DNA of 57,148 nucleotides. It comes from Brevundimonas sp. (GTDB lineage Bacteria > Pseudomonadota > Alphaproteobacteria > Caulobacterales > Caulobacteraceae). How positions within the stretch are numbered: position 1 is the first letter of the stretch; every line of letters starts with the position of its first letter. Below are positions 1 to 57,148 of this stretch, one piece after another. The notes beneath the pieces were generated by a model that saw only the letters and a list, made by a program, of their open reading frames with translations, searched no databases and had not been told where the DNA came from. The stretch lies in the NCBI RefSeq assembly GCF_013912005.1, contig NZ_JACESB010000016.1, forward strand, positions 1 to 57,148. Direction: 5' to 3'. The position numbers and the translations under genes are program-made.

Positions 1-367
1 GGGGCGCGGCAGGAAGGGCGGGGGGCGACGGCGCGCCGACCGCCAGCCTCAGGGCGACGATCTCCTGCTGCTGCTCGACGATGATCTCCTGCGCCAGCCG
101 CCGGACCCGGTCGTTCCGGCTGTGGCGCAGCACCGCCACCGCCATGTCGATGCCGCCCTGGTGGTGGGGGATCATCATGGCGACGAAGTCCCGATCGACA
201 TCGCCCGTGGGCGTGATCTCCATGGCGGCGTGCATCCGGGCCATCGCTGCATCGTTCTCGGCCATGAACTGATCGGAAGGCGTGCTGGCGGCCGGCGGCG
301 CGGCGAGGCCCATCACGGCCAGGATGGCGACGACCGCCACGGGCTTGCGCAAGACTGGGATCGGCAT
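1..367 (-). CDS. DUF305 family secreted protein (3' end cut by window edge)
   Basis: The protein starts MPIPVLRKPVAVVAILAVMG, a signal peptide, and continues into a typical DUF305 domain with the sequence DFVAMMIPHHQGGIDMA at about residues 62-78. The paired histidines and methionines are the family hallmark. Some DUF305 members (CopM-like) bind copper in the periplasm or outside the cell, so a metal-binding envelope role is likely but not shown here. The C-terminus runs off the left edge; about 122 codons are visible. The start ATG at 367 lies 36 bases downstream of an ECF-type promoter whose twin precedes the beta-propeller/sigma operon at 3.8 kb. This ties the gene to that sigma factor by inference. 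Confidence 0.85.
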   Translation of the reverse strand, partial: MPIPVLRKPVAVVAILAVMGLAAPPAASTPSDQFMAENDAAMARMHAAMEITPTGDVDRDFVAMMIPHHQGGIDMAVAVLRHSRNDRVRRLAQEIIVEQQQEIVALRLAVGAPSPPALPAAP

Positions 368-390
368 GGCGGGCCTCGGCTCGAAAGGGG

Positions 391-432
391 CGGTCCTGAC
401 GATAGACGTCGCGAGAGGCCCGATTATTCCCG
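391..432 (-). promoter_or_regulatory. ECF-type promoter of the DUF305 gene
   Basis: Read on the minus strand this holds GGAAT, 17 bases, then CGTC, the usual -35/-10 layout of ECF sigma promoters. It matches the block at 3891-3932 at 38 of 42 positions, including the whole -35 (CGGGAATAATCGG) and the -10 (CGTC). Conservation across non-coding DNA in front of two separate genes suggests one sigma factor reads both. Confidence 0.8.
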
Positions 433-595
433 CGGCCGGCTCCGAGGGGTGGAGCGTTCCAGGTTCGCTCTCCGGCGCGACGGGAGGCGCAGCGCCGGGG
501 CTTGCCCTTGCGGAGCGAATAGTTATTGCGATATACGTTTCGCCTTGTGCAGCAGCGAGCAGGCCCGAATGTCCAGATCCAGAGGTCCCGTCCCG

Positions 596-1036
596 ATGGA
601 GGACCAGCTTTGCTTCACCGTCTATTCGACGGGCATGGCGATCCAGCGGGCCTACAAGCCCCTGCTGGACGACCTGGGCGTGACCTATCCGCAGTACCTT
701 GTGATGAACGTCCTGTGGCGGGAGGACGGGCGGACGGTCGGCGACATTGCGGACGAACTGGCGCTGGAGCCCAGCACCATGACGCCGTTGTTGAAGCGGC
801 TCGAGGCGGCCGGTCTCGTCCGGCGGGCGCGCAACCCCGCAAACGAGCGTCAGGTGGTGATCACCCTGACCGGCGAGGGCCGGGCCCTGCGCGAACGTGC
901 AGGCTGTCTGGGCGAGGCCCTGCTGGAGGCCTCGGGACAGACCGCCCCCGAGCTCGGCGACCTCAACACGCGCCTCAAGTCCCTGCGTGACGCCGTCTAT
1001 GCAAGCCTGTCCTCGCGGAAGCCGGCTCGCGGCTAG
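596..1036 (+). CDS. MarR/OhrR-family peroxide-sensing repressor
   Basis: About 146 residues with the OhrR layout. An N-terminal QLCF motif carries the single conserved cysteine that senses organic hydroperoxides. It is followed by LLDDLGVTYPQYLVMNVLW and a winged helix (TVGDIADEL, TMTPLLKRLEAAGLV). The family binds DNA as a dimer and is released when the cysteine is oxidised. No ohr gene lies next to it, so its target is elsewhere or is the gene itself. The start at 596 gives the usual N-terminus; an ATG at 569 is possible. The AT-rich stretch at about 518-540 probably holds its promoter and operator, but I could not find a convincing palindrome. Confidence 0.85.
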   Translation: MEDQLCFTVYSTGMAIQRAYKPLLDDLGVTYPQYLVMNVLWREDGRTVGDIADELALEPSTMTPLLKRLEAAGLVRRARNPANERQVVITLTGEGRALRERAGCLGEALLEASGQTAPELGDLNTRLKSLRDAVYASLSSRKPARG

Positions 1037-1094
1037 GTTCTGTCGGCGGGCAGCGCCGGCGTCCCTCGACGGGCCGGCCATCGGCCGGACGGGT

Positions 1095-1868
1095 TCAGGA
1101 GAAGGACGCCTGCCGCCGCACCTGCTCGGCGACGGGCCGCAGATCGGTCGAGGCGCGGGGCGCGACGACGCTGAAGCCGAGGCCGTCCTTCGACCAGGTC
1201 ACGCCTTCCAGCGCCCCGTAGGACCGCTCGGACATGGACCGGTTCCTGTCGATCTGCATCGGCCGCACCATCACCGTCAGCCGGTCGGCCGAGGCTCCTT
1301 CGTAGACGAACAGGGCGGCGGGGCCGTTGGGAGTCGTCACCAGTCGCCCGCCGAGGAAACGGTAGCCGGCGCCCTGCAGATCGGGCGCCTGGACCGGCGC
1401 GTCGAGACGTTCGGACACCCAGCGGATCAGCGTCGCGCGCTGGTCCGACGCCAGTTCGACGGGGCGAAGCGTGTCGGAGGCGTAGACCGCATGGTTGTCG
1501 ACGGCCTCCCGGCCCAGGGCGTCGATCCCGCGCGCGGGCGGCGCGACCGCCGCCCGTCCGAACCACCCCGACAGACCGCCGATGCAGAGGATGGCGGCGG
1601 CGGCCGCGACCCGTCGTCTTGCGGCCAGGGTCCTGCGACGTCGTTCGAGGATGGCGTTGAGATTCAGTTCGGCGGGCAGGGGCTGGTCGGCGACCGGCGC
1701 CAGGGCCTCACGCAAGGCCTCGCCCTGCCGGCGGTAGGCCGCGAGCCGGGCGCGCTCTTCCGGCCGGGCGTCCAGATAGCGCCGCACCGCGGCCTGCCGG
1801 CCCTCGTCGAGCACGCCGTCGAGGTACGCATGAAGCTCGTCTTCGCCAATCGGGCGGTCGGCGCTCAT
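1095..1868 (-). CDS. Membrane anti-sigma factor (RskA/ChrR-like layout)
   Basis: A 257-residue protein with an N-terminal cytoplasmic zinc-finger-like anti-sigma region (DELHAYLDGVLDEGRQAAVRRYL), one transmembrane helix at about residues 87-106 and a periplasmic C-terminal domain of about 150 residues. Its ATG overlaps the sigma-factor stop by four bases (ATGA), so the two are translationally coupled. The expected role is to hold the sigma factor at the membrane until an envelope signal releases it. The N-terminal region lacks an obvious complete HxxxCxxC zinc site, so zinc is probably not the sensor. It is the last gene of the propeller-sigma-anti-sigma operon. Confidence 0.85.
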   Translation of the reverse strand: MSADRPIGEDELHAYLDGVLDEGRQAAVRRYLDARPEERARLAAYRRQGEALREALAPVADQPLPAELNLNAILERRRRTLAARRRVAAAAAILCIGGLSGWFGRAAVAPPARGIDALGREAVDNHAVYASDTLRPVELASDQRATLIRWVSERLDAPVQAPDLQGAGYRFLGGRLVTTPNGPAALFVYEGASADRLTVMVRPMQIDRNRSMSERSYGALEGVTWSKDGLGFSVVAPRASTDLRPVAEQVRRQASFS

Positions 1869-2383
1869 TTCACCCTCCTGAGATGCGATCTGACGGGCGC
1901 GTCATCGGCCATGGCGCTGGCCAGCCGGGCGCGTCCGCGCGAGAGACGCGACATCACCGTGCCGAGCGGCACGCCCAGCACCCGGGCCGCTTCGGCATAG
2001 GACAGCGCCTCGACCGTCACCAGCAGGATCACGCCGCGGTATTCGTCCGGCAACCGGTCCAGGGCGCGCAGAACGTCGGCGCGGGCCAGCCCGTGCTCCT
2101 GCGCCGGAGCGACGGACAACGACCCCGGGTCCACGGCTTCAAGCGGGGCCATCACGCCCCGGCGGCGCAGCGTGCGCCACCGGTTGACCGCCAGATTGTG
2201 CAGGATGGCGTAGAGCCAGCTGCGCGTGTCGCCGTCGGCGCGGCGCTGGCCCCAGCGGGCGACCGCCCGCTCCAGGCAGTCCTGCACGAGGTCGTCGGCC
2301 TCGGCCGGGTCGCGGACCAGGGCGTTGGCGTATCGCCGCAGCCCCGGGATCACCGGCTCTATCAACTGTCCCATGTCCGTCAT
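1865..2383 (-). CDS. ECF RNA polymerase sigma factor
   Basis: 172 residues, the usual ECF length. Region 2 is at about residues 12-75 (DDLVQDCLERAVARW, SWLYAILHNLAVNRWR) and region 4 at about 108-160 (LDRLPDEYRGVILLVTVEALSYAEAARVLGVPLGTVMSRLSRGRARL). It starts 9 bases after the propeller gene ends and overlaps the anti-sigma gene by four bases, so all three form one operon. The promoter at 3891-3933 in front of the operon matches the one before the DUF305 gene, which points to positive autoregulation. Transcription of those two promoters by this factor is inferred from position and the duplicated motif. Confidence 0.92.
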   Translation of the reverse strand: MTDMGQLIEPVIPGLRRYANALVRDPAEADDLVQDCLERAVARWGQRRADGDTRSWLYAILHNLAVNRWRTLRRRGVMAPLEAVDPGSLSVAPAQEHGLARADVLRALDRLPDEYRGVILLVTVEALSYAEAARVLGVPLGTVMSRLSRGRARLASAMADDAPVRSHLRRVK

Positions 2384-2392
2384 GCGAGCATC

Positions 2393-3823
2393 CTAGGGCG
2401 TCGGGAGCTGAATCTGCACCGGGGCGCCGGGCAGGGCCGCCGTGCCGGTGGCGATCACCAGATAGCGGCGGGGCGCGCCTCCCTCGGCCCGTATCTGCTG
2501 GCGGATAGGCCCCAGCGCGTTGACGACGGCGCCGCCGGCGGCATTGGTCGTGAAGGCGGCGATCGGATCGAGGGGGCCGGACCCGTCCGGCGCCTGCGCC
2601 AGGGCCAGCACATGGGGCGAGCGCGGCGCCAGTCCGGACACCGCCCCCTGGAGGACCTGGATCAGGCCCTGGTCGTACAGGCTGATGGTGGCGCCGACTT
2701 CCGTTCCGTCGCTGGCCCGCATGCGGATCAGGACCGGGCCCGCGTCCGACCGGGGCTGCAGGTTCCGGTCGCCGGCGCCCGGGGGGACGGCCCCGGGCGC
2801 ATAGACGACGGCTTGGGGCGCCTGGCCCACGCCGACATTGGCGATGACGGCGTTGGAGGCGGTGTCGATCACCGCCAGTTCGCCGGCGTTCTCGAGACCG
2901 ACATAGAGGCGCGATCCGTCCGGCGACGCCCACAGGCCGTGCGGCAGGGCTCCGACCGGTATGGTCGCGACCGGGCTGAAGTCGTCGGTGCGGAAAACCT
3001 TGACGGCGTTCTCTCCGCCCACGGTGACATAGGCCAGCTGGCCGCGCGCCGTCCGGGCGAAGTTGACGTGGTTGGTGATGGGCCCGGTGTCCAGGGTCGC
3101 CAGCACATTGAACGGCGGGCGGGCGTTGAAGGCCACGGTCCTGCCGATGTCCTTGAGCGTGAACCACACCTGCGAGCCGTCGGGCGAGGCGGCGATGTTG
3201 GGGCAGAAGGCGCTGGGCTGGGCCACCTGGCCGACGATTCCGTGCGTGGCCGTGTCGACCACCACGGTCTCGGGACTGAAGGACGAGCAGATGTAGCCGT
3301 AGCGGCCGTCCGGCGAGAAGACGGTCATGCCCGGCCCGGCGGGCGTCCTGATGCGACGGACCTCTTCATGGCTGACCGGATCGATCACGGAGACGTAGTC
3401 CTCGCCGCGCACCGTCACCCAGAGCTCCCGGCCGTCCGGCGTGAAGAAGGCCTCGTGCGGCGAACGGCCGATGTAGGTGACATGCTCCACCGCATTGGTG
3501 GCGGTGTCGATGAAGCTGACGGAGTTGGAGCCGATGGACACCACGGCCAGGGTCCCGCCGTCGGGCGAGACGCCCAGGCCGTGGACCAGCAGCTGACCCC
3601 TGTACAGAGGGCTGAGGCTGGCGGGAGACGGATCGCCCAGCTTTATCAAGCCCAGCAGCCGGTTGGTGGACGGATCGGTCACCGAAACGGTGTTCGAGAA
3701 CTGCTCGGCGGCATAGACGCGGTCGCCGGCGGCGACCGGACCGGGCGGGACCGCCTGGGCATGGGCGCCGGCGGCGAAGAGGACGGCGGAAAGGCAGGTC
3801 GCGAGCGAGGTCTGACGCAGCAT
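2393..3823 (-). CDS. Secreted YVTN-type beta-propeller protein
   Basis: 476 residues with a signal peptide (MLRQTSLATCLSAVLFAAGAHA). Repeated blades such as VYAAEQFSNTVSVTDPSTNRLL, LAVVSIGSNSVSFIDTATNAV and LYVGLENAGELAVIDTASNAV are typical of the YVTN / cytochrome d1-like propeller family. Such proteins act in the periplasm or on the surface, often as scaffolds or binding proteins; no catalytic residues stand out. The last 130 residues are a separate domain without blades. It is the first gene of the operon with the ECF sigma factor and anti-sigma factor. It may be the sensed or protective component of the stress response, though its ligand is unknown. Confidence 0.85.
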   Translation of the reverse strand: MLRQTSLATCLSAVLFAAGAHAQAVPPGPVAAGDRVYAAEQFSNTVSVTDPSTNRLLGLIKLGDPSPASLSPLYRGQLLVHGLGVSPDGGTLAVVSIGSNSVSFIDTATNAVEHVTYIGRSPHEAFFTPDGRELWVTVRGEDYVSVIDPVSHEEVRRIRTPAGPGMTVFSPDGRYGYICSSFSPETVVVDTATHGIVGQVAQPSAFCPNIAASPDGSQVWFTLKDIGRTVAFNARPPFNVLATLDTGPITNHVNFARTARGQLAYVTVGGENAVKVFRTDDFSPVATIPVGALPHGLWASPDGSRLYVGLENAGELAVIDTASNAVIANVGVGQAPQAVVYAPGAVPPGAGDRNLQPRSDAGPVLIRMRASDGTEVGATISLYDQGLIQVLQGAVSGLAPRSPHVLALAQAPDGSGPLDPIAAFTTNAAGGAVVNALGPIRQQIRAEGGAPRRYLVIATGTAALPGAPVQIQLPTP

Positions 3824-3890
3824 GGGGGATCGGCCTCCGTGAGGACGGGAAGAACTGGCCCGCCTGGCGCGGACCCCGACTCGCGCAGCG

Positions 3891-3933
3891 CGGTCCTGAC
3901 GATGGACGTCGCCAGCGGGCCGATTATTCCCGG
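3891..3933 (-). promoter_or_regulatory. ECF-type promoter of the propeller-sigma-anti-sigma operon
   Basis: On the minus strand it reads GGAAT, 17 bases, CGTC, about 70-80 bases before the propeller start codon. It is a near copy of 391-432. Its position at the head of the operon encoding the sigma factor indicates autoregulation. Confidence 0.8.
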
Positions 3934-3967
3934 GGGGCGGAAAGATTCGCGCGCGGCGTCGGGAGCT

Positions 3968-5692
3968 TCACGGGGCCATGAGGCAGTCGCGCACGTCCGC
4001 CAGCATCGCCTCGACCGTCGCCCAACGGCCGGCGCCGCGTCCGCGGCACGACCAGCAAACTCCGTCCGGGGTCAGGACGCGCAGCAGGTTCCGTTCGCCT
4101 GTGAGATCAAGCAATTCCGGGTCATCGCTCACGTCCCGGTAGATGATTTCGCCGCGGACGCCCGCCGCCGTGCGCCGGCAGATCGCGATCTGCCGGACTC
4201 CCCTTCGCGCCCCCGCAGCGTCCAGGGCGGGGCGCGGGATGGACAGCAGCGCCGGAGCCTCCCCGAAGGCCTCGAAGGCCAGCAGGCGCAGCTTGGCCGC
4301 CGCATCCAGCGCTTCCAGGTCGGCGCTCGCGTCGGCCTCGGCGAACCCGGCGCGCCGGGCCGCCGCGAGCGCGGCGTCGAAGTCCGCCCCCCGGTCGAGT
4401 TCGCTGAGGATGAAGTTGACCGTGCCGTTCAGCACCGCCTCGAAGCCGGAGATCTCCCCCGCCTCCCGCGCCGCGCGGATGGTCTCGATCATCGGGGCGC
4501 CGCCGCCGACCGTCGCCGAAAAGGCGAGGCGCGCCCCCCGCGCCGCCGCCAGGGCCTGTAGCCCCGCCGGGTCGCGGGCGAGGGCCTGCTTGTTGGCCGT
4601 GACGACGTGCACGCCCGCCTCCAGCGCCGCCCGGATCAGCGCCTCGCCGGCGGCGCCGTCCGAGACCGCTTCGAGCAGGATGTCGGGACGCTCCGCCAGG
4701 AGTCGGCGCGGGTCGTCCGTCAGCAGCCCGGCCGGGGTCGCCTCATCGCGGGACTTCGCAGGATCCCGCACGAGCACGCCGCTCACCTCGAAGCGGTCGT
4801 CGGACAGGAGCCGAGCGAGAAGGCCGCCTCCGACCACGCCGCAGCCGGCGACCGCCAGCCGCGTGCGTCGCCGCGGCGCGGGGGGGCGCGGCGCGGTCGC
4901 GGACCGGCCGATGATCGTCCCCGGGCGGCCGCCGGCGGCCACGATCTCGATCTCGAGACCCCGCGCCTCCGCAAGCCCGATGGCCTGGGGCTGGATCACC
5001 TCGCGGCCGACGGCGCGCGCGGTCGACCAGCAGGCCCGGTCGTATCGTCGGGCGTGTTGCGGATCCTCGGCGGGATCCCGGTCGTAGAGACCGTCCACGT
5101 CCTTGACGAGCGTCACCCGGTCCAGACCCAGCTCCGCCGCCAGAAAGACGGCGGTCATGTCGGAGCCGCCGCGGCCCAGCAGCCCGACCCGACCCCGCCC
5201 GTCGAGGGCGCCGAAGCCCGGGACGATCACCACCTCATGGCGCGCCAGGGCGTCGCGCAGCGCCGATCCGTCCAGCGCGACCGGGTGCAGATCGCAGGCT
5301 GGACCCTCGCCGCGCAATCCGAGTTCGCGGACCGTCAGAACCGCGGCGTCGAGTCCGACCCGGTCGCAGGCGAGCGCCGCCAGCAGGCTGGAGCGCGCCT
5401 CGCCCTGAACCACATGGGCCGGCAGCCAGCCGGTTTCGTGGGGCAGGCCCAGCGCCCGGGCCTCGCGCAGGAGCCGGTCGGTTTCCCCCGCCAGCGCCGA
5501 GACCACGGCGACCACCTTCCGGCCGCGCCGGACGTGGGCGTAGACTTCCGACACGAGCGTGGCCATGTCCCCGGGCGTCGCAAGGACCGAGCTGCCGAAC
5601 TTGAGCACCCGCAGACGGCGGGCGAGGGGGTCGGCGACGGCGCCGGGCGCGGCGGGCGGGGGGATCTCCGCCTCGAGGTGCGGGAGCGACAT
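3968..5692 (-). CDS. Aspartokinase-homoserine dehydrogenase fusion without ACT domains
   Basis: 574 residues. The first half (about 27-265) is an aspartate/amino-acid kinase domain (LKFGSSVL at the start, GRGGSDMTAVFLA, LVKDVDGLYDRDP). The second half (about 275-570) is homoserine dehydrogenase with a dinucleotide fold (VAGCGVVGGGLLARLL), VTANKQALA and NGTVNFILSEL. ThrA and MetL are about 810-820 residues and carry regulatory ACT domains between the two halves; none fits here, so threonine feedback is probably absent. It makes aspartyl phosphate and reduces aspartate semialdehyde to homoserine. It overlaps metB by one base and is the last gene of the met operon, suggesting a dedicated homoserine supply for methionine. 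Confidence 0.88.
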   Translation of the reverse strand: MSLPHLEAEIPPPAAPGAVADPLARRLRVLKFGSSVLATPGDMATLVSEVYAHVRRGRKVVAVVSALAGETDRLLREARALGLPHETGWLPAHVVQGEARSSLLAALACDRVGLDAAVLTVRELGLRGEGPACDLHPVALDGSALRDALARHEVVIVPGFGALDGRGRVGLLGRGGSDMTAVFLAAELGLDRVTLVKDVDGLYDRDPAEDPQHARRYDRACWSTARAVGREVIQPQAIGLAEARGLEIEIVAAGGRPGTIIGRSATAPRPPAPRRRTRLAVAGCGVVGGGLLARLLSDDRFEVSGVLVRDPAKSRDEATPAGLLTDDPRRLLAERPDILLEAVSDGAAGEALIRAALEAGVHVVTANKQALARDPAGLQALAAARGARLAFSATVGGGAPMIETIRAAREAGEISGFEAVLNGTVNFILSELDRGADFDAALAAARRAGFAEADASADLEALDAAAKLRLLAFEAFGEAPALLSIPRPALDAAGARRGVRQIAICRRTAAGVRGEIIYRDVSDDPELLDLTGERNLLRVLTPDGVCWSCRGRGAGRWATVEAMLADVRDCLMAP

Positions 5693-6870
5693 CAGGCGGC
5701 CCTCACCGCCGCCGGCGCGGCGTCGAGGGCGCGGTCGAGGTCCCGGATCAGGTCGTTGACGTCCTCCAGCCCGATCGACAGGCGAAGCAGGGCGTCGCCG
5801 ATCCCGGCGGTCGCTCTCTGCTCCGCCGTCATGGCCGCATGGGTCATGGTGGCGGGGTGGGCGATCAGGCTTTCGACGCCGCCCAGGGACTCCGCCAGGG
5901 TGAACAGGCGGGTCGCTTCGGTGAGCCGGCGCACGGCGTCCGGGCCGCCTTCCAGTTCAAAGCTGAGCATGGCCCCGGGGCCGGCCTGCTGGCGTTGCGC
6001 AAGCGCGTGCTGCGGGTGGCAGGCCAGTCCCGGGTAGTGCACGGCGCCGACGGCGGGGTGCACCTCCAGGAAGCGGGCGATCCGCAGGGCGCTGGCCTGC
6101 TGCTGCCCCATGCGCGCGAACAGGGTGCGGACCCCGCGAAGCGTCAGATAGGCGTCGAAGGGAGAGCCGGTGACGCCGGTGCAGTTGGCCCACCAGGCGA
6201 GCGCCTCATGATCCGCCGCCGCGGCCGAGACCACCGCCCCGCCGACCACGTCGGAGTGGCCGTTGATGTATTTGGTGGTCGAATGGAGGACGAAGTCGGC
6301 GCCGAGCCGGATCGGCTGCTGGAGCGCCGGCGAGAGGAAGGTGTTGTCGACCGCGACCTGCGCGCCCGCGGCGCGGGCGCGCGCGCAGATGGCCGCGATA
6401 TCGACGATCCGCAGCAGCGGGTTGGAAGGCGTCTCGACCAGCACCAGCCGCGGCTTGAGCGCCAGGGCCTCGTCCAGCGCTGCGGGATCGCCCTGATCGA
6501 TGAAGCGGACCCGGAACTGTCCCTTGCCGGCCCGGGCGTTCAGCAGCCGGCACGTGCCGCCGTAGCCGTCGTGCGGCGCCACCAGCAGGTCGTCCGGCCC
6601 GAGGCGGGACAGCACAAGGTCGATCGCGGCCATGCCGGTGGCCGTGACGACACAGCCGGATCCGTGCTCCAGGCCGGCGAGCGTCTCCCCGAGCAGGTCG
6701 CGGGTCGGATTGCCCGACCGCGTGTAATCGTAGGGGCGCTTCCGGTCGAAGCCCTCGAAGGCGTAGTTCGAGGACAGGTACAGCGGCGGCATGACCGCTC
6801 CGTGGGCGACGTCGCGATCGACGCCCGAGCGGGCCGCCAGGGTACAGGGCTGCTGCGGGGAAAGGCTCAT
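5692..6870 (-). CDS. metB: Cystathionine gamma-synthase / O-acylhomoserine sulfhydrylase family enzyme
   Basis: 392 residues of the Cys/Met metabolism PLP-dependent family. Seen are YTRSGNPTRD, GMAAIDLVLS, VDNTFLSPALQQPI and the PLP-lysine site HSTTKYINGHSDVVGG, with the usual C-terminal GGVESLIAHPATMTH. The enzyme joins an acylated homoserine with cysteine (cystathionine) or sulfide (homocysteine); sequence alone does not separate MetB from MetZ. The ATG overlaps the metX stop codon (ATGA), and its own stop overlaps the next start, so the three genes are translationally coupled. Control should follow the SAM riboswitch upstream of metX. Confidence 0.9.
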   Translation of the reverse strand: MSLSPQQPCTLAARSGVDRDVAHGAVMPPLYLSSNYAFEGFDRKRPYDYTRSGNPTRDLLGETLAGLEHGSGCVVTATGMAAIDLVLSRLGPDDLLVAPHDGYGGTCRLLNARAGKGQFRVRFIDQGDPAALDEALALKPRLVLVETPSNPLLRIVDIAAICARARAAGAQVAVDNTFLSPALQQPIRLGADFVLHSTTKYINGHSDVVGGAVVSAAAADHEALAWWANCTGVTGSPFDAYLTLRGVRTLFARMGQQQASALRIARFLEVHPAVGAVHYPGLACHPQHALAQRQQAGPGAMLSFELEGGPDAVRRLTEATRLFTLAESLGGVESLIAHPATMTHAAMTAEQRATAGIGDALLRLSIGLEDVNDLIRDLDRALDAAPAAVRAA

Positions 6871-7886
6871 GAGGCGATGTCCTTGAGGGCTGTGCGAAGG
6901 ATTTCGCCGAGCAGGGCGTCTTCCTTCAGGAAGGCGTCGTGGCCGTAGCGGGACGGCGCCTCGACGAAGCGGAAGGCGAGGGGCAGCCGCGCGGCGAGTT
7001 CGCACATGTCCTCGACGGGAACCAGGCGGTCGCTGCTGAAGCCCACCACGGTGGCCGGGACCCGGATGGCTTCCGGCGCGACGCTGTGGCGATCCATCGA
7101 GTCCGACAGGCTGAGCCAGCGGCCGGGGGAGGTGCGATGGCGATAGCTGCGGCCGCGCGCGATCAGGTAGTCGCACACGGGGTAGGCCTGGCCGGCGCCC
7201 GGCGGCGGCGGGCCGGCGAAGCGGTCGCCGAACTCCTCGGCGGTGCGGTAGGTGATCATCGCCAGCTCCCGGGCCAGCGCCACGCCCTCGGCTTCGCGGC
7301 CGGCCGCCGCGGCGAGCTGCAGGATCCGACGCTGGACGCCACGCCAGGCGGTGGCCTGCGGATGGGCCCGATGAGCGGCCGAGATCACCACCAGCTGGTC
7401 CAGCCGGAGCGGGAAGAGCTCGGCGAACGCCAGGGCGACCATGCCCCCGTAGGAGCAGCCGACGAAGGCGGCGACGCGGTCGAGCTCCAGACGATCGAGC
7501 ACGAGGGCGAACAGGCGCGCCTGGTCGTGGGTGCTGATGGTGACCGGCGCGCGCCCCGGTCCCGCTTCAGGCGGGTAGTCGAGCGTCAGCACCTGGCAAC
7601 GGTTGAGGTCGACGGGGGCACGGCGGCCGACCATCCCCGACCACCAGCCCAGCCCGTTCGTCGGCGTGCGGTGCACGAAGCGGTCCGCCGAAATCCCGCC
7701 CGCCACGATGACGACCGGCGCGCCCTGCGGCCCGTGCAGCCGCGCGTGGATCGCGTCCTGGCGCAGGCGGTCGCCCGAGCCGAGCCGCAAGTCTGGCGGG
7801 AGAGCGATCCTCAAATCCCGCGCCAGCGCCGCGGCCGCCCCGGACGGGCGTTGCGGCTGGCGTATGGCGGAGGCGACGAAATCCAT
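6867..7886 (-). CDS. metX: Homoserine O-acyltransferase (MetX-type alpha/beta hydrolase)
   Basis: 339 residues of the MetX alpha/beta-hydrolase family. The nucleophile serine lies in GCSYGGM (most MetX proteins have GGSMGGM), the aspartate in SSDRLVP and the histidine in RYGHDAF. It also carries VVIVAGGISADRFV and WWSGMVG, which resemble the Xanthomonas-type branch reported to use succinyl-CoA, so the acyl donor (acetyl or succinyl) is uncertain. It acylates homoserine as the first committed step of methionine synthesis. An in-frame stop lies just upstream of the ATG at 7886, fixing the start. It is the first gene of the operon behind the SAM-I riboswitch. Confidence 0.9.
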   Translation of the reverse strand: MDFVASAIRQPQRPSGAAAALARDLRIALPPDLRLGSGDRLRQDAIHARLHGPQGAPVVIVAGGISADRFVHRTPTNGLGWWSGMVGRRAPVDLNRCQVLTLDYPPEAGPGRAPVTISTHDQARLFALVLDRLELDRVAAFVGCSYGGMVALAFAELFPLRLDQLVVISAAHRAHPQATAWRGVQRRILQLAAAAGREAEGVALARELAMITYRTAEEFGDRFAGPPPPGAGQAYPVCDYLIARGRSYRHRTSPGRWLSLSDSMDRHSVAPEAIRVPATVVGFSSDRLVPVEDMCELAARLPLAFRFVEAPSRYGHDAFLKEDALLGEILRTALKDIAS

Positions 7887-7940
7887 CTGCGTCCCGGGTC
7901 CTGCTCAGCAAGACTCCGGACGCGGTGACAGACCGGTGGC

Positions 7941-8076
7941 GGCGTCGCCTCATCGACGCCTCCACTCATCTCTCGCGGACCGCTGGCGATCCCCGCAGGA
8001 GTTGGCACCGTTTCGGGCGGAACCCGATGGTTGCCCCGGCGTCAAAGGGCCTATCCCTCAGCCGGTCTTGATGAGT
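7941..8076 (-). promoter_or_regulatory. SAM-I (S-box) riboswitch controlling metX-metB-hom
   Basis: The aptamer occupies 8076 down to 7964 on the minus strand. It opens with ACTCATCAAGA and closes with AGAGATGAGT (P1 helix). Between them are the S-box landmarks in order: GGCTGAGGGATAGGCCC, TTTGACGCCGGGGCAACC and CGGTGCCAACTCCTGC. Immediately downstream a 7-bp hairpin (GGCGTCG, loop ATGAGG, CGACGCC; 7941-7960) may be the expression platform. It has no U-run, and metX lacks a clear Shine-Dalgarno, so termination versus translational control cannot be decided. SAM binding should shut off methionine synthesis. Confidence 0.93.
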
Positions 8077-8388
8077 GAGTTCAGGCTGGAGTGGGCCCGG
8101 GCGCCGGTCAACGGAAAAAATCTTGCAAAGATCGAGGCGGGAAAGACCGTCTGCGCAATTTTCGGCCGATCGTGAGGTTCTCCGGCGGGGAGGGGGCGTC
8201 CCGTCCCTCGCTCCGCCCTGCGGGGCGCGACGATCCGATCGCCCCGCCTCCTGCGGACGGATCTCCATCCGGCCGGCGGCTCGACTCGCCGGACGGAGAC
8301 GCCGAGATTGCACGGAGGGCAGGGGGCGCTGAACGGCGGGTTCTACCGGCTTTCGCGGCGAGGCCGGACGGAAATTTGCACAAGGTTA
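8077..8388. other. Intergenic region between divergent met operon and receptor gene
   Basis: No credible gene is seen here; short open frames lack coding bias or family features. It must contain the met operon promoter on the minus strand. A small 5-bp hairpin followed by a T-run on the minus strand lies at about 8114-8132, too weak to call a terminator. Confidence 0.5.
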
Positions 8389-8414
8389 AAGGAAACCCGC
8401 TCGCCGTCCGTCCT
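8389..8414 (+). promoter_or_regulatory. Probable FecI-dependent promoter element of the receptor gene
   Basis: A 26-base element (AAGGAAA near its start, CGTCCT at its end) lies 50 bases before the receptor ATG. It matches 13188-13213 upstream of the fecI-like gene at 22 of 26 positions. GGAAA and CGTCC fit ECF -35/-10 boxes, although only 13 bases separate them, less than the 16-17 usual for this class. Confidence 0.65.
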
Positions 8415-8464
8415 AACGCCGAGGGGATCAATCAAGGTCCCGGGCCCTTGGGGGGGATGCTGTA

Positions 8465-11400
8465 ATGTCGACCACCGGTTCGCTTTGTGTGCGTGGCGCC
8501 CTGTTCGCCTCGGCCGCCTCTGTCGCAGTTCTCGCGGCCGACGCCGCGTGGGCGCAGGCGCGGACCTTCAATGTTCCGGCCCAGCCCGCGCGCAGCGGGG
8601 TGGCCGCCTTCGCCCGACAGGCCGATGTGCAACTGCTGATCTCGGCCGCGGACGCCGAAGGCCGCCAGACCAACGCCGTCGTCGGGGCCTACACGGTCAG
8701 GGCCGGACTGACAGCGCTTCTGCAGGGGACGGGCCTGACCGCGCGCAGCTCGGGCGACAACGCCTATGTGATCGTCCCTTTCGACGACGCAGGGGTCCAG
8801 GGCGTCGCCTCGGTCCTGCCCGAGATCCTGGTGGAGAGCCCCGGCTGGACCCTGAACACCAGCATCCGCCACACCGAGGATGACGCCCAGCCGTACCAGA
8901 TCTTCACCCAGGAGGATCTGCGCCGGTCCGGGGCCTCCAGTCTCGAGCAGTTCTTCCGCGACAACCTCGGCGCCAACGTCTCGCCGGTGAGCAGCGACCA
9001 GACCGACCAGACCCGCGGGCGCAACCAGATCCGCCTGCGCGGCCTGGGCGTCAACGAGACGCTGATCCTCGTCGACGGCCGCCGGCTCGCCAGCGTCAAC
9101 ACGGGCGCCGGCTTCCTCGAGCAACCGACGATCGTCGGCATCCCCATGGCCCAGATCGAGCGCATCGAGGTGCTGCCGTCCTCGGCCTCCTCGGTCTACG
9201 GCGGCGGCGCGACGGGCGGGGTCATCAACATCATCATGAAGCGCGACTACCGGGGGGCGGAGACCACCGCGACCTACGCCGACGTCGCCGACGGGGACGC
9301 GCCCGACTACCGCTTCGACTTTTCCGGCGGCCTCAACCTGGAGGACGGGCGCACCAACATCTCGGTCTCGGCCAGCTACCGGGACGCTGCGCCCCTGCTC
9401 GCCGCGGACCGCGACTTCGCCGGACGCGGCTACCGACACATGGTCGAGGCCGGCGGACCGTACTTCGACCAGAACCTCGTGCTCGGCGCCACGCCCAACA
9501 TCCGCAGCCAGTCGGGCGCGATCCTGACCCTGGATCCGGCGTTCGGCGGCGGTTCTCTCGGCTCCAACCACACCTTCGCCCCCTACGGCTACCGCGGCCT
9601 GGCGGCTGACGGGGCGGCCCCGCTGATCGCCAACGCCGGGCGGTACAACCTCGACCTCGCGCCGAACGCCCAGGGCGAGGGCCAGACCCTGACCCAAGGC
9701 CAGGAGTCGCTCAGCGGATCGCTCGCCCTGCGGCGGGAGATGACCTCCTGGCTGCGCCTGTACGGGGAGGTGCAGGCCCAGGAGACCCGCAGCACCAGCA
9801 ACTTCGTGCGGGCGCCCAGCTCCATCACCCTGGCCGCGAACGCCCCGAACAACCCCTTCCAGCAGGCGATCGTGGTGGCCGTGCCCCACGTCGGCGCCGA
9901 CGGGCGCGGGGAGTCGAAGAGCGAGACCCGACGCTACCTGGCCGGCGCGGTGCTGCAGCTGCCGTTCCACTGGCAGGGCAACCTCGACTACACCTACAAC
10001 TGGAACCGGTTCACCGACCGCATCGCGGCCCCGCCGATCGACCTCCCGACCCTCACCGGGTTCAGCAGCGGCGCGGTCGACGTTATCCGCGACCCCGCCG
10101 TCCTTCCGCTGTCCTACGGCTTCCTGGACTTCGGCACGCTGCGCAACCCCGCCGAGTCGACCACCGAGGCCTACGCCATGCGCTTCGCCGGTCCCCTGCC
10201 GATTTCCCTGCCGGGCGGCCGGCCCTCGCTCAACGTCCTGCTCGAGCGGACCGAGCAGTGGGTGGGGGAGTCCCAGCTGATCCAGAACACCGCCACCTCC
10301 TCGACGGTCCTGTTCACCCCGGAGCGGTGGCAGGACACCAACAGCGCCTATGCCGAGATCTGGGCGCCGCTGATCGGCCCGGACAACCGGATCCCCTTCG
10401 TCCACGAACTCGGCTTCGGCGTCTCGGCCCGCTACGACGAGTATGAAAGCCGGGGCGCCCGCAGCGGCATCACCTGTCTCAGCGTGCCGCGGCCCCTGAC
10501 CGAGGCGGAAAGGACGGCCGCCTGTCCGCCCGGCGGCGTCGCCCCGGTCTACCAGGAGTCGACGAGCTCGCGCACGGATCCGACCTACAGCGCCAAATGG
10601 GCCCCCTTCGAGGATCTGGCGTTCCGGGCCTCCTACGGCACCGGCTACCTGCCGCCTTATCTGCACCAGCTGATCAAGGAGCCGACCCCGCTGCACATCG
10701 TCAATGTGCGCGACCCGGAGCGGGGCGGCGAGCCGGTCGGCACGCCGCTCTTCCCGGGCTTCAACCTGCTGCAGGGGCCGGGCAATTTCCTGGGCGGCAA
10801 CCCGGACGTGCTGCCCGAACGATCGGAGACCTTCTCGGCCGGCGCCATCTTCACGCCGCGCTGGATCCCGGATCTGCGCATCTCGGTCGACTGGACCCGG
10901 ATCGAGAAGCGGGACAACTACTTCGATCCCCGCACCCTGCTGAACCCTTCGGGCGCGGACTCCGAGGGACAGGCCCTGTTCGAGGCCTTCCTGCGGGCCC
11001 ATCCGGAGCGGTTCGTTCGCGGCCCGGCGAGCGGCGGCTTCGAGGTCGGGCCCATCATCGCCGCCGACATGTCGATCGCCAACCTCGCCGGGAGCAATGT
11101 CGAGGCCTGGGACGTCTCGGTCGAGTACAGCCACGACCTCTGGGGCGGTCGCCTCGATCTGAAGGCGGAGGCGACCCACCTGGCGGAGCTGTCGGTCCAG
11201 CTGTCGGAGGACACCTCGCTCACCGACTGGGCGGGGGTCGTCACCGGCATCTTCGCCGGCGGCTTCGGCTCGACCGGCGGACTGACCTGGAAGGGCAACT
11301 CCACGGTCGCCTGGACCAACGACACCTGGTCGGTCGGCTGGCGCACCCGGTTCTTCAACGACTACTATCTGCGCCAGGATCGGACGGTGAATCCCAACCA

Positions 11401-11605
11401 GGGGGCCGCGCGCATCCCCAGCCAGATCTACCACGATCTCTTCGCCAGCTGGGAGGTGCGGCCGGACGTGGACCTGCGGGCCGGCGTGAACAACCTGCTG
11501 AACGCCGAGCCGCCGGTGGACGTGTCGATCAACTCCACCTTCTACAGCCGCTTCGGCGACCCGAGGCTGCGCAACTTCTATCTGGCGCTCACCAAGCGCT
11601 TCTGA
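8465..11605 (+). CDS. TonB-dependent outer-membrane receptor with N-terminal STN signalling domain
   Basis: 1046 residues: a signal peptide cleaved after about residue 30 (AAWA), an STN domain at about 33-87 (FNVPAQPARSGVAAFARQA), a plug at about 130-255 (NQIRLRGLGVNETLILVDGRR, SSASSVYGGGATGGVINII) and a 22-strand barrel ending in phenylalanine. The STN domain marks FecA-type transducers that pass ligand occupancy to a FecR-like regulator, encoded convergently just downstream. The substrate is not evident; iron chelates, peptides or iron proteins are possible. A strong G-rich Shine-Dalgarno precedes the ATG. A secreted M16 protease next door suggests the cargo may be proteinaceous. Confidence 0.92.
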   Translation: MSTTGSLCVRGALFASAASVAVLAADAAWAQARTFNVPAQPARSGVAAFARQADVQLLISAADAEGRQTNAVVGAYTVRAGLTALLQGTGLTARSSGDNAYVIVPFDDAGVQGVASVLPEILVESPGWTLNTSIRHTEDDAQPYQIFTQEDLRRSGASSLEQFFRDNLGANVSPVSSDQTDQTRGRNQIRLRGLGVNETLILVDGRRLASVNTGAGFLEQPTIVGIPMAQIERIEVLPSSASSVYGGGATGGVINIIMKRDYRGAETTATYADVADGDAPDYRFDFSGGLNLEDGRTNISVSASYRDAAPLLAADRDFAGRGYRHMVEAGGPYFDQNLVLGATPNIRSQSGAILTLDPAFGGGSLGSNHTFAPYGYRGLAADGAAPLIANAGRYNLDLAPNAQGEGQTLTQGQESLSGSLALRREMTSWLRLYGEVQAQETRSTSNFVRAPSSITLAANAPNNPFQQAIVVAVPHVGADGRGESKSETRRYLAGAVLQLPFHWQGNLDYTYNWNRFTDRIAAPPIDLPTLTGFSSGAVDVIRDPAVLPLSYGFLDFGTLRNPAESTTEAYAMRFAGPLPISLPGGRPSLNVLLERTEQWVGESQLIQNTATSSTVLFTPERWQDTNSAYAEIWAPLIGPDNRIPFVHELGFGVSARYDEYESRGARSGITCLSVPRPLTEAERTAACPPGGVAPVYQESTSSRTDPTYSAKWAPFEDLAFRASYGTGYLPPYLHQLIKEPTPLHIVNVRDPERGGEPVGTPLFPGFNLLQGPGNFLGGNPDVLPERSETFSAGAIFTPRWIPDLRISVDWTRIEKRDNYFDPRTLLNPSGADSEGQALFEAFLRAHPERFVRGPASGGFEVGPIIAADMSIANLAGSNVEAWDVSVEYSHDLWGGRLDLKAEATHLAELSVQLSEDTSLTDWAGVVTGIFAGGFGSTGGLTWKGNSTVAWTNDTWSVGWRTRFFNDYYLRQDRTVNPNQGAARIPSQIYHDLFASWEVRPDVDLRAGVNNLLNAEPPVDVSINSTFYSRFGDPRLRNFYLALTKRF

Positions 11606-11611
11606 ACCGGA

Positions 11612-11642
11612 GCCGGACGGCGCGAGGGTCGCGCCGTCCGGC
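11612..11642. terminator. Bidirectional hairpin between convergent receptor and fecR-like genes
   Basis: A perfect 14-bp GC-rich stem with a GGG loop sits in the 51-base gap between two converging genes. No T-run follows on either strand, so it is a terminator by position and strength only. Confidence 0.65.
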
Positions 11643-11656
11643 CGGAACCGCCGGCT

Positions 11657-12595
11657 TCAGCCGGGCGGATCGCCGATGCGGATCGCCGCCTCGTCCGCGG
11701 CGACCGGCGCCGAGAGGCTGAGGCCGACGCTGGCGGCGAAGCTCTCCGGATCGTCCAGCCGGAACACCCCGTAGAGGCGCTCGTCCGCCAGGGCGGGGTC
11801 CGCGATCACGACCGGGCGCGCGTTGTAGCGGTTGAACTCGGCGGCGGCCTCGGCGAGCGTCTCCCCGGCCAGGTCGATGCGGCCGGCGCGCCAGGCCAGT
11901 TCACGGTCGATGGCCGCCGGCTCCACCCGGGGCGTCGCCGGTCCCGCCCGCTCGTCGACGATGGAGACGGCCCCGGCCGCGAGCGCGACCGGCGCCCGCG
12001 CGGCGCCCTCCACCCAGGTGCGGACGACGCCCTCGGTCACGCGGACCTCGGCCCCGCCTTCCAGCCGGCGCACGGAGAAGGCGGTGCCCACCGCCTCCAC
12101 GCGCACCCGGCCGATCTCGACGCGGAACGGGCGGGCCGCGTCCTTCGCCACCTGGAACCAGGCTTCGCCGCGGTCCAGGCGGACGCGGCGGACGCGTTCG
12201 CCCATCTCCACCTCAAGGCGGCTGGCGGTGTTGATCGAGGCGCTGGAGCCGTCGGAGAGCGGCACCCGGCGAACCTCGCCGACCTCTGTGACGTAGCTGT
12301 CGGGCCGTTCGAGCAGCAGCACCCCGACCAGAACGACCGCGGCCGCCGTCGCCGCCGCCGCCGCGAGGACCCGCCCGAAGGGCGCGCGGCGGGGCGCCGG
12401 CTCGAGCAGCCGCGCCCGGTCGGTCATGCTCCAGACCGCCTCCGCCTGGAGCAGGGCGCCGGCGCGGCGGCTGTCGCCCGCCAGCCAGGCCTTCAGGTCC
12501 GCTTCCACGTCGGGGGAGCGGCCTTCCCGGTCGATCCGCATCACCCAGCGGGCGGCGTCGGACTCGATCTCACTGGCGCTTTGTCGCACGTTCAT
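11657..12595 (-). CDS. FecR-family anti-sigma / sigma regulator
   Basis: 312 residues with an N-terminal DUF4880-type cytoplasmic region (ARWVMRIDREGRSPDVEADLKAWLAGDSRRAGAL), one transmembrane helix at about 76-94 and a periplasmic FecR domain (EVGEVRRVPLSDGSSASINTASRLEV, RPFRVEIGRVRVEAVGTAFSVRR). The C-terminal LYGVFRLDDPESFAASV resembles the DUF4974/STN-interacting part. It should receive the signal from the receptor's STN domain and control the FecI-like sigma factor. Its start overlaps the end of the sigma gene by 26 bases, as usual for such pairs. Confidence 0.9.
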   Translation of the reverse strand: MNVRQSASEIESDAARWVMRIDREGRSPDVEADLKAWLAGDSRRAGALLQAEAVWSMTDRARLLEPAPRRAPFGRVLAAAAATAAAVVLVGVLLLERPDSYVTEVGEVRRVPLSDGSSASINTASRLEVEMGERVRRVRLDRGEAWFQVAKDAARPFRVEIGRVRVEAVGTAFSVRRLEGGAEVRVTEGVVRTWVEGAARAPVALAAGAVSIVDERAGPATPRVEPAAIDRELAWRAGRIDLAGETLAEAAAEFNRYNARPVVIADPALADERLYGVFRLDDPESFAASVGLSLSAPVAADEAAIRIGDPPG

Positions 12596-13148
12596 CTCGC
12601 ACCCTGCTTCGGTATTCGGGATCGACCGTCTCCTCCCGCATCGCCCTGAGGATCAGCCGGATCCCCTTGGCGCCTTCATTCTCGACCACGCTCTCGCTGA
12701 CCCCGAGGCGTTCGGCCACCTCCTTCTGCGACAGGCCCTCAACCTTGCGGAGGGTGAAGACCTTGCGACATCGTTCCGGCAGTCCCTCGATGAGCTCACC
12801 CACCCGGGCGAGTTCGCGCCGGGCCCCGGCGATCCGTTCCGGCGTCGGCGTCTCGTCATAGACGGACGGGACGTCCAGTTCCGTCGCCGCCTCGATGCGG
12901 ACCACCCGGCTGCGGCGAATCTGGTCGACCAGCAGGTTGCGGACGATCTGGAAGAAGAAGGTGTCCGGCCGCGCGATGTGGTCGAAGCGGTCCAGCGCCG
13001 CAAGGCGGGCGTAGGCCTCCTGGATCAGGTCGTCGATGTCCTCCGGCGATTGCAGCCGTTGTCTCAACCAGCCCCGAACCCTGCCTTCGTGCGGCATCAC
13101 CGAGGTCGCCACCCAGGTGACGAGCCGTTGTCGAGCGTCTTCGCGCAT
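12570..13148 (-). CDS. FecI-like ECF sigma factor
   Basis: 192 residues from the ATG at 13148. Region 2 contains DDLIQEAYARLAALDRFDHIARPDTFFFQIVRNLLVDQIRR and region 4 contains LPERCRKVFTLRKVEGLSQKEVAERLGVSESVVENEGAKGIRLI, typical of iron-starvation/FecI-type factors. An ATG at 13172 is in frame, but the shared promoter element at 13188-13213 would then lie only 15 bases away, so 13148 is preferred; a GGGGCGG lies just before it. It should transcribe the receptor gene and its own gene through the duplicated element. Confidence 0.9.
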   Translation of the reverse strand: MREDARQRLVTWVATSVMPHEGRVRGWLRQRLQSPEDIDDLIQEAYARLAALDRFDHIARPDTFFFQIVRNLLVDQIRRSRVVRIEAATELDVPSVYDETPTPERIAGARRELARVGELIEGLPERCRKVFTLRKVEGLSQKEVAERLGVSESVVENEGAKGIRLILRAMREETVDPEYRSRVRDERATKRQ

Positions 13149-13187
13149 ATGTCCGCCCCGGCGAAACCTCATGCTGTATTCAACACA

Positions 13188-13213
13188 AGGACGAACGGCG
13201 GCCGGATTTCCTT
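13188..13213 (-). promoter_or_regulatory. Probable autoregulatory promoter element of the fecI-like gene
   Basis: Minus-strand copy of the 26-base element at 8389-8414, with 22 of 26 bases shared, including GGAAA, CGCCGT and CGTCCT. It lies 39 bases upstream of the preferred sigma-factor start. Confidence 0.65.
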
Positions 13214-13357
13214 GGGCTTCCAAACATTATTTTTGAGTAAGTTGCGCACCCCGATGTCTTCCGAAAAACCTCGCGATCCGGGAGCTCCCGCGGCGCTGCA
13301 TGTGCTGCGGCGCGCGGACGCGGACGAGCAATCCCGCTCACTGGGAAGATCATCAGA

Positions 13358-16216
13358 ATGCGCATCAAGAGTCGACAATTGCTGCTCGCGGCCGTCTCGG
13401 TCCTGGCCATCCACGCCGCCGCGCCCGCGGCCGCCCAGGCTCCGGTGGCGCCGTCGGACCCTTGGCCCCAGGCGACGAGCGACGTGCCGGCCGATCCGGC
13501 GGTGCGCTTCGGGGTGCTGGACAACGGGATGCGCTACGCGGTGATGCACGCCACCCGGCCGCCCGGCCAGGCGGCGCTGCGGCTGCGCATCGACGCCGGC
13601 TCGCTGATGGAGAACGACGACCAGCTGGGGCTGGCGCACTTCATGGAGCACATGGCCTTCAACGGCACGACCGGCATCCCCGAGACCGAGCTGGTCGCGA
13701 TCCTTGAGCGGCTCGGGCTGGCCTTCGGCGCCGACACCAACGCCTTCACCAGCTTCGACCAGACCGCCTATGTGCTGCAGCTGCCGCGCTCGAGCGACGA
13801 GACCGTCGACACCGCCCTGCACATCCTTCGCCAGCAGGTGTCCGAGGCCCTGATGGACCCGGAGGACATCGACGCCGAACGCGGCGTGATCCAGGGCGAG
13901 GAGCGGCTTCGCAACACGCCGCAGTTCCGCGCCAGTCGCGAGCAGCTCGAGTTCCTGGCCCCCGGCCAGAAGATCACCCGCCGCATGCCGATCGGCGACC
14001 TGGAGATCATCCGCACCGCGCCGCGCGAGCGGTTCGTCGAGTTCTACCGGAGCTACTACCGCCCGGAGCGCGCCACCCTGATCGCCGTGGGGGACTTCGA
14101 CGTCGACGCCATGGAGCGCAAGATCCGCGACGCCTTCGCCGACTGGCGCGGGGTCGGTCCGGCCGGGCCGGAGCCCGACCTGGGCGAGGTCCTGCCGCGG
14201 ACTCCGGCGACCCGGCTGATCGTCGGGACCGGCCTGCCGCACAGTGTCAGCCTGGCGTGGTCGTCCGAACCGGACCTCGACCCCGACACCGTCGCCGAGC
14301 GCCGCGAGAACCTGATCCGGGCGCTGGGCTTTGCGGTCCTCAACCGGCGTCTCGGAGAGCTGTCGCGCGCCGACGACCCGCCGATCGTCACCGGCTCGGT
14401 GACCGCCGACAACCTGCTGGACAGCATCCACATCACCACCGTGTCGGCCACCTTCCTGCCGGGGGACTGGGAGCGGGCGCTGCAGACCGTGGACCAGGAG
14501 CGCCGTCGCCTGGTCGAGTACGGGGTCTCGCCGGCGGAGCTGCAGCGGGAGATCGACACCTGGCGCACGGCGCTGGAGAACCGGGTCGAGTCGGCCGCGA
14601 CCCGCCAGACGACGGATCTCGCCAACGGCCTGCTGGGCGCGGTCAACGGCGACACCGTCTTCACCGCTCCCGGGACCGACCTGGAGCTGTTCGAGGCCGC
14701 CGTCGCCGGCCTCACCGCGGAGGCGGTCAACGCGGCGATCCGCGCCGCCTTCGAGGGCGACGGCCCGCTGACGCTGATGACCGCGCCGGAGCCGGTCGAG
14801 GGCGGCGAGGCGCGCATCGCGGCGGTCCTCGAGGCGTCCATGCGCACCCCGGTCGCGGCGCCGACGCCGCTGGTGAAGATGGACTGGCCCTACACCGACT
14901 TCGGGCCGGCCGGCGCGGTCGCGGAGCGCCGCGAGATTCCCGAGCTGGGCGCGACCGTGGTCCGCTTCGCCAACGGGGTCGAGCTGACGGTCAAGTCGAC
15001 CGACTTCGAGGAGGAGGCCATCCAGGTGATGGTCGCGACCGGCCTCGGCGAGCGGGCCTTCTCGCCGGATCGGGAAGACCCGCGCCAGTCGATGATCGGC
15101 ACCCTGCGGGCCGGCGGTCTCGGACAGATGACCAGCGACGAGATCAGCTACGCCCTGACCGGCCGATCGGTCGGCGCCGGGCTCAGCACGGCCGAGGACC
15201 GTTTCGTCATGAACGGCGGCACCCGTCCCGAGGACCTCCAGCTGCAGATGCAGCTGATGGCCGCCTACTTCACCGATCCGGCCTTCCGCAGCGGTCCGTT
15301 CGACCGGATGAAGGCCAACTACCCCGCCGCCCTGGCCCTGAGCCGCGCCACGCCGGCCGGCGTGTTCGGCATGGAGGGCGGTCCCCTGCTCGCCGGCGGG
15401 GACCGGCGCAAGGCCCCGCCGCCGCCCGAGCTGGTCGAGGCCTGGACGATCGAGCCGTATCGCGACGAGCTCCGGCGGCTGCTGTCGGAGGGCCCGGTGC
15501 GCATCACCATGGTCGGGGACGTGACCGTCGACCAGGCGATCGCCGCCACCGCCGCCACCTTCGGCGCCCTGCCGCCGCGGGGGCCGGCGGGCGCCCCGGC
15601 GCCGGGAGCCGGCGAGCGGCGCTTCCCGGATCCGACCGCCGAGCCGGTGCGCCTGCACCATGAGGGCCTGCCGGAGCAGGGACTCGGGGTGGTGGCCTGG
15701 CCGACCACCGACGTCATCGGCGACCGGACGGAGGCGCGGCAGATCGCGGTGCTTTCCGAAGTGGTCAAGCTGCGCGCCCTGGCGGAGATCCGCGAGCGCC
15801 AGGCCCTGGCCTATTCGCCGGGGGTGGGCTCGACCTTCTCGGACACCTACCCCGACTACGGCTACCTGTCGGTGCAGGCGGCCACCACCCCCGGGAACCT
15901 GCCCGCCTTCTTCGAGACCGTCGACGCCATCGCCGCGGACCTGCGCGAGAACCTGATCTCCGATGACGAACTGACGCGGGCCCGGGCGCCGATGATCGAG
16001 TCCACCCGGCGCAGCATGAACGCAAACTACTGGTGGCTGAGCCAGCTGGCGGATGTGGCGATCAAGCCGGAAGCCGTCCAGGAGACCCTCGACACCATCC
16101 CCGATCTCGAATCCGTCACGCCCGGGCGGATCCGCGAACTGGCCCGCCGCTACCTGCGCCCGGAAACGGCGTGGCGGGCGACCGTCACCCCCAAGGCCGA
16201 AGGCCCCTCGGCCTGA
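13358..16216 (+). CDS. Secreted M16 zinc metalloprotease (PqqL/FusC-like)
   Basis: 952 residues with a signal peptide (MRIKSRQLLLAAVSVLAIHA). The inverted zinc motif HFMEH is at residues 94-98, and the downstream acidic ligand is probably the GEE at about 181-182. The C-terminal half is the inactive M16 repeat, giving the two-clam-shell length of PqqL and FusC (about 930 residues). Those relatives degrade proteins brought into the periplasm by a partner TonB receptor. Here the gene is divergent from the fecI-like gene and close to the receptor. No copy of the 26-base promoter element was found in front of it, so its control may differ. Confidence 0.9.
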   Translation: MRIKSRQLLLAAVSVLAIHAAAPAAAQAPVAPSDPWPQATSDVPADPAVRFGVLDNGMRYAVMHATRPPGQAALRLRIDAGSLMENDDQLGLAHFMEHMAFNGTTGIPETELVAILERLGLAFGADTNAFTSFDQTAYVLQLPRSSDETVDTALHILRQQVSEALMDPEDIDAERGVIQGEERLRNTPQFRASREQLEFLAPGQKITRRMPIGDLEIIRTAPRERFVEFYRSYYRPERATLIAVGDFDVDAMERKIRDAFADWRGVGPAGPEPDLGEVLPRTPATRLIVGTGLPHSVSLAWSSEPDLDPDTVAERRENLIRALGFAVLNRRLGELSRADDPPIVTGSVTADNLLDSIHITTVSATFLPGDWERALQTVDQERRRLVEYGVSPAELQREIDTWRTALENRVESAATRQTTDLANGLLGAVNGDTVFTAPGTDLELFEAAVAGLTAEAVNAAIRAAFEGDGPLTLMTAPEPVEGGEARIAAVLEASMRTPVAAPTPLVKMDWPYTDFGPAGAVAERREIPELGATVVRFANGVELTVKSTDFEEEAIQVMVATGLGERAFSPDREDPRQSMIGTLRAGGLGQMTSDEISYALTGRSVGAGLSTAEDRFVMNGGTRPEDLQLQMQLMAAYFTDPAFRSGPFDRMKANYPAALALSRATPAGVFGMEGGPLLAGGDRRKAPPPPELVEAWTIEPYRDELRRLLSEGPVRITMVGDVTVDQAIAATAATFGALPPRGPAGAPAPGAGERRFPDPTAEPVRLHHEGLPEQGLGVVAWPTTDVIGDRTEARQIAVLSEVVKLRALAEIRERQALAYSPGVGSTFSDTYPDYGYLSVQAATTPGNLPAFFETVDAIAADLRENLISDDELTRARAPMIESTRRSMNANYWWLSQLADVAIKPEAVQETLDTIPDLESVTPGRIRELARRYLRPETAWRATVTPKAEGPSA

Positions 16217-16222
16217 CGGGGC

Positions 16223-16255
16223 GGCGGCCCGGGCGTTCCTGCCGCCCGGGCCGCC
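16223..16255 (+). terminator. Hairpin terminator after the M16 protease gene
   Basis: A perfect 13-bp GC-rich stem (GGCGGCCCGGGCG) with a 7-base loop starts 7 bases after the stop codon. There is no T-run. Confidence 0.6.
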
Positions 16256-16308
16256 GGCCACGTCCCGCCCGCGTCCCCGCAGCCGGCCGCGCGGAGCAAG
16301 ACCCCCGA

Positions 16309-16322
16309 TTGATCCAGATCAC
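16309..16322 (+). promoter_or_regulatory. FNR/FixK-like box upstream of the ABC exporter operon
   Basis: TTGATCCAGATCAC matches the FNR/FixK consensus TTGAT-N4-ATCAA at nine of ten fixed positions. It lies 70 bases before the exporter start codon, a suitable distance for an activator site around -41. Confidence 0.6.
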
Positions 16323-16391
16323 GGCTCCGGCGTCACCCGCGTGCCAAGCCTGCCGTCGGCGACCCGGTTCACCGCCGCTTCGCCGTGAGAA

Positions 16392-17183
16392 ATGATCATC
16401 AACCGCTTCAGCCGACCGATGACCCGCAGCGACGCGATCCAGAGCGCTCCGGCCGCACCCGGGGTGGGCCCGGCGGAGCCCCGCCTCTGTTTCCGCGCCC
16501 GGGCCGTGACCAAGGTCTACAATCCGGGTCCGGCGGCGGTGCACGCCCTGCGCGGCGTCGATCTCGACCTGCCGGACGGCGAAATGGTTGTGGTGCTGGG
16601 CGCCTCCGGCAGCGGCAAGTCGACCTTCCTGAACATCCTCGGCGGGCTGGACACGCCCACCACCGGCGAGGTGCTCTTCCGCGGCGAGGACATCAGCCGG
16701 GCGAACCAGCGCCAGCTGACGGAATATCGCCGCCGGCACGTCGGCTTCGTCTTCCAGTTCTACAACCTGATGCCGAGCCTGACGGCGCGCGAGAACGTCG
16801 CCCTCGTCACCGAGATCGCCGAGGCCCCTCTGGGGCCGGAAGACGCCCTCGCCATGGTCGGCCTGGAGAACCGTCTGGATCATTTTCCCGCCCAGATGTC
16901 CGGCGGCGAGCAGCAGCGCGTGGCGATCGCGCGCGCCGTGGCCAAGCAACCCTCGGTCCTGCTCTGCGACGAACCGACGGGCGCGCTGGATTCCGCCACC
17001 GGCGTGCGGGTGCTGGAGGCGCTGAAGACCGTCAACGACAGTCTGGGCGCGACGACCCTGCTGATCACCCACAACGCCGCCATCGCCGCCATCGCCGACC
17101 GGGTGGTGGTGTTCGCCGACGGACGCGTGCGCGAGGTGCGCGAGAACGCCGACAAGCGGTCCCCGGGGGAGATTTCCTGGTGA
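16392..17183 (+). CDS. ABC transporter ATP-binding protein (MacB/LolD/DevA class)
   Basis: 263 residues with Walker [10 protein letters not shown] at about 70-78, a Q-loop ([12 protein letters not shown]), signature MSGGEQQR at about 169-176, Walker [12 protein letters not shown] and H-loop [20 protein letters not shown] is characteristic of the LolD/MacB/FtsE-like subfamily, which powers FtsX-type permeases by mechanotransmission rather than classic transport. The stop codon overlaps the GTG of the permease gene (GTGA). An FNR/FixK-like site lies upstream, so the exporter may be induced at low oxygen. Confidence 0.93.
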
Positions 17184-19564
17184 ACCGGCTGCCGGTCTGG
17201 ATGGGCGCGCTGGACCGCAAGCTGGTGCGCGAGCTGTGGCGCATGAAGACCCAGGCGCTGGCCATCGCCTTCGTCGTGGCCGGGGGCGTCGCGGTCCACC
17301 TGCTCGCCGCCGGCATGCTGAGTTCGCTGCAGGAGACCCGGCGGGCCTATTACGAACGCTATCTGTTCGCGGACCTGTGGGCCCCCGTGGTGCGCGCGCC
17401 GCAGCGGCTGATCGACGACATACGGTCGATCGAGGGCGTCCAGGCCGCGGCGACCCGCATCCGGGCGCCGGCGCTGTTCGCCATGGAGGGGATGAGCGCG
17501 CCCGCCACCGGCGAGGTCATCTCGCTGCCGGACTCGGGCGAGGCGGCGGTCAACCGGCTCCACCTGCTCCGCGGCCGCCTCCCGACGGTCGGACAGAGGG
17601 ACGAGGCGGTGGCGCTCCAGGCCTTCGCCGACGCCCACGGCCTGGAGATCGGCGACACGGTTCCCGTCACCCTCTACGGCGGCCGCCGGCGCCTGACCGT
17701 GGTCGGGGTCGCCCTGTCGCCGGAGCACGTCTACGCCATCGGTCCGGGCCAGTTCGTTCCCGACGAGAGGCTGTACGGAGTCTTCTGGATGCGGCGCGGC
17801 GCCCTGGCCCAGGCCGTCAACCAGGACGAGGCCTTCAACGAGGCGGTGGTGCGGCTCTCCCGCGACGCCTCCGAACCGGCGGTGATCGACCGGCTGGACC
17901 GTCTCCTGGAGCCTTGGGGCGCGCCGGGAGCCTATGGACGCGCCGACCAGATCTCGGACGCCTTCGTGTCCAGCGAGATCGACCAGCTGGCCACCATGGG
18001 GCGGGTGCTGCCGCCGGTCTTCCTTCTGGTGGCGGCCTTCCTGGTCAATGTCGTGGTCTCAAGGCTGATCGCCGTCCAGCGCGCCGGCGTCGGGCTGCTC
18101 AAGGCCTTCGGCTACCGCGACCGCGACATCATCGCCCATTACCTCAAACTGGTCGCCGTCATCGCGGCGACGGGCGTGCTGATCGGCGGCGCAGCGGGGA
18201 TCTGGCTCGGTCGCGGCATGGCGGAGTTGTACATGCGATACTACCGCTTCCCCTTCCTGGTGTTCCAGGCCAACCCGGCCGACTACGCGACCGTGATCGG
18301 GGTGGCCATGCTGACGGTGCTGGGCGGCGCCGCCCTGGCGGTGCGGCGCGCCGCGGCCCTGAACCCGGCGGAAGCGATGACCCCCGCGCCCCCGCCCGAC
18401 TATTCCCGGGCGGCGGGAGCCTGGATCACGCGAATGCGGTTCATCGACCAGCAATCGCGCATGATCCTGCGCCAGATCGTCCGGTGGCCGTGGCGCGCCG
18501 GCCTGACGGTGGCCGGCATCGCCGCCTCCGGCGCCCTGCTGACCGGCACCCTTTCAATGCGGGACGGGATCAGGGTGATGATCGATTCCAGCTTCGACAT
18601 CTCCAACCCCTATGACGTGTCGGTGAACCTCGTCGAACCCCGCTCGCGGGCGGCCCTGTTCAGTCTCGCCCGCGAGGAGGGGGTGCTGGCCGCCGAGCCG
18701 TTCCGGGTCGTTCCGGTCCGGCTGCGCCACGGCGCGCGCGAGGAGCGGGCGGTGATCACCGGGGCGCCGCTGGACGGCAGCCTCTCGCGTATGGTCGACA
18801 TCCACAGCCGGGCGGTTCAGCCGCACCCCGGCGGCCTGGTCATGTCCAGCGACCTCGCCGCCAAACTCCGGATCGAGGCCGGCGACGTCGTCGAGGCGCA
18901 GGTGACGGAAGGCCGGCGGCCGCGGCTGGCGATTCCCGTCTCGGCCGTCACCGCCAGCTATGTCGGCTCGGGGGCGCGGATGCGGATCGAGGACCTGAAC
19001 CGGGCGCTGGAGGAAGGGGCGCTGGTGTCGGGGGCCTGGCTCACCGTCGACGCCGACCGGACAGGACGGCTGTATGGCCGCCTCAAGGAGATCCCCTCGG
19101 TCGCCGGCGTGGGTCTCCAGTCCGACGCCGTCAAACGCCTCGCGGCGATGATCGACGAGAACCTGGGCCGGTCGATCCTGATCTTCTCCCTCTTCGCCGG
19201 CCTGATCGCCTCCGGCGTGGTCTACAACACCGTGCGCATCTCCTTCGCCGAGCGCCAGCGGGAGCTGGCCTCGCTGCGGGTGCTCGGCTTCTCGCGCGCG
19301 GACGTGTCCTACATCCTGCTCGGCGAGGTGGCCTTTCTGACGTTGCTGGCCCTGCCGCTGGGCGCGGCGGCGGGGGCCGCCCTCGCCTGGTATCTGAGCC
19401 GCGCGATGAGCTCGGAGCTCTTCCGGCTGCCGTTCGCCGTCTCGCCGGCGACCTTCGGCGTGTCCGCCGCCGTGGTGCTGGTCGTGACGGCCGTCGCCAG
19501 CCTGATGGTGCGCCGCCAGATCGACCGCCTCGACCTGGCCGAAGCCTTGAAGACGGGGGAATAG
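17180..19564 (+). CDS. FtsX/DevC-type ABC permease
   Basis: 794 residues from the GTG at 17180, which overlaps the ATPase stop; an ATG at 17201 is an alternative. A first transmembrane helix ([20 protein letters not shown]) is followed by a large periplasmic domain, then two FtsX modules of three to four helices each. The first is at about 275-400, the second at the C-terminus ([20 protein letters not shown] through [17 protein letters not shown]), separated by a second periplasmic domain. This two-FtsX layout is shared by the larger MacB-like exporters. Substrate unknown. Confidence 0.9.
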
Positions 19565-19574
19565 GGCGCTGACA

Positions 19575-20795
19575 ATGAGCCGGTCCAGTTTGAGGTTCAG
19601 GACCCTGTTCTGGGTCGCCGCCGCCCTCGGGCTGGCGGTGCTGCTGGTTCTCGCCTTCCGGCCGCGACCGGTCCTGGTGGACATCGGCGGGGTCGACCGC
19701 GGCCCGCTGACCGTCGCGGTGCAGGACGAGGCGCGCACGCGCGCCCGCGACCTCTATGTGGTCTCCGCCCCGGTCGCGGGGCGGTTGCTGCGGATCGGCG
19801 ACCGGGCGGGCGAAGGCGTCAGGGCCGGGGACGTGATCGCCGTCATCCAGCCGGCGCCGGCGGCCTTTGTGGACGAACGTTCCCGTCGGGAGATCGAGGC
19901 CGGAGTCCGCTCGGCGGAGGCGGCCCTGACGCTGGCGCGCGCCGAGCTGGACGGGGCCGAGGCCCGGCTGGCGCACGCCCGGCTGGAGGCCGACCGGACC
20001 GAGACCCTGTTCGCCGCGGACGTCGCCTCGCAGAGCGCCCTGGACCGGGCCCGCCTCGACGTCCGCACCGCCGCCGCCGCCGTCGACAACAGCCGCGCCG
20101 GGGTCGGCGTGCGGCAAGCCGCGCTCGAGGCGGCCCGGGCGCGGTTGATCGAGCCGGGCGCCGCCAGCGCGAGCGGCCGCGCCGTGACCATCCGCGCGCC
20201 GGTTTCCGGGCGGGTCCTTCGGGTGCTGCAGGAGAGCGAGAGCGTGCTCGCCCAGGGATCCCCGATCATCGAGATCGGGGATCCCGGTGATCTCGAGGTC
20301 GTGGCCGAACTGCTTTCGAGCGACGCCGCGCGGATCTCCCCGGGGGCGAGCGCCATGATCGACGCCTGGGGCGACGGGCCGCCGGTCCGGGGCCGGGTGC
20401 GCAAGGTCGAGCCCTATGGATTCCTCAAGGTCTCGGCTCTCGGCGTCGAGGAGCAGCGGGTCAATGTGATCATTGATCCGGTCGATCCGCCCGCGGCCTG
20501 GGCGAACGTCGGCCACGGCTACCGCGTCGAGGCGGCGGTTACGGTCTGGCGCGCGGCGGCGGTGGTCCGGGCGCCGGTGGCGGCCCTGTTCCGGCATCAG
20601 GGTCACTGGGCCGTCTTTCGGGTCGAAGGTGGCCGCGCCCGCCTGCAACGGGTCGAGATCGGCCAGAACAACGGCGACCTGGCGGAGGTCCGCGCCGGGC
20701 TGAAGCCGGGCGAACGGGTGGTGCTGCATCCGGGGCAGTCCGTCACCGACGGCGCCGCGGTCCGGATGCGGTCCGGCTCCACGGCCGGGCGCTGA
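19575..20795 (+). CDS. HlyD/DevB-type periplasmic adaptor
   Basis: 406 residues: one N-terminal transmembrane helix (FWVAAALGLAVLLVLAF), a split biotinyl-lipoyl domain (VVSAPVAGRLLRIGDRAGEGVRAGDVIAVI and AVTIRAPVSGRVLRVLQESESVLAQGSPIIEIG) around a coiled coil at about 105-185, then beta-barrel and membrane-proximal domains. It starts 10 bases after the permease gene, completing an ATPase-permease-adaptor operon. With an outer-membrane factor encoded elsewhere it would form a tripartite exporter across both membranes. Confidence 0.92.
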   Translation: MSRSSLRFRTLFWVAAALGLAVLLVLAFRPRPVLVDIGGVDRGPLTVAVQDEARTRARDLYVVSAPVAGRLLRIGDRAGEGVRAGDVIAVIQPAPAAFVDERSRREIEAGVRSAEAALTLARAELDGAEARLAHARLEADRTETLFAADVASQSALDRARLDVRTAAAAVDNSRAGVGVRQAALEAARARLIEPGAASASGRAVTIRAPVSGRVLRVLQESESVLAQGSPIIEIGDPGDLEVVAELLSSDAARISPGASAMIDAWGDGPPVRGRVRKVEPYGFLKVSALGVEEQRVNVIIDPVDPPAAWANVGHGYRVEAAVTVWRAAAVVRAPVAALFRHQGHWAVFRVEGGRARLQRVEIGQNNGDLAEVRAGLKPGERVVLHPGQSVTDGAAVRMRSGSTAGR

Positions 20796-20817
20796 GGCCC
20801 GGCGCGGCCGCGGCGGC

Positions 20818-20954
20818 TTGCGCCAGATCAATGCGGTCAAGGCCGACAGGATCAAGGCGGACCTCAGGGACGGGGTGCTGACCGTCACGGCGCCGCTGGA
20901 CGCCGACGCCTCGAAGCGGAAGATCTCGATCCCGATCAAGAGCGCCTCAGAAGG
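20818..20954 (+). pseudogene. Hsp20 (alpha-crystallin) C-terminal remnant
   Basis: An uninterrupted stretch of about 45 codons translates to VKADRIKADLRDGVLTVTAP and then SKRKISIPIK, the conserved end of small heat-shock proteins (consensus like A.l.dGVLTVT.P). The N-terminal domain and most of the crystallin fold are missing; the adaptor gene ends only 22 bases upstream. The frame has no stop before running into the antisense of the next gene. It looks like the 3' relic of a deleted gene. Hsp20 genes often sit with pta-ackA and FMN-binding proteins in oxygen-regulated clusters, which fits its neighbours here. Confidence 0.65.
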
Positions 20955-20977
20955 GCCCGCCGGGCCGTCCGGCGGGC
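20955..20977. terminator. Hairpin between Hsp20 remnant and FMN-binding protein gene
   Basis: A 9-bp stem, GCCCGCCGG with CCGGCGGGC, and a 5-base loop. It lies between converging reading frames and probably terminated both the ancestral hsp20 gene and the gene on the minus strand. No T-run. Confidence 0.5.
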
Positions 20978-20985
20978 GGCTGCGT

Positions 20986-21468
20986 CTATCCCGCCGCGGC
21001 CTGCGCCGGGGCCGTCTCCAGTTCGGCCGCCGTGACCAGTTCCGTGTGGCCGAAGCCCTTCCGGTAATCGAGCACGGACACGACCTGGGGCGTGATGCAG
21101 AAGAGCGTCATGTCGAAGGGCGCTTCGGCGAAGGCGGCCATCTGCGGAAACCTCGCCCGGAACAGCCGTCCGACCGCTTCGATGTCCGCCGGCGCCGTCA
21201 GCGGCCGGGCCCGCCCGAACAGCGAGAGGCCGCGGATCTCGTTCCAGTCGGCGTAGGGCAGGTCGATGGCGAGAGAGACCCGATCATCCCGGGCGAGGTT
21301 GCTCGCCTTCTGGGACCGGGCGCCGCAACCGAAATAGATCGACAGACCGTCGCTGACGTAGCTGACGGTGGTCGCCTGGGGCGCGCCGTCCGCCCGCAGG
21401 GTGGCGAGCGTCAGGTCCCGCCCCTGTTCCAGAACCTCGATGATCTCCTGTCTGAGCGCGTGGTCCAT
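20986..21468 (-). CDS. Pyridoxamine 5'-phosphate oxidase-family flavin-binding protein
   Basis: 160 residues with the split-barrel flavin-binding pattern: LATLRADGAPQATTVSYVSDGLSIYFGCG, SQKASNLARDDRVSLAI, IRGLSLFGRARPL. Members bind FMN, heme or F420 and many have no known reaction, so the function is open. The start at 21468 is preceded by AGGAG. It follows the dehydrogenase gene by 35 bases on the same strand and is probably cotranscribed with it. Similar proteins often accompany Pta, AckA and Hsp20 in low-oxygen regulons of alphaproteobacteria (from memory). Confidence 0.82.
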   Translation of the reverse strand: MDHALRQEIIEVLEQGRDLTLATLRADGAPQATTVSYVSDGLSIYFGCGARSQKASNLARDDRVSLAIDLPYADWNEIRGLSLFGRARPLTAPADIEAVGRLFRARFPQMAAFAEAPFDMTLFCITPQVVSVLDYRKGFGHTELVTAAELETAPAQAAAG

Positions 21469-21503
21469 GGGCTGCTCCTGCTGGATGAGGATTCGGCCGC
21501 CGG

Positions 21504-22271
<768 letters not shown>

Positions 22272-22342
22272 GGCTCGGCCTCCAGTCTGATGGACGGGTC
22301 TGGTACGCCGGGGCATCCTGGATCCACCGCGCGGCCCGGTCG

Positions 22343-22356
22343 TTGATGTCGGTCAA
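22343..22356. promoter_or_regulatory. FNR/FixK-like box between SDR and pta genes
   Basis: TTGATGTCGGTCAA fits TTGAT-N4-RTCAA, with nine of ten fixed positions identical to the FNR/FixK consensus. A possible -10 (TGATAG at about 22375) lies at the right distance for activation of pta. The box is 61 bases before the pta start codon and 78 before the SDR start. Confidence 0.65.
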
Positions 22357-22410
22357 TTCGGCGGCGTTCCGGCCTGATAGGTTCGGACCCGCGAACGCAG
22401 GTTCCGGGGC

Positions 22411-23439
22411 GTGCTCCGCACCGTCCGTCGTCAGGCCCCGGAGCCGGGGCGTCGCCAGCTGGAGCCGTCCTTGGTCCTCGCAGATCCCGTCTCCCCCGGG
22501 CCCGGGCCCGCTCCCGCAGGGGCCCAACTCCAGCGCCTCATGCGGATGGCCGAGGCCCAGCCGCCCCTGCGCACGGCGGTGGTCCATCCGGTGGACGCCC
22601 TGTCCCTGACCGGCGCGGTCGAGGCCGCCCGCCGCGGGCTGATCGAGCCCCTGCTGATCGGGCCGCAGGCCCGCGTCCGCGCCGCCGCCGCGGCCGCCGG
22701 CCTGGACCTCGACGGCCTGGTCCTGATCGATGTCGAACACAGCCATGAGGCGGCGACGCGCGCGTGCGAACTGGCCGCGCGGGGCGAGGCGGCGGCGATC
22801 ATGAAGGGCGCCCTGCACACCGACGAACTGCTGGAGGCGGTCGTGGCGCAGGCCTCGGGGCTCCGCACCGACCGGCGCATGAGCCACGTCTTCGTGCTCG
22901 ACGTCCCGACCTATCCCCGTCCGCTGCTGGTCAGCGACGCGGCCCTGAACATCGCCCCCGACCTGGCCGCCAAGCGCGACATCGTCCAGAACGCCATCGA
23001 CTGCGCCCACGCCATGGACATCGCCGAGCCCCGGGTCGCGATCCTCTCCGCGATCGAGACCGTGAACCCGAAGATGGTCTCCACCCTCGACGCCGCGGCC
23101 CTGTGCAAGATGGCCGACCGCGGCCAGATCATCGGCGGCGTGCTGGACGGCCCGCTGGCCTTCGACAATGCGATCTCGGAAGCGGCGGCCGAGGCCAAGG
23201 GCATCCGCTCCCCGGTCGCCGGCCGGGCGGACATCCTGATCGTGCCCGACATCGAGTCCGGCAACATGCTGGCCAAGCAGCTCTTCTACCTGTCGAACGC
23301 CCAGTCGGCGGGCGTCGTCATGGGGGCGCGGGTCCCGATCATGCTGACCAGCCGGTCCGACCCCGCGGCGTCGCGCCTCGCCTCCTGCGCCCTGGCGATC
23401 CTGGTCAGTCAGCACAAGCCGGCGAAATACGCGCGATGA
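22411..23439 (+). CDS. pta: Phosphate acetyl/butyryl transferase
   Basis: 342 residues of the PTA/PTB family in the short form that resembles the C-terminal domain of MaeB-like and enoyl-CoA hydratase/phosphotransacetylase proteins. Seen are VVHPVDALSLTGAVEAARRGLIEPLLIGP, IMKGALHTDELLEAV, MSHVFVLDVP, VSDAALNIAP and ADILIVPDIESGNMLAKQL. It interconverts acetyl-CoA and acetyl phosphate. The TGA overlaps the ackA ATG (ATGA), so the two enzymes are coupled. The first 40 residues are weakly conserved and the start could lie further in. Confidence 0.9.
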   Translation: MLRTVRRQAPEPGRRQLEPSLVLADPVSPGPGPAPAGAQLQRLMRMAEAQPPLRTAVVHPVDALSLTGAVEAARRGLIEPLLIGPQARVRAAAAAAGLDLDGLVLIDVEHSHEAATRACELAARGEAAAIMKGALHTDELLEAVVAQASGLRTDRRMSHVFVLDVPTYPRPLLVSDAALNIAPDLAAKRDIVQNAIDCAHAMDIAEPRVAILSAIETVNPKMVSTLDAAALCKMADRGQIIGGVLDGPLAFDNAISEAAAEAKGIRSPVAGRADILIVPDIESGNMLAKQLFYLSNAQSAGVVMGARVPIMLTSRSDPAASRLASCALAILVSQHKPAKYAR

Positions 23440-24662
23440 GCGGGCCGCGCCTGCTGACCCTGAACGCCGGCTCGTCCAGCCTCAAGTTCGCGGTCTACGA
23501 GGCGACGGCCGAGCTGCCGCTGCGGCTGTCCGGGCAGGTGTCGGGGCTGGGCGCCGCCCCGCGCCTGCGGGTGCAGGTCGACGACGAGACGCTCGCCGAC
23601 GAGTCCTGGGCGGGCGCAAGCAGCCTGGACGCCGTCCTCGACCGCACGCTGGACTGGCTGGAGGCCGCGGGCTGGAGCGAGGGTCTCGCCGCCGTCGGCC
23701 ACCGCATCGTCCACGGCGGGCTGGACTTCCGCGCCCCCGCCGCCCTCACGGCCGACGTCCTCAGGCGCCTCGAGACGCTGGCGCCGCTGGCGCCGCTGCA
23801 CCAGCCCTTCAACCTGCGCGGCGTGGCGCGGGCGGCCGGCCGCTTTCCGGATGCGCTGCAGGTCGGCGTCTTCGACACCGCCTTCCACGCCGGCCAGCCG
23901 GAGACGGCGCGTCTCTACGCCCTGCCGCGCGACCTGATCGCCGAGGGCGTCCTGGCCTATGGCTTCCACGGCCTGTCCTACGACTACATCGCCGGCGCGC
24001 TGCGGGCGCAGGACGGGGCCCGGGCCGGCGGCCGGGCGGTCGTCCTCCACCTCGGCAGCGGCGCCTCGCTCTGCGCCCTCGACCACGGCCGCAGCGTCGC
24101 CACCACCATGGGCTTCTCGGCCCTCGACGGCCCGCCGATGAGCACGCGCAGCGGCGCCCTCGATCCGGGGGTCATCCTGTATCTTATGCAGGACCGGGGC
24201 ATGGACGCCGCGGCCCTCACCGACCTGCTGTATAACCGCTCCGGCCTGCTCGGCCTGTCAGGCCTGAGCGGGGACATGAAGACCCTGCTGGCCAGCGAGG
24301 CGCCGGACGCGCGTCAGGCGCTGGAGGTCTATGTCTATCGCATCGCGCGCGAGATCGGCTCTCTCGCCGCCGCCCTGGGCGGGCTGGACACGCTCGTGTT
24401 CACCGCCGGGGTGGGCGAGAATGCCACCCCGATCCGCGCCCGCATCGTCGACCTCTGCGGCTGGCTCGGCGCCCGGCTGGACGTGGCGGCGAACGCCGCG
24501 GGCGAGCGACGGATCAGCGGGCCCGACAGCGGCGTGCAGGTGCTGGTCATCCCGACGGACGAGCAGCTGGTCATCGCGCAGGGCGCGGCCGCCCTGCTGG
24601 CGGCCTCGTCCGAAACGGACCGCCACCTGTCCGGCGGCGCGCCGTCTTCCCGCATTCGGTGA
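23436..24662 (+). CDS. ackA: Acetate kinase
   Basis: 408 residues with the acetate kinase signatures: LTLNAGSSSLKFAVYE at the N-terminus, VGHRIVHGGLDF, FDTAFHAGQPETARLYALP, GFHGLSYDYI, LHLGSGASLCAL, MSTRSGALDPG, and VFTAGVGENATPIRARI near the C-terminus. It transfers phosphate from acetyl phosphate to ADP, giving ATP and acetate. It follows pta with a four-base overlap. An FNR/FixK-like box upstream of pta suggests use when oxygen is low. Confidence 0.95.
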   Translation: MSGPRLLTLNAGSSSLKFAVYEATAELPLRLSGQVSGLGAAPRLRVQVDDETLADESWAGASSLDAVLDRTLDWLEAAGWSEGLAAVGHRIVHGGLDFRAPAALTADVLRRLETLAPLAPLHQPFNLRGVARAAGRFPDALQVGVFDTAFHAGQPETARLYALPRDLIAEGVLAYGFHGLSYDYIAGALRAQDGARAGGRAVVLHLGSGASLCALDHGRSVATTMGFSALDGPPMSTRSGALDPGVILYLMQDRGMDAAALTDLLYNRSGLLGLSGLSGDMKTLLASEAPDARQALEVYVYRIAREIGSLAAALGGLDTLVFTAGVGENATPIRARIVDLCGWLGARLDVAANAAGERRISGPDSGVQVLVIPTDEQLVIAQGAAALLAASSETDRHLSGGAPSSRIR

Positions 24663-24686
24663 GAAGCCGGCGCGGCCGCCCCGGCC

Positions 24687-26825
24687 CTAGAACCGCGTGC
24701 GAACGCCGAGGGTGAAGTTCCGGCCGCGCAGCGGGGCCAGGGCGCTGAGATAGGAGGCGTGGTTCAGGGCGACTTCATCCAGAAGATTGCTGCCGCGGAC
24801 GTAGACCTGCGCCCCGGCGCCGGCGATCTGGAAATCGTAGGCCACGGTGGCGTTGACCATGTCGTATCCGGGCGTCGCCTCCTCGAAGTCGGCGATCCGG
24901 TCCTGCTCGAAGACGCGGATGTACTCGACCGCGCCGGACCACGGCCCGCGGAAGGCGTCCAGACGCCCCCCGAGGCGCGCGGCCGGAATGCGGGGAAGAT
25001 CCTCGCCCCCGTCCAGCTCCGCCCGGACGAGGTCGCCGAAGATCGTGCCGGAGAGGCCCGGCGCGAAGCGACGGGTCACTTCGCCCTCCAGCCCGGTGAA
25101 GACGGCGTCCGCCTGGGTGTAGCGGATCAGCCGGAAGTCCTCGAACTGGTCGAGGGTGTCGGCGTAGATGTAGCCGTCGTAGTCGTAGCGGTAGGCGCTC
25201 ACGTTGAAGGTCGTGTCGCCGGCGGTCTTCTCGAGGCCGAGTTCGAGTGAGAGGACCGTCTCCTCGTCGAGACCCAGCGTGCCGATCTCATAGGTGTTCG
25301 TCGCCAGGTGGACCCCGCGGGCGTAGAGCTCCTGCACCGTCGGCGCGCGCTGCGACCGGGAGGCGGTCAGTGACAGCTGGAAGTCGGGCGCGAAGCGCCA
25401 GGACGCGCCGGCCGAGATCGAGAAGGGGCTGTGCTCCTGGTCGGGATAGATGGCCGGGACGGCGCCGTCGAAGGCGCTGGCCGTCTGCCACTCCTGCCGC
25501 AGGGCGCCTTCAAGGCTCCAGTCGCCGAGGTCGATCGACTCGACCATGAACAGGGCCGCGGACTCGGTGCGCGTCGGCGGGATGAAGCTCTCATCGCCGC
25601 TGGCCTCGAAATCGCTGCGGCTGGCCTGGCCGCCGATCACCCCGCGGAACCCGGCGATCGGCGCATGCTGCGCCTCGATCCGCAGGTCGTAGCCCTCGTT
25701 CGTGAAGGTCGTCCCGACCTCGCCGTCCTCGATCTCGTCGTGCTGGTAGTCGGTGTAACCGCCGCGGAAGCGGAGGCGCTCGACGCCGGAGAACGGATCG
25801 TTCAGCTCGCCGCGGACATCGACGCGGCGGCTGACCAGATCGACCACGGGGATGTCGCCCTCCTCGTCGCCGTGGTCGTGGTCGTGGTCGTCCTCGTCCT
25901 CGTCGTGCGAGCCGCAGTGCAGGCTGGAGCCGTGCGGATGGCAGTCCTCGTACTGGTGGGCGTGGCCCGGCAGGCCGTAGTCGCTGGTCTGCTCGGTGTA
26001 GGCGGCGCCGAGATAGCCCCGCGACCCGATCCAGGAGACGCCGCCGGTGAGGGTCCGGGACTCGCTGAAGGAACCGGCGAGAACATCAAAGGCCTCGGCC
26101 TCCTCATGTTCCTCGTGATCCTCGTCCTCCTCCCCTTCGTCCTCATGTTCATGGTCGTGCGGCAGGAAGCGCGGAACGTCATAGTCGGACGTCCGGCGGT
26201 CGACGCCCTCGAAACGGAAGGCGAGGGGGCCGGCGGCGATCGTCGCGCCGACGACGAGGCTTCGTTCCTCGTCCGCCGTTCCGAGGCGGCCTTCGATCAC
26301 GCCGTCGAAACCGTCCTCCGGCGCGCGGCTCGGCACCTTCTTGTCCAGCAGGTTGACCGCCCCGCCGATGGCGCCGCCGCCATAGATCAGGGCGCTGGGG
26401 CCGCGCAGGATCTCGATGCCTTCGAGCAGCAGGGGATCGCCGGTGATGGCGTGGTCCGGAGACACCTCCGAGGCGTCGATGATCGCCGCGCCGTCCGTCA
26501 GGACGCGGACGCGAGGCGCCGTCTGGCCGCGGATCACGGGCCGGCTGGCGCCGCCGCCGAACGGATCGGAGTTGACGCCGGGCACGCCGTTGAGCGTCTC
26601 GCCGAGCGTGCCCTGGCGGCGATGGACCAGGTCGTCGCCGTGGATGAGCGCGACGTTGGCGATCACGTCCGACGGCGAGCGGCCGAGGGGATCCGCCGTG
26701 ACCACGATGTCCTCGAGGTGCGCCGCGTCGGGATCGTGGGACGGCGCGGACTGCGCGAGCGCGCTGTTGGCGCCGACGAGGCTGACGAGGCTGGCGGCGG
26801 AAAGAAGAGCGGCGCGGCTGTGCAT
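24687..26825 (-). CDS. ZnuD-like TonB-dependent zinc receptor
   Basis: 712 residues: signal peptide (LVSLVGANSALA), TonB-box region EDIVVTA, plug with RVRVLTDGAAIIDASEVSPDH and GPSALIYGGGAIGGAVNLL, and a barrel ending in LGVRTRF. Two long extracellular loops at about 223-245 and 295-330 are packed with His, Asp and Glu (HDHEHEDEG, HDEDEDDHDHDHGDEEG), and a CHPHGSSLHCGSH segment adds cysteines. The same His/acidic loops mark Neisseria ZnuD and related zinc receptors. A perfect Zur-type palindrome lies 39 bases before the start codon, supporting zinc import from the medium. Confidence 0.92.
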   Translation of the reverse strand: MHSRAALLSAASLVSLVGANSALAQSAPSHDPDAAHLEDIVVTADPLGRSPSDVIANVALIHGDDLVHRRQGTLGETLNGVPGVNSDPFGGGASRPVIRGQTAPRVRVLTDGAAIIDASEVSPDHAITGDPLLLEGIEILRGPSALIYGGGAIGGAVNLLDKKVPSRAPEDGFDGVIEGRLGTADEERSLVVGATIAAGPLAFRFEGVDRRTSDYDVPRFLPHDHEHEDEGEEDEDHEEHEEAEAFDVLAGSFSESRTLTGGVSWIGSRGYLGAAYTEQTSDYGLPGHAHQYEDCHPHGSSLHCGSHDEDEDDHDHDHGDEEGDIPVVDLVSRRVDVRGELNDPFSGVERLRFRGGYTDYQHDEIEDGEVGTTFTNEGYDLRIEAQHAPIAGFRGVIGGQASRSDFEASGDESFIPPTRTESAALFMVESIDLGDWSLEGALRQEWQTASAFDGAVPAIYPDQEHSPFSISAGASWRFAPDFQLSLTASRSQRAPTVQELYARGVHLATNTYEIGTLGLDEETVLSLELGLEKTAGDTTFNVSAYRYDYDGYIYADTLDQFEDFRLIRYTQADAVFTGLEGEVTRRFAPGLSGTIFGDLVRAELDGGEDLPRIPAARLGGRLDAFRGPWSGAVEYIRVFEQDRIADFEEATPGYDMVNATVAYDFQIAGAGAQVYVRGSNLLDEVALNHASYLSALAPLRGRNFTLGVRTRF

Positions 26826-26863
26826 GAAACGATGCCCTGACTGATGTTCGGGATGCGGCTTAC

Positions 26864-26876
26864 GTTATACTATAAC
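26864..26876 (-). promoter_or_regulatory. Zur operator upstream of the zinc receptor gene
   Basis: GTTATACTATAAC is a perfect 6-1-6 palindrome. It corresponds to the core of alphaproteobacterial Zur boxes (GTTATA-N-TATAAC) and sits where the promoter of the receptor gene must be. Confidence 0.85.
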
Positions 26877-27137
<261 letters not shown>

Positions 27138-27220
27138 GCGGGGCCGAACGTCTCTGGTCGAACGGAGCGCCTAACTAGTCGGAGCGGGGCCGCGCCGCAA
27201 GCGGGGGGCGCGGATTTTCG

Positions 27221-28183
27221 TCAGCGCTGCGCGGGCAGGGGAAGGCCGAGGGCGTCGGCGGCCGACAGGTCGCCGTCGGCGAGGCGGAACAGCTCGGCCG
27301 GGCGGCCCCCGGTGGCGACGGAGAGCCGGCCCGTCGGCCGCACCAGGCCGGTGCGCTCGACGCCGCGGCGGAAGTTCTGCTTGTGCAGGCACAGGCCCGA
27401 TACGGCCTCGGCGGCGGCCTGCAGCCCGGACAGGGTGAAGGTCTCCGGCATCAGGTCGAACAGCACCGGCCGGTAGCGCAGCTTGGCGCGCAGGCGGCCG
27501 AGGCCGGTGGCGAGGATGCGGCGGTGGTCGGAGACCATCGGCCGGCCGCACACGACCGGCGGCGGCGGCAGGTCGCGGTCGCGGGCCGCCTCGGCCACCA
27601 GCCCGGCCTCGTACAGCAGCTCGTAACGCTCCAGCACCCGGCTCTCGTTCCAGCGGGCGTCGGGGCCGGCGGCGAACAGGGCGTCGACGCGGGCCTGCCG
27701 GCGCGGGTCGCCGCCCGCCCAGGCGGCGAGCGCCTCGAGTATGGCCGGCAGACAGGCGGCGGGACCGTCACGGCGGTCTTCCCACGGGAAGACGTCGAGG
27801 ACGGGGGTCCAGCGGGCCCCGGCGAGGGGAGCGTCGGCGCTGTCGGCGGTGAGGGCGAGATAGCCGATCGAGACCTCCCGCCGGCGCTCGGGCCCCGGGG
27901 TGGCGCGGGGACTGTCGCGGCCGAGATCGCCGAAGGTGTAGAGCTGCTCGACGAAGCCGAGCCGGAAGCCGGTCTGGGCGGTGACGAAGGCGCGCAGGGC
28001 CAGTTCGAAGGTGCGGTCGCGCACCGGATCGAAGGGGCCGAAGGGGAGGGCGGCGGCGCCGTCGATCCCCGGCGTGGTGAGGACGCAGGCGACGCCGTCG
28101 CGCAGGGCGATGACCACCGCCGACAGGCCGATGCGCACGCCGGCCGCTCCGATCGACTCTGGCGGCGCGGCGTCCATGGTCAC
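27221..28183 (-). CDS. NrtR-like Nudix-domain regulator with C-terminal winged helix
   Basis: About 320 residues. The N-terminal half resembles a Nudix domain (IGLSAVVIALRDGVACVLTT, FVEQLYTFGDLGRDSP) without an intact Nudix box, and the C-terminal half ends in a winged helix with LCLHKQNFRRGVERTGLV. This is the arrangement of NrtR/YrfE-type regulators that bind ADP-ribose and control NAD metabolism. The start is GTG 28183, overlapping the stop of the HD gene (GTGA), or the ATG six bases in. The two are cotranscribed. The target genes are not in the window. Confidence 0.78.
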   Translation of the reverse strand: MTMDAAPPESIGAAGVRIGLSAVVIALRDGVACVLTTPGIDGAAALPFGPFDPVRDRTFELALRAFVTAQTGFRLGFVEQLYTFGDLGRDSPRATPGPERRREVSIGYLALTADSADAPLAGARWTPVLDVFPWEDRRDGPAACLPAILEALAAWAGGDPRRQARVDALFAAGPDARWNESRVLERYELLYEAGLVAEAARDRDLPPPPVVCGRPMVSDHRRILATGLGRLRAKLRYRPVLFDLMPETFTLSGLQAAAEAVSGLCLHKQNFRRGVERTGLVRPTGRLSVATGGRPAELFRLADGDLSAADALGLPLPAQR

Positions 28184-28821
28184 TCCGTGTGCCAGGCGTC
28201 GGGGGCGGGGATCAGGCCGACGGCCTCGGCCAGGACGCGGTAGCGCTCGAGGTAGCGCTGCTGCGCCACCGGCGCCGGGAGCGGCTCGATGACCAGGTCG
28301 TAGCCGGCCGGCGGGGCGCCGAACAGGCCGAGCGACTCCTTCTTCGTGAAGCCCGCCAGCTGGGTGGCCTCGAAGAAGGCGCAGGCGCGGTCCGCCTTCT
28401 TGATCAGGGTCTTGATCTCGACCGGATTCTTCGGGGGCAGGCCGAAGCGGAGGTGGATGGCCGCCTCCAGCCGGGCCTCGAAGGCCTTGTAGTTGACGCC
28501 CAGGGCCGACTTGAAGGGCGAGATCATGTCGCCGATCACATATTCGGACGCATCATGCAGCAGGGCGGCGAGCCGCCACTTCGGTTCCAGCCCGGGGCGG
28601 ATGTGGGCGGCGATCTCCTCGACCACGCAGCTGTGCTGGGCCACCGAGAAGGCGTGCTCGCCGGTGGTCTGCCCGTTCCAGCGGGCGACGCGGGCGAGGC
28701 CGTGGGCGATGTCCTCGATCTCGATGTCGAACGGCGAGGGATCGAGCAGGTCGAGCCGGCGGCCGGACAGCATGCGCTGCCAGGCGCGCGGGGCTTTTGC
28801 GGTTCGGGGCGTGACGGCCAA
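28180..28821 (-). CDS. HD-domain phosphohydrolase (YfbR-like)
   Basis: 213 residues. The HD signature is seen as TTGEHAFSVAQHS, LAALLHDASEYVIGDMISPFK and a later aspartate in IKKADRACAFFE. This is the layout of the YfbR/HD_3 family, whose best known members remove phosphate from deoxynucleoside monophosphates; others act on nucleotide derivatives. It precedes and overlaps the NrtR-like gene, so a link with nucleotide or NAD turnover is plausible. Confidence 0.85.
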   Translation of the reverse strand: MAVTPRTAKAPRAWQRMLSGRRLDLLDPSPFDIEIEDIAHGLARVARWNGQTTGEHAFSVAQHSCVVEEIAAHIRPGLEPKWRLAALLHDASEYVIGDMISPFKSALGVNYKAFEARLEAAIHLRFGLPPKNPVEIKTLIKKADRACAFFEATQLAGFTKKESLGLFGAPPAGYDLVIEPLPAPVAQQRYLERYRVLAEAVGLIPAPDAWHTE

Positions 28822-28880
28822 GGCGGGTTCCTGTCGCTGGGGCGGTCAGGTGACCCATCCGGCCGCGACGATCAAGGCCC

Positions 28881-29762
28881 TCATTCCCCGACGTTGAGGG
28901 TCACCAGGTCCTTGGCGTCCTCGAAGGCGCGGCCGCGGTTGCGATCGCGCGAGCGGACGGTGGCGACCACGAGCGGACCGCCGACCGGCCCGCGGGCCTC
29001 GTAACCGACCAGCCGCCAGCCCTCGGCCGAGGGGCGGTTGTCGGTCAGGATCCAGCTGGCCCGCGTGGCCTCGCCGGCGGCGTTGGCGCGGATCTCGGCG
29101 CTGTCGTTGCGGGCGCGGATGCTGACGTTGTCACCGTCGGCGCCGCCCTCGATGTCGACCGCGCCGGCGCCGTCGTCCGCGTCGATGTGGAAGCCGCCGA
29201 TGCGCACGCTGGCCTGTTCGCCGCGGGTCTCGATGTGCAGGCCCGGCAGCCGGACCGTGGCGTCGTCGCCTTTCGCGTCAACTGCGACGCCGGGCGCGCG
29301 GACCGAGGCCTGGTCGCCCTTTCCGGCCGTCGCTTCCGCCGTGGCGGAGCCGTCGGCCGCGGCGTCCGCCCCGGCGCGGGCGGCGTCCTGCTTCGCCTCG
29401 TCGGCCGCGGCCTGGAGCCCGGCCACGGCCTGCGGCAGGTGCCCCGACAGGCGGTTTTCGAAGGCCTTCAGCGCCTCGGCGGGCGTGTCTCCGTCCAGCG
29501 CCACCAGATGCAGGCTGACCTCGGTCCCGCGCGGGCCGACGTAGCTGCACACCGTGCCGCCGGCGGTGGCGGTGCCCTTGCGGGTCAGGGAGCCCTGGAC
29601 CTGCGGGCACTGCAGGGCCTCGACGACCTTGAGCACCCCCTTGCCGGCGCCATCCTCGGTCGTGCGGGTCGAGGAGATGCGCACCGAGCTGTCGCCGTCG
29701 CAGGCGGCGGTCAGGGCGGCGGCGCAGCAGACGGCGGGAAACAGAAGCGGGCGGAACGACAT
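28881..29762 (-). CDS. Putative lipoprotein, unknown function
   Basis: 293 residues with a lipoprotein signal ending in the lipobox LTAAC at residue 21. The middle (about 115-215) has an Ala/Asp/Lys-rich helical part, then short repeated beta-like units (ASVRAPGVAVDAKGDD, ATVRLPGLHIETRGEQ, ASVRIGGFHIDADDG) that look like a small repeat. The C-terminal part (GWRLVGYEARGPVGGPLVVATVRSR) is more regular. I recognise no characterised family. It is probably a periplasm-facing lipoprotein. It lies downstream of the MoxR gene with about 100 bases between. Confidence 0.75.
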   Translation of the reverse strand: MSFRPLLFPAVCCAAALTAACDGDSSVRISSTRTTEDGAGKGVLKVVEALQCPQVQGSLTRKGTATAGGTVCSYVGPRGTEVSLHLVALDGDTPAEALKAFENRLSGHLPQAVAGLQAAADEAKQDAARAGADAAADGSATAEATAGKGDQASVRAPGVAVDAKGDDATVRLPGLHIETRGEQASVRIGGFHIDADDGAGAVDIEGGADGDNVSIRARNDSAEIRANAAGEATRASWILTDNRPSAEGWRLVGYEARGPVGGPLVVATVRSRDRNRGRAFEDAKDLVTLNVGE

Positions 29763-29867
29763 GGGAGATGTCCTTGTACGCGTCCTATGGTGAGCCGAAC
29801 GACCGGCAAAGCCAGTGAAATCGCGGTAACCGGCGTGGCCGCGCCGCGTTCACGGCGGGGCGGAAGA

Positions 29868-30740
29868 TTACGCGCCGGGCCGGCCGCCTTCGCGGCGGGC
29901 GAGGAAGGCGAGGCGCTCGAACAGGTGCACGTCCTGCTCGTTCTTGAGCAGGGCGCCGTGGAGCGGCGGGATCAGCTTGCCGGGCGTCTTCTCGCGCAGC
30001 ACCTCCGGATCGACGTCGTCGACCATCAGCAGCTTGAGCCAGTCGAGCAGCTCCGAGGTGGAGGGCTTCTTCTTCAGCCCGGGGGTGTCGCGGATCTCGT
30101 AGAAGGTCTTCAGCGCCTCCGAGACCAGACGCGGCTTCAGCCCGGGGAAGTGGACCTCGACGATGGCCTTCATCGTCTCCGCGTCGGGGAAGCGGATGTA
30201 GTGGAAGAAGCAGCGGCGCAGGAAGGCGTCCGGCAGCTCCTTCTCGTTGTTGGAGGTGATGACCACCACCGGCCGGCGTTCGGCGCGGATGGTCTCGTCC
30301 GTCTCGTGAACGTAGAACTCCATCCGGTCGAGCTCCTGCAGCAGGTCATTGGGGAACTCGATGTCGGCCTTGTCGATCTCGTCGATGAGCAGCACCGGCC
30401 GGACGGGGGCGGTGAAGGCCTCCCACAGCTTGCCCTTCTTCAGATAGTTGCGGACGTCGTGGACCCGGGCCTCGCCCAGCTGGCTGTCGCGCAGCCGGGA
30501 GACGGCGTCGTATTCGTACAGGCCCTGGTGCGCCTTGGTGGTCGACTTGACGTGCCAGGTGATCAGGGGCGCGCCGAGCGCCCGCGCCATCTCGTAAGCC
30601 AGCACCGTCTTGCCCGTGCCGGGCTCGCCCTTGATCAGCAGCGGCCGCTCGAGAGTCACGGCGGCGTTGACGGCGATCTTCAGATCGTCGGTGGCGATGT
30701 AGTTCGAGGTGCCCTCGAACCGGTCGCTGGCGCGGGTCAT
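29868..30740 (-). CDS. MoxR-family AAA+ ATPase
   Basis: 290 residues from the ATG at 30740. Walker A GEPGTGKT is at about 42-49, Walker B VLLIDEIDKAD at about 113, sensor 1 VITSNNEKELPDAFLRRC, and a C-terminal lid. MoxR ATPases act as chaperones with a VWA-domain partner to mature metalloenzymes or complexes. The usual VWA gene is not visible next to it in the direction of transcription, where a lipoprotein gene lies instead. The partner is therefore elsewhere or lost. Confidence 0.9.
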   Translation of the reverse strand: MTRASDRFEGTSNYIATDDLKIAVNAAVTLERPLLIKGEPGTGKTVLAYEMARALGAPLITWHVKSTTKAHQGLYEYDAVSRLRDSQLGEARVHDVRNYLKKGKLWEAFTAPVRPVLLIDEIDKADIEFPNDLLQELDRMEFYVHETDETIRAERRPVVVITSNNEKELPDAFLRRCFFHYIRFPDAETMKAIVEVHFPGLKPRLVSEALKTFYEIRDTPGLKKKPSTSELLDWLKLLMVDDVDPEVLREKTPGKLIPPLHGALLKNEQDVHLFERLAFLARREGGRPGA

Positions 30741-30879
30741 GGCGGCTCCGGATGGTGAGGGGACAGGCGTAGCGAAGCCGCGGCGGGTTAACAACGATCA
30801 GACAGAGGGCGCAGCGGCTTTCACCGTCCGGCATCGCCGCGTCTCGCGCCCCCGCATGGGGGGAGGCGGACCCGGCCGC

Positions 30880-32169
30880 CTACCCCGCCCGGCGGATCAG
30901 TTCGTCCGCGAGGTCGGCGGTGAGGTAGCCGTCGGCGAGTCGGCCGTTGGCCTGCTGCCAGCGGCGCAGGGCGGCCCGGGTGTTGGCCCCGATGACGCCG
31001 TCGACGCCCTGGGTGTCGTAGCCGAGGGCGGTCAGGGCGCGCTGGGCGCCCATGCGCTGCTCGCGCGACAGGGGCGGATCATCCGGCCAGGTCCCGACGA
31101 GGCCGGGCTTGCCCTGGATCCCGTCGGCGGTGAGGCCGATGGCGAGCGCGTAGCTGACCGAGTTGTTGTAGCGCCGGATGACATAGTGGTTGGGCAGGGC
31201 GAGGAAGGCCGGGCCGCGAGCGCCCTGGGGCAGGAGGATCGTCGCCTCCTCGGCGGCCTCGGCGGCGGTCGGCGCGCCGCCGTGGGCCAGGCGGACGCCG
31301 CGGGCGGCCCAGTACGACCACGGATGGCGCGGGCCCTCGGCGTCGGCGTAGTCGAAGCTCGCCGGCAGGATCACCTCATAGCCCCAGGCCTGGCCGCGCT
31401 TCCAGCCGGCCTGGGCCAGCAGGTTGGCGGCCGAGGCGAGGGCGTCGGCGTCGGAGCCCCAGATGTCGACGAGGCCGTCGCCGGTCTGGTCGACCCCGAG
31501 GCGCAGGTAGTTGTCGGGCATGAACTGGGTCTGGCCCATGGCCCCGGCCCAGCTGCCCTTCAGCCCGGCGCGGGCGCGGCGCCCGTCGACGACGATGTCC
31601 AGGGCGTCCTTCAGCTGGGCCTCGGCCCAGTCGCGGCGGCGCCCGTCGAAGGCGAGGGTGGCCAGAGAGCGGATCACGTCAAGGTCGCCCTGGACCTGGC
31701 CGAAGGCGCTCTCCTGGGCCCAGATGGCGACGAGAATCTCCGAGGGAACGCCGAAGCGCTGGACCACCTCCCACGGCACCCGGTCGACCCGCTGGCGCGC
31801 CTGCGCGATGCGGGTGGCGGTGACGGCGTTCTGGACGTAGGCGCCGGCGGGCCGGCTGAACTCGGGCTGGTTGCGGTCGAGGCGGATCACCGACGGGTCG
31901 GGGACGAGGCCCTGCAGCTCGCGCTCGTAGGCGGCGCGGCGGACGCCGCCGTGGCGGGCGAGAAAGCCCTGCTTCCAGCCCTCGAAACCGGCGAGATCGG
32001 CGGCGTCGGCCGCCGGCGGCTGGACCGGTTCGGGGGCCGGCGGCGCCGGCGTCGGCGGGGCCGGAACGGGCGCCGCGCCCGGCAGGGGCGGGGCCTCCGG
32101 CAGCATGGGGGCGCAGGCGGCGACGGTTCCGATCAGGAGAAGGCGGAGGCTGAGACGCATGATTCGCAA
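30880..32169 (-). CDS. MltB-like lytic murein transglycosylase with peptidoglycan-binding domain
   Basis: 429 residues: lipobox TVAAC near residue 19, a Pro/Ala-rich linker, a GH103 SLT domain (VPSEILVAIWAQESAFGQVQGDLDVIRSLATLAFDGRR, with the catalytic glutamate in QESAF; GAMGQTQFMPDNYL), and a C-terminal PG_binding_1 domain (ALTALGYDTQGVDGVIGANTRAALRRWQ). It cleaves glycan strands to 1,6-anhydromuramic ends. A GGGAG lies 6 bases before the TTG at 32169 but 15 bases before the ATG at 32160. The TTG start is therefore better supported, though the mature lipoprotein is the same. Confidence 0.92.
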   Translation of the reverse strand: MRIMRLSLRLLLIGTVAACAPMLPEAPPLPGAAPVPAPPTPAPPAPEPVQPPAADAADLAGFEGWKQGFLARHGGVRRAAYERELQGLVPDPSVIRLDRNQPEFSRPAGAYVQNAVTATRIAQARQRVDRVPWEVVQRFGVPSEILVAIWAQESAFGQVQGDLDVIRSLATLAFDGRRRDWAEAQLKDALDIVVDGRRARAGLKGSWAGAMGQTQFMPDNYLRLGVDQTGDGLVDIWGSDADALASAANLLAQAGWKRGQAWGYEVILPASFDYADAEGPRHPWSYWAARGVRLAHGGAPTAAEAAEEATILLPQGARGPAFLALPNHYVIRRYNNSVSYALAIGLTADGIQGKPGLVGTWPDDPPLSREQRMGAQRALTALGYDTQGVDGVIGANTRAALRRWQQANGRLADGYLTADLADELIRRAG

Positions 32170-32295
32170 GGTAATCTCCCGGCCGGACGAGGCCTCATAA
32201 CAAGTCCGCGAGTCCGGTTGAGCGGCATACAGCGCCCGGATGGAGAAAGCGTTGCCGTAAATTTCGCCGCCCAGCGTCGTTAACCCTCAATTTTC

Positions 32296-32325
32296 TTGAG
32301 ACGGAAATGCGCGCCGGCCTAGGGA
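32296..32325 (+). promoter_or_regulatory. Sigma-70-type promoter of tRNA-Cys
   Basis: TTGAGA, an 18-base spacer, then TAGGGA, ending 16 bases before the tRNA 5' end. Confidence 0.5.
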
Positions 32326-32340
32326 ATCCGCGCGCTCAGC

Positions 32341-32417
32341 GGCCTGGTGGCGGAGCGGCAACGCGGCGGGGGTGCAACCCCGCAATCCCTCCGTTCGACT
32401 CGGAGGCCAGGCCTCCA
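32341..32417 (+). tRNA. tRNA-Cys (anticodon GCA), non-canonical stems
   Basis: The acceptor GGCCTGG pairs with CCAGGCC, followed by U73 and CCA, the cysteine identity end. The D-arm GCGGAGCGGCAACGC and anticodon GCA also fit tRNA-Cys. Two departures are visible. The 5' strand of the anticodon stem has one extra G (a run of five), giving a bulge or an 8-base loop. The T-arm is 19 bases with a 6-bp stem (CCTCCG/CGGAGG) instead of 17. Length is 77, compared with about 74 usual. Confidence 0.78.
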
Positions 32418-32541
32418 ACCTTCTTGGGAGCGCTATCGCTCGCCGCGCGGCGGCTCGTGTCCGGGCGCGGAACGGCCGGCCGCAGACCGGGACACCGGAA
32501 AAGGGTATGGTGGTTGTCCCAGGAAGCTGTGGAGACCGACC

Positions 32542-32934
32542 ATGCGACTGCTTCTTCCCGTCATCGCCGGACTCGCCCTCGCGGGGTGCGCGCCCGTGGG
32601 GACCGGAGGCGAAGCCTCGGGCCACATGACCGCTGCGACCGGCCAGTGCTTCCGGGCCAGCCAGATCCATACGTTCAGCACGCCGGACGACTCGACCTAC
32701 GTCCGGTCGAATCAGGGCTATGTCTACCGCCTGTCCGGGCCGGGCGCCTGCTTCGGCCGCGGGGTCACCAGCCTCTCGCTCGAACCGACCGGGGGGGTCG
32801 GCGAGCGGATCTGCGTGGGAGAGGAAGCCAGGGTGCGGGTCGTCCGGACCGACACCTTCCCCCTGACCTGCATCGCCCGCGTGGAAGGGCCGATCACCGA
32901 CTCATCGGTGTCGGGCCTTCCGGCGCGACGGTAG
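32542..32934 (+). CDS. DUF6491-like small lipoprotein
   Basis: 130 residues with a lipoprotein signal (MRLLLPVIAGLALAGC). The mature part has the DUF6491 pattern: CFRASQIHTF, VRSNQGYVYRLSGPGACF, GVGERICVGEEARVRV, then a further cysteine in LTCIARV. The three cysteines in regular places suggest a disulfide-bonded periplasmic domain. Function of the family is unknown. ATG 32542 is chosen because it gives a complete lipobox signal peptide. Confidence 0.82.
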   Translation: MRLLLPVIAGLALAGCAPVGTGGEASGHMTAATGQCFRASQIHTFSTPDDSTYVRSNQGYVYRLSGPGACFGRGVTSLSLEPTGGVGERICVGEEARVRVVRTDTFPLTCIARVEGPITDSSVSGLPARR

Positions 32935-32959
32935 ACCGCGGCGGACACGGCTTCGCCGG

Positions 32960-32988
32960 TTGACGACGGGCGCACGCCTCTCTATAGG
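32960..32988 (+). promoter_or_regulatory. Sigma-70 promoter of rpmJ
   Basis: TTGACG, 17-base spacer, TATAGG: a near-consensus housekeeping promoter 67 bases upstream of the rpmJ start codon. Confidence 0.8.
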
Positions 32989-33054
32989 CACCGCTCCCGC
33001 CGCAAGGTCCGCCTCGCGGCTTTTCTGTTTTCGCTTTTCCGAGGCCCGACGACC

Positions 33055-33180
33055 ATGAAGGTCCGCAGCTCGCTCAAGTCGCTCAAGACCCGCCACCGCG
33101 ACTGCAAGGTCGTGCGCCGCAAGGGCAAGGTCTATGTGATCAACAAGACCGACCCGCGCTTCAAGGCCAAGCAGGGCTGA
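33055..33180 (+). CDS. rpmJ: 50S ribosomal protein L36
   Basis: 41 residues, [20 protein letters not shown] followed by [21 protein letters not shown]. This is the alphaproteobacterial L36 form that has lost the four zinc-ligand cysteines; one cysteine remains. It is a structural protein of the large subunit. It has its own strong promoter and a terminator, so it is monocistronic rather than part of the alpha or spc operon. Confidence 0.96.
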
Positions 33181-33221
33181 CACGGTCTCGCGCCCGTCGC
33201 GGCGCGGTCTGAAATGAACAG

Positions 33222-33249
33222 GGCTGCGGATGTTGTCCGCAGCCTTTTT
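33222..33249 (+). terminator. Intrinsic terminator of rpmJ
   Basis: Stem GGCTGCGGA/TCCGCAGCC with a 5-base loop followed by TTTTT. Confidence 0.93.
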
Positions 33250-33320
33250 CGCGTCCGGCCTTCCGCGCCGGGGCGCGACGTGATTAGCCGTTTCCAACCT
33301 TTCTGACCGGAGTTCCCGCC

Positions 33321-33596
33321 ATGGCCGACGACGCCGCCTTCGACGCCTCGCCCGAGGTGCTGACCGCCACCGCCCAGGGCCGGCTGCGCACCATCATCGA
33401 GCGGCTGGAGCGGCTCGAGGAGGACAAGCAGGCGGTGATGACCGATATGAAGGAGGTCTTCGCCGAGGCCAAGGGCGAGGGCTACGACGTCAAGACGCTG
33501 CGCAAGGTCATCCGCATCCGCAAGCAGGACAAGGCCAAGCGGCAGGAGGAGGAGGCGATCCTCGACCTCTACCTGTCGGCGCTCGGAGAGGTCTGA
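33321..33596 (+). CDS. gapR: GapR (DUF2312) nucleoid-associated protein
   Basis: 91 residues with the full DUF2312 pattern: TAQGRLRTIIERLERLEEDKQAV, DMKEVFAEAKGEGYDVKTLRKVIRIRKQDK and EEEAILDLYLSALGEV. In Caulobacter GapR forms a clamp around overtwisted AT-rich DNA ahead of replication and transcription and stimulates topoisomerases; it is essential or important. The helical, charged sequence matches this dimeric coiled-coil protein. A GGAG lies 9 bases before the start. Its presence supports the Caulobacterales-type assignment of the window. Confidence 0.95.
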   Translation: MADDAAFDASPEVLTATAQGRLRTIIERLERLEEDKQAVMTDMKEVFAEAKGEGYDVKTLRKVIRIRKQDKAKRQEEEAILDLYLSALGEV

Positions 33597-33613
33597 GGGC
33601 GGCTTCGCCGCCA

Positions 33614-33707
33614 GGGGATGAGGGATGAGGGATCAGGGATCAGGGATCAGCATGCCCTAGCCACGGCCTGACTGCCGCCTCATCCCTCATCCCTGATCCC
33701 TCATCCC
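33614..33707. repeat. Inverted repeat built of GGATSAG heptamers
   Basis: The left arm (33614-33650) is a tandem of about five heptamers GGATGAG/GGATCAG. The right arm (33679-33707) is the reverse complement of four such heptamers in a different order. A 28-base spacer separates the arms. The RNA would form a long hairpin between gapR and the next gene. It could act as a terminator or mRNA-stabilising element. The right arm ends 4 bases before the GTG start of the following gene. Confidence 0.8.
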
Positions 33708-33711
33708 GCCC

Positions 33712-34023
33712 GTGAAACGCAAGCCGCCGCTCTCCCCCTTCGAGGCCCAGCGCAAGGCGGCGCAGCGGGCGGCGCTGAATGCGCTCAAGCGGGCGCGGCG
33801 GACGGCCGAGAAGGCAGGCGTGCCCCTGTCCGAGTGGGAAGGGGAGTTCCTCGACTCGGTCAGTGAGCGGGTGAAGACCCACGGCCGCGCCTTCGGCGAC
33901 CCCGAACTGGGCGCGCCCGGACAGGCGCTGTCGGCGATGCAGGGCCGCAAACTCAAGGAGATCGCCGCCAAGGCGAAGGGCGAGGCGCCGCGCCCGCGCT
34001 GGGGACGGCGCCCGAAGGCCTAG
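33712..34023 (+). CDS. Conserved-looking small basic protein, unknown
   Basis: 103 residues, strongly basic, helical N-terminal half (FEAQRKAAQRAALNALKRARRTAEKAGVPLSEWEGEFLDSV), then SERVKTHGRAFGDPELGAPGQALSAMQGRKLKEIAAKAKG and an Arg-rich tail. It may bind nucleic acid, judged only from charge. Start is GTG at 33712. There is no Shine-Dalgarno because the bases upstream are the right arm of the heptamer inverted repeat, so initiation may be weak or leaderless, or the true start may be inside. Codon use is typical of the window. I do not recognise the family. Confidence 0.65.
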   Translation: MKRKPPLSPFEAQRKAAQRAALNALKRARRTAEKAGVPLSEWEGEFLDSVSERVKTHGRAFGDPELGAPGQALSAMQGRKLKEIAAKAKGEAPRPRWGRRPKA

Positions 34024-34271
34024 CGCGGCCGCGGCAGGACGTTGATCTGGATGAAGGCCCGCAGGGTCTGGTCGCCCCCGCCGCCCGGGCGCCGCGTCCA
34101 CGGCCAGACCACGCCCGTACGGGGAGCGTCGGACAGCTCGCGGGCCTCCCGGCGCGCACGGGCGCGGAGGGCGCGCGCCGCCTGGCGTGCGGCCCAGTCG
34201 CGGACAGGATGGGATCGCTCGACCGGAGCCGGCGGCGAGGCGGCCGCCGGGTCGCAGGGGACAGGGATCAG
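34020..34271 (-). CDS. Hypothetical frame downstream of the A7 site (CTG start or -1 frameshift extension)
   Basis: An open frame with strong coding bias (about nine in ten codons end in G or C) and no ATG, GTG or TTG start. It contains VERSHPVRDWAARQAARALR, VVWPWTRRPGG and ends TLRAFIQINVLPRPR. It could begin at CTG 34271, which overlaps the TGA of the upstream gene, giving 83 residues. It could instead be entered by a -1 slip at the A7 run at 34301-34307; that frame is open from the slip site to here. It could also be the true C-terminus of the upstream gene if the A run has lost one base in assembly. No family is recognised. Confidence 0.55.
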   Translation of the reverse strand: MIPVPCDPAAASPPAPVERSHPVRDWAARQAARALRARARREARELSDAPRTGVVWPWTRRPGGGGDQTLRAFIQINVLPRPR

Positions 34272-34669
34272 CTGGCCCGCGCCGCCTCGCGGGCCGCGGC
34301 TTTTTTTGGGGACGCGGGGTCCACGACGTCGGCGCTGTGCCGCAGGGTGTCGGCGAAGGCCGCCGACGCGGCGGCGAACGCCTCGCGCAGGGCCTCGGTC
34401 GAGGCGCTGCCGCGCAGGCGGGCGTCATCGGCGAGGCGGGACAGGCTGTCCAGAGGGTGGTCGGCGAAGCGACGCGTCGCCGATCCGGGACGGGCCTGTT
34501 TGCCGGCCGCCCAGGCGCCTGCGGCGACGGCGGCTTCGGAGACGAGGGCGATCCCCATGGGCGAGGCGAGGAACCGGCCCGCCCGGCCCTTGCGCAGGCC
34601 CTTGGGGACCTTCACCCCGGCGATCCGTTTCGGCAGGACCGCCTGCTTCTTCTTCTTCGACTTGCCCAT
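34268..34669 (-). CDS. Small basic protein of unknown function (zero frame of the frameshift locus)
   Basis: 133 residues: a lysine-rich start (MGKSKKKKQAVLPKRIAGVK), a probable hydrophobic helix MGIALVSEAAVAAGAWAAG at about 37-55, then a helical region (DSLSRLADDARLRGSASTEALREAFAAASAAFADTL). It ends shortly after the A7 run with AAAREAARAS. The ATG has a good GGAGG 5 bases upstream, and this site lies inside the 3' arm of a hairpin at 34671-34710. It may be a membrane-associated or DNA-associated small protein; I do not recognise the family. See the recoding site below for a possible longer form of about 215 residues. Confidence 0.72.
   Translation of the reverse strand: MGKSKKKKQAVLPKRIAGVKVPKGLRKGRAGRFLASPMGIALVSEAAVAAGAWAAGKQARPGSATRRFADHPLDSLSRLADDARLRGSASTEALREAFAAASAAFADTLRHSADVVDPASPKKAAAREAARAS
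34274..34307 (-). other. Candidate -1 ribosomal frameshift signal
   Basis: In the zero frame the codons read CCA AAA AAA GCC, so the heptamer A AAA AAA (34307-34301) is a canonical slippery site. Five bases later an 8-bp perfect stem (GGCCCGCG/CGCGGGCC, 6-base loop; 34295-34274) follows, the usual spacing for a stimulatory structure. The zero frame stops four bases after the stem; the -1 frame is open to 34020. Confidence 0.5.
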
Positions 34670-34670
34670 C

Positions 34671-34710
34671 GGGGCCTCCGTTTGATCCGTTGCAGGATCA
34701 ACGGGGCCCC
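34671..34710 (-). terminator. Imperfect hairpin between receptor gene and the 133-residue gene
   Basis: GATCC/GGATC, AACG-type and GGGGCC/GGCCCC segments pair around a 6-base loop. There is no T-run. The 3' arm contains the GGAGG ribosome-binding site of the next gene, so it could either terminate transcription or hide that site. Confidence 0.5.
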
Positions 34711-34725
34711 CGGACAGCCGTTCCG

Positions 34726-37443
34726 TCAGAACAGGATCTTGCGGAACGTCAGCCGCACCGTCCGGCCTTCGGGGTCGAGATAGTCGGGCTGGTAGTTGAG
34801 GGGGACGTCGGCGCCGGCGGTGGTGACCTCCGGCCGGCTGTCGAACAGGTTCTGGATGCCGAACTGGATCCGCGAGCCCGCGAGCCAGGGGAAGCGCTCG
34901 ACCCAGGACGTGCGCTGGTTGAGATCCATGAAGACGTTGAGGTTCACCGTCAGCTGGTCCGAGAACTCCAGATCCGGGCCCGTCCCGCCATCGACGCGGG
35001 TGCCCTGGCGCCAGTTGGCCATGACGAACGAGCCGAGGCCGTTGCGGAAGACGCCGCCCATGGCCTGGATCTCGTGGCGCGGACTGCCGCCGCGGGCCGA
35101 GGTGGCGGCGCCGTCGAGCAGGTCGAGCACCGGCAGGCCGTCGGCGATGACGATCTCGTCCTGGATTCGCCAGGTGTGATAGATCGAGAGATTGAAACGG
35201 CCCTGGCCCGGCTGCATCGCGCCGCCGCGGCCGCCGCCGCCCATGCGGATCTGGCCGCCGCCGCCGGGGGGGCCGCCCGGGGGCGGGCCGCCGCCTTCCA
35301 TGCGGATCACCATCGGCGCGCCGCCGCCGGGACCCGCAGGCCCGCGCGCGCCCTCGCCTTCGGCGCGCGGCGTCGGCGTGCCGAACGCCCGCGAGAAGTT
35401 CAGGCCGGTGCGCAGGTCCTGTCGCTCGTAGCGCTCGAAGTTCAGCGGCCGGGCGTCGATGGAGACCAGGTTGCCGTCGGGGTCGCGCTCGAACCGGCCG
35501 GGCAGGGCGGCCTCGAGATCGGGGGTGATGGCCGGGAAGGAGGCGATCTCGTCCTCGGTGCGGCTCCACGTCCAGGTCGAGCTGAGCGACAGGTCGGTAT
35601 CCGTCAGCGGGCGCAGGGTGCCGCCGATGCGGACCACCTGCCGGTCGTCGGCGTCGAGGTCGGGGTTGCCGCCGGTGAACCGGGTCACCAGTACGGTCTC
35701 GCCGGTGCGGAAGTCGAACACCGGCACATTGGGGGTGGCGATCAGCGGGTCGTTGAGCTGGCTGATGGTCGGGGCGCCCTGCTCGTCGGTCCAGCTGGCG
35801 AGGAAGGACAGCTTCTCGATCGGCGACCAGTTGACGGTGGTCCCGAAGGTCGACAGGCCGCCGAAGTCGGACAGGTCCTCGAAACCCGCGTCGACGCTGA
35901 CCGAGAGGTCGCCGAGCAGGGGCAGGACCTCGTTGCGGCGACTGGCGATGGGGAAGTTGAAGCTGCTCTGGCCGCTGAGACGGTCGCGCGACTGGCGGCG
36001 GTCGGCGGTCACGCCGCCGCGGGTGCTGGTCGAGTCCAGCGACAGGCTGTCGGCGCCCACTGTGAAGGTCGAGCTGACGTCGCCCGCCGGGAGCGCCCAC
36101 ACGTCGCCGGTCAGGACCAGCTCGGTGTCGAGGCGCTGGGACACGGACCGCGCGGTGTCGTTGGCGATGCGGGCGAAGTCGGCCGGGTCCAGCGCACCGA
36201 ACGGGCTGGCGGTCGGGTCGCCGGCGGTCAGGCGGGCCTGGAAGGGGTCGGCGCCGTAGCCGCGGCCGGTGACGGTGTCGCTCTCGGTGCGGGTGTATTC
36301 GCCGGTGGCGGTCCAGCGCCACGCCTCGCCGATGAAGCCGTCAAGGACGAAGCCGACCTCGGCCTGCAGCCGGTCGGTCTCGCGGCCCAGCGCGGCGGCG
36401 TCGTCGATGAAGCGGTGGACGAGGACGTCGTCGGCGAAGGGCGAGAAGGGATTGGCGGCCGGCAGGCCGAGGGTGACCCCGGGAAGGCCGTTGAAGCTGC
36501 GGCTGGAGGTGTCCTCCACGCTGGCGCTCAGGGTGCCCTGGGTGGTGCTGTTCAGGTCGCGCTTGATCGTGCCGCTGACCTGGGCGCGCTCGGAGGCCGA
36601 CAGCAGGGTGCGGTAGGCGCCGAGGTCGCCGGTGCGCGGGTCGCCGGCGGCGGCGACGAAGTCGGCGAGCATGGGGCTGGTCAGGCCGTCAGGGACGGGC
36701 GTCGCGTCTCCGGGCAGGGCGGGGTCGATCGGGTCGCCGAACGGGTTCCCGGACACGTTGCCGACGAGGTCGTAGGGCGTCGAGCCGCCGTCGCGAACGA
36801 TATCCCGTTCGGACTCATACAGCGGGGTCGAGCGCTCGTACTCGACATCCAGCGACCATCGGTTGGCGCCGGCTATACGCAGCAGGTCGGCCTCGACCTC
36901 GCCCGTGGTGCGGCCGCCCTGGGTCGGAACGCGCCCGGTGACCTCGAAGGTCGTCGAGCGGAAGTCGGCCTTGAGCACGAAGTTCACCACCCGCTGCTCG
37001 GGCCGGTAGCCGAACTGGACGGCGACGGCCTCGGGCAGGATCTCCGTGCGCTCGATGGCCTCGGTCGGGATGCCGCGTATCTCGCGGAAGCCGGAGATGC
37101 GGCGGCCGTTGACCAGGAAGACCGGCTGGAGGTCGGTGCGGCCGCTGGAGCTGCGGGTGATCGGCTCCAGATAGGTCATCAGTTCGGCGATGTCCGACGC
37201 GCCGTAGGCCATGATCTCGTCGGCCGTCAGGGTCACGTCCGGCGGAATGTCCGTGTCGACGCTGCCGCGCGGGCGTGTGCCGGTCACCGAGACCGTGCCC
37301 AGATCGTAGGCGTCGTCCGGCGCCGTGGCCGGCCGCGCTTCCTGCCCGGCCGCCGGCGTCGGCGGCGTCTGCGGAGTCTGCGGCGGCGCAGTCTGGATGA
37401 CGCCGGCCATGAGGCCGGACAGGGCGGTGGTGACGAGCAGCAT
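34726..37443 (-). CDS. TonB-dependent receptor-like outer-membrane protein with Gly/Pro-rich insert
   Basis: 905 residues. The plug region is recognisable (YDLGTVSVTGTRPRG near residue 46, TADEIMAYGASDIAELM, VFLVNGRRISGFREIRGIPTEAIERTEILPEAVAVQFGYRPEQRVVNFVLK). The remainder is a barrel with repeated amphipathic strands ending in RLTFRKILF. The signal peptide is short (MLLVTTALSGLMAGVIQ). A low-complexity segment at about 686-746 is rich in Gly, Pro and Arg (GGGPPPGGPPGGGG) and probably forms an extracellular loop. The substrate is unknown, and no regulator or transporter partner lies beside it. Confidence 0.88.
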   Translation of the reverse strand: MLLVTTALSGLMAGVIQTAPPQTPQTPPTPAAGQEARPATAPDDAYDLGTVSVTGTRPRGSVDTDIPPDVTLTADEIMAYGASDIAELMTYLEPITRSSSGRTDLQPVFLVNGRRISGFREIRGIPTEAIERTEILPEAVAVQFGYRPEQRVVNFVLKADFRSTTFEVTGRVPTQGGRTTGEVEADLLRIAGANRWSLDVEYERSTPLYESERDIVRDGGSTPYDLVGNVSGNPFGDPIDPALPGDATPVPDGLTSPMLADFVAAAGDPRTGDLGAYRTLLSASERAQVSGTIKRDLNSTTQGTLSASVEDTSSRSFNGLPGVTLGLPAANPFSPFADDVLVHRFIDDAAALGRETDRLQAEVGFVLDGFIGEAWRWTATGEYTRTESDTVTGRGYGADPFQARLTAGDPTASPFGALDPADFARIANDTARSVSQRLDTELVLTGDVWALPAGDVSSTFTVGADSLSLDSTSTRGGVTADRRQSRDRLSGQSSFNFPIASRRNEVLPLLGDLSVSVDAGFEDLSDFGGLSTFGTTVNWSPIEKLSFLASWTDEQGAPTISQLNDPLIATPNVPVFDFRTGETVLVTRFTGGNPDLDADDRQVVRIGGTLRPLTDTDLSLSSTWTWSRTEDEIASFPAITPDLEAALPGRFERDPDGNLVSIDARPLNFERYERQDLRTGLNFSRAFGTPTPRAEGEGARGPAGPGGGAPMVIRMEGGGPPPGGPPGGGGQIRMGGGGRGGAMQPGQGRFNLSIYHTWRIQDEIVIADGLPVLDLLDGAATSARGGSPRHEIQAMGGVFRNGLGSFVMANWRQGTRVDGGTGPDLEFSDQLTVNLNVFMDLNQRTSWVERFPWLAGSRIQFGIQNLFDSRPEVTTAGADVPLNYQPDYLDPEGRTVRLTFRKILF

Positions 37444-37620
37444 CGGCGAATCCCGGGGAGGTACGAACCGCTAACGTCCCGCGCCTGCCTTTCCGTCGCG
37501 TTTCAGCGATGAAACCTTCGGTTGCCGATCGCGCGGCGGCACACGCCGTCATCGACCGGCGGCGGTCGCGGCGCCAATGAACTTTCGTTCAGAATTCCGG
37601 CTACGGGACGGCGGGTCCGC
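37444..37620. other. Intergenic region upstream of the large receptor gene
   Basis: 177 bases between the receptor start and the tacA-like stop. It should hold the receptor promoter on the minus strand. A short inverted repeat GAACTTTCGTTC is at about 37578-37589; no clear operator or terminator is seen. Confidence 0.4.
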
Positions 37621-39090
<1,470 letters not shown>

Positions 39091-39209
39091 GCGGGCGGCC
39101 CCTGTTCCATCACGTCCGGCCGGCTCTCATACGGCGGAGCTGGCTCATTCCGGGACGTTCTAGGCCGGACAAGGTGAAGATCGGGTTGGGGGGCAGGGTG
39201 AGCGGAGGG

Positions 39210-41006
39210 TTAAGGGGCGGGAGCGACCGGCTGTTCAGGCGGGGTGCAGGGGGGCGTCGCCGGCTGGAAGCCCGACCTCCGGCCGTCGCTGAGGATCACG
39301 TCGCTCCACGCAGGCGGTGCGACCCGCAGCCGACCCGCCCTGAGGTCCTCGCGCAGATCGCCCGTTTCGGCGCCGCAATCCTGGAAACTGTAGCCGCCCG
39401 CCTCTGTCCAGACTCCTGCCGCGTCCCGGGTCCAGACACGGGCGTGAAACCGGTGGACGAGGAGCACGTCGGTGCGGCCGTCGCTGTTCAGGTCGATCGG
39501 CGCGGCCGCGCATGCTGCGGTCGAGGTGCAGACGGCGCGGCCGTCCGTGGCCGGAACCGGTCCGGAGAAGCCTTCGGGCAAAACGCGGCCGGCCGGAAAG
39601 ACGGAGTAAACCGGCGTGCGGTGGGGCTCGGTGACGGGGCGGTCGTTCCACCGGGCCGTGGCGGCGAGCGCCCGGGCTGCGCGTCGCGCGATCTCCGGGT
39701 CGGAGGACCGTTCAAGGGCTGCAAGGGCCCTCCGGCCCGCCCTGCCGCTCTCGAAGCGAAGGAAGGCGTAGTCGAACGCATCCGGCGTCACCGCCCCCCG
39801 CTGCAGCCGGGCCACCTGGTCGGCCACGGAGAGGCGCGCGGGATCAAGGAGGGGGCTGAACAGGGCGACGATGAGCGTAAAGGCGACGACGGCGCCGGCC
39901 AGGGTCGTCGGCTCCAGCGGGCGCATCCACTCGCCCTTGCGCAGCAAGGTGCGGAGCGAGGCCCAGCCGTAGCCGGCGGCGAAGACGGCGCCGACGAGGG
40001 CGCAGGCCAGGGCGATGATGCGGTCCGGCGTCAGGCCGTGCTGGCCGATGCGGAGGGCGAGACCGAAGAAGGCGATGACGACCAGCGGGGCCAGCAGCAG
40101 GGAGCCGACCTGCACCGCCAGCCGCACCGGCAGCGGCGGCCGGTTTTCGGGCCGGCCGTCCTGGTAGGCGGCTCCGATCAGGACGATCAGGGCGGCGACG
40201 GCGGCGAGGACGAGGGAGGTCCCGCTGCCGGTGTCCCACAGGCCCTGAAGCCCGGTGAACGGCAGGGCGAGCACGAAGCCGGCGGCGAGGACGGTCATGA
40301 CCAGCAGCAGCCACGACAGCAGCATCAGCCCGACGGTGCGGACGCCGCGGATCAGGCCGTCCCGCACGTCGGTGAGGTGGACGGCGGTGGCGAAGACGAG
40401 GGTCGTGACCGGGATGTAGAACCAGGTCTTCCGGGTCAGGTCCTCAAGGAAGTCGAGGCCGATGACGCGGAACAGGCCCGCGCCGAGGAAGAGCAGGATC
40501 CAGAAGGCGGCGGTGAAGCCGATCGACAGGACCACCTGCACCCCGGCCTTCCACGCGGTGTCGAAATAGGTGGGGAAGGCGGCGATCCAGCGCCGCTCCA
40601 TGTCGGCGGCGAGGACGAGGTGGTGGCCGATGAACAGGGCGGCGGCGGCGAACAGGGGCATGGGGCCGGCGATGTAGGGCGGCTGGCGGAGGGTTTCCGC
40701 AGCCTGGCTGGCCGTCTCGTGCCAGCCCATGAGCCCGAGGAGAGCAGCGGCGGCGGCGGCCCACGCCGCCAGCGTTCTCCAGCGCATCCGGCCGATCCCG
40801 GCGAGGAGAAGCAGGGGCGTGAAGGCGAAGAGGAGCAGCAGGATCACGAACCCGGCGGGCGCCCACGGCCAGCCGGTCACCCCGTCGGAGACCCGGTGCA
40901 GCCACCACAGGGCGAGTCCCTGCAGCAGGCCGACGCCCAGCCGGACGGGGCCGAGCCAGGGCGGGGGAGCGCCGTCTTCGGCGGCGGTGTCACGGACGGC
41001 GGTCAT
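39210..41006 (-). CDS. DUF4153 integral membrane protein
   Basis: 598 residues. About twelve hydrophobic helices fill residues 25-410. The DUF4153 signature is visible as FYIPVTTLVFATAVHLTDVRDGLIRGVRTVGLMLLSWLLL. The last 190 residues are a soluble region that contains PIDLNSDGRTDVLLVHRFHARVWTRDAAGVW, which resembles a calcium-binding FG-GAP/VCBS-like or thrombospondin-type loop and may face the periplasm. The family has no known function. It is transcribed divergently from rplJ and alone. Confidence 0.82.
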   Translation of the reverse strand: MTAVRDTAAEDGAPPPWLGPVRLGVGLLQGLALWWLHRVSDGVTGWPWAPAGFVILLLLFAFTPLLLLAGIGRMRWRTLAAWAAAAAALLGLMGWHETASQAAETLRQPPYIAGPMPLFAAAALFIGHHLVLAADMERRWIAAFPTYFDTAWKAGVQVVLSIGFTAAFWILLFLGAGLFRVIGLDFLEDLTRKTWFYIPVTTLVFATAVHLTDVRDGLIRGVRTVGLMLLSWLLLVMTVLAAGFVLALPFTGLQGLWDTGSGTSLVLAAVAALIVLIGAAYQDGRPENRPPLPVRLAVQVGSLLLAPLVVIAFFGLALRIGQHGLTPDRIIALACALVGAVFAAGYGWASLRTLLRKGEWMRPLEPTTLAGAVVAFTLIVALFSPLLDPARLSVADQVARLQRGAVTPDAFDYAFLRFESGRAGRRALAALERSSDPEIARRAARALAATARWNDRPVTEPHRTPVYSVFPAGRVLPEGFSGPVPATDGRAVCTSTAACAAAPIDLNSDGRTDVLLVHRFHARVWTRDAAGVWTEAGGYSFQDCGAETGDLREDLRAGRLRVAPPAWSDVILSDGRRSGFQPATPPCTPPEQPVAPAP

Positions 41007-41067
41007 GCGTCATCTCCCCTCGACCTTGGCAGGAGAAACCTCTTTCGCCGTTCTGACCAGCCCCCGC

Positions 41068-41095
41068 TTGAGTTTCCGCGGCGTCCGTGTATAGA
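41068..41095 (+). promoter_or_regulatory. Sigma-70 promoter of rplJ-rplL
   Basis: TTGAGT, a 16-base spacer, TATAGA, in the 365-base gap upstream of rplJ. The box is close to consensus for a ribosomal-protein promoter. Confidence 0.75.
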
Positions 41096-41371
41096 GCGCG
41101 CCTTCTCCGTCGCAGCTTCGGCCGCGGCGGGCCTGTCCGAGAACTTCGGGGCGTGGGGGCCACCCATGCCGTAACTGTCAGAGAGCCCTCTGGCGCCGTG
41201 GGGAGATGGGGATGCAGACGATCCGACGTCGGCCCGGTTCCGGGACGGACGGGGATATGAGCTTCCTTCGGACAATACGACCGGCGTGAACGCCCCGCAG
41301 CGATGCGCGGCGCTTTCGCCAATCCGGCGTCGGGAATAGCCCCGGCGTCGAACGACTGACTGGAGACCGCA
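41096..41371 (+). other. Long 5' leader of rplJ
   Basis: About 265 bases are transcribed before the rplJ start codon if the promoter above is right. In many bacteria the rplJ leader binds the L10-L12 complex to repress translation; the length fits, but I could not identify a conserved kink-turn here. No open frame with coding character is seen. Confidence 0.45.
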
Positions 41372-41887
41372 ATGGACCGCGCACAAAAGGCCGAGTCGAT
41401 CGAAACGCTGAAGGGCGTTTTCGCCGACGCGGGCGCCGTGGTCGTGACCCACAACCTGGGTCTGACCGTTGCGGACATGGAAGACCTGCGTGGCCGCCTC
41501 CGCAAGGAAGGCGGCACGTTCAAGGTGGTCAAGAACCGCCTGGCGCTGAAGGCGCTCGAAGCCGAGGACGGCAGCGACTACCACGGCCTCTTCAAGGGCC
41601 CGGTGGGCATCGCCTACGCCGCCGACCCGGTGACGGCCGCCAAGGTCACCGCCGACTTCGCCAAGGGCAACGACAAGTTCGTCGTCCTCGGCGGCTTCAT
41701 GGGTGAAAAGGTTCTGGACGCGAAGGGCGTGGAGACCCTCTCCAAGCTGCCGTCGCTGGACCAGATCCGCGCCTCGCTGCTCGGCCTCATCAACGCCCCG
41801 GCCACCAAGGTCGCCGGCGTGCTGCAGGCCCCGGCCGGCCAGCTGGCCCGGGTGTTCAACGCCTACGCCACCAAGGACGCCGCGTAA
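41372..41887 (+). CDS. rplJ: 50S ribosomal protein L10
   Basis: 171 residues with the L10 pattern: MDRAQKAESIETLKGVFADAGAVVVTHNLGLTVADMEDLRGRLRKEGGTFKVVKNRLALKAL, and LSKLPSLDQIRASLLGLINAPATKVAGVLQAPAGQLARVFNAYA. The C-terminal helix anchors L7/L12 dimers to the stalk base. GGAG lies 7 bases upstream. It is followed by rplL after a 60-base gap. Confidence 0.97.
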   Translation: MDRAQKAESIETLKGVFADAGAVVVTHNLGLTVADMEDLRGRLRKEGGTFKVVKNRLALKALEAEDGSDYHGLFKGPVGIAYAADPVTAAKVTADFAKGNDKFVVLGGFMGEKVLDAKGVETLSKLPSLDQIRASLLGLINAPATKVAGVLQAPAGQLARVFNAYATKDAA

Positions 41888-41947
41888 GCGGACCTTCCAT
41901 CTCTGCAAACAACTCCCTGAACCCATCCTACCGAAGGAACTATCCCT

Positions 41948-42337
41948 ATGGCTGACCTCGCCAAGATCGTTGAAGACCTGTCGGCGCTGACCGTCCTGGA
42001 AGCCGCCGAACTCTCGAAGCTGCTGGAAGAAAAGTGGGGCGTCTCGGCCGCCGCTCCGGTGGCCATGGCCATGCCGGCCGGCGGCGCCGCCGGCGGCGCT
42101 CCGGCGGAAGCCGCTGAAGAGCAGACCGAGTTCACCGTCGTCCTCGTCGACGGCGGCGACAAGAAGATCAACGTCATCAAGGAAGTGCGTGGCGTTCGCT
42201 CGGACCTCGGCCTGAAGGAAGCCAAGGACCTCGTCGAAGGCGCTCCGCAGAACGTCGTCGAGAACGTCTCGAAGCAGCAGGCCGACGAAATCGCCAAGAA
42301 GCTGACCGAAGCCGGCGCCAAGGTCCAGATCAAGTAA
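41948..42337 (+). CDS. rplL: 50S ribosomal protein L7/L12
   Basis: 129 residues: N-terminal dimerisation domain ([31 protein letters not shown]), an Ala/Gly hinge, and the C-terminal factor-binding domain ([69 protein letters not shown]). It recruits translational GTPases to the ribosome. AAGGA lies 10 bases before the ATG. A strong terminator follows, so rpoB is not read from this promoter without readthrough. Confidence 0.98.
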
Positions 42338-42364
42338 GACTGGTCCAGCGCAAGCTGAACGACG

Positions 42365-42396
42365 AACGGGCCGGGGAGCGATCCCCGGCCCGTTTT
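42365..42396 (+). terminator. Intrinsic terminator after rplL
   Basis: Stem AACGGGCCGGGG/CCCCGGCCCGTT with a 6-base loop, then TTTTC. Confidence 0.93.
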
Positions 42397-42451
42397 CTTT
42401 GCGGTTGCGCGAGGGCGACGCGTGGCCGTAGCTGGTCCGGGCGAGGGAGCG

Positions 42452-42745
42452 ATGATCGAGGTTCGTCGCACGGAACTGTTCGATGGGTGGTTGCGTGGTC
42501 TTCGGGACCGCGCCGCGGCGGCGATCATCGCCCGCCGGATTCACCGGCTCGCCGCCGGCGCTCCCGGTGATCTGCGCCCGGTCGGCGCAGGCGTCAGCGA
42601 GCTTCGCATCCACCACGGGCCCGGCTACCGGATCTATCTCGTTCGCCGCGGGAAATCGCTGATCGTGCTATTGTGCGGGGGCGACAAGAACTCGCAGTCG
42701 CGCGACATCGCCCGGTCGAAGCAGCTGGCGAAGGAGGTCAGGTGA
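42452..42745 (+). CDS. RelE/HigB-type toxin (addiction-module killer protein family)
   Basis: 97 residues starting MIEVRRTELFDGWLRGLRDR. It has the small RelE-fold pattern of the HigB/killer-protein family: AIIARRIHRLAAGAPGDLRPVGAGVSELRIHHGPGYRIYLVRRGKSLIVLLCGGDKNSQSRDIARSKQLAKEV. Residues such as the Arg in YRIYLVRRG and the Lys in GGDKNSQ are those kept in active toxins, so it may be functional. Relatives cut mRNA at the ribosome. GGGAG precedes ATG 42452. It overlaps the antitoxin start (TGATG). Toxin first, antitoxin second is the HigBA order. Confidence 0.87.
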   Translation: MIEVRRTELFDGWLRGLRDRAAAAIIARRIHRLAAGAPGDLRPVGAGVSELRIHHGPGYRIYLVRRGKSLIVLLCGGDKNSQSRDIARSKQLAKEVR

Positions 42746-42945
42746 TGGAGACGCGACCCTTCGATCCCGCCGACTATCTCGACACCGAGGAGGCGGTGGC
42801 GGCCTATCTGGCGGACGCCCGAACGGATGGGGCCGAGGCGCTGGCGGACGCGCTCGAGGTTGTCGCGCGTGCCCGGGCGCGCATGGCGGCGGCGGCGCCC
42901 CGGCGCGGCGTGGCTGAACCGCCGTCGCAGTTTGACGGCGACTGA
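42745..42945 (+). CDS. Truncated HigA-like antitoxin lacking its DNA-binding domain
   Basis: 66 residues: METRPFDPADYLDTEEAVAAYLADAR, then LADALEVVARARARMAAAA, which is the family's N-terminal part up to the start of the helix-turn-helix. Full antitoxins are about 95-100 residues and continue with a Cro/C1-type helix-turn-helix (pattern like VAREAGLSRESLYKAL). Here the sequence becomes PRRGVAEPPSQFDGD and stops. It could still neutralise the toxin but would not autoregulate. It ends only 10 bases from the converging peptidase gene. Confidence 0.75.
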   Translation: METRPFDPADYLDTEEAVAAYLADARTDGAEALADALEVVARARARMAAAAPRRGVAEPPSQFDGD

Positions 42946-42955
42946 CGCGGCCCCG

Positions 42956-44911
42956 CTACCGCCGCCGCGGGGCGAAGATGTCGGCGAGCCGGTCGCGAGT
43001 TCCCTCGATGCGGACGAGGCGCGGGTAGCGCAGACCGTCGCGCCAGGGGAGCTCGACGGTGCGGAACTCCTCGCCGCGCTTCACCACCAGCCGGATCGGC
43101 TCCTGGCCGCCCTTCGCCGCGGTCACCGCCTCGCGCAGGACTTCGGCCGAGGCGACCCGGTCGCCGACGGCGACAAGCTCCCAGCCGTGGCCGAGGCCGG
43201 CCTCGAAGGCCGGCGAGCCCCAGCGCACGCCCGCGATCCGGTTGCCGCCGCCGAGGATGAAGCCGAGCGAATACTGGAAGTCATTGGCCCAGCCGCCCAT
43301 CATCCGCTTCTCGAGCGGGGTCAGCTCATCGACGTACGTCAGACGCCAGCCGGCGCGCTCGAGACCGTCCAGCGGGGCTTCGGCGTCGGGGCCGACCGCG
43401 TCGAGGCGCGCCCGCAGGAAGGTCGCCCAGTCGTACGGATGGACGGCGTTGAGGTGTTCGACCACGTCCTCGAAGGTGTAGGGCCGGGCCTCCCAGACGC
43501 CGTCCTCGACGCCGTAGAAGGCGCGGGCGAAGTCGTCGAGCGATTTGCGGTCGCCGGTGGCCTCGCGGATCAGGGTGTCGGCGTCCAGCCAGATCAGGGC
43601 GGCCTCGCGATAGTAGTCGCCGGTGCCGCGCATCCACGACGGCCAGGGATTGGTCGTGCGGTAGCCGAGCAGGTTGTGGTTGGTGGTGTCCTGCAGGGCG
43701 CGCCAGGCGCGGCCGGGCTGCTGGTCGTAGAAGCCGGCGATCTCCGCGAGGTTGACCACGGCTTCCTCGTAGGTCCCGAGGCCCGAGCGGGCGGTGAGCA
43801 CGTCGCCCCAGTACTCGGTCTGGCCCTCATAGACCCACATCAGGGTGTTCTGGGTGGGGACGTTGAAATTGGGGACCAGCTCGTCGGACGGGCGGCGGAA
43901 CTTGCCGTTCCAGCTGTGCACGTATTCGTGGGGCAGCAGGCCGCGCGAGCCGAAGGCGGGGCTGGCCGAGGCGAAGTAGTCCGGCGCGGCGGTGTTCTCC
44001 GACGAGCGGTGGTGCTCCAGGCCGATGCCGCCGAGGCGGGAGGTCAGGCCGAACAGGAATTCATAGCGGTCGAAGTGGCGGGCCCCGAACAGGCGGTCGG
44101 CCTGCTGCACCAGGGTCTCGTACTTCGCGGTCCACTCCGGCGTGATCTCGATGGCGGCGGCGGTGTCGCCGACGAGGTTGAGGTGGACGTCGTCGCCGCG
44201 GGGATCGATCTCCACCCGGCGGTAGTGCCGACCGGCGAACATCGGGCTGTCGGCGAGGTGCTCCAGCGAGATCGGGGCGAAGGTCGCGACGCTCCCCTCC
44301 CGGGAGACCGTGTCCAGCGCCACGCCGTAGTTCCAACCTTCCGGCAGGACCACGGAGGGGGTGAAGGTGATGCGGTCGTGATGGTAGCCGGCCGGGTAGA
44401 GGAGCGCCTTCTCCCACTGCAGATTGACGATCTCGTCGGTCATCACGACCCGCCAGGTCGAGTTGTCCGGCTGGGTCAGCCATTCGAAGTCCACCTCGAT
44501 CGTCTCCACCCCGGCGGGGATGTCGAGGTGGAAGGCGTGCGGATCGACGGTGTCGCGCACCCACTCGATGCGACGGCCGTTCCCGGTGACGGTCAGGCCC
44601 GAGACCAGCTGGATCGGGCCGGTGTCGGCGTGGTTGCCCGGCAGGAATTTCGGATACTGCAGCACCAGCGGGCCCGGACGGACGGGAACCGTCTGATGCG
44701 TGCGGATCACCTTGCGGGCCAGGTCCGTCAGGTCGACGCGGATGCCGATGGTCCCCGGGTAGTCGACGTCCTGCGGCGCCGGGATCGGCGGCAGGGGGCG
44801 CGGCAAGCTGGTCGGCACGGGCAGGGGCGTCTGCGCCTGGGAGGTCTGGGCCAGGGCCGCGGGGGCGGCCGAGGCGAGCAGCAGGGCGAGGGCGGCGGTG
44901 CGGATCATCAT
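42956..44911 (-). CDS. M61-family peptidase (glycyl aminopeptidase-like), copy 2
   Basis: 651 residues with a signal peptide (MMIRTAALALLLASAAPAALA). It has an N-terminal beta domain, a gluzincin domain with HEYVHSWNGK (HExxH) and the glutamate ligand in WVYEGQTEYWG, and a C-terminal PDZ domain (GVRWGSPAFEAGLGHGWELVAVGDRV). M61 enzymes release N-terminal glycine or alanine from peptides. Here the enzyme should be periplasmic. It starts 17 bases after copy 1 ends and is probably cotranscribed with it. GGAG precedes the ATG. Confidence 0.92.
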   Translation of the reverse strand: MMIRTAALALLLASAAPAALAQTSQAQTPLPVPTSLPRPLPPIPAPQDVDYPGTIGIRVDLTDLARKVIRTHQTVPVRPGPLVLQYPKFLPGNHADTGPIQLVSGLTVTGNGRRIEWVRDTVDPHAFHLDIPAGVETIEVDFEWLTQPDNSTWRVVMTDEIVNLQWEKALLYPAGYHHDRITFTPSVVLPEGWNYGVALDTVSREGSVATFAPISLEHLADSPMFAGRHYRRVEIDPRGDDVHLNLVGDTAAAIEITPEWTAKYETLVQQADRLFGARHFDRYEFLFGLTSRLGGIGLEHHRSSENTAAPDYFASASPAFGSRGLLPHEYVHSWNGKFRRPSDELVPNFNVPTQNTLMWVYEGQTEYWGDVLTARSGLGTYEEAVVNLAEIAGFYDQQPGRAWRALQDTTNHNLLGYRTTNPWPSWMRGTGDYYREAALIWLDADTLIREATGDRKSLDDFARAFYGVEDGVWEARPYTFEDVVEHLNAVHPYDWATFLRARLDAVGPDAEAPLDGLERAGWRLTYVDELTPLEKRMMGGWANDFQYSLGFILGGGNRIAGVRWGSPAFEAGLGHGWELVAVGDRVASAEVLREAVTAAKGGQEPIRLVVKRGEEFRTVELPWRDGLRYPRLVRIEGTRDRLADIFAPRRR

Positions 44912-44928
44912 GGTCGGGCTCCTCGCGA

Positions 44929-46881
44929 TCAGCGGCGACGGGGGGCGAGGATGTCGCCGAGCCGGTCGGGGGTTCCGGGAATGCGCTCGAGGTGCGGGTA
45001 GCGCAGGCCGCCCGCATAGTCGAAGCGGAGGGTGCGGAAGCGGTCGCCGCGGCGCACCATCAGCTCGACGGGGGCGGCGGGGTCCTTCGCGGCGGTGATC
45101 GCGTCGGCGAGCGCCTTCGGGCTGGCGGCGCGGCCGTTCACGGCGACGATGTCCCAGCCGGAGGTCAGGCCCGCCTCGAAGGCCGGGGAGCCCCAGCGCA
45201 CCGAGGTGATCCGGTTCGACCCGTTGGTCATCACGCCCAGCGAGTACTGGAAGTCGTTGCGGCCGTACTCCGCATTCAGAGCCTTCTGGTAGTCGTTCTC
45301 GGTCTCGCGCCAGACAAGGCGATAGCCGCCGCGCTCGATACCCCCGAGCGGGCCTTCGGCGTCCGGTCCGACGGCGTCGAGCCGGGCGCGCAGGAAGGCG
45401 GCCCAGTCGTTCGCCTGCACCTCGTCCAGCGTCGAGGTGACGTCGGCGAAGGTGTAGGGCGCGGGGTCGAAGCTGCCGTCCTGCACCCCGAAGAAGGCGC
45501 GGGCGAAGTCGTCCAGCGAGCGGCGGCCGTCGGAGCGTTCGCGGATCCAGGTGTCGGCGTCCAGCCAGATCATCGCGCCCTCGCGATAGTAGTCCTCGCT
45601 GCGCTGCAGGCTGGGCCAGGGCTGCGGGCGGCGCTGGGCGATGATCGGATCGTTGGTGGTGTCCTGCAGCGCCCGCCAGTCGCGGCCGGGGTTGTCGTCG
45701 TAGGTCGCCGCCGTCATGGCGAAGACGTCCAGCGCCTGCTGCTTGCTCATCAGCCCGGCCCGGGCGGTGAGGACGAGGCCCCAGTACTGGGTCTGGCCCT
45801 CGTACACCCAGAGCAGGGAGTTCTGCAGCGGCTCGTTGAAGGTCGCGGTCAGCTGGTCGGCCGGACGTCGCCACTTGCCGTTCCACGAGTGGGTGTACTC
45901 GTGGCCGAGGAGGTCCCGGTCGCCGAGCGTCGCCTGCGGCTGGGTGAAGTAGCGGACGTCGACGCTGTTCTCGGACGAGCGGTGGTGCTCCAGCCCGATG
46001 CCGCCGAGCTCGTCGGTGACCGCGACGAGGAAATCGTAGTGGTCGAAATGGCGGGCCCCGAACAGGCGGTCGGCCTGGTCGACGAGATTGCGGTGCAGCT
46101 CGATATGGGCGTCGGTGGCGGCCAGCATCTCCGGATCGTCGGCGACGACGTTCAGCCGCACCGGCGAACGGCCGCCGGGGTCGAGGTCGATCTGGCGGTA
46201 GTGGGCGCCGGCGAAGACCGGGCTGTCGGCGAGGTGCTCGAGGCTGATCGGCCGGAAGGTGGCGAGGCCGTCGACGAAGGACTCCGTCTCCAGCGCCACG
46301 CCGTAGTTCCATCCGGCGGGCAGGCGCAGCGACGGCCGGAAGGTGATGCCGCTGGTGTCGTAGCCGGCGGGATAGAGCAGCGCCTTCTCCCACTGGATGT
46401 TGAGCATCTCGTCGGTGATCACCACCCGGCCCTGGTTCCCCTCGATCGGGGTGAGCCACTTGAAGGCCACCTCCACAGAACTGGCGCCGGCGGGGACGTC
46501 CACCTGGAAGGCGTTGGTGTGAACCGTGTTGCGCACCCACGGCAGGGTCCGGCCGCCGGCGGTGATCTGCAGGTCGGCGATGTCGTCGACCGGGCCGACC
46601 GGGCCGTGGTTGCCGGGAATCCACTGCGGATAGAGCAGGACCAGCGGCCCGGGGCCGGCGACCGGAATGGTCTGGCGGACGGAGACGATGCGGCGATCGA
46701 TGTCGGTCGCGTCCACGGCGATGTCGATGACGCCGGGAAAGGCGGCCGCCCGCGGGGCGGGGACCGGAGCGAGCGCTGCCGGCAGCGCCGGCGTCCCGAC
46801 CTGGGCGGCGACAGGTCCCGCTCCCGCGAGGAGGACGAAGGCGCAGGCGGAGACCAGCAGGCGGGCGGACGGACGCATCAT
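44929..46881 (-). CDS. M61-family peptidase (glycyl aminopeptidase-like), copy 1
   Basis: 650 residues from the ATG pair at 46881; a TTG at 46902 is also in frame. Signal peptide LVSACAFVLLAGAGPVAA, then the same domain order as copy 2. The zinc motif is HEYTHSWNGK, the downstream glutamate is in WVYEGQTQYWG, and the PDZ domain is VRWGSPAFEAGLTSGWDIVAVNGRA. Long identical stretches (LGGIGLEHHRSSEN, DQADRLFGARHFD-type) show that the two genes are a tandem duplication. Both copies keep the catalytic residues. Confidence 0.92.
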   Translation of the reverse strand: MMRPSARLLVSACAFVLLAGAGPVAAQVGTPALPAALAPVPAPRAAAFPGVIDIAVDATDIDRRIVSVRQTIPVAGPGPLVLLYPQWIPGNHGPVGPVDDIADLQITAGGRTLPWVRNTVHTNAFQVDVPAGASSVEVAFKWLTPIEGNQGRVVITDEMLNIQWEKALLYPAGYDTSGITFRPSLRLPAGWNYGVALETESFVDGLATFRPISLEHLADSPVFAGAHYRQIDLDPGGRSPVRLNVVADDPEMLAATDAHIELHRNLVDQADRLFGARHFDHYDFLVAVTDELGGIGLEHHRSSENSVDVRYFTQPQATLGDRDLLGHEYTHSWNGKWRRPADQLTATFNEPLQNSLLWVYEGQTQYWGLVLTARAGLMSKQQALDVFAMTAATYDDNPGRDWRALQDTTNDPIIAQRRPQPWPSLQRSEDYYREGAMIWLDADTWIRERSDGRRSLDDFARAFFGVQDGSFDPAPYTFADVTSTLDEVQANDWAAFLRARLDAVGPDAEGPLGGIERGGYRLVWRETENDYQKALNAEYGRNDFQYSLGVMTNGSNRITSVRWGSPAFEAGLTSGWDIVAVNGRAASPKALADAITAAKDPAAPVELMVRRGDRFRTLRFDYAGGLRYPHLERIPGTPDRLGDILAPRRR

Positions 46882-46996
46882 CGACGGGACTCGCGGCAGC
46901 AACGGCGGGAGGCGCAGAACACCCGTGCGCCGCGGGCCCGGTCAACCCGCGAGGGCCGCCGTCGCATTAAATCCCTGTCATGTTCCCGGTTCCGGC

Positions 46997-47503
46997 TCAG
47001 CCCGCCGGCTTCACCTCGAGCAGCTCGACGGTGAACAGCAGGGTCGAGTTCGGCGGCAGTTCGTCGCCGCCCACCCAGCGCTCGCCGTAGCCGAGCTCGG
47101 CCGGGATGACGAACTCGAAGGTCTCGCCCTCGCGCATCAGGGCCACGCCCTCGGTCCAGCCCTTGATGACGCGGCCGAGCGGGAACTCGGCGGGCTCGCC
47201 CCGGTCGTAGGAGCTGTCGAACTGGCGGCCGTCGACGAAGGTCCCGCGGTAGTGGACCCTGACCGTGTCGGCGGCGGTGGGCTGGCGGCCCGACGGATTG
47301 GCCCGGCCGACGCGGCGGTACTGGAGGCCGCTCTCCGTGGTGGTCCAGCCCCGCCGTTGGCCGTTGATGCGCAGGTACTCGCGGTTGCCGGCGGCCCAGC
47401 CTTCGGCGGTGCCGGTCCCGGGCTGGACGGCGGGCGCGGGCTCCGGCGTGGATGCGCAGGCGGCGAGGGCGAGGGCGGCGGCGAGCGGGACGAGGTGCTT
47501 CAT
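46997..47503 (-). CDS. FKBP-type peptidyl-prolyl isomerase lipoprotein
   Basis: 168 residues with a lipobox (ALAAC) at residue 16 and a C-terminal FKBP domain: DTVRVHYRGTFVDGRQFDSSYDRGEPAEFPLGRVIKGWTEGVALMREGETFEFVIPAELGYGERWVGGDELPPNSTLLFTVELLEV. The active-site residues (Tyr in VHYRG, Phe/Asp in FDSS, Trp in KGWTEG, Tyr in LGYGE) are present, so it should be active as a folding helper in the periplasm. It lies on the minus strand between the M61 genes and rpoB. Confidence 0.93.
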   Translation of the reverse strand: MKHLVPLAAALALAACASTPEPAPAVQPGTGTAEGWAAGNREYLRINGQRRGWTTTESGLQYRRVGRANPSGRQPTAADTVRVHYRGTFVDGRQFDSSYDRGEPAEFPLGRVIKGWTEGVALMREGETFEFVIPAELGYGERWVGGDELPPNSTLLFTVELLEVKPAG

Positions 47504-47851
47504 GCGGCGACGCTAGCAGCTTGGCGGCGGTTGGCCAGTGGCTCCGCGGGCGCGCGTCGAGGCCTCTTCGAACTTTTTCCGCGCCCACCTTTATTTCGCC
47601 GTCAAAGCGAGTATATCAGCGCGTTCCGCTAACTCCGTCACGAGTCTGCGCGAAAGCGCCGAGGCCCGGTTTGTCGCCCTCCGACCGGTGCGAAGGCGCG
47701 CCCCTTCCCAAGGGGGCCCCGAATTCAGGCGTCCTGGAGCCGCGAGGCCCGAGGGTGGACGCCGAAACCGATGGCCACGGATCGCCGCCCGGCGGACCGT
47801 GGCTGCTGCATTGAGCGCGGGCTGCCCGGCCCGCCGCATTGGGAAGACAGA
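47504..47851 (+). other. Intergenic region and leader upstream of rpoB
   Basis: 348 bases without a gene. An in-frame upstream extension of rpoB from 47771 exists but has no family support. TATATC at 47612-47617 could be a -10 box, though its -35 (CTTTAT-like) is weak. rpoB needs a promoter here because terminators and inverted genes separate it from rplJ-rplL. Confidence 0.45.
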
Positions 47852-51970
<4,119 letters not shown>

Positions 51971-51976
51971 GGACGG

Positions 51977-52062
51977 GTGAGCGAGGAGTGAAAAGTGAGC
52001 GAAGAGGTGAGCCCCAGGGCAACTGATCTTCGCTCACCTCTTGCTCACTCTTCACTTTTCAC
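51977..52062. repeat. Imperfect inverted repeat between rpoB and rpoC
   Basis: The left arm (51977-52012) carries GTGAAAAGTGAGC and GAAGAGGTGAGC. The right arm (52032-52062) is their reverse complement (GCTCACCTCTTGCTCACTC, TTCACTTTTCAC) with an insertion of about five bases. The arms consist of short GTGA-type purine units, reminiscent of the heptamer repeat at 33.6 kb. RNA from here would fold into a long hairpin that might affect the rpoB/rpoC ratio or mRNA processing. Confidence 0.75.
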
Positions 52063-52119
52063 AGCCGCCGCTCCGCTCTCATAGATTTTTCGCGGGTCCT
52101 CCCGCAGCAAGGAACCAAG

Positions 52120-56316
<4,197 letters not shown>

Positions 56317-56338
56317 TCCGGGTCCACATCGGACAGGA

Positions 56339-56368
56339 GGGCGGCCCCGGCGACGGGGCCGCCCTTTT
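56339..56368 (+). terminator. Intrinsic terminator of rpoC
   Basis: Perfect 10-bp stem GGGCGGCCCC/GGGGCCGCCC with a 6-base loop and TTTT. Confidence 0.93.
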
Positions 56369-56472
56369 GCTGTGTGGCGGCGCCGGCGCTCGCGCTGCAG
56401 GCGACGGGCCGCCCGGGGCGAACCCGCCGGCCGTTCGCGGGTTGTCCTTGCGAGACACGCAAGGAGACGCCC

Positions 56473-56706
56473 ATGTCGACGCCCGAAGGCCTGAAGACCC
56501 CCAAGCGCATGGCGCTGGCGGTTCCGCTGGCGCTGGCGCTGCTGGTGTTCAGCGCCATCGCCATCTACGGCTGGACCCACTTCTTCGCGAAGACGCCGGC
56601 CCCGCAGCGCTATGAGAGCGCCGCCGAGACGGCGACCGCGCAGACCCCGCCGGCGCGCGGGCCGTACGAGCCCGTCGACGATCTCACCGAGCCGAACCTG
56701 AAGTAG
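56473..56706 (+). CDS. Small single-pass membrane protein
   Basis: 77 residues: a short basic N-terminus (MSTPEGLKTPKRMA), one transmembrane helix (VPLALALLVFSAIAIYGWTHFF, about 17-38) and a Pro/Glu-rich tail likely outside the membrane. AAGGAG lies 6 bases before the ATG, which makes translation likely. No family recognised. Confidence 0.7.
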   Translation: MSTPEGLKTPKRMALAVPLALALLVFSAIAIYGWTHFFAKTPAPQRYESAAETATAQTPPARGPYEPVDDLTEPNLK

Positions 56707-56709
56707 GCT

Positions 56710-57148
56710 TCAGTCCCGCGGGCCGTCCCGCCGGGTGCGGATGTTGCTGGTCGAGTCCGGCCGCAGCGACGGGTCGAGGTGGGCGCCGGCGACCCCCATG
56801 CCGAAGTTGGAGCCGGGCCCGTCCTGCGGCCCCACGACGCCCACCCCGCCGGACAGCGGCCGGCGCCGCGCCTCGTAGCGGGCCAGCGCCCGCGCGCCCT
56901 CGGCGGCGAAGCCGGCGTCGCGCTCGGGATTCCCGCTGCCGGTGATGTCGGGCGCCGGACGGGCGGCGGCGCGCCGGTCGCAGACCGCCTGCTGGGCGGC
57001 GCTGAGTTCGCCGCGGAAGGCGCAGCCGGGCAGGCCGTTGCGCAGTCCCTGGCCGATGCGATCTCCCAGCGTCCGGGGACGGACGCGCCACGGGTCGACG
57101 TCGGCGGGCGGCGGCGGCGCGCCCGGCGACGTCGACCCGTGGCGCGTC
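56710..57148 (-). CDS. Hypothetical protein (5' end cut by window edge)
   Basis: An open frame of about 145 codons ends in TGA at 56712-56710. The sequence has protein-like composition and codon bias: VRPRTLGDRIGQGLRNGLPGCAFRGELSAAQQAVCDRR, NPERDAGFAAEGARALARYEARRRPL, and GVGVVGPQDGPGSNFGMGVAGAHLDPSLRPDSTSNIRTRRDGPRD. Two cysteines (GCAFRGEL, AVCDRR) may form a disulfide. No start codon is inside the window. Bases beyond 57103 belong to an inverted repeat and may not be genuine, so the visible N-terminal residues there are doubtful. Family not recognised. Confidence 0.6.
   Translation of the reverse strand, partial: TRHGSTSPGAPPPPADVDPWRVRPRTLGDRIGQGLRNGLPGCAFRGELSAAQQAVCDRRAAARPAPDITGSGNPERDAGFAAEGARALARYEARRRPLSGGVGVVGPQDGPGSNFGMGVAGAHLDPSLRPDSTSNIRTRRDGPRD
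57082..57148. repeat. Perfect 22-bp inverted repeat at the window end
   Basis: 57082-57103 and 57127-57148 are exact reverse complements (arms begin GACGCGCCACGGG and end CCCGTGGCGCGTC), separated by 23 bases. The second arm coincides with the last base of the window, which suggests a fold-back assembly end rather than a biological element. Confidence 0.75.

Follow-up and report, generated by a model that had tools for sequence, protein, structure and literature searches.

Two small reading frames on the minus strand of a Brevundimonas contig (NZ_JACESB010000016.1) overlap at a run of seven A residues, and the locus raises the question of whether they are read as one gene by a programmed -1 ribosomal frameshift. 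The window, i.e., the whole stretch of DNA that was analysed, comprises 57,148 nucleotides. The two frames are here called A, the upstream or zero frame, and B, its extension in the -1 frame.

Layout of the A-B locus

The elements of the locus, in the order in which a ribosome would meet them, are as follows.

34268 to 34669, minus strand: open reading frame A, from ATG to TGA, 133 aa with a Lys-rich N terminus, as read from the sequence
34659 to 34664, minus strand: first Lys codons of A, which mark the basic N terminus and form no element of their own
34301 to 34307, minus strand: slippery heptamer A AAA AAA in the zero-frame register, within CCA AAA AAA GCC
34296 to 34300, minus strand: spacer GCCGC between slip site and stem
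34274 to 34295, minus strand: 8-bp GC hairpin GGCCCGCG-AGGCGG-CGCGGGCC, a possible stimulator
34269 to 34271, minus strand: CTG in the -1 frame, overlapping the zero-frame TGA
34268 to 34270, minus strand: zero-frame stop TGA
34020 to 34301, minus strand: B, the -1 frame extension, with 93 codons after the shift plus TAG and the C-terminal residues FIQINVLPRPR

A preliminary description made from the letters alone had proposed recoding at this site, and the elements on which it relied were all recovered. The heptamer A AAA AAA lies within CCA AAA AAA GCC, a perfect 8-bp GC stem-loop follows it after five bases (arms GGCCCGCG at 34288-34295 and CGCGGGCC at 34274-34281, loop AGGCGG), and frame A, which starts with the ATG at 34667-34669, terminates shortly past the stem to give a product of 133 aa. 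The -1 frame is open through the site for 93 codons up to the TAG at 34020-34022; its upstream stop lies 117 nt before the heptamer, and from that stop to 180 nt past the heptamer the window copy contains no ATG, GTG or TTG, as had been claimed. The fusion, put at about 215 residues, computes to 216 aa. The claim of a buried ribosome-binding site fared unevenly: it stood for the fold of the window copy, in which the GGAGG has a mean unpaired probability of 0.20, and did not carry over as a common structure to the relatives (0.09, 0.27 and 0.41, with different structures), these figures covering the window copy and its relatives.

In such high-GC genomes A runs are rare and conspicuous. Neither strand of the window has a second A7 besides the run at 34301-34307, and there are 13 A7 sites (14 matches when overlaps are counted) in the 2.89-Mb genome as a whole. 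AAA accounts for 14 of the 356 Lys codons in window genes, these genes having been picked by codon-position composition. The combination of six A's, 5-7 bases and this exact 7-bp stem occurs once genome-wide. The length of the open B frame is no evidence in such DNA, since 969 of 2000 base shuffles of B stayed open. A brief look at the other 12 A7 sites of the genome showed one more A7 in register (GAA AAA AAG), at about 580-640 of locus L095 (contig C23, near 209990); it lies close to the stop of its gene with a GC stem directly after it, and is more likely a terminator than a second slip site.

Conservation within the genus

The search for A in 131 genus genomes returned four carriers, including that of the window, and B came up in the same four among 61 searched. 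The other three carriers are G010 (contig MGLK01000025.1), G018 and G021, with identities to the window copy of 81, 81 and 71% for A and 78, 74 and 66% for B. The alignment of homologs that the preliminary description had set as the test of recoding showed the run, the stem, the split frames and the tail to be retained in these four genus members. The runs are in register in all of them, as A7, A7, A7 and A6G, the last being the A AAA AAG of G021; the TGA 30 nt past the heptamer is retained, and the -1 frame is open in each to an end of the form FIQIN(V/I)LPRPR. In both parts dN stayed below dS in each of the six pairs, at 0.13-0.24 in A (dS 0.43-0.82) and 0.18-0.35 in B (dS 0.43-0.64), and likewise pN was lower than pS in six of six pairs for both. 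The Lys codons of the slip site are AAA in seven of eight cases, compared to 6 of the 38 Lys codons that precede the site in A, and the residues flanking this KK vary among the A proteins. Synonymous constraint in the overlap (4 of 6 codons versus 23 of 69) was not significant (p 0.12). Common start codons in the -1 frame are absent from the window copy and from G021; G010 has a far-upstream GTG plus later GTG/TTG codons and G018 has later GTGs, with no position shared between the two.

Downstream of the run all four genus loci carry a 7-bp stem, GCCCGCG-N6-CGCGGGC, at a distance of 5-6 nt. Its seven pairs are invariant, while the outermost pair is G-C, G-C, C-G and, in one locus, a mismatch. 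Covariation is uninformative for this stem because the hairpin hardly varies among the four loci (shuffles reached the observed value in 259 of 500 cases). Folded by itself, the 30-nt hairpin of the window has an energy of -19.7 kcal/mol (z -1.32), and those of the four genus loci range from -17.9 to -21.7 kcal/mol (z -1.2 to -3.8). The 81 nt past the run in the window fold no better than shuffles (z -0.58), with a minimum-energy fold that differs from the local hairpin, and when 45 nt are folded, two of the four loci have the hairpin as their minimum-energy structure.

The A-B gene is dispensable, because in G006 and G012 the neighbour genes lie close together and the space for A and B is missing. 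In a six-row tree the tail-less G006 was placed beside G010 and the tail-less G012 beside G021; the idea that the locus arose when A and B were inserted cleanly in one step was dropped, as this pairing needs losses or separate gains.

A runs and tails across the family

A profile built from the four A proteins gave matches in other genera. Twelve of these outside loci, taken from the matches other than the weak ones (L022-L027 and some unnumbered, E > 4e-4), were read past their stops; four of the twelve showed A runs and the tail FRGFIQINLIRPR or variants of it in the -1 frame, and L010 showed a related tail. With a broader profile, for which the best 10 first-look candidates per genome were scored, the 390 family genomes yielded at least 21 A loci in at least 20 genomes, most of these loci belonging to a second genus, perhaps Phenylobacterium. 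When a tail was called by the pattern [FL][IV]QIN[LVIM] within 600 nt of the stop, 11 of the 21 A loci had a FIQIN-type tail and 10 had none. An A run of at least six inside the A frame was present in 11/11 loci with the tail, where it spans A6-A9, versus 0/10 loci without it (Fisher p 2.8e-6, relatedness ignored), and with a single representative of the genus the counts became 8/8 versus 0/10 (p 2.3e-5). In the tail-less L075, for instance, the KK near the end is encoded AAG AAG. The tree of the loci was poorly resolved, three of its 19 inner branches having good support. In the best tree the loci with a tail are dispersed and seven or more changes are required to account for the label, which indicates that the association of run and tail is not the heritage of one clade; the well-supported branches by themselves require a single change.

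A clean -1 layout was found in 9 of the 11 tail loci, namely the four genus loci and L064, L066, L067, L068 and L070 of the second genus, where the FIQIN tail likewise follows the A run in the -1 frame. In each of these nine loci the zero-frame stop is reached 36-40 nt after the run begins. Among the second-genus runs, those of L066-L068 are A9 and include the heptamer A AAA AAA. L064 and L070 have A6, with AAA AAA preceded by G and followed by C and no perfect tandem heptamer; this latter site allows slippage of a single tRNA or a near-cognate pair, and not a perfect tandem slip. The remaining two loci are irregular: L072 has the tail in the -1 frame with the run in another register and the zero frame open for 236 nt past the run, and L073 has a shortened tail in frame 0 behind a TGA.

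Two findings in relatives had been named in advance as speaking against recoding, a continuous reading frame and an unconserved downstream frame. An uninterrupted frame leading from A into the tail was seen in 0 of the 11 tail loci, and the downstream frame is conserved. These observations also bear on the idea that a sequencing error or a recent mutation split what was a single ORF. Errors are common in homopolymer runs, and damage or misassembly may lie behind the irregular L072 and L073. The same break at the A run is, on the other side, found in nine assemblies from two genera with both frames intact, and pN below pS in A and in B points the same way, so that on this sequence comparison an error is practically excluded as the cause of the split frames and a recent mutation is extremely unlikely.

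Searches with B alone reached less far. The one-genus B profile returned G000 and G010 and otherwise weak matches in 299 family genomes, and one weak match (G609) in 398 order genomes, in which the tail motif was absent from the first 160 residues of each frame; this profile is insensitive, because it missed the tails of the second genus too. For A, another family of the order gave one weak match in 229 genomes (L093), whose translation showed no tail motif by eye and which stands outside the table of 21 loci.

The stem does not follow the run and tail into the second genus, as no GC stem was seen downstream of the run in those loci; as far as the compared sequences go it is a genus-level and not a family-wide feature. 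This matters for the suggestion that the A7 and stem are, on the plus strand, the intrinsic terminator of the convergent gene 33712-34023, with the frame layout incidental. A terminator scan did report a plus-strand terminator-like site at 34273-34296 together with the T run (three sites found versus 0.2 expected in shuffles), and the convergent gene is present by alignment in the window, G010 and G021. Against this, 5 nt separate the stem from the T run and some 250 bp separate it from the end of the gene, and in the second genus the run persists with the tail where the stem is unseen. Of the 10 second-genus loci listed, nine are followed on the same strand by a DEAD-box helicase-like gene (the label comes from a Pfam search on L066 only), L064 having an opposite-strand ORF instead. 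Since a terminator also leaves the conserved tail unexplained, we find this account hardly credible, although a double use of the sequence as terminator and recoding site is possible.

A separate B gene, translated from the overlapping CTG by translational coupling or reinitiation, would fit the presence of CTG-A at the stop of A in all nine clean tail loci and the fact that the first 60 codons of the -1 frame in the window copy offer CTG as the only start. A C before the stop is, though, also found in 5/5 tail-less loci that end in TGA; the CTG feature therefore stems from C-ending codons and this alternative loses its main support. An ATG, GTG or TTG occupies the position in none of the nine clean loci, even though one could arise there by synonymous substitution in the last Ser codon, and a CTG start leaves the pairing of A runs with tails unexplained. 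Furthermore, the -1 residues between slip site and CTG read RGG/RGV in seven of the nine clean loci, in both genera; this is a supporting point only, because the same DNA encodes the zero-frame residues. We consider a separate B gene very unlikely.

Transcriptional slippage, in which RNA polymerase adds or drops A's and normal translation then gives the fusion, would account equally well for the run, the tail and their co-occurrence. The runs in the genus are only A7, A7, A7 and A6, and those of L064 and L070 are A6, lengths that favour the ribosome. Six A's followed by G or C make a poor polymerase slip site. The homopolymer of about A8-A9 or more that serves as the criterion for programmed transcriptional slippage is longer than the A7 of the window. 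The A9 of three second-genus loci falls in the length class for transcriptional realignment, a term that excerpts of PMC3711429 give to runs with n > 7 or more. The genus stem lies at a distance that suits the ribosome, as stimulatory structures generally begin 5-8 nt downstream of the slip site (PMC4066793, in extract). Slippage of the polymerase may play a part, above all at the A9 runs, and as the explanation of the fusion we give it a small chance.

Proposed mechanism and known systems

Recoding at this locus has strong comparative support, and programmed -1 ribosomal frameshifting, the reading of the preliminary description, is supported by the layout of the site, its conservation in the genus, the co-occurrence of run and tail, and the -1 tails of the second genus; on this comparative evidence we think it probable that a ribosomal -1 frameshift yields the A-B fusion. 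The locus would thus be one gene in two frames, in which most ribosomes stop at the TGA and release protein A (133 aa). In a minority, the tRNAs on the two AAA codons would slip back by one base along the A run and pair again, probably with the aid, at this locus, of the GC hairpin that follows after 5 nt; these ribosomes would go on in the -1 frame to produce the 216-aa A-B protein with the C-terminal FIQINVLPRPR. We infer that it is the ribosome that slips and that the fusion is the minor product. The last residues of B are conserved, which suggests a C-terminal binding or targeting peptide; present on a minor share of the A molecules, the tail would then serve for docking or targeting.

A more speculative extension, which we put forward tentatively, is that these loci represent one previously unreported family gene whose product and -1 direction have been kept as its slip signal drifted, run and tail being repeatedly lost together. 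The drift would lead from ribosomal A6-A7 sites, with a hairpin in one genus, to A9 runs at which polymerase slippage has perhaps taken over; if true, the loci would form a natural series in which the replacement of one recoding mode by another can be followed. Mobile elements aside, bacterial chromosomes have few -1 frameshift genes that are well supported. The A-B locus offers a test of the co-evolution of a slip site and its extension, with negative controls inside its own family in the homologs that have neither run nor tail. Gene finding restricted to ATG, GTG and TTG starts can overlook such a conserved tail of about 90 residues.

The layout resembles that of E. coli dnaX (tau/gamma), which according to excerpts of PMC3711429 has an in-register A AAA AAR heptamer and a GC hairpin a few bases downstream, and the dnaX heptamer A AAA AAG itself is found in G021. 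The two differ in that the shifted product is the shorter one in dnaX and the longer one in A-B, and in that dnaX has an upstream Shine-Dalgarno-like stimulator whereas none was evident by eye at the window site. The consulted part of PMC5009743 states that Caulobacter gamma is produced by proteolysis and that in E. coli A_AAA_AAA shifts less readily than A_AAA_AAG. The magnesium chelatase fs-genes (a GeneTack cluster) like A-B make a longer -1 fusion from runs of varied length, theirs being A7, A9 and A11 (PMC3711429); the same paper gives 10% for A7, 40% for A9 and 63% for A11 in E. coli cassettes. Magnesium chelatase is, by contrast, a known enzyme with single-ORF fusions elsewhere, while A-B has no family match and an intact single-ORF fusion in 0/21 loci. 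In the phage tail assembly chaperones G/G-T the longer -1 fusion carries a C-terminal extension. This cluster, named in the excerpted text of PMC3711429, is like A-B in pairing a small protein with a longer -1 fusion; A-B differs in having no PHROG family, and A in having no match in phage records or viral contigs.

The proteins themselves gave few clues to function. The 123 residues of A before the shift have a net charge of +14, the most hydrophobic stretch of A has a mean hydropathy of 1.5, and the AlphaFold2 models are helical and of low confidence (mean pLDDT 63.6 for A and 67.4 for B). No significant family was found for A or B in Pfam, NCBIfam or PHROGs, and A had no match in viral contigs, plasmids or phages; a Pfam search on 13 A members returned three weak single-member matches (best E 0.012), and PDB sequences two weak ones (best E 0.14). 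Searches of open-access papers, both general ones and ones on Brevundimonas, Phenylobacterium, Caulobacter and Caulobacteraceae, showed no report of the A-B gene; an earlier listing of it in the GeneTack supplementary lists is possible.

As to the neighbourhood, the gene upstream of A (34726-37443, minus strand) encodes 905 aa, looks like a TonB-dependent receptor and gave no Pfam family at 1e-5. At the other end the stops of B, on the minus strand, and of the convergent plus-strand gene overlap tail to tail in one CTAG (34020-34023). A GapR-type DNA-binding protein is encoded nearby at 33321-33596 on the plus strand (Pfam PF10073, E 1.4e-32), and in L064 of the second genus the gene upstream of A encodes a gyrase-B-type subunit; these neighbours of A are possibly a coincidence. 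Between the GapR gene and the convergent gene, at 33630-33710, repeated GGGATGAGG-like units and their complement were recognized by eye, and in G012 similar repeats take up the gap that follows the receptor-like gene.
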